From Lewinella sp. LCG006 (GTDB lineage Bacteria; Bacteroidota; Bacteroidia; Chitinophagales; Saprospiraceae): DNA of 64,000 nt. The stretch's first letter is position 1; every line of letters starts with the position of its first letter. The stretch is taken from positions 4,558,501 to 4,622,500 of the forward strand of contig NZ_CP160680.1 in assembly GCF_040784935.1 (NCBI RefSeq). Reading direction: 5' to 3'. Positions 1 to 64,000 of this stretch are shown one piece after another. The translations under genes were made by a program, and so were the position numbers. Under the pieces are notes generated by a model. The model was not told the origin of the DNA, made no database searches, and saw nothing but the letters and a program-made list of their open reading frames with translations.

Positions 1-45
1 TAGGGCCGCTAGCAGGAGAATAAGGAGGTTTTCGTTTTTGATCAT
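1..45 (-). CDS. Partial exported protein (N-terminus only)
   Basis: Reading leftwards from an ATG at position 45, fifteen codons run open off the window edge: MIKNENLLILLLAAL. The charged start followed by a leucine-rich hydrophobic run resembles the beginning of a signal peptide or membrane anchor. It follows the HD phosphohydrolase gene on the same strand, 132 bases downstream of its stop. The product cannot be identified from this fragment. The start is inferred from the ATG and the signal-like sequence, so confidence is low. Confidence 0.35.
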   Translation of the reverse strand, partial: MIKNENLLILLLAAL

Positions 46-177
46 ATTTTTTCCGTCAAGAGCGAAGATCCTGACGGCTTTAGCTCTTTCGGCGGTTTAG
101 TGGGGTGATTTACAATATCAGCCTAAAACTTATAGAGGAATGGAACACTAAGAAGCCTTGGATAGTTCTGGGATCAT

Positions 178-1392
178 CTAGATTTTGGGGTAGCAGAGGT
201 AATATTTGGTAAACATCCTGGGGGAAACGGTACTGTCGGACAATTCGGACATGGGCAAAACCTTCCCCGACTTCATCAGGATACGGATCTCGTCGTGAGA
301 AGCGGAATAGGCAGCATTGGTCTCTTTGCCCTCAATGACAAGTTGTTCGCCAGCTGCAGGAGGGAGTCCTGGCGTCTCGCTGACCCTTTTGCGGATATTG
401 TCTACGTATTCTTTGGTAAAAGGTTCGTAGCTGAACTCCAGACGGAAAAGCCGCCGGTTGGCCAAACCACGGGCCAAAAACGATAGGGTAGGGTCTGGAT
501 TATCCTGCCATTCCTTTACGGCCGCCGCAATGTCGGTATCGTCGAGTCGGGAAAAAACTTGTAGGAGTTCGTCACGCTTGGCGTAGAAATCAGCACTGGA
601 AAGGTCGCGGTGCTCCAGGAAGTAGCAAAGTACGGAGGGCGCTGGAAGCTTGTGCCCCGTGCGAATCAGCTCCTTGGCGCGTTCCATGATCTTGATAAGC
701 ATCAGCTCGGCAGCCAGTACCGTTTTGTGCAAATAGACTTGCCAGTACATCAGGCGGCGGGCCGTAAGGAAACGCTCAATGGAGTAAATGCCTTTTTCTT
801 CTACAACCAGTTCTCCTTCGTGAACCGTGAGCATCTTGATGATCCGGTGATAACCAATGACGCCCTCACTAACCCCCGTAAAGTAGCTGTCGCGGTTGAG
901 GTAATCCATTCGGTCCATGTCCAGTTGGCTGGAAACGAGCTGTGCCAGGAATGGTTGGTGATAACTTCCTTTAAAAATCTCCATGGCTAAAGCCAACTCA
1001 CCATTAAACTCCTCATTGAGCTTCTCCATGAAAAGTAAGGACAGCTCTTCGTGATGCACTTTAATCAACGTGTGTTCCAGGGTATGCGAAAAAGGGCCGT
1101 GGCCAATGTCATGCAACAAAATGGCAATCTGTACGGCTTCGGATTCCTCCGGGCTGATCACAATGTCTTTAGCTCTAAGGGTGGCAATGGTTTGGCGCAT
1201 CAAGTGCAGCGCACCTAGCGCGTGGTGAAAGCGGGTGTGTAGCGCTCCGGGATAAACATAATGCGTAAGACTGAGTTGCTTGATACGGCGCAATCGCTGA
1301 AAAAAAGGATGTTCTACAAGATCAAACAAAGTCCCGTAAGGAACCTGAATAAAACCGTAAACAGGATCATTGAAAATTTTGTGCGCCTTCAT
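178..1392 (-). CDS. HD domain phosphohydrolase (dGTPase/SAMHD1-like family)
   Basis: A 404-residue cytoplasmic protein of the HD superfamily. The metal-binding set is visible: TRFHHALG at about residues 53-60 supplies the first histidine and LLHDIGHGPFSH at about 92-103 holds the HD pair and following histidines. The N-terminal pattern (DPVYGFIQVPYG, then HPFFQRLRRIKQL) is typical of the bacterial relatives of dNTP triphosphohydrolases, often annotated as HD superfamily phosphohydrolase. The family hydrolyses phosphate esters of nucleotides; the actual substrate cannot be read from sequence. The gene stands alone, divergent from the phoH-like gene across a roughly 250-base shared upstream region. 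Length and start (ATG at 1392) fit the family. Confidence 0.9.
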   Translation of the reverse strand: MKAHKIFNDPVYGFIQVPYGTLFDLVEHPFFQRLRRIKQLSLTHYVYPGALHTRFHHALGALHLMRQTIATLRAKDIVISPEESEAVQIAILLHDIGHGPFSHTLEHTLIKVHHEELSLLFMEKLNEEFNGELALAMEIFKGSYHQPFLAQLVSSQLDMDRMDYLNRDSYFTGVSEGVIGYHRIIKMLTVHEGELVVEEKGIYSIERFLTARRLMYWQVYLHKTVLAAELMLIKIMERAKELIRTGHKLPAPSVLCYFLEHRDLSSADFYAKRDELLQVFSRLDDTDIAAAVKEWQDNPDPTLSFLARGLANRRLFRLEFSYEPFTKEYVDNIRKRVSETPGLPPAAGEQLVIEGKETNAAYSASHDEIRILMKSGKVLPMSELSDSTVSPRMFTKYYLCYPKI

Positions 1393-1570
1393 TCCTTACT
1401 GTTTTGGAGGGTCAAAATACGGTTTAAGCTGGACTTTCGCTAGAAGTTCGTAGCCTGATGCGGACTGCTGCGCGCCCACTGCTTAAAGGGAAAGTTGTTT
1501 CTTGCCGACCCTTAAATCAAGAAAATGCTTAGCAAAGAAAAACTTCACATATACTTAAGCTTGATTTTGC

Positions 1571-1578
1571 TAAATTTG
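1571..1578 (+). promoter_or_regulatory. Putative -7 box (TAAATTTG) for the phoH-like gene
   Basis: TAAATTTG matches the Bacteroidota -7 consensus TAnnTTTG. No clear TTTG -33 partner is seen at the usual spacing. If it is used, transcription would begin near 1583, which argues against a TTG start at 1581 and for the ATG at 1644. Confidence 0.35.
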
Positions 1579-1643
1579 TTTTGTGCGAAGCGCCATCGGA
1601 ACCTTTTACTAGGCTCATTCGTTTCATTACCATTAAACATGGA

Positions 1644-2684
1644 ATGGTCATAAAAGACCCTCTTCCGTTTTCGTTAAATATAGAATACAACTACTTGAGC
1701 GAAATTATCCTGCAAGTGGATGGAGTAGATCCACTGGCCCTTTTTGGTCAAAAAAATATTAATCTAGCCTTAGTACGCGATGCTATCCCTGAAGTAACGA
1801 TCACCAGCCGGGGCAGCAACGTTAAGATCAAAGGAGAAAAGAAATTCACGCAAAAAGCCAAGAGTCGTATCGAACTCATGGTTCGCCTCCTCAAAGAGCA
1901 TCACGAACTTACCGAACAGACCGTCAAAGATTTATTGAAAGGAGAAAATCCTTTCGACAGCAAACTTGGCAGTGGTAAAGGCACTAAAACGATCTTGCAC
2001 GGGCGTACCGGTAAACCCATCAAGGCCAAAACGATCAATCAGCAGATTCTGGTCGATTGTGCGGAGATCAATGACGTGGTTTTTGCGGTTGGCCCTGCGG
2101 GAACGGGTAAAACCTACACCGCCGTTGCACTGGCCGTTAAAGCATTAAAAAACAAGGCGGTCAAGAAAATCATCCTCACTCGCCCTGCTGTAGAAGCTGG
2201 GGAGAGCCTGGGTTTCTTGCCAGGTGATTTGAAGGAAAAAATTGACCCTTACCTGCGTCCATTATACGATGCGTTGGATGACATGATCCCGCCTGAAACA
2301 TTGACGAAGTTCATGGAAACCCGGGTGATTGAGATTGCTCCTTTGGCTTATATGCGTGGACGAACGCTGGACAATGCCTTTATCATTCTGGATGAAGCAC
2401 AAAACTGTTCAACGGCCCAGATCAAGATGTTTCTTACCCGCTTGGGCCCATCGGCCAAGTGTATCATCACCGGAGACTTGTCGCAGGTCGATCTGCCTTT
2501 TAGCCAAAAGTCAGGTTTGCGCCAAGCCATTGATCTCCTTACGCGGATTGATGGTATAGGATTGGTACGGTTAACGGCTGATGATGTGGTACGGCACCGT
2601 CTGGTAAAAGAAATCATCAGGGCCTACGAGAAGGAAAGCGAACGCCAGCGGTTGTGGCGAGAGGGTAACCGGGAAGAGGAGTAG
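1644..2684 (+). CDS. PhoH family ATPase
   Basis: A 346-residue cytoplasmic P-loop protein of the PhoH (PhoH1/YbeZ) family. The Walker A motif GPAGTGKT lies at about residues 150-157 and Walker B AFIILDEAQN at about 245-254, with the family's GFLPGDLKEK segment between. The N-terminal part (QVDGVDPLALFGQKN, then VTITSRGSNVKIKGE) is the KH-like domain found ahead of the ATPase in PhoH-like proteins. The family is a predicted RNA-associated ATPase, often linked to YbeY and ribosome maintenance; the exact role is inferred. A longer reading from TTG at 1581 is open, but the ATG at 1644 gives the family's normal N-terminus and lies downstream of a possible -7 box. The gene precedes aroA by 110 bases. 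Confidence 0.92.
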   Translation: MVIKDPLPFSLNIEYNYLSEIILQVDGVDPLALFGQKNINLALVRDAIPEVTITSRGSNVKIKGEKKFTQKAKSRIELMVRLLKEHHELTEQTVKDLLKGENPFDSKLGSGKGTKTILHGRTGKPIKAKTINQQILVDCAEINDVVFAVGPAGTGKTYTAVALAVKALKNKAVKKIILTRPAVEAGESLGFLPGDLKEKIDPYLRPLYDALDDMIPPETLTKFMETRVIEIAPLAYMRGRTLDNAFIILDEAQNCSTAQIKMFLTRLGPSAKCIITGDLSQVDLPFSQKSGLRQAIDLLTRIDGIGLVRLTADDVVRHRLVKEIIRAYEKESERQRLWREGNREEE

Positions 2685-2794
2685 CTTGGTAATCCTTACA
2701 TTTTGTAAGAAAACCAATAATTTTCTCTTGTTATTTTCTCAGGCAAAAGAGAAAGCTACTATTATTGCGGCTTTCCTCTATTTAATATCCAACT

Positions 2795-4060
2795 ATGGAC
2801 GTTCTACATATCTCCAAGCCGGACCGGCACCTAAAGGGTGAAGTTCAATTGGCTGGTTCTAAGAGTATTAGTAATCGGGCTTTAATTATCCAGGCGCTTT
2901 GTACAGGCCCATTTGAGATCAAACGCCTGGCGAATGCCAAGGATACCATAACCCTTCAGGCTTTGCTGACGAGCGAGGAGGAATTGCTGGATGTAGGCGC
3001 AGCGGGAACCACTTTTCGCTTCCTGACGGCTTTTCTCGCCAGTAGGCCTGGTACTCAAATCCTGACGGGCTCAGAACGGATGAAGCAGCGGCCTATCGGT
3101 GTTTTGGTGGAAGCCTTACGATCACTTGGTGCTCAGATAGCATATGTAGAAGCGGAAGGTTATCCCCCTTTACGCATTGGTCATCAAGCAGGGTTTGGTG
3201 AAGATGCGCAGTTGCGTATTCCCGCAAGCACCAGCAGCCAGTACATTACGGCGTTACTTCTATTGGGACCAACATTGCCACAGGGGATAAGGCTGGAATT
3301 GGAAGGCAAGATCGTCTCGCGTCCTTATATCGAAATGACGCTAGGTTTGATGAGGCACTTCGGCGTGCAGCACACTTGGGAGGGCAATGTTATTCGAGTC
3401 GCTCCTCAGGCTTACCAAGCCAATGACTTTACCGTTGAAGCAGATTGGTCAGCGGCGAGTTATTACTATAGTCTGGCTGCTTTGAGCGATAGTTGTGAGT
3501 TACAGTTGCATGGTTTATTTGCAGATAGCTTCCAAGGTGATGCTGTTTTACAAGAAATGTATAAGGCCTTTGGAGTGGCGACGGAATTTAATGAGACAGG
3601 CCTACGGCTGACCAAGGCCGCGGGTACGGCAGCTCCGCCTCTTTTCGAATACGATTTTATCTCCTGCCCAGATATAGCGCAAACCCTGGCGGTGACTTGT
3701 GCTGGGCTAGGAACGCAAGGTTTGTTTACGGGGTTGGAAACGCTGAGGATCAAAGAAACAGATCGTATTGCAGCCCTGAAAAATGAGCTGAGCAAGGTCA
3801 ATTCCTTTTTTAGCCCTTTACCGGCAAGGTTCTCCAAAAATTCCCAAAAAGAATATTTCATGCTCGAAGGCAAAGCAGCATGGACGGAAGCCCCCACTTT
3901 TGCGACCTATGAAGATCATCGCATGGCCATGGCTTTTGCCCCTTTAGCAATGTATGCCCCGGTAGCCATTGCGGAACCTGATGTGGTAGCAAAATCTTAT
4001 CCCGATTTTTGGAAAGACCTGGAAAGTTTGGGGTTTGAGGGTGACCCAGCGTTTTTTTAG
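2795..4060 (+). CDS. aroA: 3-phosphoshikimate 1-carboxyvinyltransferase (EPSP synthase)
   Basis: A 421-residue EPSP synthase, which joins phosphoenolpyruvate to shikimate-3-phosphate in the cytoplasmic pathway to chorismate and aromatic amino acids. Visible hallmarks are the substrate-binding GSKSISNR (residues 21-28, with the lysine of the active site), GAAGTTFRF (68-77), RPIGVLVEAL (about 99-108), KETDR (320-324) and EDHRMAMA (373-380). Length is normal for the family. The early glycine motif differs from the usual LPGSKS-NAG-TAMR pattern of many enzymes (GAAGTTFRF), as is common in Bacteroidota. The gene is not clustered with other shikimate genes here. Its TAG stop falls at the start of a 25-base inverted repeat that probably ends transcription. 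Confidence 0.95.
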   Translation: MDVLHISKPDRHLKGEVQLAGSKSISNRALIIQALCTGPFEIKRLANAKDTITLQALLTSEEELLDVGAAGTTFRFLTAFLASRPGTQILTGSERMKQRPIGVLVEALRSLGAQIAYVEAEGYPPLRIGHQAGFGEDAQLRIPASTSSQYITALLLLGPTLPQGIRLELEGKIVSRPYIEMTLGLMRHFGVQHTWEGNVIRVAPQAYQANDFTVEADWSAASYYYSLAALSDSCELQLHGLFADSFQGDAVLQEMYKAFGVATEFNETGLRLTKAAGTAAPPLFEYDFISCPDIAQTLAVTCAGLGTQGLFTGLETLRIKETDRIAALKNELSKVNSFFSPLPARFSKNSQKEYFMLEGKAAWTEAPTFATYEDHRMAMAFAPLAMYAPVAIAEPDVVAKSYPDFWKDLESLGFEGDPAFF

Positions 4061-4133
4061 CCACAAAGACACGAAGGCACTAAATAATACGGAATATTTT
4101 TTGTGCGATTTAGTGTTTTTGTGCTTTGGTGGC
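4060..4133. repeat. 25-bp inverted repeat between convergent genes
   Basis: Arms at 4060-4083 and 4109-4133 (GCCACAAAGACACGAAGG against a near-complementary GTGCTTTGGTGGC end) form an imperfect hairpin between the convergent aroA and MerT-like genes. A degenerate further half-copy (gccacggaggcacgg) follows at about 4145. It is likely a bidirectional terminator or a dispersed intergenic palindrome. Confidence 0.6.
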
Positions 4134-4170
4134 TATTTTCCTTGCCACGGAGGCACGGCGTTTTTCGCCA

Positions 4171-4617
4171 CTAATTTGCGCAGCAATCCCCTTTTTCTCC
4201 TGTCTGTATAGGCGGACAAGGGACGGTTCCGTAGGAGCAGTAGACACAACAATCACCGGGTTTGGGCTTAAGTACCGTTTGGCAGTTGTCACATTGATAA
4301 AAGAACTGACAGGCGTCAGTAGGCATGGTCTCCTCTTTGCGGTGGCCACATGTAGGACAGGTAATGGTCGATTCCAAATTAATTGCTGTATCCATGTTCT
4401 TTCGCTTATAAATTTGATAAATACCAATTATCAAGCTGGTTGCTCCCACTACCATCAAGGGGCCACTGGCGGAGTTTAAGGCATCAGAGAATGCCAATAA
4501 GCTGCTGGCACCTCCCAATACGACAATCAGTGCGGGCAACCAACAGCAACTAGTGGCCAGAATAAAGGCAAAAAATCCCGCCCCTATGGCTTTGTTGAAA
4601 ATGATGCATTTATCCAA
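4171..4617 (-). CDS. MerT-like membrane segment fused to GDCCVxC cysteine-rich domain
   Basis: A 148-residue two-part protein. Residues about 10-70 form two hydrophobic helices; the first carries the vicinal cysteines of ATSCCWLPAL, the pattern of MerT-type mercuric transporters. Residues about 85-148 are a soluble cysteine-rich module: CPTCGHRKEETMP, a second CxxC (CDNC), then GDCCVYCSYGTVPCPPIQ, the signature of the GDCCVxC family, some members of which carry selenocysteine. Here every key position is cysteine. A role in heavy-metal handling at the inner membrane is inferred. No ATG is available at the N-terminus; the reading frame opens with TTG at 4617 shortly after an in-frame TAA. No merR or merA is nearby, so it is an orphan. 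Confidence 0.75.
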   Translation of the reverse strand: MDKCIIFNKAIGAGFFAFILATSCCWLPALIVVLGGASSLLAFSDALNSASGPLMVVGATSLIIGIYQIYKRKNMDTAINLESTITCPTCGHRKEETMPTDACQFFYQCDNCQTVLKPKPGDCCVYCSYGTVPCPPIQTGEKGDCCAN

Positions 4618-4636
4618 ATCGAAGAATTATTTGTTA

Positions 4637-4674
4637 AAAGGCCCGGTCAAGAATCAATTCCTGACCAGGCCTTT
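4637..4674 (-). terminator. Rho-independent terminator of the OmpA-family gene
   Basis: A roughly 15-bp stem (AAGGCCTGGTCAGG against its complement, read on the minus strand) with a short loop, followed by TTTT. It lies just beyond the stop of the OmpA-family gene, so the MerT-like gene downstream probably has its own promoter. Confidence 0.75.
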
Positions 4675-4720
4675 GGTGCTGCTTTCTCATGGTGCTGGAA
4701 AAGACTACCAACAGTAGTCA

Positions 4721-5890
4721 TCAGCGCACATCCAGAATTTTTATCTCTACCCGTTGGTTGCGTTTTCGTCCCGCAGCCGTTTCATTGGTATCAATAGGTA
4801 CTTCTTTACCGTAGCCTTTGTAGCGCACCCGACTGCGTGGTATGCCTTTCCTTACCAGATAATCTGCCACTGATTTTGCCCGTGCCGTAGAAAGCGTTTC
4901 AGCATAGCGGGCATCGGCCCAACCATTGGTATGGCCACCCACTTCGATGATAACATCGCTATTGTTGGCCAGGAAGTTGCGCAATTCTTCGAGTGCAGGC
5001 AAGGAGGCAGGAATAATCCTGGAGCTATCAGCCTCAAACTGAATATCGTCGAGGGTAATCGTCTTTCCAGCCGTCATTTCTGAACGTTTCACCCCTGCCA
5101 GGCTCGTACTGGAAGCCTCCTGGTTGTTGGTGGGAGTATTTTTAGGCTCTGTTACAACTCGCGTAACCACTGGATCGGGCGACCTGGGGGTCACACTGGC
5201 CAGGGGTTGGTTGGTTGGTTCAGGATCCTGAGGGCCTTCTGCTATTTCCTGCGAACAGGGAAGCGGCTCAATCATCGAAGCATCGTCGAGAAGCAGGTTG
5301 CCATTGTAAGGGAAGAGGGAAGGCGTCTGGTAAAACGCTTCAAGTACAATGTGGGTATAACTAGCTCCTGGTTCGAATTTAAACTCGAATTCTTTCCAGT
5401 CTGGATTACTCACCAGCGGAGACTCATCCAGCAATTCGCGTTTGTCACAAGTACCGAAGCCACCCCAAATCCGCAGTTTTACGGGTTTGATATAATTGGC
5501 GGGTACATTCTTCTCTCGGCTTACACTGTAGTACGACAAGGAGCGAGCCAGTTTGATACTGAAAGAATAACAGTCTCCAAGTTGGAGCGGCTCGCTCAGT
5601 AATTGCCCCACCGCTTCCCAGGTATCGTTATCCCGCACAACCATACCCAAGTAGGTAGCACCAGCATAAGCGGGTTTGCTAACTTGGAAAGTGAGTTCGG
5701 GTTGGATATCTGGAGGTGATTCGTCGGGAGATCCACAGTTGCTCCAGTAACGGGGTGTCATACTGTGGCGGGGCATATCTTCAAAAGAAGGGTTGTCCAG
5801 ACTAATAGCTTTTCCCTGAGCCTCTGCAGTAGCAGGGGCAAAAAGGATAAACAGTAGCAGACTCATAGCTAATGGCCAAACAAATTTCAT
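4721..5890 (-). CDS. OmpA-family outer-membrane protein with N-terminal ligand-binding-like domain
   Basis: A 389-residue exported protein. The start at 5890 gives a clean signal peptide (MKFVWPLAMSLLLF then ATAEAQG); longer in-frame starts upstream would bury it. Residues about 30-230 resemble a carbohydrate-binding-like beta-sandwich (NPSFED, then a long stretch with few helices), followed by a proline/threonine-rich linker. The last 110 residues are an OmpA/MotB peptidoglycan-binding domain: ITLDDIQFEADSS, VGGHTNGWADARYAETLS, RAKSVADYLV, GYGKEVPIDTN and RKRNQRVEI. It should tether the outer membrane to the wall in the periplasm. It is transcribed alone and ends at a strong terminator. Confidence 0.85.
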   Translation of the reverse strand: MKFVWPLAMSLLLFILFAPATAEAQGKAISLDNPSFEDMPRHSMTPRYWSNCGSPDESPPDIQPELTFQVSKPAYAGATYLGMVVRDNDTWEAVGQLLSEPLQLGDCYSFSIKLARSLSYYSVSREKNVPANYIKPVKLRIWGGFGTCDKRELLDESPLVSNPDWKEFEFKFEPGASYTHIVLEAFYQTPSLFPYNGNLLLDDASMIEPLPCSQEIAEGPQDPEPTNQPLASVTPRSPDPVVTRVVTEPKNTPTNNQEASSTSLAGVKRSEMTAGKTITLDDIQFEADSSRIIPASLPALEELRNFLANNSDVIIEVGGHTNGWADARYAETLSTARAKSVADYLVRKGIPRSRVRYKGYGKEVPIDTNETAAGRKRNQRVEIKILDVR

Positions 5891-5923
5891 TGGCTTCGTG
5901 CTTTTATAAATCATCAAGGAAGA

Positions 5924-5931
5924 CAAAATTA
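5924..5931 (-). promoter_or_regulatory. Putative -7 box for the OmpA-family gene
   Basis: Read on the minus strand this is TAATTTTG, matching TAnnTTTG. It lies about 35 bases ahead of the chosen start at 5890 and supports that start over the longer ones. Confidence 0.35.
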
Positions 5932-6060
5932 ATGCTAATTGTGCACTAATAACGTTCAATAGGGGCGAAATTGTTATGAATAAGTGCCTAAAATGAAGGC
6001 AATCCCGCAGCTTTTGCTATGAAAGTCTTAGGTAGGGTTGTTTAGTGTGTCAAGTGTAAG

Positions 6061-6094
6061 GGTGCGGCGTACTGTTCATTAAGTACGCCACACC
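6061..6094 (-). terminator. Hairpin downstream of the acyl-CoA dehydrogenase gene
   Basis: Thirteen-base arms (GGTGCGGCGTACT and AGTACGCCACACC, one mismatch) lie 14 bases past the stop of the minus-strand dehydrogenase gene. The T-tail is weak, so termination is likely but not certain. Confidence 0.55.
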
Positions 6095-6107
6095 TTCCTT
6101 TTATAGG

Positions 6108-7334
6108 TTACTTAAAGGCGTTGATCCCCGTTACCGCCATTCCTGTAATCAGGAGGTGAATGTCGTGGGTACCTTCGTACGTCAGTACTGTTTCAAGGTT
6201 CATCATGTGCCGCATGACGGGGTATTCGTTGGTGATGCCCATGCCGCCATGGATTTGACGAGCTTCACGCGCTACGTCCAGTGCCATGGCTACGTTGTTG
6301 CGCTTGGCCATACTGATCTGTGCAGGCGTTGCCTGGCCTTTGTTGGCCAAGGTTCCCAGGCGCCAGGCTAGCAGCTGAGCTTTGGTGATTTCGGTCAGCA
6401 TTTCCGCCAATTTCTTCTGCGTGAGTTGGAAGCCAGCAATAGGTTTGCCAAACTGTACCCGTTCCATACTGTAACGCAGGGCCGAATCATAGCAATCAAG
6501 CGCAGCTCCAATCGCACCCCAGGCAATTCCGTAGCGGGCTTTGCTCAGGCACGAAAGTGGGCCTTTCAGTCCTTGTACGTGTGGCAACACATTCGCTTTA
6601 GGTACGCGTACGTCTTCAAATACCAGCTCGCCCGTGATGCTGGCACGTAGCGACCACTTGCCATGAATTTGTGGCGCTGAAAAGCCTTCCATGCCTTTTT
6701 CTACGATCAAACCACGGATAATGCCTTCTTCATCTTTGGCCCAAACCACAGCGATGTCGGCCAGCGGAGAGTTGGTGATCCACATTTTGGCACCGTTCAG
6801 GATATAGGCATCACCATCATCTTTGATGTTGGTGACCATTCCGTCGGGGTTAGAGCCGTGGTCCGGTTCCGTCAGGCCAAAGCAGCCAATAAATTCACCA
6901 CTGCCTAATTTGGGCAGGTATTTGCGCTTTTGCTCCTCTGAACCAAAGCGATAAATCGGATACATGACCAAAGAACCCTGGACGGAAGCCATAGAGCGGA
7001 TGCCCGAATCGCCTCGCTCCAGTTCTTGCATGATTACGCCGTAGGCAATTTCGTCCATGCCACCACCGCCATATTCTGCAGGGATACTTGGTCCAAAAGC
7101 ACCGATTTCAGCGAGGCCTTTATAAAGGTGTGTAGGACATTCGCCACGTTCAGTGTATTCTTCAATAATCGGAGAAACCTCTTGCTTTACCCAATCACGT
7201 ACTGCGGCGCGTGCCATGCGGTGATCCTCGTCGAGGAGATCATCCACCAGGTAGTGATCGTGAAACTGGAAGCGGTCTTCCCGTGCTTTCTTTTCGATGG
7301 TCGGAGAAACAGTCCCGTTATTGTTCGTTGCCAT
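6108..7334 (-). CDS. gcdH: Glutaryl-CoA dehydrogenase-type acyl-CoA dehydrogenase
   Basis: A 408-residue FAD-dependent acyl-CoA dehydrogenase. ERGDSGIRSMASVQGSLVM (about residues 107-124) matches the glutaryl-CoA dehydrogenase pattern, including the arginine (R113 here) that assists decarboxylation of the glutaconyl intermediate. The catalytic base is the glutamate of TYEGTHDIHLL (E387). FGLTEPDHGSNP and WITNSPLADI are the usual flavin-contacting segments. The enzyme would convert glutaryl-CoA to crotonyl-CoA in lysine/tryptophan breakdown and pass electrons to ETF. A 3-hydroxyacyl-CoA dehydrogenase that could act further down this route lies 4 kb away but is not in the same operon. The substrate call rests on motif resemblance. 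Confidence 0.88.
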   Translation of the reverse strand: MATNNNGTVSPTIEKKAREDRFQFHDHYLVDDLLDEDHRMARAAVRDWVKQEVSPIIEEYTERGECPTHLYKGLAEIGAFGPSIPAEYGGGGMDEIAYGVIMQELERGDSGIRSMASVQGSLVMYPIYRFGSEEQKRKYLPKLGSGEFIGCFGLTEPDHGSNPDGMVTNIKDDGDAYILNGAKMWITNSPLADIAVVWAKDEEGIIRGLIVEKGMEGFSAPQIHGKWSLRASITGELVFEDVRVPKANVLPHVQGLKGPLSCLSKARYGIAWGAIGAALDCYDSALRYSMERVQFGKPIAGFQLTQKKLAEMLTEITKAQLLAWRLGTLANKGQATPAQISMAKRNNVAMALDVAREARQIHGGMGITNEYPVMRHMMNLETVLTYEGTHDIHLLITGMAVTGINAFK

Positions 7335-7401
7335 ATCGCTTTTTAGCTTTGGTTAGGGGAAGAGAGAAGTAGCTAAAATCTTCTGTCTTCGTAAATTTTG
7401 G

Positions 7402-7409
7402 CAAAGGTA
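7402..7409 (-). promoter_or_regulatory. Putative -7 box (TACCTTTG) of the gcdH gene
   Basis: TACCTTTG on the minus strand fits the TAnnTTTG consensus, about 68 bases ahead of the gcdH start codon. The -33 element is not obvious. Confidence 0.45.
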
Positions 7410-7710
7410 CGTTTTTCGCTTATTTTCTACTCATTTTGTGAAAAGTGTGACGGGTTTTTTACGCTATTAGGCAAGGGATAGGTTTTATTTTATTTTGAGG
7501 GGTCTCCCCCGTCGTAACACCACTACCTACCTGCCCGGCGCATGGCAGGCAGGCGTTACACAGTTCACTGTTCGTTCAGCCCTTCGGGCCTACCCGTGCC
7601 GGGTAGCTGCTGCACATCGCTAGGCCAGGAGTATTCGTACAGGTTAAATAATCATAGCCTGGCACACTAAACCATTTACCTACAAAGCGGTCTTAGCAGA
7701 AAAAATACCC
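7410..7710. other. Intergenic region with GC-rich short palindromes
   Basis: Between the divergent gcdH gene and the barrel-protein gene. Positions about 7530-7625 are unusually GC-rich and carry imperfect palindromes (CTGCCCGGCGCATGGCAGGC and CTACCCGTGCCGGGTAG) as well as AGCCCTTCGGGCC. This looks like a degenerate intergenic repeat. No credible gene is seen. Confidence 0.4.
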
Positions 7711-8958
7711 ATGAGATTATTTTGTACTTCATTTGCACTGCTTTTGTGCGGCTTATCTTTGAATGCTCAAATAATTGAAAAACCGCTCGGTTGTTTCGCA
7801 GGTACCAATGGTACCAATTCCAATGTCATTTCTCATCCCGATGCCCGAGGTGTTTTGCTGACTGAGAAATGGTCAAATATTGAATCTACGCCAGGAGTTA
7901 TTGATTTCACCTTATTAGATAACAAGATCAATATTGTTAAAAGTGCAGGATTGAAATATGCTATAGCTATTTCAGTAGGGGCATTTGGTAGCCCTGCATG
8001 GCTTACTGGAACTTTAGGGGCAGATCATTTTGATTTCGAATACCAGGGCCAAAATTGGGTGTTGCCCCTCTGGTGGGATGCTATTGTGGAAGAAAGACTA
8101 GATGCATTAATTTCTGCCCTAGGTGAGCAATATGCTTCCGATACTTTACTCTCACATGTTTATGTTTCACAAATGACAGTAAATGGCATTGAAGGCCACC
8201 TGAATGGAGTTGATATGGCTGCTTTTGCTCTTAGTGGATTCTCCAATGAGCAATGGATCGCTTGTGCAAAAGCAACCGCTTTGAAATTTGGAGAGGCTTT
8301 CCCTAGTAAGCCTATTGTTTTTGAGATTCATGAAATTGATAGAGACACCATAGTCCCTGCAACCATTATTAATGACTTGGTCAATGAGGAATCTTTGTGT
8401 GAGCGAATAGGATTAGGTATGTGGTGGATTTCTGGAAAAACTTCCTATCAGCCTGATTTAATTACATACATTTCGAATTTTCAAGGAGATAAATACGCCC
8501 AAGTTATAGGCAGGTCAGATCAAGTAGAAAGGTTCCAGGATGGTTTGTACAGTACTGTTTTTACGCAAGCCAAAATGTTAGGGATTCGCTACCTAGAGCC
8601 ATGGCCTTATGAGTTTCAAAACCATACCTATGATAGCTTACTACAAGATTTCAATAGTTGGACAGATCTTAATTTTTCTCCCTCCGATACCTGTGCAGTA
8701 CTTAGTGGCGTAGTGTTTTCTTCTCAGGGTAGCCAAGGTATTACGATTTACCCTAACCCAACTAGCGGGTACTTATTCCTAAAGACTACCGCTATTACTG
8801 AGACTGAAATTTCAGTGTACAACGCAACCGGGCGAATGGTTATACCTCCTACGATTCAAAAGGAGTTGAATATGACTCATTTGCCTAAAGGTGTATATTT
8901 TGTTGCGATAAAAACGAGAGATAGTACAATCATCAAAAAAATACTGAAAACGAACTAA
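7711..8958 (+). CDS. Secreted beta/alpha-barrel-like protein with T9SS sorting domain
   Basis: A 415-residue exported protein. Residues 1-19 are a signal peptide ending in LNAQ. The body (about 20-325) reads like a glycoside-hydrolase type barrel: GVLLTEKWSNIESTPGVIDF resembles the opening of GH42/GH5-like folds, later strands include YAIAISVGAFGSPAW, and YLEPWPYEF resembles a late strand with a glutamate. No family can be named with confidence. The last ~75 residues (ITIYPNPTSGYLFLK, then MTHLPKGVYFVAIKTRDS and a lysine-rich end) form a type A T9SS sorting domain, so it should be exported across the outer membrane. It is a single gene with no carbohydrate-uptake partners nearby. Confidence 0.7.
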   Translation: MRLFCTSFALLLCGLSLNAQIIEKPLGCFAGTNGTNSNVISHPDARGVLLTEKWSNIESTPGVIDFTLLDNKINIVKSAGLKYAIAISVGAFGSPAWLTGTLGADHFDFEYQGQNWVLPLWWDAIVEERLDALISALGEQYASDTLLSHVYVSQMTVNGIEGHLNGVDMAAFALSGFSNEQWIACAKATALKFGEAFPSKPIVFEIHEIDRDTIVPATIINDLVNEESLCERIGLGMWWISGKTSYQPDLITYISNFQGDKYAQVIGRSDQVERFQDGLYSTVFTQAKMLGIRYLEPWPYEFQNHTYDSLLQDFNSWTDLNFSPSDTCAVLSGVVFSSQGSQGITIYPNPTSGYLFLKTTAITETEISVYNATGRMVIPPTIQKELNMTHLPKGVYFVAIKTRDSTIIKKILKTN

Positions 8959-9015
8959 GTTAGGTTTCTGAATCAAGTGACTTACCTTAGCAGCAAGATT
9001 TAAAAACGCAAATCA

Positions 9016-9420
9016 ATGGCAGTAATCGGATTAGAAGGCATGCGCTTCAATGGCCCCCACGGATTTTACCCCGAAGAAGAAGTACTGGGCAATGATTTTT
9101 TGATTGATATCTACGTAGATGTCAACACTCGGCGTGCGGCGATGCACGATGACTTAGGGTCTACGGTCAACTACGAGACGGTTTATCTGATGGTACAATC
9201 GGAGATGAAAAAATCTGCCCAACTGATTGAGACCTTGGCCGATCGGATCATTGCCAGGATCAGTGAATTTTATGACAACCTCAAAGGTATTCGCCTGATT
9301 ATCCGCAAACTTAATCCACCCCTTAGTGGACAAGTGGCCGCTGCTTACATAGAAGTAAAAACGGGCAGTTTTTCCGGCAGCAGCGGTGGCGGAGGTAAAA
9401 TGAGCTCCTTATTTGGATAA
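9016..9420 (+). CDS. folB: Dihydroneopterin aldolase
   Basis: A 134-residue cytoplasmic enzyme of the FolB family, which splits 7,8-dihydroneopterin to 6-hydroxymethyl-dihydropterin and glycolaldehyde in folate synthesis. The family pattern is clear: GMRFNGPHGFYPEEE at the N-terminus, then GSTVNYETVYLMV, LIETLADRIIARI and IIRKLNPPLSGQV. The normal FolB body ends near residue 120; a glycine/serine-rich tail of about 15 residues follows. It sits 57 bases behind the barrel-protein gene and is probably transcribed from its own TTACCTTAGC-type box at about 8982. No other folate genes are in the window. Confidence 0.92.
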   Translation: MAVIGLEGMRFNGPHGFYPEEEVLGNDFLIDIYVDVNTRRAAMHDDLGSTVNYETVYLMVQSEMKKSAQLIETLADRIIARISEFYDNLKGIRLIIRKLNPPLSGQVAAAYIEVKTGSFSGSSGGGGKMSSLFG

Positions 9421-9493
9421 ATTAACTTTTTTCTAACGGTGAGTACCGAGCTTTTGGCGTTAATCTTGCGTCTAAAGAACAAAATACATCAAT

Positions 9494-10207
9494 ATGTTTA
9501 AGCAAATAATCTTTATCCTGGCCCTGTTTTCGCTAACAGCCTGTGATACCACCAACCTCAATAGTGTGTTGGGTACTGTTTTGGGCGAAAACGCCCTTAC
9601 TTCTACCGAAATAGGCAATGGCCTTAAAGAAGCCCTCGAAATTGGGATCAGCAAAGGTGCCGAGCGCCTTTCTCGTGAAAACGGTTACTTCCAAAGCCCG
9701 TATAAGATTTTACTTCCTGAGGAAGCCCGTAAAGTGACTGATCGCCTGCAAAATGTCCCTGGCTTCTCCAATCTGGAGCAAAATGTGCTGGAAAAAATCA
9801 ACAGAGGAGCGGAAGATGCGGCATCCAAAGCCAAGCCTATTTTTGTGAATGCCATCAAATCCATGACCATCAACGATGCCCTTGGAATCCTCAAAGGGGA
9901 TAAAGATGCTGCCACTGTTTATTTGAAGCGTGTTACTTATCAGCAGCTTTACAATGAATTCAATCCCGTTATCGTAGCTTCCCTCGACAAATTCAACGCT
10001 AGAGATTATTGGAGCAGCGCGGTGAATACCTACAACAAAATTCCGTTGGTAAACGACCAGGTTGATCCAGACTTGGATGATTACGTCACCAACAAGGCCT
10101 TGGATGGCCTTTTTGCGCAGGTCGCCAAAGAGGAATTGGATATTCGTAATAACATTGCCGCCCGTACCACCGATCTCTTGCGCAGAGTTTTTGCTGCACA
10201 AGATTAA
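9494..10207 (+). CDS. DUF4197 family lipoprotein
   Basis: A 237-residue protein with a lipoprotein signal peptide; the lipobox is LTAC with the cysteine at about residue 17. The body is predominantly helical and matches the DUF4197 pattern: ALKEALEIGI-type first helix (GLKEALEIGISKGAERLS), NGYFQSPYKILLP, then MTINDALGILKGDKDAATVYL and LDKFNARDYWSSAVNTYNKI. It should be anchored in a membrane facing the periplasm. The function of the family is unknown. It is a single gene ended by a strong hairpin at 10244-10277. Confidence 0.88.
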   Translation: MFKQIIFILALFSLTACDTTNLNSVLGTVLGENALTSTEIGNGLKEALEIGISKGAERLSRENGYFQSPYKILLPEEARKVTDRLQNVPGFSNLEQNVLEKINRGAEDAASKAKPIFVNAIKSMTINDALGILKGDKDAATVYLKRVTYQQLYNEFNPVIVASLDKFNARDYWSSAVNTYNKIPLVNDQVDPDLDDYVTNKALDGLFAQVAKEELDIRNNIAARTTDLLRRVFAAQD

Positions 10208-10243
10208 TAAAAGACCCCTTTTGGCGAGTAAGTCAAAAATAGA

Positions 10244-10277
10244 AAGGAGGCTGATCAAATGCTTGATCAGCCTCCTT
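10244..10277 (+). terminator. Terminator hairpin after the DUF4197 gene
   Basis: A perfect 15-bp stem (AAGGAGGCTGATCAA and its complement) with a 4-base loop, 36 bases past the stop. The gene on the far side is convergent, so it may serve both strands. Confidence 0.8.
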
Positions 10278-10286
10278 CCTATTGAA

Positions 10287-10345
10287 TAGTGCAAAGGTTG
10301 GAAGGGTGTAAAAGTGTAAACGTTGGGTATAGCTCACTCCGCTCC
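10287..10345. repeat. Diverged copy of the gtgtaaaag/gttgggt intergenic repeat
   Basis: The sequence around GTGTAAAAGTGTAAACGTTG resembles the 86-bp tandem repeat at 46845-47016 and its inverted partial copy at 47039-47071. It seems to be a low-copy dispersed intergenic element. The match is short and judged by eye. Confidence 0.35.
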
Positions 10346-10354
10346 CTACTGCAC

Positions 10355-11356
10355 TTATTTCAGAATCTTACTAACCGCTTTCCCTTCCGTATTTTGTACT
10401 TCCAGCCAGTAAAGACCACTTGGGTAAGCCGCCATCTCTACTTGTGTTTGTCCTTGAAACGTGCCACTTTGTAGTACCTGGCCCTGGCTATTGAATAAGA
10501 GGAAAGTAGCCTTCTTATCATTTGCCAATTTTATCTGTAAGCGATCCTGAACAGGGTTGGGGAAGATCTGAGCGGCGAGGGTATTCACTTCAGAAATACT
10601 CACCAGGGGCTCGTTTTCGGAGGGGTCAGCCGCTGCAGCTTGAATGACTGCCTTGGTGTCGGTATGCTGAAGAATAGCCACGGTAAAAAGCTGTTCGTAG
10701 ACCCAATCTTCGTTTGCCATAAGGCTACCTGTAACAGTAGTTGATTCACCAGCGGTAGCAGGAATGTCAACACTCACCCCGGTAGGTTCTCCGTTGAAGG
10801 TACGACGGAAGACATCGTGGTGCACATTCTCGCCATTAGGAGCATTATACATCACCTCTTTTTCGGCAGCAGCCAAAAACAATTGTGCTGTCCCCAAGTC
10901 ATTATTCGCTTCGGCAGTGATGGTAACCGTCACGATGATTTCACCATCTTCTTTGGTCTGGCGAATATCCAAACTGACGGGTGTCGTCTGGTTTTGGTAA
11001 GGCTCAAAAATGGAGGCGTTGCCGTAATTGGTGCCGGATGATATAACATTGCCCTGGATCACCAGGCGTGGGGTGCCACCGTAGACACCGTAGTAATTGG
11101 TCCGAGCGTCATTTTCACCAGGGTTGGCCTGGCTAAAGATACAACTGCTGTAAGGCGAGCTGGGGTGGATGGCCAGGTGCAATATTCCTTCCTGGCTGTT
11201 GAGGTTACTGTAGAACCCCGGGTTGCGACTCGCACAAATGCCACAGCGGGAGTTAGTGAAGTGTTCTACAATAATCGTACGTGGTACTTCCTGAGCCTGT
11301 AAGCCAAAGAGTAGACAAAAACTTAGGCTTAGGCCCAATAGTATTCCTTTTTTCAT
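10355..11356 (-). CDS. Omp28-related thioredoxin-like protein with T9SS sorting domain
   Basis: A 333-residue exported protein. Residues 1-21 are a signal peptide ending in LQAQ. The domain that follows begins RTIIVEHFTNSRCGICASRN, the Omp28-type thioredoxin-like opening with a CGIC redox pair (about residues 38-41). A beta-sandwich follows (about 120-240). The last ~75 residues form a T9SS type A sorting domain (AAQIFPNPVQDRLQIKL, then YPSGLYWLEVQNTEG and KAVSKILK). The protein should be exported to the cell surface or medium; its substrate is unknown. It stands alone, convergent with the DUF4197 gene. Confidence 0.82.
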   Translation of the reverse strand: MKKGILLGLSLSFCLLFGLQAQEVPRTIIVEHFTNSRCGICASRNPGFYSNLNSQEGILHLAIHPSSPYSSCIFSQANPGENDARTNYYGVYGGTPRLVIQGNVISSGTNYGNASIFEPYQNQTTPVSLDIRQTKEDGEIIVTVTITAEANNDLGTAQLFLAAAEKEVMYNAPNGENVHHDVFRRTFNGEPTGVSVDIPATAGESTTVTGSLMANEDWVYEQLFTVAILQHTDTKAVIQAAAADPSENEPLVSISEVNTLAAQIFPNPVQDRLQIKLANDKKATFLLFNSQGQVLQSGTFQGQTQVEMAAYPSGLYWLEVQNTEGKAVSKILK

Positions 11357-11472
11357 CGTGGTTTTTTTTAGTAATCAATTTTACCTTACGTAAAGGTAAA
11401 CACCCTCAAGGAGAATGTGTTCCAAAAATATTGGAACTGTCCTAGTTCTTACGGTATTGTAGGCAGGCTTTG

Positions 11473-11480
11473 TACCTTTG
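11473..11480 (+). promoter_or_regulatory. Putative -7 box (TACCTTTG) of the hydroxyacyl-CoA dehydrogenase gene
   Basis: TACCTTTG lies 23 bases ahead of the ATG at 11504, placing a predicted start of transcription about 20 bases from the start codon. No -33 TTTG stands at the canonical distance. Confidence 0.45.
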
Positions 11481-11503
11481 CCATCCAAACCAAATAGACC
11501 AAT

Positions 11504-12667
11504 ATGATCAGCGTAGGTATTGTAGGCAGTGGAGCAATGGGTAGTGGTATTGCTCAGGTGGCGGCCACTGCGGGGCATCAAGTTCTGATTTATGATAATA
11601 ACCCCGATGCGTTGAAACGCTCCAGCAATAAATTGGCCAAAATAATGGATCGCCTTGTCGGGAAGGAAAAGATCAGCCAGGCAGAGTCGGAAGCCATCCA
11701 GGGGCGCATTCAGTACGTAGATTCGTTGTTTAAAATGGCGGATGTTGGTCTGGTGATCGAAGCCATTGTAGAAAGATTGGAAGTGAAGAAAGCGCTGTTT
11801 GAACAACTGGAAGATGTGCTTTCCGAAGGAGCTGTTTTAGCGACCAATACATCCTCCCTGGCGGTGACAGCGATTGCGGCGGCCTGCCGTAAGCCGGGGC
11901 GTGTGCTAGGCTTACACTTTTTCAATCCCGCCCCATTGATGGCTTTGGTCGAAGTCGTACCCGCCGTACAAACGGAGGCCAATGTTGCTGAGGAGTGTTA
12001 CGAACTGATGAAAACCTGGGGAAAGGTACCCGTTATGGCCAAAGACACACCAGGCTTCATTGTCAACCGGGTAGCCCGTCCTTTTTATAGTGAGGCGCTC
12101 CGGATTTACGAAGAAGGTATCGCCGACCTGGCTACCATAGACTGGGCTATGACCGAGGTGGGTGGTTTCCGGATGGGGCCTTTTGCGTTGATGGATTACA
12201 TTGGTCACGATGTCAATTACAAAGTAACTGAAACTGTTTTTGCTGCCTTCTATTTTGATCCACGTTACAAGCCTAGTTTTACCCAGCAGCGGCTGGTGGA
12301 TGCAGGCTATTTGGGGCGTAAATCAGGGCGCGGTTTTTACCATTATGAAGAAGGGAGCGAACTCCCGTTACCAGATAAGGACCTGAGCAAAGGCAAAGCC
12401 ATCCTACAGCGGGTACTGGTGATGTTGATCAACGAAGCAGCTGATGCTTTGTATCTAAACGTCGCTAGCCGAGATGCCATAGATCTGGCCATGACCAAAG
12501 GTGTTAACTACCCCAAAGGATTATTGGCATGGGCAGATGAATTAACCATCCCCTACGTGGTAGAAAAACTCGATGCACTTTACCATGAGTATCACGAAGA
12601 TCGGTACCGTTGTAGTCCACTTTTGCGGCGACTCGCTCGTGATGGCCGCACATTTTATGAGATTTAA
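11504..12667 (+). CDS. 3-hydroxyacyl-CoA dehydrogenase (PaaH/HbdA-like)
   Basis: A 387-residue NAD-dependent 3-hydroxyacyl-CoA dehydrogenase. The Rossmann motif VGIVGSGAMGSGIAQV lies at residues 4-19, and GLHFFNPAPLMALVEVV (about 136-152) holds the catalytic histidine H138. Two C-terminal 3HCDH helical domains follow: DTPGFIVNRVARPF onward, and a second one with LVMLINEAADALYL and GVNYPKGLLAWADEL. The double C-terminal domain is the layout of PaaH-type enzymes, though this protein is shorter than most of those. It would oxidise 3-hydroxyacyl-CoA in beta-oxidation or aromatic/butyrate metabolism. It is monocistronic, so its substrate cannot be set from context. Confidence 0.88.
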   Translation: MISVGIVGSGAMGSGIAQVAATAGHQVLIYDNNPDALKRSSNKLAKIMDRLVGKEKISQAESEAIQGRIQYVDSLFKMADVGLVIEAIVERLEVKKALFEQLEDVLSEGAVLATNTSSLAVTAIAAACRKPGRVLGLHFFNPAPLMALVEVVPAVQTEANVAEECYELMKTWGKVPVMAKDTPGFIVNRVARPFYSEALRIYEEGIADLATIDWAMTEVGGFRMGPFALMDYIGHDVNYKVTETVFAAFYFDPRYKPSFTQQRLVDAGYLGRKSGRGFYHYEEGSELPLPDKDLSKGKAILQRVLVMLINEAADALYLNVASRDAIDLAMTKGVNYPKGLLAWADELTIPYVVEKLDALYHEYHEDRYRCSPLLRRLARDGRTFYEI

Positions 12668-12842
12668 AGCACTTGATTAAGTAGTAATATCACCGTTTTT
12701 TCCTTTCTTGTATCACTTCTAGAGCGACACAGGAAACAATATCCCCATCCCCAAAACTTGGCAATGATAAGCATTTACAGCGCATACTACTGTGTGCCTG
12801 TTTCCCAATAAGGGCTACTTTTTTTAATAACAATCACTTTTT

Positions 12843-15614
12843 ATGAAACAGAACCACTTACTAATTTTTGTGAAAAACGCATTAAATAAGCGTTTGGGCT
12901 TACTCTTGGTATTGGCCACGTTTAGTGGACTTTCCTTAATGGCAGCGGATGATCATACAATGGCCGAGCCTCTCAAAGAAATCTCCGGGCAGGTTACAGA
13001 TGGAGCCACCGGCGAGCCGATTATTGGAGCTACCGTTCAAGCCAAGGGTACTGCTCAAGGTACCGTGACGGATTACGATGGCAATTACGCTTTGTCGGTC
13101 AATGATGACGTAACCGTACTCATTGTTTCTTACATCGGATATCAGACGATGGAAGTTGCCATTGATGGTCGGAATAAAGTCAATGTAGAACTCAGCGAAG
13201 GGGTGACCTTAGGTGAAGTTCAAGTTGTTGGTTCACGTAGCTTCCGGCGTTCAGCCACGGATTCTCCGGTGGCAGTCGATGTGATCGATGTTGCTGATAT
13301 CTCGGCATCTACCGGCCGGGTTGCTATCAATGAAATCCTGCAATACGCGGCCCCTTCTTTCAATGCTACCAAGCAGTCGGGCTCTGACGGTGCCGACCAC
13401 ATTGATCCTGCCTCGTTACGCGGTTTAGGGCCAGACCAAACATTGGTATTGGTGAACGGTAAACGCCGCCACCAATCGTCATTGGTCAATGTATTTGGTA
13501 CCAGAGGTAGAGGTAATAGTGGTACTGACCTGAACGCTATTCCCGCTTCTGCGATTAAGCGTATCGAAATTTTACGTGATGGTGCATCAGCGCAGTATGG
13601 TTCTGATGCCATCGCTGGAGTTATCAATATTGTCCTAAAAGACAAAACGGATGGCATTTCTGGTGGCATTACCTACGGTGCGTATAGCACGGCAGTTGGA
13701 GAAGGTTACGAAGAAGAATATGGTGATGCACTATTTAATGTCAATGGAACGAATCGGGCATTAGATCCTGATGGTGATGCCAGCTTTGATGGCAATACAA
13801 CCCAGGTAGGGCTCAATTATGGTGTTGCACTGGGTGAGGACGGTGGTTTCGCCAATTTTACGGCGGAATATTTATCAAAAGATCGTACCCTACGTCCTGG
13901 TTTTTCCTGGCGTAAAGGTTACGGCAGTGCTGCTATTGATGGATTCAATTTTATGGTAAACATGGCGATGCCCCTTGGTGAAAACACCGAGTTTTATGCC
14001 TTCGGAGGCCGAAATTATCGCGATACCGATGCTTTTGCTTTCTCACGCAGCAGTTTTGCTGATGGCGATAATCGTGCTGTTCCCAGCCTATATCCCAATG
14101 GCTTTACGCCCCGGATTACTTCCATTATTACAGACGCTTCTGCTTCCGCAGGGATTCGCCACAAAATGGATAATGGTTGGATGGTAGACTTCAACAATAC
14201 TTATGGTAAAAACGATTTCCATTACTTTATTAAAGATTCCAACAATGCTTCTTTAGGGGCTGCTTCTCCTACTGATTTTGATGCTGGTGGCCATAATTTA
14301 TCTATCAATACCACCGGCCTGGACTTTAGCAAGTACAACGAAGACATCCTGTCAGGGGTGAACTTCGCCTTTGGTTTGGAATACCGCACCGAAAACTTCA
14401 CCATTTTCGCTGGCGAAGAATCTTCGTATGCCTTGTATGATACGCTAGGAGTAGCGATTACCAACCCTGCTGTTCAAGTTCCTGCTGTTGATAGCAATGG
14501 AGATGGATTGCCAGGAGGATCACAGGGTTTTCCTGGTTATAGCCCTGCCAATGTAGTAGATCGTAACCGCAGTAATTTAGGTGCCTACTTTGATGTAGAA
14601 GCCAATATTACCGATGCCTTTTTGTTAGCGGGTGCTTTGCGTTACGAGACTTATAGCGATTTTGGCGAAACGTTCAACTACAAGTTGGCGGGCCGCTACA
14701 AGATCAGTGATGGTTTCTCTTTGCGTGGATCGGTTTCTTCTGGATTCCGGGCACCTTCCCTGGCGCAGATTCATTACAATCTGATCTTCAATAACATTGT
14801 TGCAGGACGCTCGGTACCTACCTTGTTGGCCAGCAATACCAGCACGGTGACAAAAGCCTTCGGTATCGGACAATTACAGGAAGAAACAGCACTGAATACC
14901 AGCGTTGGCTTTACCTTCACTTCTGGAGGCCTGACGGCAACGGTTGACGCTTATTCTATTTCTGTTGATGATCGTATCATTCTGACCGATAACTTTGATG
15001 CAACCGCTTTCAATGTAGGTGCAGATGCTGCTCAGTTTTTTGCCAACGGTGTAGATACCAAAACGAGTGGTGTAGATGTTGTGCTAAACTATAAGAAGTT
15101 TCTGGCAAACGGGGAGAACAGTGTACGCTTTGGCGTGGCAGCCAACTTTAATAAGCTGGAAATCGAAAGTATCAACAATGGTAATCTGAACGAATTCACC
15201 TTCTTCGGTCCTTTCTCTCAGGCTTACCTGGAAGCTGCTGCACCGGATTATAAAATTGGTGTGAATTTGGGTTACAATACCCCTAAGTTTGACGCTCAGT
15301 TGGCCATTACTCAATTCAGTGAAGTGATCCTCCAGGATTTTCAGTGGGTAGATTCTCCCGCTACCAATCAAGCGGAAGCGGATGCCCTATACAAGGTAGC
15401 TACAGATGTCTACGAAGCAGCGATGACGCTTGATTTGAGCCTCAGCTACCAGTTGTCTAGCAATTTCCGACTGACCCTTGGTGCCAATAACCTCTTGAAT
15501 ACCTATCCTACCCCACAATTTGATGGTTGGACCGATCAGGGAGGTTTCAATGATTCGGTTCAAATGGGATCGGATGGCGCGTTTTTCTTTGCGCGTTTGG
15601 GTGTAAACTTTTAA
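12843..15614 (+). CDS. TonB-dependent receptor with carboxypeptidase-like N-terminal domain
   Basis: A 923-residue outer-membrane receptor. After a signal sequence (about 1-35) comes a CarboxypepD_reg-like domain (ISGQVTDGATGEPIIGATV, about 47-130), then a plug domain with ALNEILQY-type start (AINEILQYAAPSFNATKQ), TLVLVNGKRRHQSSLVN, IPASAIKRIEILRDGASAQY and GSDAIAGVINIVLK. The remaining ~650 residues are the 22-strand barrel, ending in phenylalanine (RLGVNF). No SusD partner follows, so it is more likely a general nutrient or siderophore-type receptor than a SusC. The substrate is unknown. It ends at a clear hairpin and is followed 65 bases later by an arylsulfotransferase-like gene. Confidence 0.9.
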   Translation: MKQNHLLIFVKNALNKRLGLLLVLATFSGLSLMAADDHTMAEPLKEISGQVTDGATGEPIIGATVQAKGTAQGTVTDYDGNYALSVNDDVTVLIVSYIGYQTMEVAIDGRNKVNVELSEGVTLGEVQVVGSRSFRRSATDSPVAVDVIDVADISASTGRVAINEILQYAAPSFNATKQSGSDGADHIDPASLRGLGPDQTLVLVNGKRRHQSSLVNVFGTRGRGNSGTDLNAIPASAIKRIEILRDGASAQYGSDAIAGVINIVLKDKTDGISGGITYGAYSTAVGEGYEEEYGDALFNVNGTNRALDPDGDASFDGNTTQVGLNYGVALGEDGGFANFTAEYLSKDRTLRPGFSWRKGYGSAAIDGFNFMVNMAMPLGENTEFYAFGGRNYRDTDAFAFSRSSFADGDNRAVPSLYPNGFTPRITSIITDASASAGIRHKMDNGWMVDFNNTYGKNDFHYFIKDSNNASLGAASPTDFDAGGHNLSINTTGLDFSKYNEDILSGVNFAFGLEYRTENFTIFAGEESSYALYDTLGVAITNPAVQVPAVDSNGDGLPGGSQGFPGYSPANVVDRNRSNLGAYFDVEANITDAFLLAGALRYETYSDFGETFNYKLAGRYKISDGFSLRGSVSSGFRAPSLAQIHYNLIFNNIVAGRSVPTLLASNTSTVTKAFGIGQLQEETALNTSVGFTFTSGGLTATVDAYSISVDDRIILTDNFDATAFNVGADAAQFFANGVDTKTSGVDVVLNYKKFLANGENSVRFGVAANFNKLEIESINNGNLNEFTFFGPFSQAYLEAAAPDYKIGVNLGYNTPKFDAQLAITQFSEVILQDFQWVDSPATNQAEADALYKVATDVYEAAMTLDLSLSYQLSSNFRLTLGANNLLNTYPTPQFDGWTDQGGFNDSVQMGSDGAFFFARLGVNF

Positions 15615-15637
15615 TCTTTTCTCTTAGAGAACTTATA

Positions 15638-15667
15638 GTTGGAAGGTACTTCAAAGTGCCTTCCAAC
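15638..15667 (+). terminator. Terminator after the TonB receptor gene
   Basis: Thirteen-base arms (GTTGGAAGGTACT / AGTGCCTTCCAAC, one G-U pair) with a 4-base loop, 24 bases beyond the stop and only 11 bases before the next start codon. The T-tail is short, so partial readthrough into the next gene is possible. Confidence 0.65.
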
Positions 15668-15678
15668 TTCTTCAACGA

Positions 15679-17289
15679 ATGTTTCAACGACAAATCCTAT
15701 TCGTTTTATTGATGTTTTTACTACTGATAGGTTACGCACAACCTACGGTAGGTTTGCTGCATAATTCTGAGAAAGCTTTCCCTTCGTATACCCTTTTTAG
15801 CAATAATGAAGCCTCTTATCTGATTGACAATTGTGGTTTGATTGTTAATCAGTGGCAAAGTGCGTATCGTCCTGGCCGGGCGCTTTTCTTGTTGGAAAAT
15901 GGCGATTTATTACGCAGTGCAGAACAAGACGGGAGCTTTCAAATCAGTGGAAGGGGCGGTGGTTTTGAACTGTTCAACTGGGAGGGCGAATTGTTATGGT
16001 CTTACGAAATAAATGATGCAAACCGACAAGCGCACCACGATTTTTGTGTTTTACCCAATGGTCATTTTTTGGCGCTCGTTTGGGAAAAACGCACGGCGGA
16101 ACAAGCACAGTTGCAGGGAAGCGATCGCCAGATAGATTTATGGACCGAGGCCGTTTACGAAATAAAAATCTTGCCAAACAACCAGGCAGAAATTGTCTGG
16201 CAGTGGCAATTGTGGGACCATCTGGTGCAGGATTATGACGCGAACGCAGCCAACTTTGGAGTCGTTTCAGACTTTCCTCAACGCGTCGACCTCAATTATC
16301 GAGCGGAGGGCACAATGGCCGAGGCCAACTGGGTACACCTCAATGCTATTGATTATCATCCTGAGCTGGATCAAATAATCCTAAGCTCGCGGTTATTTAG
16401 CGAAGTGTGGGTGATCGATCATAGTACCACTACGCAAGAAGCTCGTCAATCAAAAGGCGGGCGATACGGGCAGGGTGGAGATTTACTATATCGGTATGGC
16501 AATCCTGCGACTTATCAAGGAACAGGGGCAAGCGTATTTAAAGCCCAGCACGATGCTCAATGGCTGCACCCTCAAGCTGGAAATGCTGCCATGATAGTGT
16601 TCAATAATGAAGAAGGGGAAGACCAATCGGCGATCAAAATATGGCAGCCCCCCTACCTTTCAGATGGTAGGTATGCCAAAGATGCAGATGGTCAATTTGT
16701 GAGCTCCTCGGCAATGGTTGCTTTCGAAGCACCCTGGTTTTATTCTCCATATATGTCCAGTGTGCAACAATTGCCTGATGAGCACTTGTTTATCTGTTCG
16801 GGTGCCGATGGTCATTTTTTTGAGATCAACGGGGAAAAAGAAATTGTTTGGGAGTACCTCAATCCCGTCAATCCCAATGGTGGGCCAGCTGTTCAAGGGA
16901 GCACCGTTCGCTTCAATCAAACCTTTGCCGCACGCAAGTATGCTTTAGATGATCCAGCTTTTCGTGGGAGAGATATGTCTGGTCTACTTCCTGTAGAAAT
17001 CAACCCCTTACCTTCTGATTGTTTTGCACCACAGCCTTATACGCCCAATGAACCGCTGAACTTGATGCTCAGCCACAATCCCATAATGGAAGGCGTAGAG
17101 GTCACGAGCAATCGCGAAGAAGAGTCGGTACTCCGTTGTTTTGATGGATTGGGGCAACTATTGTTCACCAGCGTGATAAATGCAAGTGGACGCAGTCTGG
17201 ATTTTTCCAAGTATCCACCAGGGATCTACTTGTTACAGCTTGAAAATGCTCGGGGAGAGGTGGCCGTGAGGAGGTTGGTGAAAATATAA
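15679..17289 (+). CDS. Arylsulfotransferase-like secreted beta-propeller with T9SS sorting domain
   Basis: A 536-residue exported protein. Residues 1-21 are a signal peptide. The body matches the arylsulfotransferase (ASST)-like propeller family: TVGLLHNSEKAFPSYTLF, YLIDNCGLIVNQW, HHDFCVLPNGHFLAL, VWQWQLWDHLVQDYD, WVHLNAIDYHPELDQI, WVIDHST and GGDLLYRYGNPATY. The conserved histidines of the family (AHHDF, VHLNAIDYH, KAQHDAQW) are present. The last ~75 residues form a T9SS sorting domain. A sulfotransferase activity is only inferred from the family; members in Bacteroidota have no proven substrate. A paralogue with the same motifs is at 51811-53463. Confidence 0.82.
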   Translation: MFQRQILFVLLMFLLLIGYAQPTVGLLHNSEKAFPSYTLFSNNEASYLIDNCGLIVNQWQSAYRPGRALFLLENGDLLRSAEQDGSFQISGRGGGFELFNWEGELLWSYEINDANRQAHHDFCVLPNGHFLALVWEKRTAEQAQLQGSDRQIDLWTEAVYEIKILPNNQAEIVWQWQLWDHLVQDYDANAANFGVVSDFPQRVDLNYRAEGTMAEANWVHLNAIDYHPELDQIILSSRLFSEVWVIDHSTTTQEARQSKGGRYGQGGDLLYRYGNPATYQGTGASVFKAQHDAQWLHPQAGNAAMIVFNNEEGEDQSAIKIWQPPYLSDGRYAKDADGQFVSSSAMVAFEAPWFYSPYMSSVQQLPDEHLFICSGADGHFFEINGEKEIVWEYLNPVNPNGGPAVQGSTVRFNQTFAARKYALDDPAFRGRDMSGLLPVEINPLPSDCFAPQPYTPNEPLNLMLSHNPIMEGVEVTSNREEESVLRCFDGLGQLLFTSVINASGRSLDFSKYPPGIYLLQLENARGEVAVRRLVKI

Positions 17290-17324
17290 ATCCCGACTTT
17301 CCTGTGAAAAGAAAAGTCGGGATT
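17289..17324. terminator. Bidirectional terminator between convergent genes
   Basis: Arms AATCCCGACTTT and AAAGTCGGGATT surround a 12-base loop, between the convergent arylsulfotransferase-like and M36 protease genes. A-rich and T-rich flanks on each side suit both directions. Confidence 0.75.
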
Positions 17325-17358
17325 CGCGAAAACAAAAGTTCTTTTTAAGAAAGGCTAC

Positions 17359-20300
17359 TTACTGAATCGTCACCTTCTGCGTGTAAATACCCTGTTTGGT
17401 ATTCAACTGCAGGAAGTAAAATCCAGCAGGGAGTTCGCTGATGTTCAAGGAGATCAAGCGTCCTTGTAGGGCTTGGTCTCTCCACTGGCGTACCACTGCA
17501 CCACCGGTATTGATGAGCTGAACGTCTACCGAGTTGGCTAAATCAAGGGTGATAGAAACGTTGAGCAGATGGCTGGCTGGGTTAGGGTAAACCTGCATCA
17601 CCTGTGGGTCAAATACTGGATTCTCGGTGTTTTCTGAGAATTCTGTATCTACGATAACACCTCCCTGAGGTACCCGGGCACAATTGGTGTCACCTTCGTT
17701 GGAGCTTACACAAGCTTCGCCTTCGTAGGCTACTTTGTCCATGATTTCCACATCATCCACATACCAACCAGTGACAGCACCGTCCGCATTGGAAGCAAAA
17801 CGGAAACGCAATTGAATGGTTTGGCCTTGGTAAGCACTGAGGTCAATGTAAGAATCTTTGTATCCTTGGCTATCCCCCCAGAAAGCTTCTAAACCAGGAG
17901 TGAAAAGCGTCTGTGCCGCCAAATCACCACGGTAACCGTTGCGGATGAAGGAATTGTTCAGCGTCTCCCAGCTGAATCCTCCATTGGTAGAAATTTGTAC
18001 CAAGCCACCATCCGTTACCGGCTGAGTGTCATAATCGTGGTAAAAGCGCAAAGAAGGATTAGTACCATTAACTTCGAAGGGTTCGCTGAGTACCAATTGT
18101 TGGTCGTTTTGCTCCGCTACGTTAGGAACAAACCAACTGGTAGAACCACTGTAAGGATTGTTCGTTGAAAGGTCCCAAATGTCGAAACCGCTGCCCAATT
18201 CCAATTCCCAGTTGTCATCACCGTTTTCCATATCATCCTTGAAAAGCTGAACAGAACGGTTGGAGGCACTAGATACTGCCCGATAAGTGATGGTAACATC
18301 ATCACCAGCGTCAAGGTTGCCAATGTCGAAAGTAACATTAGTACCATTGTCTGTGGCAGTAGCACCAGTGGCAGAGCCTGCTTGGTAAGTAAGGCCAGCC
18401 GGTAGCTCGTCTTCTATCATCACACCCGTGACTGCTTCTTCTTTGTCATTGGTCACTACGAGGGTGTATTCAATTGTTTCACCGGCAATGATGAGGTTGC
18501 GATCAGCGGATTTGGTGATTTTCAATTCCTTGATACACGTAGGCTGGGTGTTGAAACCAGCTACGTTGTCGTTGCGGTCGAAGCGATCATTTTGTTCTGC
18601 ATCAAAGCCCATACCACGGCGGGCAAATACTTCCCAAATCAAACATTCGTGAATACCGTCGTAGTTGAGAAAGTCAGCAGTAAACAAGGCGTCACGTCCG
18701 TCCAGAATACCTGGGTTACAACGCTGTAGTTTCATACCATCCATCACGATTTGTATCGCCATGTTGTTGCCTCCGTTGCCGTTTATAACATCTTCGTCGA
18801 AGCCATAGATATCTACCATCGCCCAGTAAAGGTCCCATACGGCGGTAGCCCACACTTCGCCCAAGTCGTGGGGGGCAGTGGTAGCAATGATGTCATCCAT
18901 GTCATGGTTGTTGATGGCAAAATCAGTGCTGTAGGGCAAACGACGGATACCACCTCCATCTTCAGGCTGGCGGCTGGAATAATTGCCAATACCACGCTTG
19001 GTTGGTCCGGTTTCGCCAGGGCGAATGGTGGTGATGAGTGCAAAGAAATCACTCCAACCTTCTCCCATTTGTTCGTCATTGGTCAGACAGCCCGTATTAG
19101 CAGGGCCTCCGGTGAGGCGGTTACTGATACCGTGGCCATACTCGTGGGCAATAACGCCATTGTCCATACTAGAGCCTACACTTTCGGGGCCACTATCGGC
19201 AGGTAGACCGATGCTTGCCGTTACAATCTCACCAGCATCAAGTAATACTTTGATGGCATTACAATCAGATGCTTTCATGCTGACGGTGACGATCCCAGGA
19301 TCGGAACCATCCACACCACCAGCCATGCCTAGTGCTTCTTCCAGATAGTTACAGATGATCACCGCTACAGCGCCAGCTGCTTCCGCATTGTTGGTTTTTT
19401 CTTCAAAGAAACAATCTCCCCGGTCAATCAGCGCAATTTTACCAGCGATGGCGTCAGCATTAGCGACGGCTTCACAAACCAGGTTGGGCGCACCAGAGGC
19501 ATCAAAAGCCTGGATAACTTCAGCAACGATAGGAATTTCAGGTACTGTTGGTCCGTATTGTGCTGTACCAGAGTCGTAGCTGCCAGCAATGCTCTCTGGG
19601 GTAGAAAAGCTAAGTACACTGCCTTCTACACCAAACCAGCGGTACATTTGCATCCGGCCATTAGCACCATCAGGAGGGGTAGAAAAGTTGGCATTGTTGG
19701 TGCCACTACCATCTTGGGCTTCTGCCAAGACTTGATCCAGACCATCCCCTTCACCAGAGTAGTTGCGTTGTTGGAAATTACCTCCCGCTTCGTCAAAACC
19801 GTAACGGTAAGTAATGTCGTGCATCATATTGTTCATGTAAAACAACTGGGTAACCGCTGATTCCTGCATGTTTTCCGGCTCGTCATCTCGGTCAAAGTAG
19901 AAATCGAAGAGCAGGTCTTCGGTACCATCAGGCTCGTCATTGTTGGAAGAGTTGATGTTATCTACATCCAGATAAGCATGTACGTTATTACCTCTGGTGA
20001 TGGTGTATTCTGCGCCTTCTATGCCGTTGGTGTCATGCCAGCCGTAAGGCGATGCCGTAGGGTCGGCGGGATCAAAAAGGAGTGTACGGTCACCGTGTAA
20101 AGGGCTTTCGATAGGGAGGGGGAATACATTATAGCCCGCTCCATCACTCACCAACATGCTTTCCATGGAGCGCATGGGGGCACTTGTTTCAGCGGCCAGC
20201 TCGTGTACACAATTGTTGGCATGGGTGGTGTGCCCTTCTTTTGCATCAAAATTACAATATACTGTATAGTTGTGCTGGTGCAACATTTTGCCGTCAAGGG

Positions 20301-20889
20301 CATCAATGCGCAAGCTCCAGTAATCGGCGGAGCTCTTTACATCAATGGCCATATCCCAAGATAGGTGGATGACGCCAGTTTCCCGCATCGGCATATACGT
20401 TAGCCGAACGCTAATGTCATTGTTGGCAAAATCACTGCCACTAAAGATGTATTTACCTCCAGTTTGTTCTTTTAGTACCAGTGGCTTAGAGGTACTCACC
20501 CCCAGGTGGGTCAATGCTGAGTGCAAAGCCTGTTCCGCCGTGATAGCAGGCGAAACAGCATTGATGCGTTCGGCCAGATTGGGCTCAAAAGTATTGGTAG
20601 CATAAACGACTTGAGCGTTTCTTGAAAGGTGAACACCATTGATGGCGGCATAAACCGGAATACCAGCGTATTGCTGGTTGAAGTAAAAATGCCGTGCACC
20701 ATTGTGTTTGGAAACATACTCGTCACTTACCACAACATCCATGATGTCGGCCGTTTGCAGGCCCCATTCCGTGGCGCGTTGTTCGAGGTGTAAGAGGGCT
20801 TTTTGGAGCTCGGTTTGCTGCTGCGCCACCAATGGGGTAGCGACTAAAGCACAAAGTAGCAATAGCAGAAGGGTAGAACTTCTTCTCAT
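17359..20889 (-). CDS. M36 (fungalysin-type) metallopeptidase with PA, DUF11-like and T9SS domains
   Basis: A 1176-residue secreted multidomain protease. Order: signal peptide (1-22), propeptide/FTP-like region (about 25-210), M36 catalytic region with a PA domain inserted at about 465-560 (IAGKIALIDRGDCFFEEKTN), zinc site AHEYGHGISNRL (HEYGH at 582-586) and the third ligand in GEGWSDFF (E610). A DUF11-like conserved repeat starts at about 790 (LKITKSADRNLIIAGETIEY). A jelly-roll domain similar to those of immune-inhibitor A-like proteases follows at about 880-1050, and a T9SS type A sorting domain closes the protein. The zinc motif is intact, so it should be an active extracellular protease. 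It is monocistronic. Confidence 0.92.
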   Translation of the reverse strand: MRRSSTLLLLLLCALVATPLVAQQQTELQKALLHLEQRATEWGLQTADIMDVVVSDEYVSKHNGARHFYFNQQYAGIPVYAAINGVHLSRNAQVVYATNTFEPNLAERINAVSPAITAEQALHSALTHLGVSTSKPLVLKEQTGGKYIFSGSDFANNDISVRLTYMPMRETGVIHLSWDMAIDVKSSADYWSLRIDALDGKMLHQHNYTVYCNFDAKEGHTTHANNCVHELAAETSAPMRSMESMLVSDGAGYNVFPLPIESPLHGDRTLLFDPADPTASPYGWHDTNGIEGAEYTITRGNNVHAYLDVDNINSSNNDEPDGTEDLLFDFYFDRDDEPENMQESAVTQLFYMNNMMHDITYRYGFDEAGGNFQQRNYSGEGDGLDQVLAEAQDGSGTNNANFSTPPDGANGRMQMYRWFGVEGSVLSFSTPESIAGSYDSGTAQYGPTVPEIPIVAEVIQAFDASGAPNLVCEAVANADAIAGKIALIDRGDCFFEEKTNNAEAAGAVAVIICNYLEEALGMAGGVDGSDPGIVTVSMKASDCNAIKVLLDAGEIVTASIGLPADSGPESVGSSMDNGVIAHEYGHGISNRLTGGPANTGCLTNDEQMGEGWSDFFALITTIRPGETGPTKRGIGNYSSRQPEDGGGIRRLPYSTDFAINNHDMDDIIATTAPHDLGEVWATAVWDLYWAMVDIYGFDEDVINGNGGNNMAIQIVMDGMKLQRCNPGILDGRDALFTADFLNYDGIHECLIWEVFARRGMGFDAEQNDRFDRNDNVAGFNTQPTCIKELKITKSADRNLIIAGETIEYTLVVTNDKEEAVTGVMIEDELPAGLTYQAGSATGATATDNGTNVTFDIGNLDAGDDVTITYRAVSSASNRSVQLFKDDMENGDDNWELELGSGFDIWDLSTNNPYSGSTSWFVPNVAEQNDQQLVLSEPFEVNGTNPSLRFYHDYDTQPVTDGGLVQISTNGGFSWETLNNSFIRNGYRGDLAAQTLFTPGLEAFWGDSQGYKDSYIDLSAYQGQTIQLRFRFASNADGAVTGWYVDDVEIMDKVAYEGEACVSSNEGDTNCARVPQGGVIVDTEFSENTENPVFDPQVMQVYPNPASHLLNVSITLDLANSVDVQLINTGGAVVRQWRDQALQGRLISLNISELPAGFYFLQLNTKQGIYTQKVTIQ

Positions 20890-21037
20890 GATTAAGCTTG
20901 AATTTATGGTAGATAATAGAAATTGTATTCGGGTGGTTGCTCAAAACTAAGACAAATATGCTTTTCTACTCCTAAATGATAAAACTAAAATTAAACCACA
21001 GACGACAAATAGCTGCTTTGCCTTACCTTCGCACATT

Positions 21038-21772
21038 ATGGATAATAAACAATGGATATTTGGCCGCCATCCGGTATTGGAAGCTTTACAAGCAGGGCAG
21101 GCCATAGAGAAGGTGTATCTTCAACAGGGTACCCGTGGAGATTTTGAAAAAGAACTGCGCCGCATTTGTCGAAGCCAGGAAGTCCCCCTCACGGTTATTC
21201 CGAAGGAAAAAATCAACTGGATGGTCAAAGGCAACCACCAGGGAGTTGTTGCCTTACAAGGCGTGGCCATTTATCAAAAGTTGGAAAACATCCTGCCTTT
21301 TCTATATGAGCAAGGCAAAATACCACTCTTACTTTTACTTGATGGCGTGACAGATACCCGCAACTTTGGTGCTATTGCCCGTTCGGCAGAACTTTTTGGC
21401 GTACATGCTATTGTACTTCCCGGGAAAAGCAGTGCAGGACTAACCCCCGACGCTTTGAAAACTTCGGCAGGAGCATTGTCTCGTATTCCCGTATGCCGCG
21501 TAAAGAGTATGGTCAGCACAATAGAATACTTGCAGAATAGTGGGGTGACCGTCTTTGCAAGTGACCTTAGCGGTGAAAAAAGCTTGCCTAAGTTGGACAT
21601 GAAAGGCCCAGTAGCATTGGTGCTTGGTTCAGAAGGTGACGGTATCAGTAAAGGGGTAGCAAAAGCTGCCGATGAACGTTTTTATATTCCTCAATTGGGC
21701 GATCTGAATTCTTTAAATGTGAGTGTTGCTGCGGGAATTATGCTCTACGAAAGTATGCGGCAGAGGACATAA
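21038..21772 (+). CDS. rlmB: 23S rRNA 2'-O-methyltransferase of the RlmB/TrmH family
   Basis: A 244-residue SPOUT methyltransferase. The N-terminal substrate-binding domain opens WIFGRHPVLEALQAG. The knot domain has the three family motifs: DTRNFGAIARSAELFG, VALVLGSEGDGIS and LNSLNVSVAAGIMLYE. The family methylates a ribose (G2251 in E. coli 23S rRNA) using S-adenosylmethionine; some relatives act on tRNA. The start ATG at 21038 follows a TTACCTTCGC -7-like box at about 21024. The gene is convergent with the metal efflux adaptor gene; only nine bases separate their ends. Confidence 0.92.
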   Translation: MDNKQWIFGRHPVLEALQAGQAIEKVYLQQGTRGDFEKELRRICRSQEVPLTVIPKEKINWMVKGNHQGVVALQGVAIYQKLENILPFLYEQGKIPLLLLLDGVTDTRNFGAIARSAELFGVHAIVLPGKSSAGLTPDALKTSAGALSRIPVCRVKSMVSTIEYLQNSGVTVFASDLSGEKSLPKLDMKGPVALVLGSEGDGISKGVAKAADERFYIPQLGDLNSLNVSVAAGIMLYESMRQRT

Positions 21773-21781
21773 GAAAGTAGT

Positions 21782-22996
21782 TTAGTGAGAATGCTCCAAC
21801 TCACTTGCTTTCGACTGTGCGTAGACATAGTAAGCTCCCTGTGTGACGATCTTCTTGCCTTTTGGCAGCGGCTCCACCAAGGTGATGGCGGTGAAACCAT
21901 CTGAGGTGGTGCCAGGAATAACCATAATTGGCAGGAATGCTACTTCGTCTCCTTCGGTCTGTTCATCGCAGATATAGATGTAAGAAGAAGCCCCATCCTT
22001 GATAATGGCCCCTTCGGGCAGGGCGGAAACCGTTTGGTTATTGAGCCATATTTTAGCTTCCACAAAAAGGTCTTTGATGAAAGTAGGTCGTTTGCCTTCC
22101 AGGTGGCCATGTATCCTTACTGTCTTGTTTTCCCGGTTGAATTCTTTGCCAATGACGTGTACTTCGCCAGCGTAGTTGGTATTTCCCAATGCGGGCACCG
22201 TATAGCTGATAAGCTGCCCTTCTTTGATCTGGGCAATGTCTTTTTCGAAGATATCCAACTCCAGGTGAAGGTGCGTTTCGTCGACAATTTCCATCAATTC
22301 CATAGCTGGGCTCACGTACATACCATTGTGCATTTTTATGGAGGTGAGGTAGCCTGACATGGGAGCGTAAAGGGGAATACGCTGAGCAATATTGTCGGGC
22401 GTCAGTTTGTCTACCGGTAATCCCAGATAATCCAATTGCCGGGCAAGGCCTTTCAAAGTAGCCGTTTTGCTATCTACTTCAGCTTGCAGGCGTTGGAGGT
22501 CTTTTTCTACGCCAGCAGCTGCATTGACCAACGTTTGTTGGCGTTCAAGCTCTTGTTGAGAAAATGTAAGTGCGGCCTTTACCTCGAGATAAGCTTGTTG
22601 TTTTTCAATGAAATCGGGATTTTCCAGATAAGCCATGATCACCCCTTTTTTTACATAATTTCCTTCAATGTATTTATTACTGCTGACAATGAAGCCGTTG
22701 GCTTTGGCACTCACAGAAGTAAGCGCATTGGGCGGAAGCCCTAAGGTTCCTGTCGCGTTGACGTAATCATTGATTTTCATGGGAGAGAAATCTCCCACCC
22801 TTATGTCCATGGTTTTTAGCTGTTCTTTGGTGAGGTGAATGAGGCCTTCTTCGTGTGCTTCGGGGCTGTCATGACTATGTTCTTCTTCTAGGCCATGTTG
22901 GTGCCCCTCTTCACTGTGATCGTGACTGCAAGCGGTGTTGACCATGGCTAGCATTACTAATAAGAGGAAGGGAAGAAATTTATTTATGATGCTCAT
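21782..22996 (-). CDS. Periplasmic adaptor (membrane fusion) lipoprotein of an RND metal efflux pump
   Basis: A 404-residue adaptor of the HlyD/CusB/CzcB type. The signal peptide ends in a lipobox with the cysteine in NTACSHDHS. A histidine-rich segment follows at once (HSEEGHQHGLEEEHSHD), a likely metal-binding patch. The barrel-sandwich/hairpin part runs through TSVSAKANGFIVSS, then a coiled hairpin (about 135-190), then APMSGYLTSIKMHNGMYV and a beta-barrel with GKEFNRENKTVRIHGHLEG. It would link the inner-membrane pump to the outer-membrane factor. It starts eight bases after the fused pump gene, the last gene of this operon. Confidence 0.92.
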   Translation of the reverse strand: MSIINKFLPFLLLVMLAMVNTACSHDHSEEGHQHGLEEEHSHDSPEAHEEGLIHLTKEQLKTMDIRVGDFSPMKINDYVNATGTLGLPPNALTSVSAKANGFIVSSNKYIEGNYVKKGVIMAYLENPDFIEKQQAYLEVKAALTFSQQELERQQTLVNAAAGVEKDLQRLQAEVDSKTATLKGLARQLDYLGLPVDKLTPDNIAQRIPLYAPMSGYLTSIKMHNGMYVSPAMELMEIVDETHLHLELDIFEKDIAQIKEGQLISYTVPALGNTNYAGEVHVIGKEFNRENKTVRIHGHLEGKRPTFIKDLFVEAKIWLNNQTVSALPEGAIIKDGASSYIYICDEQTEGDEVAFLPIMVIPGTTSDGFTAITLVEPLPKGKKIVTQGAYYVYAQSKASELEHSH

Positions 22997-23004
22997 TGGA
23001 TAGA

Positions 23005-26000
23005 TTATTGATTGGTGAGAAATTTGTAATAGGCCAGGGCTTCATTATGAGCAAGCACCTGTTCAAAGTAGCGCCGATTGTTGGTCGCAAAAAGATGGAG
23101 GGTATTGACCAGCTCAAGGTAGGAAAGCTCACCTGCCTGGTAGTTCAGGGTAGCAACCCTGTCCAACTCGGGCTGTATGACGCTCAATTGCTGCTGGTAA
23201 TAGGCGGTAGCTTCCGCGTGCATTTGAATCGCATTTATGGCCTCAAGTTGCTGCTGTTGCTGTGTTTGCTCTTGTGCTGCAACCTGCGTTTGAGCCACTT
23301 GGGTCTGCAACTTTTGTGCGGCTATTTTTTGTTGATATTGCCGCCGAAAGAGGGGGAGTTGTACCCCGGCCTGTAGCCCTGATAGCCAGCCTCCCTCGAA
23401 ATAGTTCTGCGCTGCATAGCCAAGGGTGAATTCGGGCTTCATCTCAGCTTCCAAGATGACTAGATGGGCTTCCTCTAATAGCAGATGCTGTTGCGCGAGC
23501 GCTATTTGCACCGAAGTTCCAGTAACCATGGGCGAAAATACGGCCATTGCCAAACTATCCTGACTAGTGACGGGGTCTGGTGAGTTCATCAATGTCTGTA
23601 GCCTTAGTTCCAAGTTGCCGATCTCCATGGCGGTCTGGCGTTCCATCAATTGTTGCTCCTCTAGCGCCGATTGTAGCGTGAGGGCTTCCATGGAGTTGGC
23701 CGATCCTAGTTGTGTTCGCGTTTTGGCGATTTCATAAAACCGCTGATAACGCTCTATGAGGACTTGATAATGTTGGTGAAGTGCTTTGCGCTGCTGCAAA
23801 GTGTAGTACAGATGTCGGACTTCATAGCGTAGCTGCTGGATGGTTAGTGCTCGGCTCAGTTCGTCGCGAACGACGATTTCCTGCTGTCGTGCATTACTTG
23901 CTTTTACCACTGCCGGGTGCGGTATTTGCTGGGTGATGTGAAGTTGATTGACTTGCTGGTTGTTGGGGAGAAACAGTCCGTCACCCTGATAGCTAATAGA
24001 AGTTTTGCCAAGGCTGTAGGGCAGTTGTTGCAAACTTTTACTTTGCGCTAGCTGTAAATCCGCTGCGCGAACTTCCGGATGGTTGGCAATGGTTGTGGCG
24101 AGTGCCTGATCAAGGGTGATAGGTGACGATTGGGCTGTTAAAAATCCACTACCTAGTAATAATGGAAGAAGTAAAAGACCATTTTTTAATCCCGATAAGG
24201 CCCCTCGTTTTTCTTGCCAACGAGCTAACCAACTGTATAGAATTGGTAAAACGATCAGGGTAAGAAAAGTGGCACTGAGTAAACCGCCAATGACTACCGT
24301 GGCCAAAGGGCGTTGTACTTCTGCACCTCCCGAATTGGACAAGGCCATCGGCAGGAAGCCCAAAGAAGCTACTGCTGCGGTCATTAATACCGGCCGCAAA
24401 CGTACCTGAGTACCCTGGATAATTCTTTGGCGAATGCTTTTCATACCCTCTGCTTTGAGCTGGTTGAAATAGCCGATGAGGACAATGCCATTGAGCACTG
24501 CTACGCCAAATAGAGCGATGAAACCGATACCTGCTGAAATACTAAAAGGCATTCCCCTTAGTTGTAATGCCCAGATACCACCGATCGCTGATAAGGGGAT
24601 GGCCGAAAAAATAAGCGCGGCCTGGGTCACTGATCCGAAGGTGAAAAAAAGGAGGATGAAAATCATCGCTAAGGTAAGCGGTACGGCTACGGCCAATCGG
24701 GCATTCGCTGCCTTGAGGTTTTCGAACTGTCCACCGTAGGTAAAATAATAACCCGCAGGGAGTTGTACTTTGCTATCTAGCTGCTGCTGTATTTTCTCCA
24801 CCAGGGTCTCAATGTCGGTATTACCAACATTAACGCCGATGACAATGCGTCGATTGGTGCCTTCTCTTGAAATCTGCATGGGAGCGTCTTCAAAGGCTAC
24901 CCTGGCGATAGCCGTAAGCGGTACCTGGGTGCCATTGTCCAAGGGGATATAGAGTTCTTCGACGGCTTGAATATCGTTCCGGTAGTTTTCCGCAAGGCGG
25001 ACAACCAAATCAAAGCGACGGTCTCCTTCGTAAATCGTCCCGGCCTTTTCGCCCGCAAAGGCAGCCCTTACGATCTGATTGACGGTCTTGACTTGCAGGC
25101 CATACTGGGCCATCTTGTCATAGTCGAAGTTGATCACGATTTGGGGCATTCCCAGGGTTTGCTCTACCTTGGTGGTGCCCACGCCCTCCATCTGCTGAAT
25201 GACGCGTTCTGCTTCCTTGGCTTTTGCAAACAAGAGATCAAGGTCGTCGCCAAATAATTTGATGGCAATATCTGCTCTTGATCCCGTCATCAATTCATTG
25301 AAACGCATCTGGATAGGTTGAGAGAATTCGTAGGCCAAGCCAGGGATCGACTGTAGTGTCAGTTCCATTTTTTCAAACATTTCTTGTCGGGAAGAAGCTG
25401 AAGTCCATTCCGCTTTAGGTTTCATCACCACAATGATGTCACCCGTTTCTACGGGCATGGGGTCGGTAGGAATTTCTGAAGAACCAATTTTGGTGACCAC
25501 ATCCACAATTTCGGGATATTCCGCCATCAGTTTTTTCTGGATGATCTTGGAAGTGGCCACACTTTGTGATAGCGAACTACCGGGCGGTAAAATTTGGTGC
25601 AGGGCCAGATCTCCTTCTTCGAGTGTAGGAATAAATTCGCCACCCATTCGGGAAAAAACAATGATACTGATGCTGAATAATACTACTGTTGCCGTAACAA
25701 AGGCTACTTTGAACCTAAGTGCTAAATGCAAGATAGGCGTGTATACCCTTTGGCACAAAGCGATGATACGATCGGCGATAGTCGGCTGATCCGTGATGTG
25801 GCGTTGTAAGAACAAGGCACTCATCATGGGGACGTAGGTCAGCGAAAGGACCAAGGCGCATGTAATAGCCAGCATGACCGTCTGGGCCATAGGGCGAAAC
25901 ATTTTACCCTCAATGCCCACCAAGGCCAGAATGGGTAGGTAGACCATCAGGATGATGATTTCCCCAAAGGCCGCTGAACTACGGATTTTGATGGCCGCAG

Positions 26001-27312
26001 TTTGCACTTCTTCATTCATCTGCTGTCGACTTAGCCGTTGGCCAGGGAAGCGACTTTGTAGCCGGTGGACGATGGCTTCTACAATGATAACCGCGCCGTC
26101 GATGATCAGCCCGAAGTCGATGGCACCTAAGCTCATGAGGTTGGCTGAAATGCCAAAAACATTCATCATTGCTACCGCAAAGAGCATTGCCAGAGGAATG
26201 ACCGAAGCCACAATAAGCCCTGCTCGCCAATTGCCAAGCATGAGAACGAGAATGAATACGACAATGAGTCCTCCTTCCAGCAAGTTCTTGCGGACGGTGC
26301 CAATGGCGGTAGTCACCAATTTTTCCCGATCTAGATAGGCTTCGATAACAACTCCTTCCGGGAGGGATTTTTGGATTTGTACCACCCGTTCTTTGATGAG
26401 CTTGGTTACTGCGGCGGAATTGGCACCTTTTAGCATCATCACTGTTCCGCCTACGACCTCCTGACCATCGCGGGTGAGTGCCCCATACCGGGGAGCTTTA
26501 CCAAATTGAACCTTGGCTACATCCTTCACTAAGATAGGTTTGCCATCGCTTACCTTGACGACGATGTTTTCAATGTCACTCAGGGACTGAGCAATGCCTT
26601 TGGTTCGAATGTAGTAGGTGTTGGGATTTTTCTCGATATAAGCTCCACCCGTGTTCTCATTGCTGTTGACGAGGGCACTATAAATGTCCGTAATGCTTAC
26701 ACCCATGGCTTTGAGCAGACCCGGCGTCACTGCTACTTCATACTGTTTGAGGTAGCCACCCAGGGTATTTACTTCTACAACCCCAGGTATGCCCGCCAGT
26801 TGTCTTTTGACAATCCAGTCTTGAATGCTTCGCAATTCCGTAGCACTGATCTTTTCTTCATACCCTTTTTGAGGTCGAATGACATACTGGTAAATCTCCC
26901 CCAGGCCAGTAGAAATAGGGGCTAATGTTGGTTGTCCCAGTTCTGGCGGGATGTTTTCTCTAGCTTCTCGCAGGTATTCGCTAACCAACTGACGCGCGAG
27001 GTAGATATCCATCTTTTCCTCAAAAACAACCGTCACGACAGATAACCCGAAGCGAGAAATCGAACGAATTTCTACCAGTTGTTGGATGTTTTGGAGAGAA
27101 AGCTCCACCGGAGTAGTAATGAATTGCTCCACTTCCTGGGTCGCCAGGGTAGGGGAGGTAGTGATCACCTGTACCTGGTTGTTGGTGATGTCGGGGACGG
27201 CATCTATGGGCAATTGCCGCAACGAAAATAATCCCCACAGCATCAGGGCTGCCACCAGCAACCCGATGATGAACTTATTCTGTACAGAATAAGCAATGAT
27301 ATTATCAAACAT
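23005..27312 (-). CDS. CzcA-type heavy-metal RND pump fused to a TolC-like outer-membrane factor
   Basis: A 1435-residue fusion. Residues about 1-1050 are a heavy-metal efflux RND pump with twelve predicted helices; the helix-4 motif DFGLIIDGAVIIVE carries the Asp/Asp/Glu pattern of CzcA-like (Zn/Co/Cd) pumps rather than the CusA pattern. Periplasmic porter motifs such as LPIDAVPDITNNQVQV and GIPGVVEVNTLGGYLKQYEV are conserved. At about 1055-1085 a second hydrophobic, signal-like segment ending LTAQ leads into an outer-membrane-efflux domain (ITLDQALATTIANHPEVRAA, then long helices to the end). Pump and channel are thus made as one chain. Such fusions are known in Bacteroidota; how the channel domain reaches the outer membrane is not shown by sequence. 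Confidence 0.92.
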   Translation of the reverse strand: MFDNIIAYSVQNKFIIGLLVAALMLWGLFSLRQLPIDAVPDITNNQVQVITTSPTLATQEVEQFITTPVELSLQNIQQLVEIRSISRFGLSVVTVVFEEKMDIYLARQLVSEYLREARENIPPELGQPTLAPISTGLGEIYQYVIRPQKGYEEKISATELRSIQDWIVKRQLAGIPGVVEVNTLGGYLKQYEVAVTPGLLKAMGVSITDIYSALVNSNENTGGAYIEKNPNTYYIRTKGIAQSLSDIENIVVKVSDGKPILVKDVAKVQFGKAPRYGALTRDGQEVVGGTVMMLKGANSAAVTKLIKERVVQIQKSLPEGVVIEAYLDREKLVTTAIGTVRKNLLEGGLIVVFILVLMLGNWRAGLIVASVIPLAMLFAVAMMNVFGISANLMSLGAIDFGLIIDGAVIIVEAIVHRLQSRFPGQRLSRQQMNEEVQTAAIKIRSSAAFGEIIILMVYLPILALVGIEGKMFRPMAQTVMLAITCALVLSLTYVPMMSALFLQRHITDQPTIADRIIALCQRVYTPILHLALRFKVAFVTATVVLFSISIIVFSRMGGEFIPTLEEGDLALHQILPPGSSLSQSVATSKIIQKKLMAEYPEIVDVVTKIGSSEIPTDPMPVETGDIIVVMKPKAEWTSASSRQEMFEKMELTLQSIPGLAYEFSQPIQMRFNELMTGSRADIAIKLFGDDLDLLFAKAKEAERVIQQMEGVGTTKVEQTLGMPQIVINFDYDKMAQYGLQVKTVNQIVRAAFAGEKAGTIYEGDRRFDLVVRLAENYRNDIQAVEELYIPLDNGTQVPLTAIARVAFEDAPMQISREGTNRRIVIGVNVGNTDIETLVEKIQQQLDSKVQLPAGYYFTYGGQFENLKAANARLAVAVPLTLAMIFILLFFTFGSVTQAALIFSAIPLSAIGGIWALQLRGMPFSISAGIGFIALFGVAVLNGIVLIGYFNQLKAEGMKSIRQRIIQGTQVRLRPVLMTAAVASLGFLPMALSNSGGAEVQRPLATVVIGGLLSATFLTLIVLPILYSWLARWQEKRGALSGLKNGLLLLPLLLGSGFLTAQSSPITLDQALATTIANHPEVRAADLQLAQSKSLQQLPYSLGKTSISYQGDGLFLPNNQQVNQLHITQQIPHPAVVKASNARQQEIVVRDELSRALTIQQLRYEVRHLYYTLQQRKALHQHYQVLIERYQRFYEIAKTRTQLGSANSMEALTLQSALEEQQLMERQTAMEIGNLELRLQTLMNSPDPVTSQDSLAMAVFSPMVTGTSVQIALAQQHLLLEEAHLVILEAEMKPEFTLGYAAQNYFEGGWLSGLQAGVQLPLFRRQYQQKIAAQKLQTQVAQTQVAAQEQTQQQQQLEAINAIQMHAEATAYYQQQLSVIQPELDRVATLNYQAGELSYLELVNTLHLFATNNRRYFEQVLAHNEALAYYKFLTNQ

Positions 27313-27392
27313 GTGAATGTTGAACTTTAGTTAAACGATCATGATACCAAGCATAAGCTTGGAGACGGTCTTGTCTGGAAGTATGTCGTTGA

Positions 27393-27737
27393 CTAAAGTT
27401 TTGGAGGGGACCAAATGGGATTGTTCACCCCACTGGTTGGGAAGTTAGGGGTAAAACTGGGTGCTTCACCAGGCTTGGGGGTGAATACAATAAGAGGGAT
27501 AGTAGCCATCTGAGGAAGGCTGATGATCCCCGAGCAGCAATCGCAAATACAGAAAGGAGGACAGGTGTCTTCAGCACAATCTTTTGAATGATGATCGTGA
27601 TCATCAGGATGTGTTGATGTTGTCGTTGTTACTGTAATCTCCGTATTAAGCACTTGCAGATCAGCGGTATCCGAACAAGGGATAAGCGCTAGGATCAGCA
27701 TGTAAAATGATAATATGTTGATTACAAGTTGCTGCAT
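27393..27737 (-). CDS. DUF6660-like small Cys/His-rich protein, first gene of the metal efflux operon
   Basis: A 114-residue protein in the layout seen in DUF6660 members beside metal pumps: a hydrophobic N-terminus ending LIPCSD, a histidine/aspartate cluster (HPDDHDHHSKDCAED), a cysteine cluster (CPPFCICDCCSG) and a tail ending PIWSPPKL. It is probably exported and metal-binding; the role is inferred. It lies 80 bases before the pump gene on the same strand. A longer frame from 27797 is open, but the start at 27737 gives a better signal peptide. A TACTTTTG box at 27744-27751 would place the transcript start almost at this ATG, so a leaderless or slightly later start is possible. Confidence 0.7.
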   Translation of the reverse strand: MQQLVINILSFYMLILALIPCSDTADLQVLNTEITVTTTTSTHPDDHDHHSKDCAEDTCPPFCICDCCSGIISLPQMATIPLIVFTPKPGEAPSFTPNFPTSGVNNPIWSPPKL

Positions 27738-27743
27738 GCAGCG

Positions 27744-27774
27744 CAAAAGTATAGCTAAATCACTCAAAAAGCAA
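27744..27774 (-). promoter_or_regulatory. Putative promoter of the metal efflux operon
   Basis: On the minus strand TTG (27774-27772), a 20-base spacer and TACTTTTG (27751-27744) resemble the TTG-N19/20-TAnnTTTG promoter. It lies directly ahead of the DUF6660-like gene. Confidence 0.4.
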
Positions 27775-27799
27775 GGAGCCCCAGTCTTTATTAACACTA

Positions 27800-27831
27800 T
27801 TTGGAAAGCATATTGTTTTTACTTATCTTTG
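27800..27831 (+). promoter_or_regulatory. Strong consensus promoter TTTG-N20-TATCTTTG
   Basis: TTTG at 27800-27803 and TATCTTTG at 27824-27831 are separated by 20 bases, close to the full Bacteroidota sigma consensus. It points right, into a stretch with no open frame, while both neighbouring genes run left. It is therefore best explained as the promoter of a small RNA. Confidence 0.6.
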
Positions 27832-27835
27832 TAAT

Positions 27836-27940
27836 AACAAAACTCCCGAGCAGGCGAAAACGCCCCCCGGGAGGAAAAAACAGCAGGATAAAAATCTTCA
27901 GGATGCTCTTCGTTTCGGCGGAGAGCATCCTGTGTTTTTA
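27836..27940 (+). ncRNA. Candidate small RNA, about 105 nt
   Basis: Downstream of the promoter at 27800-27831 lies a compact two-hairpin transcript. Hairpin 1 (27843-27873) has CTCCCG/CGGGAG outer arms around a GGCG-AAAA-CGCC inner stem. A purine-rich linker follows (GAAAAAACAGCAGG). Hairpin 2 (27899-27932) has 11-base arms CAGGATGCTCT/AGAGCATCCTG and a TGTTTTT tail typical of a terminator. No open reading frame of note lies within. It resembles no RNA family I can name. Hairpin 2 could instead, or also, terminate the minus-strand S24 regulator gene, whose stop is at 27948. Expression is inferred, not shown. Confidence 0.45.
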
Positions 27941-27947
27941 GACTTAT

Positions 27948-28676
27948 TTAAAGGGAACTTACCCGGCGAATTACCAGGTAAAGACGAGTATATTCATTGA
28001 CTTCTTCCACAAAAGGATCATACTCCAGGTGATTGGCAGAAATCATTTTAAGGTGGGTAACGCGGCCTTTTTCATTCAGGATGCGCTGTACATATTTTAC
28101 CCACACGGAGCCATTGTTCTTGACGGCGTAAATCTTGTTGTCTTTGATTTCGTGTACGCCTGCAATTTCTCGGCAAACGACAATGTCATGGTCGTTGATC
28201 ACGGGCTCCATACTGTTGCCGTTGATAGGGAAAGCAACCAAGCCTCCGCCGTCAAGGCCAGGGATTGAGAAGAAGTCGTTGTCTTCTGTAGTGAATGATC
28301 CCGCATCTACAGTAACACCCGCGAAAGCTTCGGTAGTAGTGAAAAGGATATTGCCGTTGTAGACAATTTCAGATTCTTCCGGGTTGGGTAAGTCAAGACC
28401 AAAAGGCGTCCCTTCTCCTTCGAGAAGGTAGGCGTAGTTGACGCCGTATTCATGACAGACGCGACGGCACTGTTCGTAACTGATACAGCGTTTGTCACCT
28501 TCATTAAGGAAAGCTCTGATAATGTGGCCATAAGCGCGATTACCTACAATTTTTTCAGCAAAGTCACCTAAGCCTTTTCCATTGCGGTCGTTTTTGATAA
28601 CATCGCCTCTTTCTTCCAGTATCTTGAAGACCTTAACAAAGCGGTCATTTAAATCACGTCTATCACTTGAAATCAT
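27948..28676 (-). CDS. S24/LexA-type transcriptional regulator
   Basis: A 242-residue regulator with an N-terminal DNA-binding-like region (about 1-95, GLGDFAEKIVGNRAYGHIIRAF) and a C-terminal S24 peptidase-like domain. The nucleophile serine is in PINGNSMEPVI (S155) and the general-base lysine in SVWVKYVQRI (K194), the LexA/CI arrangement. GDIVVCRE-type and YAVKNNG segments complete the fold. It may autocleave when RecA is active, or act as a phage-repressor-like stress regulator; no cleavage-site pair is obvious, so cleavage is uncertain. No phage genes adjoin it. It faces away from the aminotransferase gene's end by 60 bases on the same strand. Confidence 0.82.
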   Translation of the reverse strand: MISSDRRDLNDRFVKVFKILEERGDVIKNDRNGKGLGDFAEKIVGNRAYGHIIRAFLNEGDKRCISYEQCRRVCHEYGVNYAYLLEGEGTPFGLDLPNPEESEIVYNGNILFTTTEAFAGVTVDAGSFTTEDNDFFSIPGLDGGGLVAFPINGNSMEPVINDHDIVVCREIAGVHEIKDNKIYAVKNNGSVWVKYVQRILNEKGRVTHLKMISANHLEYDPFVEEVNEYTRLYLVIRRVSSL

Positions 28677-28735
28677 AGCTGTTCTTCTTTTTGGTATCCA
28701 TTAATTTGGTTGCAAGTTAAAACAAAATAGTTTTA

Positions 28736-29929
28736 TCAACAAATAATTTTAAAAATTTTTTTGGTTAGAATTTGAATTTCCTCCGTTGTGTTGTAATAGT
28801 GCGGGGATAGTCTCAATACCCAGGGGACATTTTTGCGTTGAAGATCGTATTGAGCATTGGCTATTCCGCTGATGGAGGCATGAATTTTTTCCTGGCGCAG
28901 CTGTGTTAATAAGGCTTGTGGTTGTTGCTGAGGCAGGTAGCAGGTCACAATAGCGCCCAGGTTTTCTCCTCGATCCATGATTTGAATACCGGCGTGTTCT
29001 TGCAATGCTGCTCTGAGTTCCTGGGCTAAGAAGGAGGACCGTTCTGCGATGGCCTCCAGCCCAATTGTTTGTGCATAGCGAGCAGCGGTAGCGGCCCCTT
29101 GTACCAGCGCGTGGTTGCGTTCCCATAGTTCAAACTTTCGCGCATCGGTTTGGGGATGATATTTGTCGGGACTGGGCCACTCGGCGCTGTGCAGATCCAG
29201 AAAAAGAGGCGCCATTTCACTGTTGAGTATTCGCTCCGAGGCAAAGAGAAAGCCTGTTCCTCGGGGGCCGCGTAAAAATTTTCGGAAAGTAGCCGTCAGA
29301 AAATCACATCCGATGGCCTGGACATCAAGCGGCAATTGCCCCGCCGTTTGGCAAGCATCTACTATATACATGGTGTCGACTTCTCGGCAAGCTCTCCCAA
29401 TGCTTGTGATATCCTGGATCAAACCACTACTGGTAGGCATGTGGGTAACGGCCACCAAGTGTGGCTGGTAATCGCGGATGAGTTGGCACATGGCTTCGGT
29501 ATCCACTCCTCCTGCAGGCGATTCTGGAGCGATTTTGATGCTTGCGCCAAAACGTTTAGCCAACTGTAGAAAAGCGATTTGGTTAGAGGCATAATCGTTT
29601 TCAGTGGTGAGGATCAAGTCGCCAGGTTTAAACGAAATAGAGCTTAAAGCGCTGTTGTAAGCATCCGTAGCACTATTCGTAAAAGCAATTTGCCGAGGTT
29701 GGGCATGAAGCATTTCAGCGACTGCGGTGTAAAAGGCATCGCTTTTTTCGGCATGAATGGCCGCGGCTTCATAACCTCCAAGTTGATATTCCAACAAAAG
29801 ATGTTCCTGTATGGCCGCTTGCACTGGTCGTGGGGTTAGAGAAGCGCCTGCGTTATTGAAGTGTATAACATCCATACAAGCAGGCGTATCTTGACGGAGG
29901 AGATGAAGCTGGGTGGGCGAAATGGACAT
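28736..29929 (-). CDS. Class V aminotransferase-fold PLP enzyme (cysteine desulfurase/EgtE-like)
   Basis: A 397-residue fold-type I PLP enzyme. The N-terminus IHFNNAGASLTPRPVQAAI and GGYEAA are typical of the C-S lyase-like branch. The cofactor contacts are D191 and Q194 in YIVDACQTAGQ and the Schiff-base lysine K217 in TATFRKFLRGPRGTGFLF. The RGPRGTGFLF segment favours an EgtE/isopenicillin N epimerase-like subgroup over SufS; no active-site cysteine loop is evident, so true desulfurase activity is unlikely. The actual substrate is unknown. The gene lies 59 bases upstream of the S24 regulator on the same strand. Confidence 0.82.
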   Translation of the reverse strand: MSISPTQLHLLRQDTPACMDVIHFNNAGASLTPRPVQAAIQEHLLLEYQLGGYEAAAIHAEKSDAFYTAVAEMLHAQPRQIAFTNSATDAYNSALSSISFKPGDLILTTENDYASNQIAFLQLAKRFGASIKIAPESPAGGVDTEAMCQLIRDYQPHLVAVTHMPTSSGLIQDITSIGRACREVDTMYIVDACQTAGQLPLDVQAIGCDFLTATFRKFLRGPRGTGFLFASERILNSEMAPLFLDLHSAEWPSPDKYHPQTDARKFELWERNHALVQGAATAARYAQTIGLEAIAERSSFLAQELRAALQEHAGIQIMDRGENLGAIVTCYLPQQQPQALLTQLRQEKIHASISGIANAQYDLQRKNVPWVLRLSPHYYNTTEEIQILTKKIFKIIC

Positions 29930-30437
29930 AGAGGAATAGCTTTGATACAGTAGCGTGAGATTATTTAGTGACGGATCAAAAATAACTTATACAGTGCCAA
30001 GGTAGGATTTTGAACTCGACAGTGTGGTGTGGCCTGGTGTTGTGCAGAACTTAGTACTCAAATCACCAGTAGACACTATATCCCCAAGTGGGAGGGAACC
30101 CACCCACTTGCCGGGCCGCCAAGTCCGTCCCCTGTCTTTACGACCGTAAGGGACGTGCGCTTACACCTGCTCTGAATACCAGAGCAGCCAAACAACACGC
30201 AAAATAAAAACCGCTGAATGCCCTAGTGACTGCTAGGGGGAGTTACCTATGATTGTTTTGATGCTTGTCAGTTCACCAAAGTGAAAGCAAGATAGTAATT
30301 ACTGACTTCGCTAACAAATAATTTTTAATAAAAATCGAATAAACTATTTGTTAATCAGGAGGTGGTGGTTTGAATACCCCTAAAATTAGAATGGGTGATG
30401 GAGGTGATGGTAGGCTAAATATCTGATAATTAAAAGT
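29930..30437. other. 508-base gene-free region with a cluster of four hairpins
   Basis: No open frame of interest. Between 30085 and 30238 four perfect or near-perfect short stems follow one another: CAAGTGGG/CCCACTTG (30085-30110), CGTCCC/GGGACG (30126-30155), CTGCTCTG/CAGAGCAG (30167-30187) and CCCTAG/CTAGGG (30221-30238). This could be a structured RNA or an old intergenic palindrome cluster. I see no tRNA, RNase P or known riboswitch core. The flanks (29930-30080 and 30240-30437) show nothing further. Confidence 0.4.
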
Positions 30438-31421
30438 TTAATAACTCACCATCATCGCTCGCTCCGCTTTCGATTTAAACAATTCCATGTCAGCTTCCAG
30501 TTGATTAAAAAAGACCTCCCGGAAACGGTACCCTCCAGCGGTGATGTTTTCGGAGCGACGCTTGATCTTATCTACCCATTTTTTGGAGTAATCGTAAAGT
30601 GCCGGGTCGTGAGAAATCATAAACTGGGGCATATCAAATCCGATGCCAGTTGCCCGCAGATCCAGAGCTTCAAAAATGACCATGTTTTGGTAATTGCCAA
30701 ATTCGTTGATGTAAATCTGAATTTTCCCATGTTGGGGGTGATCCTGCCTGTTTTCGGCGAAAGCCAGTTGCTTGAGGTTCTTTAAAAGATGCTCTAAATC
30801 GCCAATCAACTGCGTAATGAAAGCTTGGTCTTTAAAAGCTTTGATGCTGATCGCAAAAAGGATTTGCTGAAAGATGTTGGCCAACATATTGGAGTTCCAT
30901 ATCTCTGTCACTCGTCGAGAATGGTAATGACCGATGATCCGGTTTCTTAAGCCGAGAATTTCGGGTTGAATGGACGCTCGGTCAGAGATAATCAGTTCTT
31001 GCTGCGACCAGTGCATGTGATTCCAAATGTCCACCAGAAATTTAAAAATAGCGTCGTATTCCAAATAGTAAAATACCGGTAGCTCATTGGCCAGGTAGAT
31101 GAGCTTTGACTCCGCCTCTTCCTCAGGCATGACTGGGCGCATGATCTCCAAAAAGCACTTTAGAAAATCAATACTACTCCTCACTTCCCGGAAAGGGTGT
31201 GAAAAAGTGTGGTAGCCTTCAGTGCCGAGGGTGGTATCCAGCGAGACATTAAATTGCTCTGCAAGCTTTACTGCTTCACTGAGTGTCAGCGCAGTATCGC
31301 CACTCATGCGTTTGTAAACCGCGGCTTTTTGCAGGTGCAAGATGTCCATTGTGTCGTGCAAAACGCCTTTTTTGCCAAAGCGGTAAACCAAATAATCAAA
31401 GAGTTTTTTTTGAGCGTCCAT
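30438..31421 (-). CDS. HTH-like regulator-type protein of unknown family
   Basis: A 327-residue cytoplasmic protein. Residues about 1-70 (MDAQKKLFDYLVYRFGKKG, LHLQKAAVYKRMSGDTALTL, SEAVKLAEQFNVSLD) read as a helix-turn-helix of the BetR/XRE style, in which the second helix contacts DNA. The remaining ~250 residues are helical with no recognised domain. A longer frame from 31526 is open, but the ATG at 31421 removes a composition unlike the rest of the protein. Similar proteins occur as orphans in Saprospiria-type genomes (from memory of the group, not checked). It has no operon partners. Function: a DNA-binding regulator by inference only. Confidence 0.55.
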   Translation of the reverse strand: MDAQKKLFDYLVYRFGKKGVLHDTMDILHLQKAAVYKRMSGDTALTLSEAVKLAEQFNVSLDTTLGTEGYHTFSHPFREVRSSIDFLKCFLEIMRPVMPEEEAESKLIYLANELPVFYYLEYDAIFKFLVDIWNHMHWSQQELIISDRASIQPEILGLRNRIIGHYHSRRVTEIWNSNMLANIFQQILFAISIKAFKDQAFITQLIGDLEHLLKNLKQLAFAENRQDHPQHGKIQIYINEFGNYQNMVIFEALDLRATGIGFDMPQFMISHDPALYDYSKKWVDKIKRRSENITAGGYRFREVFFNQLEADMELFKSKAERAMMVSY

Positions 31422-31814
31422 GCTTTGCGCGTTGATAGAGAGAAGAGGAATTATTCTACAATATAGAGAAAGTTGCCTTGGTTTTGTACAAAATTTGTTT
31501 GAATCGTAGAATAAAAAAAGAAGCACTTCACGAATAGGATTTTCTTTTATAAATCTCTGCGCCTAATATTGTGGAGAAGGATTTACTGCATTTCTTAAAC
31601 TTCAAGCCAAAACCTAACACTAAACCAGAATCGGGGATTAGAGATGCTTTCAGCCCCGTTCGGCGTAGGCTTTATACGCTTACTAAAAAACCTTCTCTGA
31701 CAGTTTTGTGGTCAAGCTAAAGTGAAAATCGTAAGCGACTGAGAAGGAGCGTGATTTTTACTTTAGCTTGACTCTAAACACAAAAATTGTCTGATAATCA
31801 TAACTACGACCACC
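31422..31814. other. Upstream region of the duplicated surface module
   Basis: Between divergent genes. It holds the large inverted repeat at 31699-31791, and otherwise shows no clear gene. The sequence at 31560-31690 has no feature I can name. Confidence 0.4.
31699..31791. repeat. 93-bp imperfect inverted repeat (MITE-like or long hairpin)
   Basis: The 20-base arms GTCAAGCTAAAGTGAAAATC (31711-31730) and GATTTTTACTTTAGCTTGAC (31753-31772) differ at one position, with outer arms GACAGTTTTGTG and CACAAAAATTGTC extending the stem. It ends 23 bases before the first lipoprotein gene. It could be a miniature inverted-repeat element or a transcribed hairpin affecting the module. Confidence 0.55.
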
Positions 31815-32360
31815 ATGCTACCAAAACATTACCTCTTCCTCCTCTTTCTCCTCCCCGCCCTGTGCTGGACGGCCTGCGAAAAATCCATCTTCAATCCCCA
31901 ATCCGCAGCGAAAGTTTTACCTCCCATCACTACGACCGGGGAAGGTACTTTCGGTTGCAAGATCAATGGAGAAGTGTTCCTGCATACGCCCAAGCCGTTT
32001 GATGATCATATTACGGTGTATTATGATGATTTTCGTGACTACTTCTATCTGAATGCGACAGAAAGTATTGGCGATAAATATAATCAAACGATGCATCTAT
32101 ATGTGCATGAAATTTCATCAGAGGGTGTTTATCAATTCCATGATTTAAATTACACGAGCTATAATGATTCTTGTATGACGATTTTTGGATTAGATAAAGA
32201 CTACTTGTTTTTAGATGAACCTTCTCAAATGGAAATCATCCATTTTGATCCCGAAGCACGCATCATCTCAGGCACTTTCCAGTTCACCGTCGTATCCGAA
32301 GAATGTCAGGATACCTTCCGTATTACGGAGGGGCGTTTTGATATGCCGTGGTTGTATTAA
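31815..32360 (+). CDS. Surface lipoprotein of the duplicated module, copy 1
   Basis: A 181-residue lipoprotein: signal peptide, lipobox LCWTAC (cysteine at about residue 20). The next part (GTFGCKINGEVFLHTPKPF) resembles the DUF6252-like domain of Bacteroidota lipoproteins. It is paired with the T9SS protein gene starting 44 bases downstream. Compared with copy 2 (33949-34494), the first ~74 residues and the last ~43 residues are almost identical, while the middle (about residues 75-139) has diverged strongly though keeping the same length. The function is unknown; a surface-exposed role is inferred from the lipid anchor and the pairing. Confidence 0.75.
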   Translation: MLPKHYLFLLFLLPALCWTACEKSIFNPQSAAKVLPPITTTGEGTFGCKINGEVFLHTPKPFDDHITVYYDDFRDYFYLNATESIGDKYNQTMHLYVHEISSEGVYQFHDLNYTSYNDSCMTIFGLDKDYLFLDEPSQMEIIHFDPEARIISGTFQFTVVSEECQDTFRITEGRFDMPWLY

Positions 32361-32404
32361 AAAACGCTCCTTTTTCTGGATTTAGGAACTTAACCCATCC
32401 CTCT

Positions 32405-33940
32405 ATGCGACTATTCATTACTACATTACTCCTGTTTCTCACCTACTATTCCGCCCAAGCCCAAGCGGGCTTCATCCAGTCGTACGAACTCTACGAAGAC
32501 AAAGGGCTTACCTTTCACCAGATATTATTGGTGGAAGACACCCTGGTGGTATGTGGCAGCACCAGTAACCCTGATGCTCCGCAATGGGGGCTGTTTTTTG
32601 CCAAACTGGATACCCTGGGGAATATCCTGGACTACAAAACCTACTATGACAGTGCTGGCTACAACTATGTTTTTGAAGAAGGGGCAAAGATGATTAAAAC
32701 CAACGATGGCGGCTATGCGCTGGTGGGGAGCAGATTCGAGAGTTCCATTCCGTTGATCTTTAAGTTGGATGTAGAAGGAGAAATCGTATTCATTGGTGAA
32801 TATCCAGATGAAAGTACCTCTACAAAGCGACACGTAGATGTTATTGAAATAGAAAATGGATACATATCTATTGGCCGAAAACAACAAATGGATGATGGTC
32901 TCAGTGATGGCTTTGCGATGGGAGTAGATCAAGCAGGGAACAAGTTGTGGGAGCTTAATTATGGGGAGAATGGATTGGGGGATGGTTTTTGGGGGATAAG
33001 AATAATAGCTTCCAACGAAATACTATTAACTGGTGGTTCAGGAATTGTAACGCCAGTCTACAACCCAATAGAAGGTGCCTGGGGGAAAGCAATAGCAATC
33101 AAAATTGATACCCTGGGGAATATTTTATGGGAGTGGGAGAGTGAGCAAGTGCTTACGGGTTCGGGGTCTGGCCCGGCATTTGGAAGAATTTATCCCACTG
33201 CTGATGGTAATTGGGTGAATGAAGGATATTCCCAAGCGATAGAAGAGCTTTTCGGAGAATCTACCATTTTGTCAAAAGGAGAAATCGTAAAAAGAGATAC
33301 AAACTTCAATGTTTTGTGGAGTACTTCCTTTGGAGACTATACAACCTTCACGAACAATTTTACCGACGTCGTCGCCACCCCTGACGGTGGTTGGGTAGCG
33401 GTGGGTACCTACGGGCAATTGGTCGACCCGGTGGAATACACGGGCTACCGCGCGGGCATGATCGCCAAGGTAAATGCCCAGGGAGATAGCCTTTGGAGCC
33501 GGCTGGATACCCTGTTTACCCCTGCCTATGGCTCCATCCCCAGCCTGGCCAATGCGGTGGTCTTGCCCAGCGGCAGCATCATCGCCTGCGGCAAGGTAGA
33601 CCGCTACGAACCCGACCCCGTCAAATCGCTGGGCTGGATCATCAAAGTAGATCGCGATGGTTGCCTGGAACCCAACTGCCGCCCAACAAGTACGAGCGAA
33701 CTCTTTCCGGATATACTGGATTTTACGGTTTTCCCCAACCCCGCCCGAGAGCTGCTCCAGATCAAAGGAGAGGGCCAATTTGCGGTGAGCATCTACAGCC
33801 TGGACGGAAAAATTCACCTGTCTCAAGAGAAACTGTTTCAAACCGCTACTTTGGAGGTCGGTGACCTTCCGTCGGGCATTTACTTTTTACAAATCAGACA
33901 AGGCAACCAGTTGCTTACGAAGCGGATTGTCAAGCAATAA
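32405..33940 (+). CDS. T9SS-exported repeat protein of the duplicated module, copy 1
   Basis: A 511-residue exported protein. The start at 32405 gives the signal peptide MRLFITTLLLFLTYYSAQAQ; longer frames upstream lack one. The body is built of beta-propeller-like blades with the recurrent pattern DTLGN-(I/V)-L-(D/W)-(W/Y)..., MIKTNDGGYALVGSR, PDGGWVAVGTYG, as in large secreted propellers. The last ~80 residues form a T9SS type A sorting domain (DFTVFPNPARELLQIKG, GDLPSGIYFLQIRQG, KRIVKQ). Residues about 188-320 are the diverged core; both flanks are nearly identical to copy 2. The ligand is unknown. Confidence 0.8.
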   Translation: MRLFITTLLLFLTYYSAQAQAGFIQSYELYEDKGLTFHQILLVEDTLVVCGSTSNPDAPQWGLFFAKLDTLGNILDYKTYYDSAGYNYVFEEGAKMIKTNDGGYALVGSRFESSIPLIFKLDVEGEIVFIGEYPDESTSTKRHVDVIEIENGYISIGRKQQMDDGLSDGFAMGVDQAGNKLWELNYGENGLGDGFWGIRIIASNEILLTGGSGIVTPVYNPIEGAWGKAIAIKIDTLGNILWEWESEQVLTGSGSGPAFGRIYPTADGNWVNEGYSQAIEELFGESTILSKGEIVKRDTNFNVLWSTSFGDYTTFTNNFTDVVATPDGGWVAVGTYGQLVDPVEYTGYRAGMIAKVNAQGDSLWSRLDTLFTPAYGSIPSLANAVVLPSGSIIACGKVDRYEPDPVKSLGWIIKVDRDGCLEPNCRPTSTSELFPDILDFTVFPNPARELLQIKGEGQFAVSIYSLDGKIHLSQEKLFQTATLEVGDLPSGIYFLQIRQGNQLLTKRIVKQ

Positions 33941-33948
33941 TCACCACC

Positions 33949-34494
33949 ATGCTACCAAACCATTACCTCTTCCTCCTGTTGCTCCTACCCGCGCTATGCT
34001 GGACGGCCTGCGAAAAATCCATCTTCAATCCCCAACCCGCAGTAAAAGTTTTATCTCCCATCACCATGACGGGGGAAGGTACTTTTGGTTGTAAGATCAA
34101 TGGAGAAGTGTTCCTGCATACGCCCAAGCCGTTTGATGATCATATTACGGTGTATTATGATGATTTTCGGAATACTTTTTTTGTTCAGGCTTCAAGTAGT
34201 GAGGGAGGAGAATTGAAAAAAATGGTTCAGGTTTATGCTGATAGTTTATCAAATGAAGGTGTTTATACTTTAAAAGGAGTAATCTACACCGAATTTAATG
34301 ACCCATGTACTGATTATCCGATGCTTAATGAAGATTATTTAGTCTTGGAAGAAAATTATCAAACAGAAATCATCCATTTCGATCCCGAAGCACGCATCAT
34401 CTCCGGCACTTTCCAGTTCACCGTCGTATCCGAAGAATGTCAGGATACCTTCCGTATTACGGAGGGGCGTTTTGATATGCCCTGGGTGTATTAA
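33949..34494 (+). CDS. Surface lipoprotein of the duplicated module, copy 2
   Basis: A 181-residue lipoprotein with the same architecture as copy 1, beginning eight bases after the stop of the first T9SS gene. Its signal peptide and first ~74 residues, and its last ~43 residues (EIIHFDPEARIISGTF, RFDMPWVY), are nearly identical to copy 1. The middle differs in most residues (for example NTFFVQASSSEGGELKKMV against DYFYLNATESIGDKYNQTM). Both copies keep the same length, so divergence was by substitution or replacement, not by insertion. The function is unknown. Confidence 0.75.
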   Translation: MLPNHYLFLLLLLPALCWTACEKSIFNPQPAVKVLSPITMTGEGTFGCKINGEVFLHTPKPFDDHITVYYDDFRNTFFVQASSSEGGELKKMVQVYADSLSNEGVYTLKGVIYTEFNDPCTDYPMLNEDYLVLEENYQTEIIHFDPEARIISGTFQFTVVSEECQDTFRITEGRFDMPWVY

Positions 34495-34540
34495 AAAAAA
34501 CGCTCCTTTTTCTGGATTTAGGAACTTACCCCATCCCTCT

Positions 34541-36076
34541 ATGCGACTATTCATTACTACATTACTCCTCTTCCTCACCTACTATTCCGCTCAAACCCAA
34601 GCGGGCTTCATCCAATCCTACGAACTCTACGAAGACAAAGGGCTTACCTTTCACCAGATATTATTGGTGGAAGACACCCTGGTGGTATGTGGCAGTGCCA
34701 ATAACCCTGATGCTCCGCAATGGGGGCTGTTTTTTGCCAAACTGGATACCCTGGGGAATATGCTGGATTACAAAACCCACTATGACAGTGCTGGTTACAA
34801 CTATGTTTTTGAAGAAGGGGCAAAGATGATTAAAACCAGTGATGGTGGCTACGCCTTGGTGGGGAGCAGATTCGAGAGTTCCATTCCTTTGATTTTTAAG
34901 TTGGATACTGAAGGAGAGATCGTATTCATCGGTGAATATCCTGACGAAAGTACTTTTACAAAGCGACACTTACATATTGTTGAAATAGAAAACGGATACA
35001 TATCTATTGGTCGAAAACAACAAATGGATGATGGTCTCAGTAATGGCTTTGCGATGGGCGTGGATCAAGCAGGTAACAAGTTGTGGGAGCTTAATTATGG
35101 AGGATTTGGTCTATCGGAAATGTTTAAAGGAATTAACCTGCTTTCTGAAAACGAAGTGCTACTGACAGGAAGTAGGGGCGTAACTGGTGAGCAGGTCAAT
35201 ACTTATCATGATTTATGGGGAAAAGGCGTAGCTGTAATAATAGATACCCTCGGTAATGTTTTATGGGAGTGGGAGAGTGAGCAGGTATATATTGGAGAAG
35301 GCCCATCTGTCGGATTTTCGAGGCAATATCCAACGGAAGATGGTGGCTGGATCGGTGAAGGGGCATTCAGTATTGTAGATACGCTGTTTGGAGAAGAATA
35401 TGTACTATTTAGGAATATTATCATCAAAAGAGACGCTGATTTTAATATACAATGGTATACCTCATTTGGTGAAAATACTACCTCCATGAATCAATTCATC
35501 GACGTAGTCGCCACCCCTGACGGCGGTTGGGTAGCGGTGGGCACCTACTGGGAATTGGTCGACCCGGTGGAATACACGGGCTACCGCGCGGGTATGATCG
35601 CCAAGGTAAACGCCCAGGGAGATAGCCTTTGGAGCCGGCTGGATACCCTGTTTACCCCTGCCTATGGCTCCATCCCCAGCCTGGCCAATGCGGTGGTCTT
35701 GCCCAGCGGCAGCATCATCGCCTGCGGCAAGGTAGACCGCTACGAGCCTGATCCGGTCAAATCGCTGGGCTGGCTGATCAAAGTAGATCGCGATGGTTGC
35801 CTGGAACCCAACTGCCGCCCAACAAGCACCAGCGAACTCTTTCCGGATATACTGGATTTTACGGTTTTTCCCAACCCCGCCCGAGAGCTGCTCCAGATCA
35901 AAGGAGAGGGCCAATTTGCGGTGAGCATCTACAGCCTGGACGGAAAAATTCATCTGTCTCAAGAGAAACTGTTTCAAACCGCTACTTTGGAGGTCGGTGA
36001 CCTTCCGTCGGGCATTTACTTTTTACAAATCAGACAAGGCAATCAGCTGCTTACGAAGCGGATTGTTAAGCAATAA
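34541..36076 (+). CDS. T9SS-exported repeat protein of the duplicated module, copy 2
   Basis: A 511-residue exported propeller-like protein, the paralogue of the copy at 32405. Start chosen at 34541 for the same signal peptide (MRLFITTLLLFLTYYSAQTQ). The first ~187 residues and the last ~190 residues match copy 1 almost residue for residue, including the T9SS sorting domain, while about residues 188-320 are diverged and more AT-rich at DNA level. Both keep 511 residues. The pair offset is 2134-2136 bases, showing a tandem duplication of the lipoprotein plus T9SS unit. Possible roles (surface adhesion, receptor variation) are inference. Confidence 0.8.
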   Translation: MRLFITTLLLFLTYYSAQTQAGFIQSYELYEDKGLTFHQILLVEDTLVVCGSANNPDAPQWGLFFAKLDTLGNMLDYKTHYDSAGYNYVFEEGAKMIKTSDGGYALVGSRFESSIPLIFKLDTEGEIVFIGEYPDESTFTKRHLHIVEIENGYISIGRKQQMDDGLSNGFAMGVDQAGNKLWELNYGGFGLSEMFKGINLLSENEVLLTGSRGVTGEQVNTYHDLWGKGVAVIIDTLGNVLWEWESEQVYIGEGPSVGFSRQYPTEDGGWIGEGAFSIVDTLFGEEYVLFRNIIIKRDADFNIQWYTSFGENTTSMNQFIDVVATPDGGWVAVGTYWELVDPVEYTGYRAGMIAKVNAQGDSLWSRLDTLFTPAYGSIPSLANAVVLPSGSIIACGKVDRYEPDPVKSLGWLIKVDRDGCLEPNCRPTSTSELFPDILDFTVFPNPARELLQIKGEGQFAVSIYSLDGKIHLSQEKLFQTATLEVGDLPSGIYFLQIRQGNQLLTKRIVKQ

Positions 36077-36089
36077 TCCTTCGTGCCTT

Positions 36090-36240
36090 GTTGATAGTGA
36101 GTTATTAGCGCGAAAGGCGGAGGACAAAGGATGGTAGACGCTCCGTAGGGCAGGGTTTTATACCCTGCATGAAGGAGCGGCGGACAGCCTGGTGCCGATC
36201 CCGACTAGAAATGTCGGGACGAGATCGGCATCACCCCAAA
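36090..36240. repeat. Two nested GC-rich hairpins between convergent genes
   Basis: CGCTCC ... GGAGCG surrounds GCAGGGT/ACCCTGC at about 36140-36180, and a longer palindrome (TGCCGATC, CCGAC, GTCGGG, GATCGGCA) follows at about 36192-36231. They probably serve as terminators for the T9SS gene and the YkoF-like gene, or belong to a dispersed palindrome family. Assigned by eye. Confidence 0.5.
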
Positions 36241-36245
36241 TCATC

Positions 36246-36515
36246 TTACGACAAAGCCACCGTCTTACCCGGTTCAATGGCTACATTGAGGACTTTGATA
36301 ACAAAACTATAGGTACCGCCTTGCGCGAAGGTATGAGCCATGGCATCGCGCAGGGTGTTCATGACGAGCGTGTAATCGCCACTGACCTGGGTGGTTAGCT
36401 CGTTGGTGTGTACCTGTAGACCCTCTATGTTGCGGAGATGGTGAATGAAATCAATGATGGGCGGTTCAAAATTCTCCTGCAGTGGGTAAAGGCTAATGTC
36501 TGCGGCTACTTTCAT
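36246..36515 (-). CDS. YkoF/MTH1187-like small protein (thiamine-binding-like)
   Basis: An 89-residue cytoplasmic protein. VAADISLYPLQENFEPPIID, LQVHTNELTTQVSGDYTLVM and LRDAMAHTFAQGG follow the YkoF-related/DUF77 pattern, a small ferredoxin-like domain that in some members binds thiamine or hydroxymethylpyrimidine. The assignment rests on pattern resemblance and is moderate. The start overlaps the end of the OstA-like gene by four bases (ATGA), so the two are translationally coupled. No thiamine gene is near; the link with an LPS-transport-like protein is unexplained. Confidence 0.6.
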   Translation of the reverse strand: MKVAADISLYPLQENFEPPIIDFIHHLRNIEGLQVHTNELTTQVSGDYTLVMNTLRDAMAHTFAQGGTYSFVIKVLNVAIEPGKTVALS

Positions 36516-38446
36516 TCTTCTTTGGGGTTGAGTGGAGTGTTATCACGCGTAGGTTTTGGGGGTGGTGGAGCACCTTCTGCCCTGGCAGGCCGACTTTCCT
36601 GTGGTGCTAAGACCCGCAGCGGCGGCCCAAATAAATCATCTCGCGAGCGGGGTCGGGGAGGAGAGGTTTGCCAGTTGAATCCTTCGAGTTTGAGGGCCTC
36701 GTGATCTGCTTTATTCATAGGGTCTAGCTTGCCTTCCAATTGGGTGACGAAGATAATCTCATCGACCTGATTGTTCCCGAAAAAGACGATCATATCACTA
36801 CAAATGGTTTTATTGACTCCCACGTAGGCGTCGTCGTCATCGCGGGGGTAGTAGACGGATTGGGCGTTGCCCTGAATGTCCATCCTGCGTAGTTCGCTGC
36901 TGTCAAATTGGGCGATGATATCACGACCTTTGATTTGGTTGAAGTACAACTCATCGGCACTGTTGAGGATGAAGCTATGGTTGTACAGCAGAATTTTGTC
37001 GAGCTGGTCATCGGCCAGCTGCATGTGGATGGTGTCAGCGGTAAACTGGGTGGTGTCTGTCCAGATGACGGGGCTGCGAAACATGCGAAAGAGGGAATCT
37101 ACGGTGCTATAAGCGAGGGAATCACAGAGTGCCTGCATGTCAGATTTGAAAATACGCACATCGTAATAGGCCTGCAAAAGGCGGCTGCTATCATTGGCAA
37201 TGGTGTCGGCGCGCTGAGACAGCAGGGTGTCGGCCGTCATGAAAAGGGAGTCGCCATCAATGAGCGTAATCAGTAAAGGCCGGCCTTGCAGGCCTCCGGT
37301 AGCCTTGAGGAAGCCGGTGGTTTGGTTGTAGCGGGCCGTATCACACTGGATGGTGAGATTGGCGGAGGTATCCTGCCAGATGACGTTGCCGCTGGCAATG
37401 CCCATGCTGTCGGCTTGGGCGTAGTCTACCTGGTCGGCTTGTAATATTTGCGGGCCATCGATGATGCGGGAGCGGCCACTGGTTTTGTAAATTTTCTTTT
37501 TAGCATCGTAGCGGATGGCATCGCCAGTGATGACCTGCTCCTTATCGCGGAAGTAGGCGTTTCCTTCCAGGATGGTAATATCGTTTTTCTGGTCGTAACG
37601 AATTAAATCTCCCGTTGCTTCGCGGCGATCAGCTTCGTAGAACTTTGCATCTCCGTCCAGGGTATAGATGCCATTTTTACCATCGTAGCGGATGACATCG
37701 GCGGTTGCGCGTTGTTCTCCTTTGGTGTATTGGGCGTTGATGCGGAATTCGGCCAGGTTGTTTTCTACATCATAGAAGCCATCTTCGCAATAGACCCTAC
37801 TACTGTCGCTGCGCATAACGGTGGGCCCAAGGAAAGTGGCTATTTGTTCTATAGTGTTAAACTTGAGCGTATCGGCCCTAAGCTGAAAATCGGGATTGAT
37901 AACGACAACACTGTCTTTGAAATAAATTTCGTCTTGTTCGGTGTAGTAATAACCGCGTTTACTACTAAGTTGGGTTTCTCCGTCGGTGATGGTGGCAGGT
38001 GTATCGTAAGTAGCGATTTTGGTATTGAGGTCATAATGGAGTTTGTGGGTAAAGAGCCTGCGGTCGCCATTGATGAGGACGACGTTGCCGATGAGGTCGG
38101 CTTCCTTGAGGGTGCCGTCGTAGTAGAGCGTATCGGCAAAAGCGGCCAGTGAATCGCCTTGCTGAATAAGGACTTCCTTGCCCAGTGCAAATACCCGAGA
38201 GTTGTTTTCGATGATCGCACTATCGCAGTACATGAAAATACTATCCTGGCTGAGTTCTACTTCACCGACCAACTTTTGCACGATTTCATTTTTGCCGCGA
38301 CGCTGATATTCCAGCGAGTTGGCATTATCGATGCGTACCCGTTGGGAAGCAGGGGGAAGCGTGTCTCTGGTCGACTGACCAAACAGTGGGTGCCCCAAAA
38401 AAAGCAGGAGCAGCAAGCAGGAAAATAAACTGGAAAGTCGGAACAA
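36512..38446 (-). CDS. OstA-like (LptA-like) outer-membrane biogenesis protein
   Basis: A 644-residue exported protein with signal peptide (about 1-23). It is composed of repeated beta-strand turns typical of the OstA/LptA beta-jellyroll: SLEYQRRGKNEIVQKLVGEV, LIGNVVLINGDRRLFTHKL, YYTEQDEIYFKDSVVVINP, then further repeats like ATGDLIRYDQKNDITILEGN. Such proteins are the Bacteroidota counterparts of LptA/LptD-type LPS transport and lie in the periplasm. The last ~50 residues are a proline/arginine-rich tail (SPPRPRSRDDL, then APPPPKPTRDN). It is the first gene of a two-gene unit with the YkoF-like gene. Confidence 0.85.
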   Translation of the reverse strand: MFRLSSLFSCLLLLLFLGHPLFGQSTRDTLPPASQRVRIDNANSLEYQRRGKNEIVQKLVGEVELSQDSIFMYCDSAIIENNSRVFALGKEVLIQQGDSLAAFADTLYYDGTLKEADLIGNVVLINGDRRLFTHKLHYDLNTKIATYDTPATITDGETQLSSKRGYYYTEQDEIYFKDSVVVINPDFQLRADTLKFNTIEQIATFLGPTVMRSDSSRVYCEDGFYDVENNLAEFRINAQYTKGEQRATADVIRYDGKNGIYTLDGDAKFYEADRREATGDLIRYDQKNDITILEGNAYFRDKEQVITGDAIRYDAKKKIYKTSGRSRIIDGPQILQADQVDYAQADSMGIASGNVIWQDTSANLTIQCDTARYNQTTGFLKATGGLQGRPLLITLIDGDSLFMTADTLLSQRADTIANDSSRLLQAYYDVRIFKSDMQALCDSLAYSTVDSLFRMFRSPVIWTDTTQFTADTIHMQLADDQLDKILLYNHSFILNSADELYFNQIKGRDIIAQFDSSELRRMDIQGNAQSVYYPRDDDDAYVGVNKTICSDMIVFFGNNQVDEIIFVTQLEGKLDPMNKADHEALKLEGFNWQTSPPRPRSRDDLFGPPLRVLAPQESRPARAEGAPPPPKPTRDNTPLNPKEE

Positions 38447-38490
38447 GGGAACCTTACTTTAATAAAAAAATATTTTTTGTCAAGGAGTGC

Positions 38491-38498
38491 CAAAGGTA
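38491..38498 (-). promoter_or_regulatory. Putative -7 box (TACCTTTG) of the OstA-like gene
   Basis: TACCTTTG on the minus strand, 44 bases ahead of the start codon at 38446. It fits the consensus seen at several other genes in the window. Confidence 0.45.
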
Positions 38499-38772
38499 CA
38501 ACCTTCCATTAACTAGGCAGAGGGGTTTAACTTGATTTTAACCCGGTATTAAACATTGATTGACAGGACTTAATATTTTTTTCTTGCAATAAATATGGGT
38601 AAAGACGTAATTATACGAGTGATTTGAAATATTATTTTGAGTTAGACCTACAATTATTTCTTTATGAACAAAAATAATTCAGGCAGCGTTTCAGGAAGGT
38701 TGTTCGATAGTAGAGAGTAGGAGGCGAGAAGTAAAACTATCAAAAAAATTAGCTGAAATGCTTAAAACCTTC

Positions 38773-38780
38773 TACATTTG
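38773..38780 (+). promoter_or_regulatory. Putative -7 box (TACATTTG) of the susC-like gene
   Basis: TACATTTG matches the consensus but lies 210 bases from the first start codon, and no -33 partner is seen. It would imply a long leader. Confidence 0.3.
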
Positions 38781-38990
38781 GCGAAAATCTACGGGTTTTA
38801 CCTATCTAAAAAGCGAGTATTAAGCCGCTAAAAAACAACAACCAGGGAACATTTTTTTGAATAAACATCTATTGATCCCTGCCCTATTGAAAGAAAAACG
38901 AACGACTGTTCGTATGTTTAGTTTTTGATTATTCACCATAGTGTTCACAAGATGATTACCTGACTGTAGCTTCTTTTTGAACGCTAAAAA

Positions 38991-41810
38991 ATGCATTTCA
39001 TGAAAAAACTCTCACTAGTAGTGGGACTGCTTTTATGTAGTCTAGCAACCCTGCTCGCGCAGCGGACAATTACTGGTACGGTAACTGATGAGCAAGGAGA
39101 TGCTCTGATCGGAGCAACTGTACTGGTCAAAGGTACCTCAACTGGTACAGTAACGGATGTTGATGGTACTTACAGCATCAATATTAGTAACGATGACAAG
39201 GTATTGGTATTCAGCTACACTGGTTTCGAGACTATCGAGCAGCCAATTGGTGTTTCCAATACGATTGATTTGGTCATGTTGGCTGGTGTAACGTTCGATG
39301 AGATCGTTGTTACCGGACAAGGGGTAGGTATAGAGAAGAAGCGTTTGACCTCAACGGTAGACGCGATCAGCTCTGAACAGCTTGAATTAGCACCTATTAC
39401 CCAGTTGGACCAAGTATTACAGTCGCGAATTCCTGGTACTCAGGTTCGCTTGTCTTCAGGTCAGCCAGGTACGGCTTCTCAGATTCGTAACCGTGGCCCT
39501 ATTTCAGCCAACGCTTCTACCACCCCCGTTATCATCATTGATGGGGTACGTGTGGATAACCTGAACTCTCGCCCTGCCTTGAACATTGGTACAGGTGGTG
39601 CAAACAGTTCTGCTTTGGCTGATATTCCGATCGAAGCTATCGAGCGGGTAGAATTTATCCGTGGTGGTGCTGCTACTACACTTTATGGTGCTGATGCCGC
39701 CAATGGTGTAATTCAGATTTTCACTAAGAAAGGCCAGTATGGCCAGAAAGCTCGTTTTGGTTACGATGGCACGGTAGGTGTAATGTCAGGTGAAGAGACT
39801 TTCCTTTACTTCCCTGAAACGGCTGATTTGTACTACGAAAATGGTACGGTACAGCAGCATCGTTTGACGGTTGATGGTGGTTCAGAGAAAGTAGGCTACA
39901 GTTTTTCTGGTAGTTTCTATGATGATGACAGCTTCAACGATCTTAACCGCCAGCGTCGTATAAGTATGCGTACGGGGGTAAGTGCTGAATTGTCACCAAC
40001 CCTTTCTTACGCAGCTTCAGCTGCTTTCGCTAGTAACTGGTTTACCCGCGATTACAATGCCAACACCAGCTTTGCTCGTTTTGGTAACCTGGAAGGAGGT
40101 TCTTTCGGTAATATCTCTGAATTGACGGCGGAAGAGCGTGCTGACTTGAAGGCTGATCTTGCTGCCCAAGGCGCGGTCACAGACATCACGGAGGCGGTTC
40201 GTCGTTTCCAAACTTCTCAGTCTTTAACATGGACACCATTCGAAGGTTTCACCGCTAAGGCAACCCTTGGTTTGGATAATCGTACATCCCGCCAGCGTGA
40301 AGTACAGAGCAATGCTGTTCTGATTTCTAAAGGTGCGGTACCTGCTGGGACTGCAGACCAGGGATCATTGAATACTGCTACTCGTAGCTTCATTGGTATT
40401 ACTACTGATGTTAGTTTGCAGTATCGTTTTGATGCAGGAGACTTCTCATTCATCACCGGTGGTGGTGGTCAGTTCTTCCGTGAGCAAGACGAGCAGTATT
40501 TGTTGCAAGGTACTGACTTGACGGAGGGTAGTATCCTATTTGGCAATACTGCTACTCAAACGGCTACCGACTTCTTACAGATTGCTGCGTTTGGTGGTTT
40601 CTATGTTTCTGAAAACATCGGCTACAAAAACAAACTGTTCTTAGATGGTGCTATCCGTTGGGATGGTAACTCTGCTTTCGGTAAGGATATTGGTTTGGTA
40701 AACATCTACCGTATCGGTCTGTCTTACTCCTTGACGGATGAGCCTTTCATGCAGGAAAGTGGAATCAGCGATATTGTAAGCCGCTTCAGTGTACGTGCCA
40801 ACTTCGGTCAGGCAACCAACTTCCCTACGCCATTTGCGCGTGACCGGTTGTTCGTAGCTAACCCTTACCTAGGTTCTGTAGCTTATACCTTCGGTAATCC
40901 TGGTAATTCAGAATTGGGTCCAGAAATTGTTGACTCTTACGAAGCTGGTTTCGATGCAAGCTTCTTTGATGCTCGTTTCGGTGTTGGTTTCACTTACTAT
41001 GATAATACCACGAACGATGCCATCTTCACACCACCTAACGCACCTTCTTCTGGCCAGTTGGCTCAAGAAGCAAACGTAGGTACAGTAACAAACAAAGGTA
41101 TCGAACTACAAGGTTATGTAGACGTAATTCGTTCTGAAGATTTCGATCTGACGTTCAACGCCTCTTACACAACTAACGAAAACGTAGTAGTTGACGCTGG
41201 TGGTTCTCCTGAATTCAACGTAGGTGGATTTACCTTCCTAGGATCTTTTGTAAAAGAAGGTCAGCCTCTTGGTTACTTCCGCGGATCGCAGCCAACCTTC
41301 GATGCCGAAGGAAACTTGGTAGACGTAGAAGCAAATGCAGTTTTGGGTAATCCTAACCCAACTAGCTACGGAACAGTCGGTATGAACTTCCGTTGGAAAA
41401 ATCTTACCATTTTCGGTTCTAGTGATTTCCAGCGTGGTGCTTCTGGTGTAGCAGTGGATGACGTATTACGTTACTTTGGTGGTGTAAACGACCCTAATCG
41501 TATCCCTGCTAATGCCGCTAACGAAAGTTTCTTTGACTTGGCAGGTGTTTGGGTAGAAGATGCCGATTTCTTCAAGATCCGTAATATCGGTATCTCTTAC
41601 AATGTACCTACTGCGAACATCAAGGCATTGAGCCGTTTGACTTTAGGTCTGAACTTCCGTAATCCATACGTTCGTGCTTCTTCTACTTTCGACCCAGAAG
41701 TTACTGGTTCTGGTATTGGTGCACAGGATGGCTTTGCAGCGGGTGGTTTCGGTTTTGGTACTGAGTCGGCTCCAAAGCAGGTTCTATTCAATGTACGCAT
41801 TGGATTCTAA
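38991..41810 (+). CDS. SusC/RagA-family TonB-dependent outer-membrane transporter
   Basis: A 939-residue SusC-type receptor. A second in-frame ATG at 39000 gives MKKLSLVVGLLLCSLATLLAQ, a classic signal peptide, and may be the true start. Residues about 25-110 are the CarboxypepD_reg-like domain (ITGTVTDEQGDALIGATVLV). A plug domain follows with the SusC signature EIVVTGQGVGIEKKRLTSTV, VRVDNLNSRP and IPIEAIERVEFIRGGAATTLYG, then the barrel ending NVRIGF. It imports oligosaccharides, peptides or similar ligands with the SusD-like partner gene 32 bases downstream. No glycosidase or sensor gene accompanies the pair, so the substrate is unknown. Confidence 0.93.
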   Translation: MHFMKKLSLVVGLLLCSLATLLAQRTITGTVTDEQGDALIGATVLVKGTSTGTVTDVDGTYSINISNDDKVLVFSYTGFETIEQPIGVSNTIDLVMLAGVTFDEIVVTGQGVGIEKKRLTSTVDAISSEQLELAPITQLDQVLQSRIPGTQVRLSSGQPGTASQIRNRGPISANASTTPVIIIDGVRVDNLNSRPALNIGTGGANSSALADIPIEAIERVEFIRGGAATTLYGADAANGVIQIFTKKGQYGQKARFGYDGTVGVMSGEETFLYFPETADLYYENGTVQQHRLTVDGGSEKVGYSFSGSFYDDDSFNDLNRQRRISMRTGVSAELSPTLSYAASAAFASNWFTRDYNANTSFARFGNLEGGSFGNISELTAEERADLKADLAAQGAVTDITEAVRRFQTSQSLTWTPFEGFTAKATLGLDNRTSRQREVQSNAVLISKGAVPAGTADQGSLNTATRSFIGITTDVSLQYRFDAGDFSFITGGGGQFFREQDEQYLLQGTDLTEGSILFGNTATQTATDFLQIAAFGGFYVSENIGYKNKLFLDGAIRWDGNSAFGKDIGLVNIYRIGLSYSLTDEPFMQESGISDIVSRFSVRANFGQATNFPTPFARDRLFVANPYLGSVAYTFGNPGNSELGPEIVDSYEAGFDASFFDARFGVGFTYYDNTTNDAIFTPPNAPSSGQLAQEANVGTVTNKGIELQGYVDVIRSEDFDLTFNASYTTNENVVVDAGGSPEFNVGGFTFLGSFVKEGQPLGYFRGSQPTFDAEGNLVDVEANAVLGNPNPTSYGTVGMNFRWKNLTIFGSSDFQRGASGVAVDDVLRYFGGVNDPNRIPANAANESFFDLAGVWVEDADFFKIRNIGISYNVPTANIKALSRLTLGLNFRNPYVRASSTFDPEVTGSGIGAQDGFAAGGFGFGTESAPKQVLFNVRIGF

Positions 41811-41842
41811 ATCACCTCTGTTAACTTTTAAAAAAGACCATT

Positions 41843-43297
41843 ATGCTTAAAAATAAATTAAACTGGATTTTTGCCATCGCTATTTTGGCTCTGTCTTTCC
41901 AGGCATGTGAAGATCCAGACACTACTTTTGATCCAATCAACCCGGATCTTTCTGAGGAAGCTATCCTCGGTACCTCTCAGTCAGCTACCCGAACCTTGAA
42001 TGGTTTGGAGCGCCAGCTGGCAGAACTTGCTGGTGAGTACGTACATTTAGCAGAAATTGCTTCTGACAACTACGACAATACCCAGACGTTCTTCAACCAG
42101 TTCCTGGATATCTTGAACGTTACTCCTACGGATAACGACATCAACGATACTCAATTCGAGCTTGCGCGTTTGCGCGAATTGGCGAAAGCTGGTTTGAATG
42201 TAATCGGCCCTGGTGACCCGAATTACACGGCTAATCAGGAAGCAGAATTCCTGTTTTTCATTGGTTTGTCTCATCTGCTTTCTGCCGAGTTGTTCACATC
42301 TTTGCCAGCAGAACCTCAAGGTGCTGCCCAGCCAGCTAGTGCACACTACGCCTTGGCAATAGATTTCTTTGGACAAGGTGCTGCTAAAGCTACTGACCCT
42401 GCTACACAAGTAAGCTGTTTGATGGGGCAGGCACGTGCCAACTACTACGCAGGTAATAAAACTGCTGCGGTAGCTGCTGCTGATGCTGCGATTGCTGCTG
42501 ATGCTGGTTTCATCCGTTTCGTCAAATTTGATGCAATTAACGGGGCCCGTATTAACAATGAATTGCAAGATGCTATCCACGATCGTGGTAGCTTTGATGA
42601 TTTGCAACCACTACCTCGTCTGGATTTCTTGGATCCTAAGTACAATGACATCAATCCTTCACAGGATATCGATATGCCTTTGTTAAAAATCGAAGAAGCA
42701 CACTTGATCAAGTGTGAGGCTGCGATTGCTGATGGTGCCTTAGGTACTGCTCAGGATATTATGAAGGATATTATTGCACTGGTAGCTACTCGTCCAACGA
42801 GTACTTTTGATGATGGAACGGAAGACCGTACCGAGCGTAACCCTGGTACTCGCCCGGATACAACTGCTGCTGTGGTTGCTTCTAGTCCTGGTGCTCCTTT
42901 CGTAGGTGGTTTGGTGCTCAATCGTAAGGCTGGTAATGTAACCATTCCTACTGTGAGTGGTACCTCTGTAACCGACGCAATGGTTGATGCTGTGACCACT
43001 GAAGACGAAGCACTAGAGTTGTTGTACCTGATGCGTCAGGAAATCTTCATTGCTGAAGGTCGTCGTATGACAGACATGGGTGTGAAGTTTGTGGTAAGTG
43101 AAATCGAGCAGTTGGCTAACGCTAACATCAAAGTTGAGGACACTACTCCTAATCTTCCATCTTTCTTTACGTCAATTGCAACTGAATTGGATGGTATCAC
43201 TTATGATCCTACCACATTTGAGTGTACCATCACTCACAATGTCAATGCAATTATTGTAGCGAATAAGACGTCTCCATTTGTTTGTCCTTTCCACTAG
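41843..43297 (+). CDS. SusD/RagB-family nutrient-binding lipoprotein
   Basis: A 484-residue lipoprotein; the signal peptide ends FQAC with the lipid-bearing cysteine at about residue 22. Following helices with TPR-like packing (AEFLFFIGLSHLLSAELFTS, VSCLMGQARANYYAGNK) and the conserved C-terminal block with LYLMRQEIFIAEGRRMTDMG identify the SusD/RagB family. It caps the SusC-type receptor in the same operon and would bind the ligand at the cell surface. The N-terminal DPDTTFDPINPDL segment and middle are variable as expected. The gene ends at a hairpin (43347-43380). Confidence 0.88.
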   Translation: MLKNKLNWIFAIAILALSFQACEDPDTTFDPINPDLSEEAILGTSQSATRTLNGLERQLAELAGEYVHLAEIASDNYDNTQTFFNQFLDILNVTPTDNDINDTQFELARLRELAKAGLNVIGPGDPNYTANQEAEFLFFIGLSHLLSAELFTSLPAEPQGAAQPASAHYALAIDFFGQGAAKATDPATQVSCLMGQARANYYAGNKTAAVAAADAAIAADAGFIRFVKFDAINGARINNELQDAIHDRGSFDDLQPLPRLDFLDPKYNDINPSQDIDMPLLKIEEAHLIKCEAAIADGALGTAQDIMKDIIALVATRPTSTFDDGTEDRTERNPGTRPDTTAAVVASSPGAPFVGGLVLNRKAGNVTIPTVSGTSVTDAMVDAVTTEDEALELLYLMRQEIFIAEGRRMTDMGVKFVVSEIEQLANANIKVEDTTPNLPSFFTSIATELDGITYDPTTFECTITHNVNAIIVANKTSPFVCPFH

Positions 43298-43346
43298 GAA
43301 GGAACAAATAGGCTTAGTCTGATCGGGAATTATTCCCGAATATATT

Positions 43347-43380
43347 TAAGGCCGTATCCGAGTAATCGGGTACGGCCTTA
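43347..43380 (+). terminator. Terminator after susD-like gene
   Basis: Arms TAAGGCCGTATCCGA and TCGGGTACGGCCTTA (one mismatch) with a short loop, 50 bases past the stop. Confidence 0.75.
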
Positions 43381-43630
43381 GTGTTTTGGTGTAGGGGGAC
43401 AAAAAAATAGAAGAAATTTTGTCACGTTTTCTGTTTTTCAGACTTATATAAGGGATAGATATTCTTTGCAAAGCATCCGTTTAAGAAGTTTTTATAGTTG
43501 TTTTTTTCTGATAAATATTTTTCACAAATGGGCTAAGTAATAGATTGATACCCTGCTTGACAACACAACCAAATTGTGGAGGCTAAATGTTTGGGTTTTC
43601 AGATGCTTAGCTTGTATAAAATTTTCTATA
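43381..43630. other. Intergenic region ahead of the interrupted T9SS gene
   Basis: About 250 AT-rich bases, with no gene and no clear -7 box. Together with the susD terminator region it makes up a gene-free stretch of about 330 bases. Confidence 0.35.
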
Positions 43631-44716
43631 ATGAAAAACAGATTATTGTGCTTTCTCTTAATGCTTACTTTTATTCAGGTACAGAGCCAAGACACTGATA
43701 TTATTGAACAGCTTAGTGATTTTGATTGTGAAGAAAATTTTTTCATAACACGGAATCCATTACCAAGTAACGTAGCTATTGGTAATATAAATGGCTCACA
43801 ATTGAATATGGAATGTGCGGTTCCTGAAAATGCTCAAGGTTTCAATCAATTTACAGCAAATATTTACGATTTAGATTTTGTCCAAGCAGTAAATAACGCT
43901 CCTGGTGGTGCGTGTTGGGGGATTGAGTGGGAAGTGACCGGTGGAACAATTTATCTCTCTTCTGGAGGTGGTGGTTGGTTGCCAGAGGCCGGAAGCACTG
44001 TTTGCTTTACTGCTGGGCCAAATACTTCATTGGACTGCAATACCATGTGCGGTGGCGGTGGCGGAACAGTAGATGCTACCGTGGCTAATAATGGATATAT
44101 TCACTCTACTATTAGAGTGAAATGGGATTCAAATCTTCAGGATTCTAATGTTAAATACGGAGTCAAAGCCAAATTATTCATAAAGGCAAAAAACAAATTT
44201 GATTTTTATTTAATAGAACCTAAAGAGCAAGGAAGTGGAGATGCACCGCCTCCAACATCAACACCTCTCGGTATTAAAGTAAAAGTCTCTTATAGTGCAG
44301 AAGTGAAATATCAAGCTTGCGAAAAATTCGTCGAATTTGGTGCTAACTCAAGGTTGATCACCAATGCTAATAGTAGTGCCTTATCTTGTAGTAACGGCGG
44401 AAGCAGAACGATTACGGTAAACCTTACTGATGAAATCAACCGTTATCCAACTTGCCAAATTCCAGCGCCATTTACTATTAACTGGCAACAACGTCTCGGT
44501 AATAGCGGTAGTTATCAGACAATAGCTACATCAAACTCCAATAATATTGGTTCTAATAACTCTATTTCTTATACGTTTAATAATCTTTCGCTGACTGGTG
44601 CCCATAGTATTCGAGTGCTCACAAAATATGGTAATATGGTTGCTGAAGAAAGGGTGTTCGATTACGAGCCTGACGGAAGCGTTAGTGGCCCTGTAGCCGT
44701 AAGTGTTGGACAGTAA
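43631..44716 (+). CDS. Secreted protein, N-terminal part of a gene interrupted by an in-frame stop
   Basis: A 361-residue reading frame with signal peptide MKNRLLCFLLMLTFIQVQSQ. The start at 43631 is preferred over the longer one at 43574 because it begins the signal peptide. Low-complexity, threonine/asparagine-rich beta-type sequence follows (WEVTGGTIYLSSGGGG, then Ig- or PKD-like segments with FNNLSLTGAHSIRVLTKYG). The TAA at 44714-44716 is followed in the same frame by a sequence that continues the same kind of fold and ends in a T9SS sorting domain (44717-45217). So the gene is probably one ORF broken by a single nonsense change. Function unknown. Confidence 0.65.
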   Translation: MKNRLLCFLLMLTFIQVQSQDTDIIEQLSDFDCEENFFITRNPLPSNVAIGNINGSQLNMECAVPENAQGFNQFTANIYDLDFVQAVNNAPGGACWGIEWEVTGGTIYLSSGGGGWLPEAGSTVCFTAGPNTSLDCNTMCGGGGGTVDATVANNGYIHSTIRVKWDSNLQDSNVKYGVKAKLFIKAKNKFDFYLIEPKEQGSGDAPPPTSTPLGIKVKVSYSAEVKYQACEKFVEFGANSRLITNANSSALSCSNGGSRTITVNLTDEINRYPTCQIPAPFTINWQQRLGNSGSYQTIATSNSNNIGSNNSISYTFNNLSLTGAHSIRVLTKYGNMVAEERVFDYEPDGSVSGPVAVSVGQ

Positions 44717-45217
44717 AGGTTTTATGATTTTACGGAACTTAGTGGCCTTACTGATCTTGGAACATGGCAAGCTTTTCCCTCTAATATGGTGAATATTTCT
44801 AATTTTGGGACGCAAGCACTTTATGAGTTTCTTTCCGTAGGTACGGTCAACATTAATTACGCGACTACGATTTGTGGTGACCCAGTAAACTTCCCACTAG
44901 ATGTAAGTGTAACTCAGAATGGAGGCGGTGGGTGTATTGTATGCTTAACAGATAATGAATCTGATGAATTAACTATACCTACTGTTTATAATACAGCTTT
45001 TGGCCAACCTTTGACAGTAGATGGTTTAGGTTTTTATGATCAACAAGACTTACAATTTGAATTGTATGATTTAAGTGGCCGAAGTGTGTACAGTGGCACT
45101 TTGCAAGGGGATATCCACATAGATCAGATTCAGCTTCCTTCTAGCATGTACATTTTACGAGTGGTGAACATAAGTAATAAGGACCTAGTATTGACGCAGA
45201 AATTACTTGTATTTTAG
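44717..45217 (+). pseudogene. C-terminal part of the interrupted gene, with T9SS sorting domain
   Basis: The frame directly after the TAA reads RFYDFTELSGLTDLG and then onward without a stop; the earliest ATG in it is at 44786. It includes SNMVNISNFGTQALYEFL, CIVCLTDNESDELTIP and a T9SS-type C-terminus (LTVDGLGFYDQQDLQFELYD, SSMYILRVVNISNKD, then LVLTQKLLVF). Without the upstream part there is no signal peptide, so translation of this half alone would not be exported. Confidence 0.6.
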
Positions 45218-45255
45218 TAAAAATGTATCATAAAGAAACTCCCTCCCCCTAAAAC

Positions 45256-45301
45256 AAATCAACCCCGCAGTCATTCCAAGGAACAACTGCGGGGTTGATT
45301 T
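45256..45301. terminator. Bidirectional terminator between convergent genes
   Basis: Sixteen-base arms AAATCAACCCCGCAGT and ACTGCGGGGTTGATTT with a 14-base loop, between the interrupted T9SS gene and the 79-residue membrane-protein gene on the minus strand. Confidence 0.8.
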
Positions 45302-45320
45302 CACCTAATACTTACGAAGA

Positions 45321-45560
45321 TTATTTTACCTCCGAAGCGGCTGGCTGGGCACTAACAGCTTGGCTATCGATAGCTGCTGGGGTAGCGGGCAAATGCTTGG
45401 CAAATACAGCTTGGTCTTTCCCTGTAGGTTGCCCCATCGACTGAAGGCTACTCACCGCCAACCAGGCAAATACACCAATAATTGCTACTATTTGGGTGCC
45501 AAATAAAAATACTAAAGCACCATTGTCTTTAGCCCACTTAAAAAATTTTTGCGTACTCAT
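45321..45560 (-). CDS. Small single-pass membrane protein, unknown
   Basis: A 79-residue protein, starting at 45560. One hydrophobic helix (GALVFLFGTQIVAIIGVFAW, about residues 14-33) lies between a short charged head and a hydrophilic alanine/proline-rich tail. Upstream codons to 45638 are open but add no signal. I recognise no family. It lies upstream of nothing in a clear operon; the DAO oxidoreductase gene on the same strand begins at 46805, ending 99 bases away. Confidence 0.5.
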   Translation of the reverse strand: MSTQKFFKWAKDNGALVFLFGTQIVAIIGVFAWLAVSSLQSMGQPTGKDQAVFAKHLPATPAAIDSQAVSAQPAASEVK

Positions 45561-45659
45561 TGTAGGAAAACAGCGGGCTTTAGTGAATCCCCGCCGTAAA
45601 TTGCGGTAAAGTTTACTTACTCTTTGGTGACTTGTCAATAGGGTGGGGCATATTTATTT

Positions 45660-46805
45660 TCACCCCCTCCCCAGCAGCAAATCGGCCGCTCTTTCTCCTA
45701 CGCCTGTTCCGATGGCGACGCCCATACCTCCCAGGCGTACTGCGGCTACGGTATGCGCTCCAACCTCACGGATGATGGGCTTTTTGGCCGGGCCTACGCC
45801 CATGATTCCCGTCCACCAACGATCAATTTTTGTTGCCTGTTCTGGTAGAATGACTTGGCGTAATAGCTGTTCCAAATAGGCGCGAACGGGTAGGTTGGGA
45901 TCCAGGCTCGTCGTTTCTTCGCCGCTGAAATCCTGGTTGCGGCCCCCCCCTAGCAAGATACGCTGACCAACATTGCGGAAATAAACGTAACCACAATCGT
46001 AGTGAAAACAACCTTTAAGTTTCAGACCCGGGATGGGGTCGGTAATGAGCACCTGGTTGCGAGCTGGTTGCAAGTCCAGTTCTGGCAACAGCGTTTTGGC
46101 AAAGCCATTGGTAGCCAGTAAACACAGCTTGGCCTGGATAGACCAACCGTGGTCGGTACGAATAACTACTTGCCCGTTGATTTCTTCCCGCGCCGTAACG
46201 GTGATCCCACCCAGACAGAGTATGTCCAGCGATTGTGCTTTGCGGAGTAGGGTTTGCATCAACTGCCCGGTATGCAGCTGCCCCTCGGCCTGGTTGAGTA
46301 ATAGATGGCTTACCTTTTGTAGCCCGGTAGCAGGTAATTGCGCATCTGCCTGGACAAAAGTATCTTTTCCAATCAGTGGCCGCAAGTCTTTGTTGAAGTC
46401 TTCCATTACTGATAGGCACTGTGCGTAGAGCGGGGCGTCTTCTTCCCGAAAAATCTCGTATCCGCCCCAAGCCTGGTATCCTATTGCGGCATCGCTATAG
46501 CGTTCGCGCAAGCGACAAAGGCCCTCGAAGCGTTGGGCCACCAGCTCTAGTACATCCTCCCTACTGCTATGGTTCAAATCATCAATCAACTCGCTGAGGC
46601 TGCCAAAACAAGCAAAACCCGCATTGCGCGTGCTCGCCCCAATAGGCAGAGGTCCACGGTCGATAAGCACAACTTTCATCCTCGGCGACTGTTCTTTCAA
46701 ATGTATGGCGGCCGATAATCCGGTAATGCCACTGCCCACAATGATCACATCAATGTCCTTAAAAAAACTTTCCCACTCCCAATGACTTAGTTGATATCGC
46801 AGCAT
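45660..46805 (-). CDS. FAD-dependent oxidoreductase of the DAO family
   Basis: A 381-residue flavoprotein. The ADP-binding motif DVIIVGSGITGLSAAIHL lies at about residues 19-36. NAGFACFGSLSELIDDL is the signature seen in glycine-oxidase/D-amino-acid dehydrogenase-like enzymes. ILLGGGRNQDFSGEETT and WWTGIMGVGPAKKPII near the C-terminus fit the FAD-contact segments. The enzyme would oxidise an amine substrate, donor unknown. A TATCTTTG box lies 15 bases ahead of the start codon (46820-46827). The upstream region carries an 86-bp tandem repeat. Confidence 0.82.
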   Translation of the reverse strand: MLRYQLSHWEWESFFKDIDVIIVGSGITGLSAAIHLKEQSPRMKVVLIDRGPLPIGASTRNAGFACFGSLSELIDDLNHSSREDVLELVAQRFEGLCRLRERYSDAAIGYQAWGGYEIFREEDAPLYAQCLSVMEDFNKDLRPLIGKDTFVQADAQLPATGLQKVSHLLLNQAEGQLHTGQLMQTLLRKAQSLDILCLGGITVTAREEINGQVVIRTDHGWSIQAKLCLLATNGFAKTLLPELDLQPARNQVLITDPIPGLKLKGCFHYDCGYVYFRNVGQRILLGGGRNQDFSGEETTSLDPNLPVRAYLEQLLRQVILPEQATKIDRWWTGIMGVGPAKKPIIREVGAHTVAAVRLGGMGVAIGTGVGERAADLLLGRG

Positions 46806-46819
46806 TTATTATTTTTGCC

Positions 46820-46827
46820 CAAAGATA
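46820..46827 (-). promoter_or_regulatory. Putative -7 box (TATCTTTG) of the DAO gene
   Basis: TATCTTTG read on the minus strand, 15 bases before the start codon, suggests a very short leader. Confidence 0.5.
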
Positions 46828-46844
46828 GGTTTTAAGGTGTAAGA

Positions 46845-47016
46845 GTTGGGTAGGTGTAAAGGTGTAAGGGTTGGGTGATTCCGCTAGTAGCATCAACTAC
46901 TTCCGATTTCCGACTTTGGAAAGTGTAAAAGTTGGGTAGGTGTAAAGGTGTAAAAGTTGGGTGATCCCGCTAGTAGCATCAACTACTTCCTACTTCCGAC
47001 TTTGAAAAGTATAAAG
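46845..47016. repeat. Two 86-bp tandem direct repeats
   Basis: Unit 1 (46845-46930) and unit 2 (46931-47016) each begin GTTGGGTAGGTGTAAAGGTG and contain CCGCTAGTAGCATCAACTAC. They differ at a few positions. An inverted partial copy follows at 47039-47071 (CCCAACCCTTACACTTTTAC), and a faint relative is at 10287-10345. The gene-free stretch 46806-47106 contains little else. Confidence 0.7.
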
Positions 47017-47017
47017 G

Positions 47018-47025
47018 TATATTTG
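47018..47025 (+). promoter_or_regulatory. Putative -7 box (TATATTTG) of the DUF4293 gene
   Basis: TATATTTG lies 82 bases ahead of the ATG at 47107, directly at the end of the second 86-bp repeat. The repeat's last bases would supply the upstream promoter part. Confidence 0.4.
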
Positions 47026-47106
47026 CCAGTAGGCAAAATCCCAACCCTTACACTTTTACACCCTTACACCCAGAACAACCCTCAAACCAACAAACCAACC
47101 AAAATT

Positions 47107-47538
47107 ATGATCCAAAGAATACAGACCATCTTTTTGCTCCTAGCTGCTGGTGCGGCATTGGGCCTTTTCGCTTTACCATTGGCGACCACTAGCGACGCCA
47201 AAGCCGATTCTGCCTTGTTTGCCGATGCAACCTTTAATATAATGGATGCTCCTGTACTCATGGGGGCTTTTGCGCTGGCAGGTATACTGCTGTTAGTAAA
47301 TATTTTCCTTTTCAATAATCGGAAGTTGCAAATGACGCTGACCAAAGTGGGTTTGTTCTTGACGGGAGTGGGGATTGGCGCCAGCGCTTATCTTTACTTC
47401 AGTGATCAAGCTGCCGATGCGGCCACTCCGGCGGCGGGTGTTGCTTTACCTATTTTGGCACTGATCTTTGGCATTCTCGCCCACCGCTATATCAACAAAG
47501 ATGAAAAGTTGGTGCGGTCGGTGGATCGTTTGCGGTAA
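47107..47538 (+). CDS. DUF4293 family membrane protein
   Basis: A 143-residue inner-membrane protein with four predicted helices: IFLLLAAGAALGLFALPL, MGAFALAGILLLVNIFLF, LTKVGLFLTGVGIGASAYLYF and GVALPILALIFGILAHRYI. The MIQRIQTIFLLLAA start and YINKDEKLVRSVDRLR end match the DUF4293 family, widespread in Bacteroidota and of unknown function. The start at 47107 is chosen because the longer frame upstream runs through repeats. It is followed by a large inverted repeat. Confidence 0.85.
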   Translation: MIQRIQTIFLLLAAGAALGLFALPLATTSDAKADSALFADATFNIMDAPVLMGAFALAGILLLVNIFLFNNRKLQMTLTKVGLFLTGVGIGASAYLYFSDQAADAATPAAGVALPILALIFGILAHRYINKDEKLVRSVDRLR

Positions 47539-47553
47539 GCAAGTGAGCGTATA

Positions 47554-47664
47554 AAAATAAGGTGATCCAATTTGGGTTTAGTAAAAAAAGATAAGCAACC
47601 GACAAGATGGAGGTTGCGTTCTTTTTCTTACTAAACCTTGAAACAAATTGGATCATCTTATTTT
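47554..47664. repeat. 111-bp long hairpin / MITE-like inverted repeat
   Basis: Outer arms AAAATAAGGTGATCCAATTTG (47554-47574) and CAAATTGGATCATCTTATTTT (47644-47664) and inner arms 47575-47600 with 47612-47637 make a nearly continuous stem of about 45 base pairs around an 11-base loop (47601-47611). It lies between the DUF4293 gene and the dockerin-like gene. As a transcript it would form a long double-stranded hairpin; as DNA it resembles a non-autonomous mobile element. No target duplication is evident. Confidence 0.6.
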
Positions 47665-47761
47665 AGCTCGAATACTAAAAGCTTAGCTTGGGATATATTT
47701 TTTCTGAAAATGTGTTATCTTTAGAAAGTGAATGCTTTCTCTTGACTTAACACATAATCCC

Positions 47762-48703
47762 ATGACACGTTTCTATCTACTGCTTCCCATTATTTTACTG
47801 GTAAGTATGCTTTCTGCGCAAGATTGTCCAACGCTCACTTGTGCACCGATAAGCTATACGGCCTACCCAACGGAAACAGGGGAGTGTCGTTGGCCCATTC
47901 TTGCTGAGGATTTTATCACCAGTGATTTAACGAATTGCCCTGGTCCGATAAGCTTGGCGATTTATCGGGCGACGGAAATCCTGGAGGCTGGCGACCAATT
48001 TGCTCCGGAGTTTACCGGGCGAGATACCTTATGGTACGTCTATCCTGATGACGATGCTACTACGGTTGTTCATGTATTTCTTCAGGATGGTACGGGAGCT
48101 GTGCAAGCATGTGAGACCTACCTCTTGTTACAGATGCATGTATCGATAGAATGCTATCTAGAGGGCGATCCTATTGCGGGTATTATTCGCACCGAAAACA
48201 ACGAACCTGTTGCAAATGTGCAGGTGGAAATTACCGGCACCATCGAGGCCAGCTCTACCACCACTACGAGTGGAACCTACCTTTTTCTTCCCCTCTTTTC
48301 TTTTACAGACAGTTTAGTGGTGACTCCCTCCCGTGATGATAACCCCTTGAATGGCGTCAGTACTTATGATGTGGTATTGATTACCAGGCATATATTAGGA
48401 ACACAATTGCTGGATAGCCCTTACCGTATGATTGCCGCCGATGTCAACCAGTCGGGGACAATCACTATTCTTGATCTTATCCAAATTCGTAAGTTGATCG
48501 TTGGCATTACAAACAGTTTTCCAAATGCTCCTTCTTGGCGGTTTGTGCCTAGTGAATACCAATTTCCTGAACCTTCCAACCCCTGGCAGGAGACTTTTCC
48601 GGAAACGATTCTGATCAATGATTTGGAAGATAATCCTGCTGTCTCCGGCGACTTCATCGGTATCAAAGTAGGGGATGTGAACGGCAGTGCGCAGGGGAAT
48701 TAG
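47762..48703 (+). CDS. Secreted protein with dockerin-like/EF-hand repeats
   Basis: A 313-residue exported protein. The signal peptide is MTRFYLLLPIILLVSMLSAQ, from the ATG at 47762. Positions about 145-190 form a beta-sandwich of the carboxypeptidase-regulatory type (AGIIRTENNEPVANVQVEIT). Then come dockerin-like calcium-binding segments, ADVNQSGTITILDLIQIRKL and a second FIGIKVGDVNGS, which are typical of cohesin-free dockerin modules in Saprospiria-like genomes. No cohesin is nearby. It lacks a clear T9SS domain. Function unknown. Confidence 0.68.
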   Translation: MTRFYLLLPIILLVSMLSAQDCPTLTCAPISYTAYPTETGECRWPILAEDFITSDLTNCPGPISLAIYRATEILEAGDQFAPEFTGRDTLWYVYPDDDATTVVHVFLQDGTGAVQACETYLLLQMHVSIECYLEGDPIAGIIRTENNEPVANVQVEITGTIEASSTTTTSGTYLFLPLFSFTDSLVVTPSRDDNPLNGVSTYDVVLITRHILGTQLLDSPYRMIAADVNQSGTITILDLIQIRKLIVGITNSFPNAPSWRFVPSEYQFPEPSNPWQETFPETILINDLEDNPAVSGDFIGIKVGDVNGSAQGN

Positions 48704-48755
48704 TGACAATACTATTTACTCAGATCTTGTTTGTTTAAAAAGTGCTTTATTAAAA

Positions 48756-49112
48756 ATGAAAGAATATTATAAGTTGCTTAAAAAGATGGAAGCTCGACCA
48801 GCTATGTGGACGGGAGAATTGACTTTGAAAAGTATTAAGACATTTCTGGACGGTTACTCTTTTGCTCTTTATGAGCACAAATTGACTGATTTGAAAAAGC
48901 AATCTGAACCAAATTTTCATGATTGGACAGCTAAAAAACTTGGTTTTTATGAATCAACTGCGGGTTGGCAAAATATGATATTAGCCGTGGCTATCGGATT
49001 AAATCCTAAAACTATAAAATGGGAAAATTATGACCCACAAGTAACTAAGGAGCAACATGAAATGTCAATTCGAAAGTTCTATGAATTACTAGAGGATTTT
49101 GTATCAGTTTAG
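48756..49112 (+). CDS. Small hypothetical protein (immunity-like pattern)
   Basis: A 118-residue protein, start ATG at 48756. An open stretch upstream to 48687 overlaps the dockerin-like gene and is not used. The pattern MEARPAMWTGELTLKSIKTF and LDGYSFALYEHKL recalls small orphan proteins that accompany toxins as immunity proteins; this is a weak visual resemblance and no toxin gene is nearby. It has no signal peptide and is mostly helical by composition. I do not recognise the family with any certainty. Confidence 0.5.
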   Translation: MKEYYKLLKKMEARPAMWTGELTLKSIKTFLDGYSFALYEHKLTDLKKQSEPNFHDWTAKKLGFYESTAGWQNMILAVAIGLNPKTIKWENYDPQVTKEQHEMSIRKFYELLEDFVSV

Positions 49113-49273
49113 AGAATTTGAATTATTAGTGCGTAAGGCGTAACCTGAAGCTCGAGGCTCGGATCCCGATCTTCTATCGGAATAAGGACGAGGGGGTGTA
49201 GTGGTAGTGCGCAGCGAAGTGAAGCACTAGGAACGGAACAACCAGTAGCCAGCGCAGCACTGCTAAGGCTTCC
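49113..49273. other. Intergenic region with short palindromes
   Basis: Contains a palindromic segment around GGATCCCGATCTTCTATCGG (about 49161-49180). It lies between a plus-strand gene and a convergent minus-strand gene, so it may hold terminators. No gene seen. Confidence 0.35.
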
Positions 49274-50092
49274 CTAATCCCTAACCTCCCAACTCACGAG
49301 CTTCATTTTGTTTTTTTCCAGCTGCTCCCAGGTTCCGTTGAAATCATCTCGGCGTTGCTGTAGGACAAACTGGCTGTCGTAGGTGCCGGGTTGGTATACC
49401 CCCAAGAAGTAGCTGCCATCTTTTGCGTTGAACCGTTCAAAATCAACGAGTCGTACTTTGCTACGTTGGCGTTGCCAGAGGTCTTTGTTGAAAGCCTCTT
49501 CGTCGGTGTCGATATGTACATAATTGCGGATGGGCATCAGGGAATAATGGTAGATGGCCAGGTAATTGGCTGTGCCACTGGGCGTCAGATAGACCTCCAC
49601 TTCCTGAAGGTAATACTGCTGCTTGGCCATGTCCTCCGTTCTGGTACGTAAGCTTTCGGGACTGTCCAGCTTCCAAATCTTGTGGGGGGTATCGGTTTCG
49701 TTTTTGTACCATACGCCGATGTAGTGGGCATCCAGTTCACTGATAGCATAAGCCTGGACATTGCTAAGCAGGTAACCAGCTGCTGCCATGGTGCGTTTTT
49801 CCTGAACAAAATCGGCCCAGCTATTGGTCTTGATCAAGGTGTCAGGGAGGGAACTCTCGATGTAGATACCCCAGTAGCGGCGATCTTCTCCCTGGCCAGT
49901 GGTTTCTACATTAGTGAGCCTAAACCCTTTGGTGTTGAGGGTTTTGTTACTGGCGACAAATTCCTCCCAGGTCAGTTGTTCTGCATATTCCATCGCAGCG
50001 TCGGAGCCCCGAAAAATGCCACTCATTTGTTGTGCAGAAAGGGAAGTACAAAGTAATGTCACGAAGGCGAATGATAAAAGGCGATAAGGCAT
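49274..50092 (-). CDS. Secreted BTRD1-like tandem-repeat protein
   Basis: A 272-residue exported protein with signal peptide (ending LSAQ). Five roughly 45-50-residue repeats follow, each with a W/F-containing start and an aromatic end: LTWEEFVASNKTLNTKGFRL ... WGIY, NSWADFVQEKRTMAAAGYLL ... IGVW, then copies ending YLAIYHY and FLGVYQ. This is the pattern of the bacterial tandem repeat domain 1 family; function unknown. No T9SS domain is present. It stands alone on the minus strand. Confidence 0.65.
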   Translation of the reverse strand: MPYRLLSFAFVTLLCTSLSAQQMSGIFRGSDAAMEYAEQLTWEEFVASNKTLNTKGFRLTNVETTGQGEDRRYWGIYIESSLPDTLIKTNSWADFVQEKRTMAAAGYLLSNVQAYAISELDAHYIGVWYKNETDTPHKIWKLDSPESLRTRTEDMAKQQYYLQEVEVYLTPSGTANYLAIYHYSLMPIRNYVHIDTDEEAFNKDLWQRQRSKVRLVDFERFNAKDGSYFLGVYQPGTYDSQFVLQQRRDDFNGTWEQLEKNKMKLVSWEVRD

Positions 50093-50214
50093 AGTAAGGT
50101 AAAGGATAGTTTATGTTGCAATGACGTTCACCAAGGTCTGATTATTGTATGACTTTTTGTTATCCAAATAGAAATATCCGGACAATGACCGCAGCTTTTT
50201 AGTAATATTGGCAA

Positions 50215-51390
50215 ATGAAGGAACTTGTCTACAATGGTATTGACCATTTACTGAAAGCAGATTTGTCGCTCACTAAATCATCCCGTTGGGGTTTAGTCAC
50301 CAATGATGCAGCACTCACTTTGGAAGGCGAGCCTACCAGAACCGCTTTGCTGAAGCAAGGATTCAACCTCCAATCCTTATTCTCGCCAGAGCATGGCCTG
50401 TCAGCTCAGGGTGTAGATGGCGCTGCGCAGGATCACCAGCAAGATCAGCTTACGGGCCTACTGGTTTATAGTCTTTACGGTCCAGGCTTCGGTCCTAAGC
50501 TGGACGAATTGGATGCGATTTGCTTTGATTTGCCCGACATTGGTGTGCGTTTTTATACCTATATCTGGACACTTTCTTATCTGATGGAGGCTTGCTACGC
50601 ACAGGACAAAAAGCTGGTTGTACTGGATCGTATCAATCCCTTGAGTGGGCATTTGGCACTGGCTGAAGGGCCAATGCTCAATGAAGCGGCGGCGAGTTCT
50701 TTTATTGGCCGCTGGTCCATCCCCATTCGGCATAGTCTTACGGTGGGGGAACTGGCCCGCTACTGGCAAGCGAGCCGGGGCATGCAAGGCCTTGATTTGG
50801 AAGTGATTCCATGCCAGGGCTGGCAGCGCGATTTTTTCTACCCAGCTACAGGAATACCCTTTGTGGCACCATCTCCTGCGATCAACCATCCGGCAACATT
50901 GCTGACTTATCCGGCCCTGTGTTTTATGGAAGGCCTCAACTTGAACGAGGGACGTGGGACGCCGTTCCCCTTTCAGCAATTTGCAGCTCCCTGGTTGGAG
51001 GCTTATTCGCTGATAGCGCATTTACAGCAATTGTCCCTCCCCGGCATTGTTTTTGAACCGGTAGCGTACACGCCATTCGAGGGGCGTTACAAAGGAGAAT
51101 CCTGCTATGGCGTCTTTCTGAAAGTGACTGACCCTCAAATGTATTGCCCTGTGGCAACTGGTCTGGCGATCATCGCTATCTTGTGGCAGTTTTATGCCCA
51201 CCAAGTCAAGGAGCATCCTTACCCCACACACGCCAACCCATCAGGGGCAGGGCATTTGGCATTATTGTTAGGCAATCCAGCGCTAGTCCGACACTTGCAG
51301 CAACAACCCGATGACGTATTACGGAACCTGAGGCAATGGACCGAGACGGGGAATTGGAAGGAGGTGGTCACTCCGTATTTGTTGTATTAG
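50215..51390 (+). CDS. namZ: NamZ-type exo-beta-N-acetylmuramidase (DUF1343)
   Basis: A 391-residue protein of the DUF1343 family, whose founder NamZ releases N-acetylmuramic acid from the ends of peptidoglycan fragments. Motifs are FSPEHGL (about residues 56-62), FDLPDIGVRFYTYIWTL (about 104-120), VVLDRINPL and EGLNLNEGRGTPFP. Unlike many exported members it has no evident signal peptide from its ATG at 50215 (MKELVYNGIDHLLKADL), so it may act in the cytoplasm on recycled muropeptides. It is monocistronic. The assignment is by motif pattern; substrate not tested. Confidence 0.8.
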   Translation: MKELVYNGIDHLLKADLSLTKSSRWGLVTNDAALTLEGEPTRTALLKQGFNLQSLFSPEHGLSAQGVDGAAQDHQQDQLTGLLVYSLYGPGFGPKLDELDAICFDLPDIGVRFYTYIWTLSYLMEACYAQDKKLVVLDRINPLSGHLALAEGPMLNEAAASSFIGRWSIPIRHSLTVGELARYWQASRGMQGLDLEVIPCQGWQRDFFYPATGIPFVAPSPAINHPATLLTYPALCFMEGLNLNEGRGTPFPFQQFAAPWLEAYSLIAHLQQLSLPGIVFEPVAYTPFEGRYKGESCYGVFLKVTDPQMYCPVATGLAIIAILWQFYAHQVKEHPYPTHANPSGAGHLALLLGNPALVRHLQQQPDDVLRNLRQWTETGNWKEVVTPYLLY

Positions 51391-51810
51391 CACTCATTGA
51401 TCTTTATTGGCCATGCCATCGTAGGGTATGAAATCCTGCCCTAGGGAGTGTCTACCGTCATTTGGATGTTTGGATGGATCAGACCTGATCGTACGAACAC
51501 GATCATACGATCGGGCAGGCATGATCGTACCAACACGATCATACGATTGGGCAGGCCTGATCGTACCAACACGATCATACGATTTGGGAATCCTGATCGT
51601 ACGAACACGATCATACGATCGGGCAGACCTGATCGTACCAATACGATCATACGATCATCAAGGCACCCCGTAAGACTGAAAATACACTTTCAAGAATACT
51701 GGCTGACATTCGGCTGGTTCTTAACACCAATCACAGCAGAGAAAAACAAGAATACTTGTCAAGTCCCAATATCCTTCTTAGTTTTAGGCTTGTTAAAAGT
51801 GGATGATGTT
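51391..51810. other. Intergenic region with a 36-bp minisatellite
   Basis: A 420-base stretch between namZ and the arylsulfotransferase-like gene. Apart from the repeat at 51484-51657, it is without a known gene. A reading frame is open from 51448 through the repeat into the downstream gene, but it is a consequence of the 36-bp period and is not considered a real extension. Confidence 0.45.
51484..51657. repeat. 36-bp tandem repeat, five copies, palindromic and GATC-dense
   Basis: Five units start at 51486, 51522, 51558, 51594 and 51630. Each opens TGATCGTAC and holds ACGATCATACGAT, so GATCGTA and TACGATC can pair within a unit. The last copy is partial. Units 1 and 4 are near-identical; units 2, 3 and 5 vary at the 3' part. 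Each has two or three GATC sites, thirteen in total. There are no unique spacers, so it is not a CRISPR. It could be a protein-binding cluster, a recombination or phase element, or a silent minisatellite. Confidence 0.9.
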
Positions 51811-53463
51811 ATGAAAAAACTATACTTCTTTTTTTTGTTGTTCTTGAGCCTCGCACTAGGAGCACAAAACACCGTAGGCTTGTTATCTTACCAGCCTACC
51901 AAGACCTTTGCAGGGTATAATTTGATCTATCCTCATAATCAACCCAATGTTTACCTCATCGATAATTGTGGTGAGGTGGTACACGTCTGGGAGGACGAGC
52001 CCAACTGGCGCCCCGGCAATACCGCTTATTTACTCGACGATGGCCGTTTGGTGAAGACCAAGCGCCAGGCCTCCGTAGCTGGCAATCCTATCTGGGCTGG
52101 TGGTGGTGGTGCTATTGTGGAGATTCGCTCTTGGGACAATGAGCTACTGTGGAGCTTCGAGCGTAACGATGAAAACAATCGCCTCCATCACGACATTGCC
52201 ATCACCCCTCAAGGAACCATCCTGATGATTGCCTGGGAGAAGAAAACCATGGAAGAAGCCATGGCCGCCGGGCGCAGTCCTTTCTTGTTGAGTAACGGCG
52301 AACTTTGGCCTGATTATGTGCTGGAAGTAGATCCTGTTACCGACGAAATTATCTGGGAATGGCACGTTTGGGATCATCTGGTGCAGGATATTGACCCCGA
52401 TATGGGCAATTATGGTGTAGTGGGAGAACGCCCTGAACGCGTGAACGTCAACTGGGATACCAGTGATGGTGCTGCCGATTGGATGCACACCAATGCCATT
52501 GACTATGACCCCCTCAATGACCAGATTGTCTTGTCTGTTCCTACTTTCCATGAGTTCTGGATCATCGACCATTCTACTTCAACAGCCCAGGCTGCTAGCT
52601 CTAATGGTGGCTTGAGTGGCCGTGGCGGTGACCTGATGTACCGTTGGGGTAACCCCGCTGCCTACCAGCAAGGCACTGAAGCGGATCAACAGCTGTTTTA
52701 TCAGCACGATGTGCATTGGGTAGACGACTTGTTGCCAGTTACTCATCCCTATTACGGGAAAATAGCCCTCTTCAACAACCAGGTAGGAGCAGATTTTTCT
52801 ACGGCTAATGTACTGAGCCCAGTATATGATATGTATGACGGTAACTTCCCAATGACCGGCAACACCTGGGGCCCAAGTGAGTTTGATGTAGTACTCCAAC
52901 ATCCAATACCTACCCAGCTGTATTCTACTGGTCTTTCGAGCGTTCAGTTTTTGCCCAATGGCAATGCCCTGATTATAGACGGCCGCCATGGCTATGCCTT
53001 TGAGCTTTCGCCCGACAACGAAGTGGTTTGGGAATACCTGGTGCCCTTAGCAGGAGGCCAGCCCGCTACGCAGGGAGATATCTTGGAAGTCAACAACAAC
53101 CTGACATTCCGAATGACACGCTACCCCTTGGATTATGCGGCTTTCACCGATCGTGACCTAAGTTCCCAAGGCTGGATAGAGCAATCACCGGATTCAACTT
53201 TCTGTGATTTTATCCTCCCCACCAATGAATTAATGGCGGATTACCAACTGGAAATCTACCCAAATCCTACCAACGACCAGTTGACCATCGAATGGGAGGG
53301 CGGTATGATGATTGAGCTACGCTTACTCGACTTGCTGGGCCGCACGGTCTACCAAAGCAAAGAAAGCGGTGGCCGCTGTTATCTGTCTGCGAAAGATTGG
53401 CATTCAGGGATGTACATTGTGCAGATCAATGGCGTCTCGGTGAGTAAAGTGGTGGTGAGGTAG
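51811..53463 (+). CDS. Arylsulfotransferase-like secreted propeller with T9SS sorting domain
   Basis: A 550-residue exported protein, paralogue of the one at 15679. The ATG at 51811 gives the signal peptide MKKLYFFFLLFLSLALGAQ; a longer in-frame extension through the minisatellite is rejected. Family motifs are the same: TVGLLSYQPTKTFAGYNLIY, YLIDNCGEVVHVWEDEPNW, HHDIAITPQGTILMIAWEKK, WEWHVWDHLVQDIDPDMGNY, HTNAIDYDPLNDQIV and DLMYRWGNPAAYQ. The last ~75 residues are a T9SS sorting domain (YQLEIYPNPTNDQLTIEW, GMYIVQINGVSVSKVVVR). An enzymatic role in sulfate transfer is unproven for this branch. It sits after a 36-bp minisatellite. Confidence 0.85.
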   Translation: MKKLYFFFLLFLSLALGAQNTVGLLSYQPTKTFAGYNLIYPHNQPNVYLIDNCGEVVHVWEDEPNWRPGNTAYLLDDGRLVKTKRQASVAGNPIWAGGGGAIVEIRSWDNELLWSFERNDENNRLHHDIAITPQGTILMIAWEKKTMEEAMAAGRSPFLLSNGELWPDYVLEVDPVTDEIIWEWHVWDHLVQDIDPDMGNYGVVGERPERVNVNWDTSDGAADWMHTNAIDYDPLNDQIVLSVPTFHEFWIIDHSTSTAQAASSNGGLSGRGGDLMYRWGNPAAYQQGTEADQQLFYQHDVHWVDDLLPVTHPYYGKIALFNNQVGADFSTANVLSPVYDMYDGNFPMTGNTWGPSEFDVVLQHPIPTQLYSTGLSSVQFLPNGNALIIDGRHGYAFELSPDNEVVWEYLVPLAGGQPATQGDILEVNNNLTFRMTRYPLDYAAFTDRDLSSQGWIEQSPDSTFCDFILPTNELMADYQLEIYPNPTNDQLTIEWEGGMMIELRLLDLLGRTVYQSKESGGRCYLSAKDWHSGMYIVQINGVSVSKVVVR

Positions 53464-53474
53464 GGCAGTAGAAC

Positions 53475-53527
53475 AAAGAGCTTGTTAGACGATCGGGATT
53501 CATTACCTTTCTCTAACAAGCTCTTTT
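53475..53527. terminator. Bidirectional terminator between convergent genes
   Basis: Arms AAAGAGCTTGTTAGA and TCTAACAAGCTCTTT with a 22-base loop and T-rich ends, between the ASST-like gene and the 140-residue protein gene. Confidence 0.8.
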
Positions 53528-53536
53528 ATCAGTAGC

Positions 53537-53959
53537 TTATTCGACGATGTACACGTTGTAAACCCAACGCATATCGTCAAAGTCAACGTAGAACTGGTAC
53601 CTGCCTCCTTGAGAATTCAGCATTGCTAAACGGATTCGACAAGCAATACCATCTTCATTGACGCAGTAGAAAGACAAGAATTCATCTCCGTCCTGATCAT
53701 AGCTGGAGCCTTCCGCTTTCATCACGTTGTAGATTTGGGTCTCTGCCGAGTAAATGACAATTTGTTCGTGATCAATGTCGATAACAATGGGCATTTGGGT
53801 GGGCTCGAAGTCTGTCCAATTGCTCCAGTTGTAATTGTCTACCATGTACTGATAGGCAAACCCAGTGGTCTGCATGCTGATGACCTGACTAAAGGAAAAA
53901 GTACTGAAGAGTGAAAAAGCCAGGAATAATAGCGTTGATTTTGCACTAGATGCAGTCAT
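53537..53959 (-). CDS. Small exported protein, unknown
   Basis: A 140-residue protein with a signal peptide ending FSFSQ. The rest is rich in aromatic and acidic residues (YNWSNWTDFEPTQMPIVIDI, SAETQIYNVMKAEG, YVDFDDMRWVYNVYIVE), suggesting a small beta-rich periplasmic or secreted domain. I recognise no family. It has no partners. Confidence 0.6.
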   Translation of the reverse strand: MTASSAKSTLLFLAFSLFSTFSFSQVISMQTTGFAYQYMVDNYNWSNWTDFEPTQMPIVIDIDHEQIVIYSAETQIYNVMKAEGSSYDQDGDEFLSFYCVNEDGIACRIRLAMLNSQGGRYQFYVDFDDMRWVYNVYIVE

Positions 53960-54022
53960 TTTGAAATAAGAGTTTTAGTGGTAAATAGAAATTGATGAGC
54001 CCTCATTAGCCCAATAATAACA

Positions 54023-54049
54023 AACGCTTCCTCTTGAAAAGGAAGCGTT
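54023..54049. repeat. Orphan hairpin
   Basis: Arms AACGCTTCCT and AGGAAGCGTT with a 7-base loop. It lies between the 140-residue gene and the SOUL remnant, at no gene end, and may be a terminator left over from a deleted gene. Confidence 0.45.
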
Positions 54050-54165
54050 GAGCGTACGTTCTTGGTAGTAATTTCCTACTTAAAAAATTTGCTCAAGACA
54101 AATGTACGAAACGGTTCATATTGTCAAACTATAAATATATAAAGTACGTAGTTTTTTTGTGTTCT

Positions 54166-54445
54166 ATGACCATGTTGTTTATGGTGTCGCAAAAACACAA
54201 TAAGGAAACACTCCCGCGCCCTAATCAATCTGATATCTCATTTCACGAAGAACCTGCTAAAACAGTAGCAGCTATCACTTTCGGTGCTTGGGCAAATGAT
54301 GAAAAAAATGAAAAACACAAAAGCGAATTAAAAGCAGCTTAGATGCTGAGGGGATTGCTTACACCAACCGCTTTTACCTTTTAGGATACAATGCGCCCTA
54401 CGAAGTTTTTAATCGCAAAATGAGCTTATTGTTGAGTTAGCGTAA
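54166..54445 (+). pseudogene. Truncated and frameshifted SOUL heme-binding protein remnant
   Basis: Reading from 54166 in one frame gives SQKHNKETLPRPNQSDISFH, EEPAKTVAAITFGAWAND and EKHKSELKAA, then TAG. From 54342 the next frame continues DAEGIAYTNRFYLLGYNAPY and EVFNRK, and a third shift gives NELIVELA and a TAA at 54443. Together these fit the C-terminal half of a SOUL-type heme-binding protein. Restoring one T near 54340 and one A near 54412 joins the frames, so two single-base losses in short homopolymer runs are implied. The N-terminal half is missing. Either a decayed gene or uncorrected sequencing errors. Confidence 0.65.
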
Positions 54446-54619
54446 CCTTGGTAAAAGACTCGCCACCGTTAGGTTCAGTTATAAGATCGGTTTAGGTCAT
54501 AAATATTTAATATTCAGTTGTTTATTTCGTAGTAAATCAGTATATTGGAATTGGTTTTTAAATTTCTCTCTAACAATGCTTTTCCACTTCTTTCTGGAAA
54601 TAGCAAACAAATCTCTCTT

Positions 54620-57600
54620 ATGCAACGCATTCTAATCTATTTTTTTACTTTCCTACCTTTTGTTTTTCTTAATGCCCAGGCAGAACCTTGGAACTGCGGT
54701 TTACAATCTGCCCCCCCCCCGCAGGAATAGTCCAAGGGGGATGTATTAACGACACCCCTTATGATGATATTCCAATTTACCGACCTTATAACCAAGCTAT
54801 TCCAGTGCTAAAAGTAAAGGTCAATTTCATCTTTTGGGAACATGAAACACCCCTTGTAGAACCCGATGGTAGTAGCAGCTACGGCAATTTTGATCTTTCT
54901 GATCCCGATGAGGCTCAATTCATTGATAATATGATTGCTGATATGAATGCCAGGATAAGAGACATCAACATACCTAACAATAACAATTGTCTGGTAGCGA
55001 CAGATTCGGATTTCGGGCAACATCTCCCGGATGCTCGCATCGAGTTCGATGTAGAGAAATATGTGATTCGGGATAGCTACTTGTGGAATATTCAAAACGC
55101 AACCGATGGGGCGTTTTATTGTCCCACTGCCTGGGCGGCAGAATATACGGATCGAGCCTTTCAGAAACTGGCACAAGCTGGTGTACGTGATGGTATTCAC
55201 GTATTCTTTGGCCAGGAAGGTACTCCGTACCAGCGTTTATTGGTGGATGGAGATGTGAGTATTGTTAATGGTAATTTCAGTTCTTTCGCCAGCTCCACAG
55301 ACTGCTCTGAATTTCCGGGAGAGCAGGGCAACCTGAATCAGCGCCAACGTGTTGCAATGACCAATGAGTATTTAGCATATCGCTTTAAACAACTTGCTGA
55401 TTCAGACCCAAACGATGGAATGGTTTCTTTTTATGATTTTTATAATGCTTCCAGGGTTACTGTTCATGAGCTAGGCCACTCTCTTTCTTTAGGCCATGTA
55501 CAAACTTGCGATGAGAACATTATGCACGACCTTGAAGACAATGGTGCAGGACCAAGAAATTTCCTGACACCTACCCAATTGGGAGAAATGCACCGTTCGC
55601 TCTATATAGAAAGTGCCCGGCAACACGTAGTTTGTGAAATAGGAGGCGTACAACCTCGCTATATTGTTGATGACCAGACGTGGGCATTTGATACCAAAAT
55701 GTATTCAGATTTGGTCTTGGAACCAGGAGCTAGTCTCACCATTTGTGGTAATCTTTACATGCCTGATGGTGGGAGAATTATCGTGAAAAATGGTGCCCGC
55801 TTGATTATTGATGGCGGACTTGTTTCCCTAAACAGAGAAGAATACGAAAACTGTCCTGACGCGTTTTGGCAAGGAATATTTGTGATTGGTAACCCTGACA
55901 GAATTCATGCCAATGTAGATGTCTTCAACCTCCTGCCTGATGATCCAGGGGTGGTACTGCTAAGTAACCAGGCCACTCTGGAACGCGCTCGTGTAGCTAT
56001 TACTGCTGCTAACGATTTTCGGAGGGCTGGAACTCCACCGCCACCGGGACAACCTTCTCCAGCGACTCCGGAGACGGCGCTTTATGGCGGAATTGTGCAG
56101 GCTGAAAATGCAATATTCAGAAACAACATTATAGGCGTAAGTATTGCAAATTATGGCTTTGACAACGCTTCCTTCTTCAGTGGATGCCAGTTCTTCTCCG
56201 ATGACGAATCTGCCCGATTCGGGGTAATGGTGCACCGGAGCCGAAACATCGATTTCAACGACTGCACTTTTAGTCAGATCAATGGGACAGGAATCAGCGT
56301 AAACAACGGCCAGGTCAACGTACTACGAGGCAACACTTTTTCTGATTCCGACTACGGCATCTATGGAGTAGGTTTTGATCCATTGGGCGAAACCATTATT
56401 GTAGGTGCAGAGGACGAAGACCTTAATCGGAACGAGTTCAATACCAATGGGGTAGGCATCTATGCCGGAGGCGTTTATAACATTGAAATTTATTCTAATG
56501 ATTTTCGCAATAACAACTTCGGCGTAAATATTAGTGGTGAAACGGGCTTTTTCATTAAAGGTAATGACTACGAAGATCATATTGTTGCTGAAAATTATGA
56601 GAACACGGGAGAAATTAATATCAACAAATCGGAATGCAATAATTACCAAGATGCCGGCTACGGCCTGCGCTTCCTGGGTGATAATCTCAGCGTAGCTTTT
56701 GATGGCAATAATTTCGAGCGAGTAGACCTCAGTCAGGGTAACTTTCCAAATATTGATGTCTATTTACGGGAAGGAACACAAAATGGCAATACGGTGCTGG
56801 GGCGCCTCAAGACCCAGGGATCTACCTCTAATGGTGCCGAAAATGATTTTAGCGGATTCGGCTTTATTCCCGACAACTCCCCTGACATCAGAACCAAAAC
56901 CAGCTCATTTGCTGGACAATATCTTACGGAGCAGTTCTTTTATTATTCGCCTATCGTAGCTCACCAGGATTTTGTGCCAGCATGTAGCTTGAATAACCCT
57001 TGTACCGGAGAAGTAAATAATTTTTATCATTTCTTTATCACGGAACCAGTTATCGATACCCCTTGTGGCACCGATGGTTTCACCGGAGACGGCAACGAAT
57101 GCACCAGTAAAGAATGCCTGAACAGTTATAATAACAATTTGGCAACGGTTGCAGCCAACTGGGATAACAACGCTCGAAGTGGAATACTGAACCTGATTAA
57201 CAGCGGACAAACCTTCCAGAGTGCGCAGCATCTTAACGCGGCTAGTCCACTGGTATCGGAAGAGGTGCTTACTGCTTTGGTGCAATCCAATAATTTCACT
57301 ACAGCAGCCAAAGCTCAGTTACTGGCCGCCAACGTTCCCTTGAGTTCTTCCTTACTCGCACTGGCCCAGTCTACACTGAGTAGCAGCCAATGGAATCAGC
57401 TACTATACAAGCAGCAGCAGGAGCCCCACAGTGCCAGAGTCATGCAAATATTGCAGTACCAACAAGCAGAGCAGCGTAAAAATCAAGCACTACTGGCTAC
57501 TGCCAGCTATTTATATAGCCACGGGACAGTTAGTGATGCGGTGGATGTGCTGGTTCAGGATGGTACACGCCTGGCAAAGCGCGCTTTGATTAGCCTGTAT

Positions 57601-58170
57601 CTCAAAGAAGGCAATCAGGTAGCAGTAGCCAATGTCTTGGCGGCTTATCCCACCGTGACAAGTTCTGACCAAGAATACCACTACGTGATAGATGCAGCTA
57701 TATTAATGGTCAATGAGCAGGCTTTAACCACTGGTCTGGAAGCTGACCTTTTGGCTGTTGCGGAGGAGGAAGGCCCATTCTCTGGCTATGCACAATCTAT
57801 CCTGCTTGAAAGTCACAACAAGCTGTTTAGCCCTGATTTGCCTATCCCTGCTTTGCAGGCCTTGCAAGCCGAACCGATCACCGAACAGCCCTCTGCTTCG
57901 ATGATGACCACTAAAGCAACGGATTTGGAAACCCGCGAACACTTGCTGATTAGCCCCAACCCGGCGAGTAATTCCGTAACAATTGAGTTTCCTACATCAC
58001 AGGCGTCTGTTCCTTTAGAGCTAATAGATCTGCAAGGGAGGATCATCTTCTCGACGCTGTTCACCGACAAACAACAGATCAACCTACAGGGACTCCCGGA
58101 AGGATTGGTGCTCGTTCGCTTGCATCTGCCTGATCGGGTCGTTTCCCAAAAGCTTCTTATTCAAAAATAA
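54620..58170 (+). CDS. Secreted metzincin-like metalloprotease with beta-helix and T9SS domains; frame broken at a C10 tract
   Basis: The signal peptide MQRILIYFFTFLPFVFLNAQ starts at 54620, but its frame ends at a TAG (54728-54730) after ten C's (54711-54720). The mature protein continues in another frame, from the end of the C-run to 58170. With 8 or 11 C's the two would join into one protein of about 1180 residues. The mature part holds the zinc site HELGHSLSLGH (DNA 55465 onward) followed by the met-turn-like NIMHD, resembling pappalysin/M43-type enzymes. A right-handed beta-helix with many N-rich turns (for example NTFSDSDYGIYGVG) spans about residues 400-700, then a helical segment, then a T9SS sorting domain. 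Phase variation is inferred. Confidence 0.75.
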
Positions 58171-58185
58171 TTGATTATCCCTAGC

Positions 58186-58217
58186 GTAGCCCTTTTGCAA
58201 TGCAGCAAAAGGGCTAC
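58186..58217 (+). terminator. Terminator hairpin after the metalloprotease gene
   Basis: A 13-base perfect stem (GTAGCCCTTTTGC / GCAAAAGGGCTAC) around a 6-base loop, 16 bases past the stop and 17 bases before the next start. Confidence 0.75.
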
Positions 58218-58233
58218 TACTAAATAGCTTACC

Positions 58234-59745
58234 ATGCATAAGATAATGCTCTATTTCTTTTACCTTTTTTCGTATACCTTAATCGCTCAACCTACTTTTG
58301 ATCATCATTATGATATTGTTGGAACTGCTGGAACTGATCGGGGGACTAGAATCACGGTTCACGATGAAACAATGTTTTTTCAATCGATTTCAGGAAATGG
58401 CCAATACCCGTATTATAGGCTGTTACAACTGGATTTTTATGGAAATAGCTTATGGCATTTGGATTTGATTGGAGATAGTAGTTACGGATTAAATATGGGG
58501 AGTGATATCTACCCATTAGACGATGGTAGCTACGCAACGCTTTATTATCGAACCTATCCCGAGGCTAACTGGGCTATTTATTGGCTCAACTTTGACCAGA
58601 ACGGTATCATTGATGACTTTATCGTCTCCGATACTTCCTATACAGAATTGGTGCTTAGCTGGGAACCTGTCTCTGACGGATTTTTAGCCTGGATCGATAG
58701 ACTTGGTGCCCCTATGGTCGCACGCAAGTATTCACAGCAGGGTGAAACCCTGGCCGAATGGGAGCACAGTGAGGTGGATTATTACTACCAGGCTGGCGGA
58801 AATATTGTTCCCCTTCCCGATGGCGGCTACCTCTATCTCAATGACTACAACATACCTGGTCAGCGCGAAACCCTCTGGGGACGGCGCGATGCACAGGGGC
58901 AGTTGCTGTGGCAACACCAGAATGAGTTATTGACTTATACTGGGCATTCCGGCGAAAAGATCATTTTTACTACTGATAGTCTGGTGGTCGTATCTGATTA
59001 TCTCAATCGGAATCATCCCTTGTCTGATCACAATGGCGACTACGTACTGCATTGTCAAAATCTGGATGGGGATTGGCTTTGGGACTATCCCTTCAATTAT
59101 AGAGGAGACCACGGCATCACCCGTATTATTCCAGCGGCTAACGGCGACATTATCGGTTCAGGCTACTGGGTGGTGGAGGATTGGCTGGGCGAAGAAGGTA
59201 ATGTAAGCCGTGCTGCCTGGCTGTTTCGTATGAGCCCGCAGGGCGAGTTGCTCTGGAACCGTTACTACGTACCTGCCAATAATCCTGATATGGATTACCG
59301 CTTCTACGATGTGGCGGAATTACCCGACGGGCGCATTGCCGCCAGCGGCCACTATTTTGATACCTTTCCCAATGGATCGCTTGATGCCGATGCCTGGATC
59401 GTGGTCACTGATGCCGAGGGTTGCCTCTACCCCGAGGACTGTACCAGGGATGTGGTCGTCAGTACCGAAGATTTCGCCTTGCTTCCTACACCAGCGAAAA
59501 AGCAGCCGTATTTTCAAGTGCGTACCAACCCTGTAGCCAGCAGCACTCCGTGGGTCATCGATTGGCGAACAACTACGCTACCTCAGCAAGCTTATTTTCA
59601 ACTGTTTGACCTTAATGGCCAACTCCATGGCACCTGGCCTGCCGAGCAAACACTTTCGCCAACAAATTTAGCCGCTGGACTTTATCATTTGGTACTCTCT
59701 GTGGAGGGGCAGGTGGTGCAGACGCAGCGGGTAGTGGTGCAGTAA
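58234..59745 (+). CDS. T9SS-exported propeller-like protein
   Basis: A 503-residue exported protein. The signal peptide is MHKIMLYFFYLFSYTLIAQ. The body has blade-like repeats (RLLQLDFYGNSLWHLDLIG, VPLPDGGYLYLNDYNIPG, NGDIIGSGYWVVEDW, LPDGRIAASGHYFDTFPNG) similar in style to the duplicated T9SS proteins at 32405/34541 but distant in sequence. The last ~75 residues form a sorting domain, atypical in lacking the usual YPNP box (YFQVRTNPVASSTPWVIDW) yet with LAAGLYHLVLSVEGQVV near the end. It begins directly after the terminator of the metalloprotease gene. Function unknown. Confidence 0.75.
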   Translation: MHKIMLYFFYLFSYTLIAQPTFDHHYDIVGTAGTDRGTRITVHDETMFFQSISGNGQYPYYRLLQLDFYGNSLWHLDLIGDSSYGLNMGSDIYPLDDGSYATLYYRTYPEANWAIYWLNFDQNGIIDDFIVSDTSYTELVLSWEPVSDGFLAWIDRLGAPMVARKYSQQGETLAEWEHSEVDYYYQAGGNIVPLPDGGYLYLNDYNIPGQRETLWGRRDAQGQLLWQHQNELLTYTGHSGEKIIFTTDSLVVVSDYLNRNHPLSDHNGDYVLHCQNLDGDWLWDYPFNYRGDHGITRIIPAANGDIIGSGYWVVEDWLGEEGNVSRAAWLFRMSPQGELLWNRYYVPANNPDMDYRFYDVAELPDGRIAASGHYFDTFPNGSLDADAWIVVTDAEGCLYPEDCTRDVVVSTEDFALLPTPAKKQPYFQVRTNPVASSTPWVIDWRTTTLPQQAYFQLFDLNGQLHGTWPAEQTLSPTNLAAGLYHLVLSVEGQVVQTQRVVVQ

Positions 59746-59783
59746 AGAGATTTCTAAACTGGATGGTGAGCTGAATACCTGAT

Positions 59784-60953
59784 CTACTCCAAAGCCTGTG
59801 CAAAATCCCCAATAATATCCTCCATATTTTCCAGCCCCACGCTGATGCGTAACAGTCCTGGTGTGATTCCCACAGCTAGCCTTTCCGCTTCTGTAAGTTT
59901 AGAGTGCGTGGTGGAGGTAGGGTGCGTGACAATAGTGCGGGTGTCACCTAAATTAGAAGAGCGGCTACATACTTCCAACTTATTGACGAGTGCCAAAGCG
60001 GCGTCCATCCCTCCGGCGAGGGTGCAAGTAACAATTCCGCCACCGAGCCGCATTTGTTTTTTGGCGAGCTCATGCTGGGGGTGAGAGGGTAGGAAGGGGT
60101 AGCTCACTGCTGCTACGCCGGGCTGCTGCTGTAACCATTCTGCCAGGGCGAGGGCTTGCCGACAGTGGGCGTCCATCCGAACCGTAAGTGTTTCCAGGCT
60201 TTTGGACATCAACCAGGCATTGAAAGGAGAAAGCGCTGGCCCTGTGTGGCGGCAGAAAAAGATGATCTCGTCCATCAGTGACTGGTTTCCCAAGATGACA
60301 CCACCGAGCGAGCGTCCCTGCCCATCAATCCATTTTGTAGCGGAGTGCATCACAAGATGAGCACCAAAGTCTATGGGTCTTTGCAGGTAAGGCGTCGCAA
60401 AACAATTATCGACCATGAGGAGGAGCTGATGCTTCTCCGCAAACTTGCCAGCAGCTTCCAGGTCTACCAAGGCCAGCCCAGGATTGGAAGGCGTCTCAAG
60501 TAGAAGAATGCGGGTGTTTTCCTGTACGGCCGCATCCCAGCTCTGGGGCTGGTCGGGCTCGACATAGGAGTGGCTTACGCCCCAGCGTGGCATCAAGCTG
60601 GTCAGAATTTGGTGCGTAGAACCAAAAACGGCCCGCGTAGCGAGGATATGGTCGCCGGAACGTACCAAGGCCATCAGGGCACTAAAAACGGCCGACATGC
60701 CTGATGCCGTAGCAAAACCAGCTGCTGCACCTTCCAGTAAACACATCTTGTGGATGAATTCGTCGACACTGGGGTTGTTATAGCGAGAATAGATGATACC
60801 TTCTTCTTCGCCAGCGAAGGTGTCGCGCATCTGCTCGGCACTAGGGAAGGTGAAGCTGGAAGTAAGGAACAAAGGGGTACTGTGCTCCCGGTAGTGGGTA
60901 GCATCCATTTGGCCGCGGATGGCCTTGGTAGAAAATCCTTTTTCTTTAGACAT
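59784..60953 (-). CDS. metZ: O-succinylhomoserine sulfhydrylase-type Cys/Met metabolism PLP enzyme
   Basis: A 389-residue PLP enzyme of the cystathionine gamma-synthase family. The pyridoxal lysine is K207 in HSATKWIDGQGR, and the WIDGQGRSLGGVI sequence is characteristic of the MetZ branch that makes homocysteine from O-succinylhomoserine and sulfide. YSRYNNPSVDEF, ETPSNPGLALVDLEA and SVGLENMEDIIGDFAQAL are other family motifs. Starting at 60953 rather than 60989 gives the usual N-terminus MSKEKGFSTKAIRGQ. Methionine gamma-lyase or cystathionine gamma-synthase are alternatives. It is monocistronic, 38 bases past a convergent T9SS gene. Confidence 0.85.
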   Translation of the reverse strand: MSKEKGFSTKAIRGQMDATHYREHSTPLFLTSSFTFPSAEQMRDTFAGEEEGIIYSRYNNPSVDEFIHKMCLLEGAAAGFATASGMSAVFSALMALVRSGDHILATRAVFGSTHQILTSLMPRWGVSHSYVEPDQPQSWDAAVQENTRILLLETPSNPGLALVDLEAAGKFAEKHQLLLMVDNCFATPYLQRPIDFGAHLVMHSATKWIDGQGRSLGGVILGNQSLMDEIIFFCRHTGPALSPFNAWLMSKSLETLTVRMDAHCRQALALAEWLQQQPGVAAVSYPFLPSHPQHELAKKQMRLGGGIVTCTLAGGMDAALALVNKLEVCSRSSNLGDTRTIVTHPTSTTHSKLTEAERLAVGITPGLLRISVGLENMEDIIGDFAQALE

Positions 60954-61048
60954 GTAGCTCGCTTTTTGTGGCGGGCCAAAGATAAGCATTCGAAGGTAGA
61001 GGGCGGAGGTGCAACTTGTTTTAACTGCTTTTCTGGTTCCTTCTCCGC

Positions 61049-62326
61049 TTATATTTTTACTAATCGCTGGGTGGCCAGTGATCGTCCATGCTGCTGAATT
61101 TGCAAGTAGTAGGTACCAGCAGCCAGTGTTGATAAATTCAAAGAATGGTTTTGAAGGTTAGTGATTATTTCTTGATGGACGACTTGCCCGTGGACGTTTT
61201 TTACCCACAGGGAAGCGGGGGAATCTATCCCATCATTATCATCCATAGCTGATAAGCTGAGGGTCACTTGCGTGGTAAAAGGATTGGGACTCAGGATGAC
61301 GGAGGAGGTATTTTTATCGAATCGAACGGAAGCGATCTGACTGTATTCAAATGCCCCATCGTAGTCTATCTGCCGGAGGCGGTAATAGTTGATGCCACTT
61401 GCAGGTTTTTCGTGGAGGAAAGAATAATTTGAAAAATCATTGGTCGTGCCACTACCTTCCATTCGTCCCAGTATAGAGAAGTCGCGGCCATCGGTACTGT
61501 GTTCTATTTGGAAGTAATCGTTGTTTTCTTCTTTGGCGGTTTGCCATTGGAGTAGGACGCTCTCACGTTCGATTTGAGCGGTGAAGGAAGTGAATTCAAC
61601 GGGGAGTATTGTCAAGTCAACCCCCAAAGTAAAAGGACTAAGAGACAGACTTATTGCACTACCGGATGTCATCCAATTAGAGGTATTTAATAAATCCTCT
61701 CTGGTTACGGGAGTATCATCTCTCAAAGCAGCGGTAAATTCTCCATTATCTGCTTCCATACTGTAAACGATAGCATTGGGATGGTTACCAATAGGGTTGT
61801 CACCATTGTTATTACCATCAAATACACCACTAGCGAATTTGATGGAGGCATATATTTCTGTAATGGTGTTAAAAGCATCATTGGCATCGCTGGCATCAAA
61901 GGCATGAAGCACATCTGAAGCAGCAAGCGAATAAGTATTAGATAAAGGGGTAGTGGCAGTTCCTGCACTTGCTCCTCCCTGGGTAGTAGCAGTGAAGACA
62001 TTGGTGCCAGTTTCTGTAATTAAAACTACAGTGCCCTCCGTCAATCCTCCAGCTACAACAGAGTAAATAATATAAGGTTCTCCTGGGTTGGAACTATCAC
62101 AAACATTATCGCTATCAAACTCATCACAAGCAGATCGATATTCCTCATCTGTGAAAAAAATGGTTGTCCCCGCTGCCAAATCTTCTCCTAATACAAAAGT
62201 AAAACCATCCTCCGAACTGGAACCAGAACGTGTAGCACCAACAAAGGCTACCTTAGGTACTTGCGCCATCCCCACGCCAAAAAACAACAAGCATAAAAAC
62301 ACGAAAAAACACTTTACATTTTTCAT
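61049..62326 (-). CDS. Secreted T9SS protein of unknown function
   Basis: A 425-residue exported protein. The signal peptide is MKNVKCFFVFLCLLFFGVGMAQ. The first part (about 25-240) is a beta-rich domain beginning VPKVAFVGATRSGSSSEDGF, with FTFVLGEDLAAGTTIFFTDE. A second module at about 240-345 begins LPVEFTSFTAQIERESVLLQ and carries FQIEHSTDGRDFSILG and INYYRLRQIDYDG, the linker domain common before T9SS sorting domains. The last ~75 residues form the sorting domain (SVILSPNPFTTQVTLSL, LAAGTYYLQIQQHGRS). No catalytic motif is recognised. Confidence 0.75.
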   Translation of the reverse strand: MKNVKCFFVFLCLLFFGVGMAQVPKVAFVGATRSGSSSEDGFTFVLGEDLAAGTTIFFTDEEYRSACDEFDSDNVCDSSNPGEPYIIYSVVAGGLTEGTVVLITETGTNVFTATTQGGASAGTATTPLSNTYSLAASDVLHAFDASDANDAFNTITEIYASIKFASGVFDGNNNGDNPIGNHPNAIVYSMEADNGEFTAALRDDTPVTREDLLNTSNWMTSGSAISLSLSPFTLGVDLTILPVEFTSFTAQIERESVLLQWQTAKEENNDYFQIEHSTDGRDFSILGRMEGSGTTNDFSNYSFLHEKPASGINYYRLRQIDYDGAFEYSQIASVRFDKNTSSVILSPNPFTTQVTLSLSAMDDNDGIDSPASLWVKNVHGQVVHQEIITNLQNHSLNLSTLAAGTYYLQIQQHGRSLATQRLVKI

Positions 62327-62572
62327 TTGAATAGGATATTAGGTGAAAAAGTTATAGGCATAACTCTTCCTGCTCGCTAGCAAGGCTGCAAGGAAGGGCC
62401 AAAACGTATTAAGTTCTTGCGCTGGCTAGCAGAACAAAAACTTTCGTTGAAATTTACTTTAGGGGAGGAGGGGGGAAGCATTGCGACCAGCAACACTCGG
62501 AGGGTATATGAAACCGGGAGGCATATATCCTCCCGGTTAAACACTTATTGATGAAAACAGCTAAGTACTGTT
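62327..62572. other. Intergenic region
   Basis: Contains the upstream region of the T9SS gene and the terminator at 62512-62538. Nothing else is recognised. Confidence 0.3.
62512..62538 (-). terminator. Terminator after the tail-collar gene pair
   Basis: Ten-base arms AACCGGGAGG and CCTCCCGGTT around a 7-base loop, 34 bases past the stop of the second tail-collar gene. Confidence 0.7.
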
Positions 62573-63151
62573 TTAATTTCTGGAAGGAAATACGCCATAC
62601 AGGGCAATAATGTAATTGACAGCCAGGTAGGGCATCTGGTTTTCGTGAGATTGACTACCTCCAGTGTTTTGCAACTGTAGGTTGACGCCCAGGGTATTAA
62701 CCACTCCACCTAGCAATTCGGCAGGGTCAGCAGGCTGGTTGTTGTAGATGTTAGCGGCTGCTTCACCTAAAACATTACCAGAACCTTCCCCAGAATTACT
62801 CGTTTCCGTGTTGGTCGCAACGCCGAAAGTGCCAGTTATTGCCGCAGTAGGTGTGTGTGTATGGTTGGGCATTTCCGCTTGTGTAAGGGTGTGCGTCGGT
62901 TGACCACCCTTTTGGCCTTCTCGGTAGGTAGGTAGACCTGGCCCAGTACCCGAAGAAATAGGAAGCCTGCCTCTAAGATCAGGAAGGGCAAAAGTGGTAC
63001 GTCCGTCACCACCATAGATGGTGCCTAAAATGGAAAAAAGGGCAGTGTTCTGTGCGATGGGTAATAGTTGTCCTTCACAGAGTGCCCAGCTACGAGGAGC
63101 AAAATTACCGGCAAACATGCGGATTTCTCCTATAAAGCCTTCTTGTGCCAT
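62573..63151 (-). CDS. Phage tail collar / microcystin-dependent-type protein, copy 2
   Basis: A 192-residue protein of the phage tail collar family (often annotated tail fiber or microcystin-dependent protein MdpB). The N-terminus GFIGEIRMFAGNFAPRSWAL, then CEGQLLPIAQNTALFSILGT, YGGDGRTTFALPDLRGR and MPNHTHT are conserved family motifs. The central stretch ATNTETSNSGEGSGNV to PAELLGGV is shared with copy 1. The family is common outside phages in Bacteroidota, usually in groups of two or three genes; its function there is unknown, possibly as an extracellular contractile-system or adhesion component. It lies 73 bases from the end of copy 1. Confidence 0.88.
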   Translation of the reverse strand: MAQEGFIGEIRMFAGNFAPRSWALCEGQLLPIAQNTALFSILGTIYGGDGRTTFALPDLRGRLPISSGTGPGLPTYREGQKGGQPTHTLTQAEMPNHTHTPTAAITGTFGVATNTETSNSGEGSGNVLGEAAANIYNNQPADPAELLGGVVNTLGVNLQLQNTGGSQSHENQMPYLAVNYIIALYGVFPSRN

Positions 63152-63224
63152 GATGTATAGCTTTTAGTGACAAAATATACACTCCTTGAGGAGGTGTAAT
63201 TTTGGCTTGGTTAAGAGAAATGAT

Positions 63225-63797
63225 TTAGCTTCTTGACGGGAAGATGCCTTGCAGGGCAATAATATAGTAGACGGCAAGATAGGGTTGCATATTGTTGTGA
63301 TCTAGGTTACCACCCGTAGCACCAATTTGTACATTGACCCCCAAATTGTTTTGTACACCTCCCAATAATTCAGCAGGGTCAGCAGGCTGGTTGTTGTAGA
63401 TGTTAGCTGCTGCTTCACCAAGTACATTGCCAGAGCCTTCTCCCGAGTTACTCGTTTCGGTGTTGGTAGCAATACCAATACTGCCCGACAGTGCAGCTAC
63501 AGCACCATGGGTGTGAGATGGAATTTCGTTTGTATTCAGGGTTACGGTCGGCGTACCACCTCTTTGTCCGAGGCGATAATTGGGAAGACCAGGACCTGTA
63601 CCAGGGCCGATAGGTGCACGGCCACGCAGGTCAGGTAAGGCAAACGTCGTCCGTCCGTCACCACCGTAAGTAGTGCCCAGGATAGAGAATAAAGCTTGGT
63701 TTTGAGAAATAGCAAGTAGCTGGCCTTCACAAAAAGCCCAAAAACGGGGTGCGAAATTACCCGCAAACAAGCGGATTTCACCAATCATCGGTTGCAT
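63225..63797 (-). CDS. Phage tail collar / microcystin-dependent-type protein, copy 1
   Basis: A 190-residue paralogue of the gene at 62573. The start motif is PMIGEIRLFAGNFAPRFWAF, then CEGQLLAISQNQALFSILGT and YGGDGRTTFALPDLRGRAPI, and IPSHTHG. The ~39-residue central segment is identical in protein to copy 2, although the DNA differs at synonymous positions, so the segment is under constraint rather than freshly copied. Transcription runs leftwards through both genes. No phage structural genes are near. Confidence 0.88.
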   Translation of the reverse strand: MQPMIGEIRLFAGNFAPRFWAFCEGQLLAISQNQALFSILGTTYGGDGRTTFALPDLRGRAPIGPGTGPGLPNYRLGQRGGTPTVTLNTNEIPSHTHGAVAALSGSIGIATNTETSNSGEGSGNVLGEAAANIYNNQPADPAELLGGVQNNLGVNVQIGATGGNLDHNNMQPYLAVYYIIALQGIFPSRS

Positions 63798-64000
63798 ATG
63801 AATATAGTTTATAGGTTAAAGAAAATATCTTACTGGGGTGAAGTGCAATGACTTCACCATAGGTGTTACTAAGCTTGATTTTAAGGGAGATAAAAAGCGT
63901 ACTACGCTTTATTACGCCAATATAGTAATTATCTTGATAAAAGAACAACAGTTGCCGGGAAGTTATTTTTAACGCCAATAATATCACCTGCTTAGGAGGA
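63798..64000. other. Upstream region of the tail-collar genes, window edge
   Basis: About 200 AT-rich bases that probably hold the promoter of the tail-collar pair. A reading frame on the minus strand (63778-63987) is open but not convincing. No other feature is seen. Confidence 0.3.

Follow-up and report, generated by a model that had tools for sequence, protein, structure and literature searches.

The window analysed here, a stretch of 64,000 nucleotides from Lewinella sp. LCG006, contains two consecutive gene pairs in which the ends of both genes are nearly identical and the middle parts are strongly diverged. How did two neighbouring copies come to differ in this way, and what could such an arrangement serve? 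The first-pass annotation had described a mosaic tandem duplication of a 181-residue lipoprotein and a 511-residue protein of the type IX secretion system (T9SS), with like ends and diverged cores of exactly conserved length. Alignment and change-point analysis confirmed this description: the cores of A and B align without gaps, the core coordinates agree with the likelihood-best borders, and 2 bases between the genes are the sole length difference of the units (Table 1). Both lipoproteins have 181 residues; the 511 residues of the T9SS proteins are counted from ATG, and longer frames are possible from upstream GTG or TTG codons.

Table 1. Features of the tandem locus and its upstream region (positions in the window).
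Feature	Position	Strand	Size or evidence
Two head-to-tail units	31809-33942 and 33943-36078		2134 and 2136 bases
Lipoprotein A, Riean_0653 family, lipobox cysteine at residue 21	31815..32360	+	NF052634, 131.3 bits (cut-off 57)
Lipoprotein A, diverged core	32036..32231	+	likelihood change points
T9SS protein A, 511 aa, C-terminal sorting domain	32405..33940	+	TIGR04183, 52.9 bits (cut-off 23)
T9SS protein A, diverged core	32965..33363	+	likelihood change points
Lipoprotein B	33949..34494	+	NF052634, 118.6 bits (cut-off 57)
Lipoprotein B, diverged core	34170..34365	+	gapless counterpart of A core
T9SS protein B, 511 aa	34541..36076	+	TIGR04183, 53.7 bits (cut-off 23)
T9SS protein B, diverged core	35101..35499	+	gapless counterpart of A core
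Divergent putative regulator, 362 aa	30438..31526	-	HTH_3 and BetR matches under Pfam cut-off
Strong inverted repeat, possible operator or terminator (putative)	31699..31791	.	RNA fold of 31527-31815

The identity steps at the core borders are sharp, with mismatches at about 47% of bases in the cores and about 5% in the flanks. With the likelihood-best borders, 94 of 196 bases differ in the lipoprotein core and 19 of 347 in its flanks; in the case of the T9SS gene, the counts are 183 of 399 and 60 of 1134. The best two-breakpoint scores (136.7 for the lipoprotein, 320.6 for the T9SS gene) exceeded the maxima of 20.8 and 23.9 obtained in 200 shuffles per gene. Base-by-base analysis of synonymous and nonsynonymous differences, as suggested along with the original description, likewise gave a stepped divergence: dS was 0.23, 0.13, 0.27 and 0.13 in the four flanks, and 1.95 and saturated in the two cores. 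Because dS jumps at these same borders, selection on the cores alone is an insufficient explanation. A plain duplication whose cores then came under diversifying selection is thus highly improbable, even though the core is the most diverged part between members of the lipoprotein arrays described below, and two of the tandem pairs listed from relatives have a core dN/dS of 1.00 and 1.15. Both the window and the remaining pairs of that list, many of them saturated, have a lower dN than dS in the core, and among three species of one genus the core is better conserved (0.94-0.96) than the start (0.79-0.93).

The cores had also been described as AT-rich. This is clear for the lipoproteins (GC 0.31-0.32, against 0.47-0.51 in the flanks), while the contrast is weaker in the T9SS genes (0.40-0.42, against 0.43-0.45 before the core and 0.56 after it). 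A variable block with sharp borders could be the mark of programmed variation, either by a diversity-generating retroelement or by an invertible or silent-cassette system. However, the core mismatches are of every type and fall most heavily on third codon positions (41/93 and 82/182), and copies A and B have the same orientation. When the genome that carries the window (a single contig of 7.5 Mb) was searched at the DNA level, only the window locus was returned at E 0.001, and at that sensitivity no second or silent copies of the cores were seen. Neither a template repeat elsewhere in this genome nor adenine-specific substitution in the cores was found, and programmed variation is left with a negligible probability.

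To extend the analysis beyond the window, relatives of the lipoproteins were examined. Both window lipoproteins score above the cut-off of the NCBIfam family NF052634 (Riean_0653), and they remain under the gathering cut-off of Pfam DUF6252 (22.6 and 17.8 bits, cut-off 27.2). The lipobox cysteine C21 is kept across the family alignment. A good structure model was obtained for the lipoprotein (pLDDT 83.7), and a PDB search with this model gave no match at E 0.001. Regions L075-L154 were picked from search matches, with preference for contigs with several matches, regions L155-L234 comprise the top 80 among 281 matches, and L153 was excluded as a repeat of the contig of L108. After removing duplicates between the two sets, 230 of 251 full-length lipoproteins were kept. 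Owing to this selection, array sizes and partner rates given here are not population estimates: the full-length lipoprotein is single in 85 of 134 clusters, and arrays hold 1-7 lipoproteins.

In 95 adjacent tandem pairs from 50 loci (window pair included), the median DNA identity of start, core and end was 0.76, 0.42 and 0.65; the start exceeded the core in 85 of these pairs and the end exceeded it in 94. As the start is also more similar than the core in 88% of pairs from unrelated loci, this contrast is partly plain constraint. At matched core divergence (0.3-0.4), start identity was 0.67 in tandem pairs (n=32) against 0.38 in pairs from different loci (n=584). In a four-gene test between two species, 26 sites against 0 grouped the starts by genome, and 26 against 5 grouped the cores by type, irrespective of species. 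The quartet was picked after viewing the alignment, with part borders set on it by hand; family-wide borders gave 20:0 for the start and 26:6 for the core of the same quartet. A scan of 30991 overlapping quartets with analyst-set thresholds detected 12 crossed and 0 opposite cases, 3 of the 12 from the genome pair of the four-gene test and 9 joining more distant loci at which the sites are noisy. Furthermore, one gene of L217 is an apparent recombinant: its upstream flank and start resemble one member of the L201 array, and its core, end and downstream flank resemble another. Genes with a local start and a foreign core were found in 7 of 147 cases and the reverse in 2 of 147, so that the signal is weak once close species pairs are set aside.

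These comparisons reveal homologous recombination between neighbouring copies in relatives, and in the window the dS step indicates the same process. Of three same-genus genomes searched at E 0.001, none contained an orthologous copy of the window pair, and two contained more distant members of the lipoprotein family, below that cut-off. As these searches gave no close relative with an orthologous pair, conversion in the window itself is something we infer. Taken together, the dS step, the tandem pairs with their matched controls, the four-gene test and the apparent recombinant favour the earlier suggestion that gene conversion acted on the ends while the cores diversified. Very likely, then, recombination homogenised the ends while old cores were kept. 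The starting point would be an old tandem duplication of a unit consisting of a Riean_0653-family lipoprotein and a T9SS cargo. Neighbouring copies would since have recombined by gene conversion or unequal crossover, leaving the gene ends alike, and the cores would represent older lineages, probably too diverged for conversion.

The second suggestion, exchange of core cassettes, found no support in the window, where silent copies were not seen. A rival explanation is a core import, in which one or both cores would have been replaced, via the conserved ends, by diverged cassettes of another lineage. In favour of an import, GC3 of the core is below that of the start in 200 of 230 lipoproteins and below that of the end in 163 of 230, in the L217 gene a core has apparently acquired a different start by recombination, and the T9SS cores of A and B are as diverged from each other as from relatives, mostly of other genera. 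However, AT-richness is found in both cores and not in one, no donor was found, and among the 230 lipoproteins the nearest core to each window lipoprotein core is the other one (0.52 DNA identity; best foreign cores 0.37 and 0.41). In addition, one of the between-species comparisons in the four-gene test gives 77% identity for the start, 77% for the core and 64% for the end, and such equality of start and core is expected from vertical descent rather than a recent transfer of the core. We therefore regard a core import as unlikely, and return to recombination at the ends.

In the case of the T9SS partner, both proteins correspond to type A cargo by their C-terminal sorting domain (TIGR04183). 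Their cores share 0.48 amino acid identity, protein A shares 0.36-0.47 with five relatives in this part, and the A and B flanks reach 0.93-0.97. Judged from these sequences, the core of the T9SS protein shows no particular variability within the family; instead, the flanks of A and B are unusually alike. A scan of genome contigs with the window T9SS protein detected no relative, and in 20 regions with relatives of this protein a search at E 0.01 gave no Riean_0653-family lipoprotein. The structure model of the T9SS protein (two sequences) was poor, with a mean pLDDT of 48.3, and was set aside. Upstream of the units, the putative regulator belongs to a family that also adjoins Riean_0653-family lipoprotein genes at six further, distinct loci. 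Where pieces of the regulator occur at other places of the window's genome, lipoprotein or T9SS pieces do not accompany them.

In relatives, a different partner is often found. For 48 of 117 lipoprotein clusters, the next downstream gene encodes a lipase-like T9SS cargo, counted when the match lay outside the sorting domain; such a gene follows 16 of 989 other genes of the same regions, and 14 of these 16 follow another piece of such a gene. When matches by the sorting domain alone were admitted as well, the counts were 49/117 and 21/930. In 65 of 117 clusters no T9SS or lipase-like gene is immediately downstream. Of the 44 distinct long proteins with a lipase tag, 41 carry the motif G-x-S-[MAF]-G-G. 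Fragments of the lipase-like gene sometimes lie between lipoproteins, and in 8 clusters the lipoproteins are kept beside a fragmentary partner. The end of the lipase-like partner also looks homogenised in L216, which has two full lipoprotein-lipase units: the 3' ends of the lipase genes share a block of 290 bases at 86% identity (89% in the last 41 codons), while most of the remainder shows 20-50% amino acid identity. Over 38 pairs, mirror-tree analysis showed that lipase-like partner distances track those of the adjacent lipoprotein core (r 0.62). Within 22 array loci, the value was 0.59 for the adjacent core, 0.57 for its own start and 0.66 for the far core, so that no preference for the adjacent lipoprotein and no cognate pairing emerged. 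The matched pair and the surface variation system (phase or antigenic) considered for the window after the first-pass annotation are accordingly conjectural. The window pair has a repeat-rich T9SS protein as partner and no lipase beside it, and one query without positive control found no lipase-like gene in its genome. Here the lipase may have been replaced by a different T9SS protein, or may never have been adjacent.

Given this arrangement in relatives, where arrays often precede a lipase-like T9SS protein and fragments of its gene sometimes lie between lipoproteins, the foremost guess on function is an immunity-like or partner-recognition role. For the lipoproteins, an immunity-like role is a candidate that we put at somewhat below even. 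The conserved ends would comprise the export and framework parts (signal and outer strands in the lipoprotein, signal and sorting domain in the T9SS protein), and the core would be a specificity surface binding a partner. As a whole, an old tandem duplication with recombination at the ends, combined with this guess on function, is the best explanation and a probable one.

A purely protective role is however questioned by functional work in Riemerella anatipestifer, in which four Riean_0653 insertion mutants had greatly reduced haemolysis, one of them regained it upon complementation in trans, and the recombinant protein was non-haemolytic (PMC7881567). The lipoprotein could instead be an accessory for folding, anchoring or activation of a secreted lipase or haemolysin, and the arrays would then correspond to several substrate or partner specificities. 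These phenotypes would suit such an accessory, as would the lipase-like gene directly downstream and its motif; the presence of several lipoproteins per lipase, and their retention where the partner is fragmentary or absent, would not. It is a real but rather doubtful possibility. The available parts of that study give the haemolysis phenotype and make no mention of arrays, mosaics or neighbours.

Among known systems, the closest analogue is found in the TipC/EsaG immunity arrays, which belong to the type VII secretion system of firmicutes. According to the available text of PMC9484751, these are non-identical tandem copies with high-identity DNA blocks near start and end around variable parts (EsaG has a third block), recombination between the blocks alters copy number and yields mosaics, TipC is a predicted lipoprotein, and a related array contains toxin fragments (tspA in tsaI). 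The window, and the 95 pairs from 50 loci that include it, likewise show tandem paralogues whose 5' and 3' blocks are conserved around a variable centre; recombination between blocks was detected in relatives and is deduced from dS in the window. The phylum, secretion system and protein family are nevertheless different, and TipC/EsaG neutralise a toxin, whereas the window partner is neither a lipase nor a known toxin and the role of the lipoprotein is putative. The S. aureus lpl genes are also tandem lipoprotein genes whose number varies by recombination, but their common block is mid-gene, and here it is at both ends (PMC9484751, same text).

Altogether, the local mosaic is tied to a widespread pattern in a lipoprotein family with one functional study found (PMC7881567, in the parts available). 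The pattern offers a direct evolutionary test, with ends grouping by genome and cores by type. It also suggests that lipoprotein and lipase could be partners within the type IX secretion system, an idea open to testing. As a tentative view, Riean_0653 arrays and their T9SS cargo, in many cases lipase-like, might form a polymorphic conflict system of Bacteroidota, in which the lipase would attack neighbours, the lipoprotein cores would give immunity or partner recognition, and concerted recombination at the ends of both genes would keep the framework together with old specificities. The window would then be a variant with a second T9SS cargo family as partner, likewise homogenised.

Units A and B of the window are head-to-tail copies, each holding a lipoprotein gene (181 residues) followed by a type IX secretion system (T9SS) protein gene (511 residues), and the alignment of the two units shows that identity shifts abruptly within both genes. 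The first-pass annotation had described near-identical ends around diverged cores, and a base-by-base alignment bears this out: A and B differ at 48% of bases in the lipoprotein core against 5.5% in its flanks, and at 46% against 5.3% in the T9SS gene. The core borders were placed by a likelihood search; their scores (136.7 for the lipoprotein gene, 320.6 for the T9SS gene) compare with maxima of 20.8 and 23.9 among 200 shuffles each.

Features of the window and its other repeats (window positions)
Feature	Position	Basis or remark
Unit A	31809-33942	lipoprotein and T9SS genes
Unit B	33943-36078	lipoprotein and T9SS genes
Lipoprotein core, unit A	32036-32231	likelihood search for borders
T9SS core, unit A	32965-33363	likelihood search for borders
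Inverted repeat	31699-31791	strong; separates divergent putative regulator from lipoprotein A
Second direct repeat	62569-63133 and 63221-63785	about 565 bases, 69% identity
Short overlapping tandem repeat	46834-47018	99 bases, 90% identity
Short overlapping tandem repeat	51480-51655	104 bases, 88% identity
Opposite-strand self-match	47554-47664	77% over 119 columns

Synonymous differences, which the annotation had proposed to follow along the units, step in the same way: Nei-Gojobori dS between A and B is 0.23, 0.13, 0.27 and 0.13 for the flanks, of which there are four; the cores give 1.95 or saturation. Because synonymous sites step along with the rest, the divergence of the cores is older than that of the flanks; stronger selection acting on the cores alone would not produce such a step. 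The dN/dS of the window's lipoprotein core is about 0.3, two listed tandem pairs of relatives reach 1.00 and 1.15, and many pairs are saturated, so that on these values diversifying selection may or may not act on the cores.

At the protein level, T9SS proteins A and B share 0.93, 0.48 and 0.97 identity in start, core and end, while either one shares 0.40-0.51, 0.31-0.47 and 0.50-0.60 with five relatives, four of them from other genera and the fifth from the same genus. The gap between the A and B cores is thus about as wide as that to the relatives, and the unusual part of these genes is the flanks.

Both lipoproteins are members of the Riean_0653 family (NCBIfam NF052634), carry a lipobox cysteine at residue 21 and score under the cut-off for Pfam DUF6252. 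Both T9SS proteins have a type A sorting domain and no other Pfam domain over its cut-off. Upstream of lipoprotein A lies a divergent putative regulator gene, whose family adjoins NF052634-family lipoprotein genes in six other distinct loci. The inverted repeat stands upstream of lipoprotein A, and the second unit begins 8 bases past the T9SS A stop codon, which suggests one shared control region. Fragments of the regulator's 3' part (88 and 73% identical) also occur far from this locus, at 5809-5937 and 6986-7076 of a fetched region of the same genome (L275, 7060000-7072000), without lipoprotein or T9SS pieces.

In this genome (one contig, 7.5 Mb), a protein query found no further lipoprotein copy up to E 1; by profile, two more distant family matches appeared (4 in all at E 1e-5). 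One near full-length T9SS-protein relative is present, at 28% identity. The lipoprotein was absent from all three same-genus genomes at E 0.001, two of which carry weaker family matches under the cut-off.

More widely, at E 1e-5 the NF052634 profile matched 135 of the 298 genomes searched in the family (50 over cut-off), and at E 1e-8 it matched 100 of the 395 searched in the class (33 over cut-off). Regions around many of them were fetched for comparison; from a scan of named genomes, the best 80 of 281 matching stretches were kept, coming from Saprospiraceae, Hymenobacter, Kordia, Tenacibaculum, Flavobacterium and others. Fifty loci, the window's among them, yielded 95 tandem pairs of adjacent lipoprotein genes; median DNA identity of start, core and end was 0.76, 0.42 and 0.65, with the start exceeding the core in 85 pairs and the end exceeding it in 94. 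Because the start is more conserved than the core also between loci (88% of 3972 random pairs), pairs matched for core divergence are the fair control: at core identity 0.3-0.4, start identity was 0.67 in tandem pairs (n=32) versus 0.38 between loci (n=584). In a seven-copy array (L175), identity between neighbours is 0.80-0.93 at the start, 0.28-0.46 in the core and 0.83-0.98 at the end. Nor does the core always evolve fast: among three congeneric species it is 0.94-0.96 identical, against 0.79-0.93 for the start. In another region (L098), neighbouring lipoprotein genes at 6217-6729 and 6754-7266 are 100% identical, which may reflect very recent duplication or complete conversion, an assembly effect being another possibility.

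A direct test of recombination between copies came from two species of one genus (G225 and G276) that both hold both core types. Start sites in this quartet group by genome rather than by type (26 vs 0; third grouping 1), as do end sites (9 vs 2; third 4), and core sites group by type (26 vs 5 by genome; third 3). This quartet was chosen after its alignment had been viewed. In a scan of 30991 overlapping quartets, 12 crossed this way, spread over 7 genome or locus pairs, while the opposite crossing did not occur; those other than G225/G276 were weaker and between distant loci. Furthermore, a gene of region L217 is 100% identical to one member of the L201 array over the upstream 60 and first 90 bases, then, after a mixed stretch, 97-100% identical per 30-base block to another member from base ~181 through its end and the next 80 bases. 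This would most simply be unequal recombination in the shared start, although both contigs are metagenome-assembled and misassembly is possible.

In relatives the usual partner gene is a different one. Of the 117 lipoprotein clusters that have 900 or more bases of sequence after them, 48 are followed directly by a lipase-like T9SS protein gene (matched outside its sorting domain), 4 by another T9SS gene and 65 by neither; in the same regions, a lipase-like gene was next downstream of 16 of 989 other genes. PGAP1-like Pfam matches to this family were over cut-off in one of six proteins scanned, weak in four and lacking in one. The motif G-x-S-[MAF]-G-G, which we take to be the nucleophile elbow of a lipase, occurs in 41 of 44 distinct lipase-tagged proteins of at least 800 residues. 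Short lipase-like gene fragments lie between lipoproteins in 8 clusters, within the first 134 profile positions in 5. Region L216 holds two complete lipoprotein-lipase units in tandem. Their lipase genes share a 3'-end block of 290 bases at 86% identity (last 41 codons, 89%), against mostly 20-50% amino acid identity elsewhere; the partner's end therefore looks homogenised, as in the window.

At E 1e-8, 65 of 248 genomes carry a member of the window's own T9SS family. None of the 20 regions fetched around its relatives holds a family lipoprotein; in 8, the relative's gene comes after that of a T9SS protein of 1059-1130 residues (three of the four of these scanned score over cut-off for an M43 peptidase domain), possibly a second enzyme-partner pair. 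Two of the 40 first-fetched lipoprotein regions hold a T9SS protein somewhat similar to the window's: in L075 as the next, convergent gene, similar partly in its repeats, and in L094 about 3 kb away. A same-strand pair like the window's was seen nowhere else in the sampled regions.

The lipoprotein arrays resemble the TipC and EsaG immunity arrays, in which blocks of identity drive recombination and the TipC face implicated in toxin binding is the most variable (PMC9484751). Lipoprotein A is modelled as a beta-strand protein (mean pLDDT 83.7), on which the variable core spans three successive strands (76-115) and the following loop. Evidence against a purely protective role comes from a Riemerella study, which reports that Riean_0653 insertions reduce haemolysis (four mutants, one complemented in trans); the recombinant protein was not haemolytic (PMC7881567). 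Over 38 pairs, distances between lipases correlate with those of the adjacent lipoprotein core (r 0.62; 0.56 as a partial correlation on the start) and less with those of its start (0.46). In the 22 loci with arrays, however, they track core (0.59) and start (0.57) equally well, and the correlation with the farthest lipoprotein is at least as good (0.66).

Mechanisms of this kind are already known. In searches of open-licence papers, the Riemerella study was the one paper on Riean_0653 to come up and no description of Riean_0653-family arrays was found; as far as we have seen, the novelty lies in the lipoprotein family, the secretion system and the pairing of two mosaic genes. We consider recombination at the gene ends well supported and a specificity role of the core likely, while the lipoproteins may serve as immunity or as accessory proteins.
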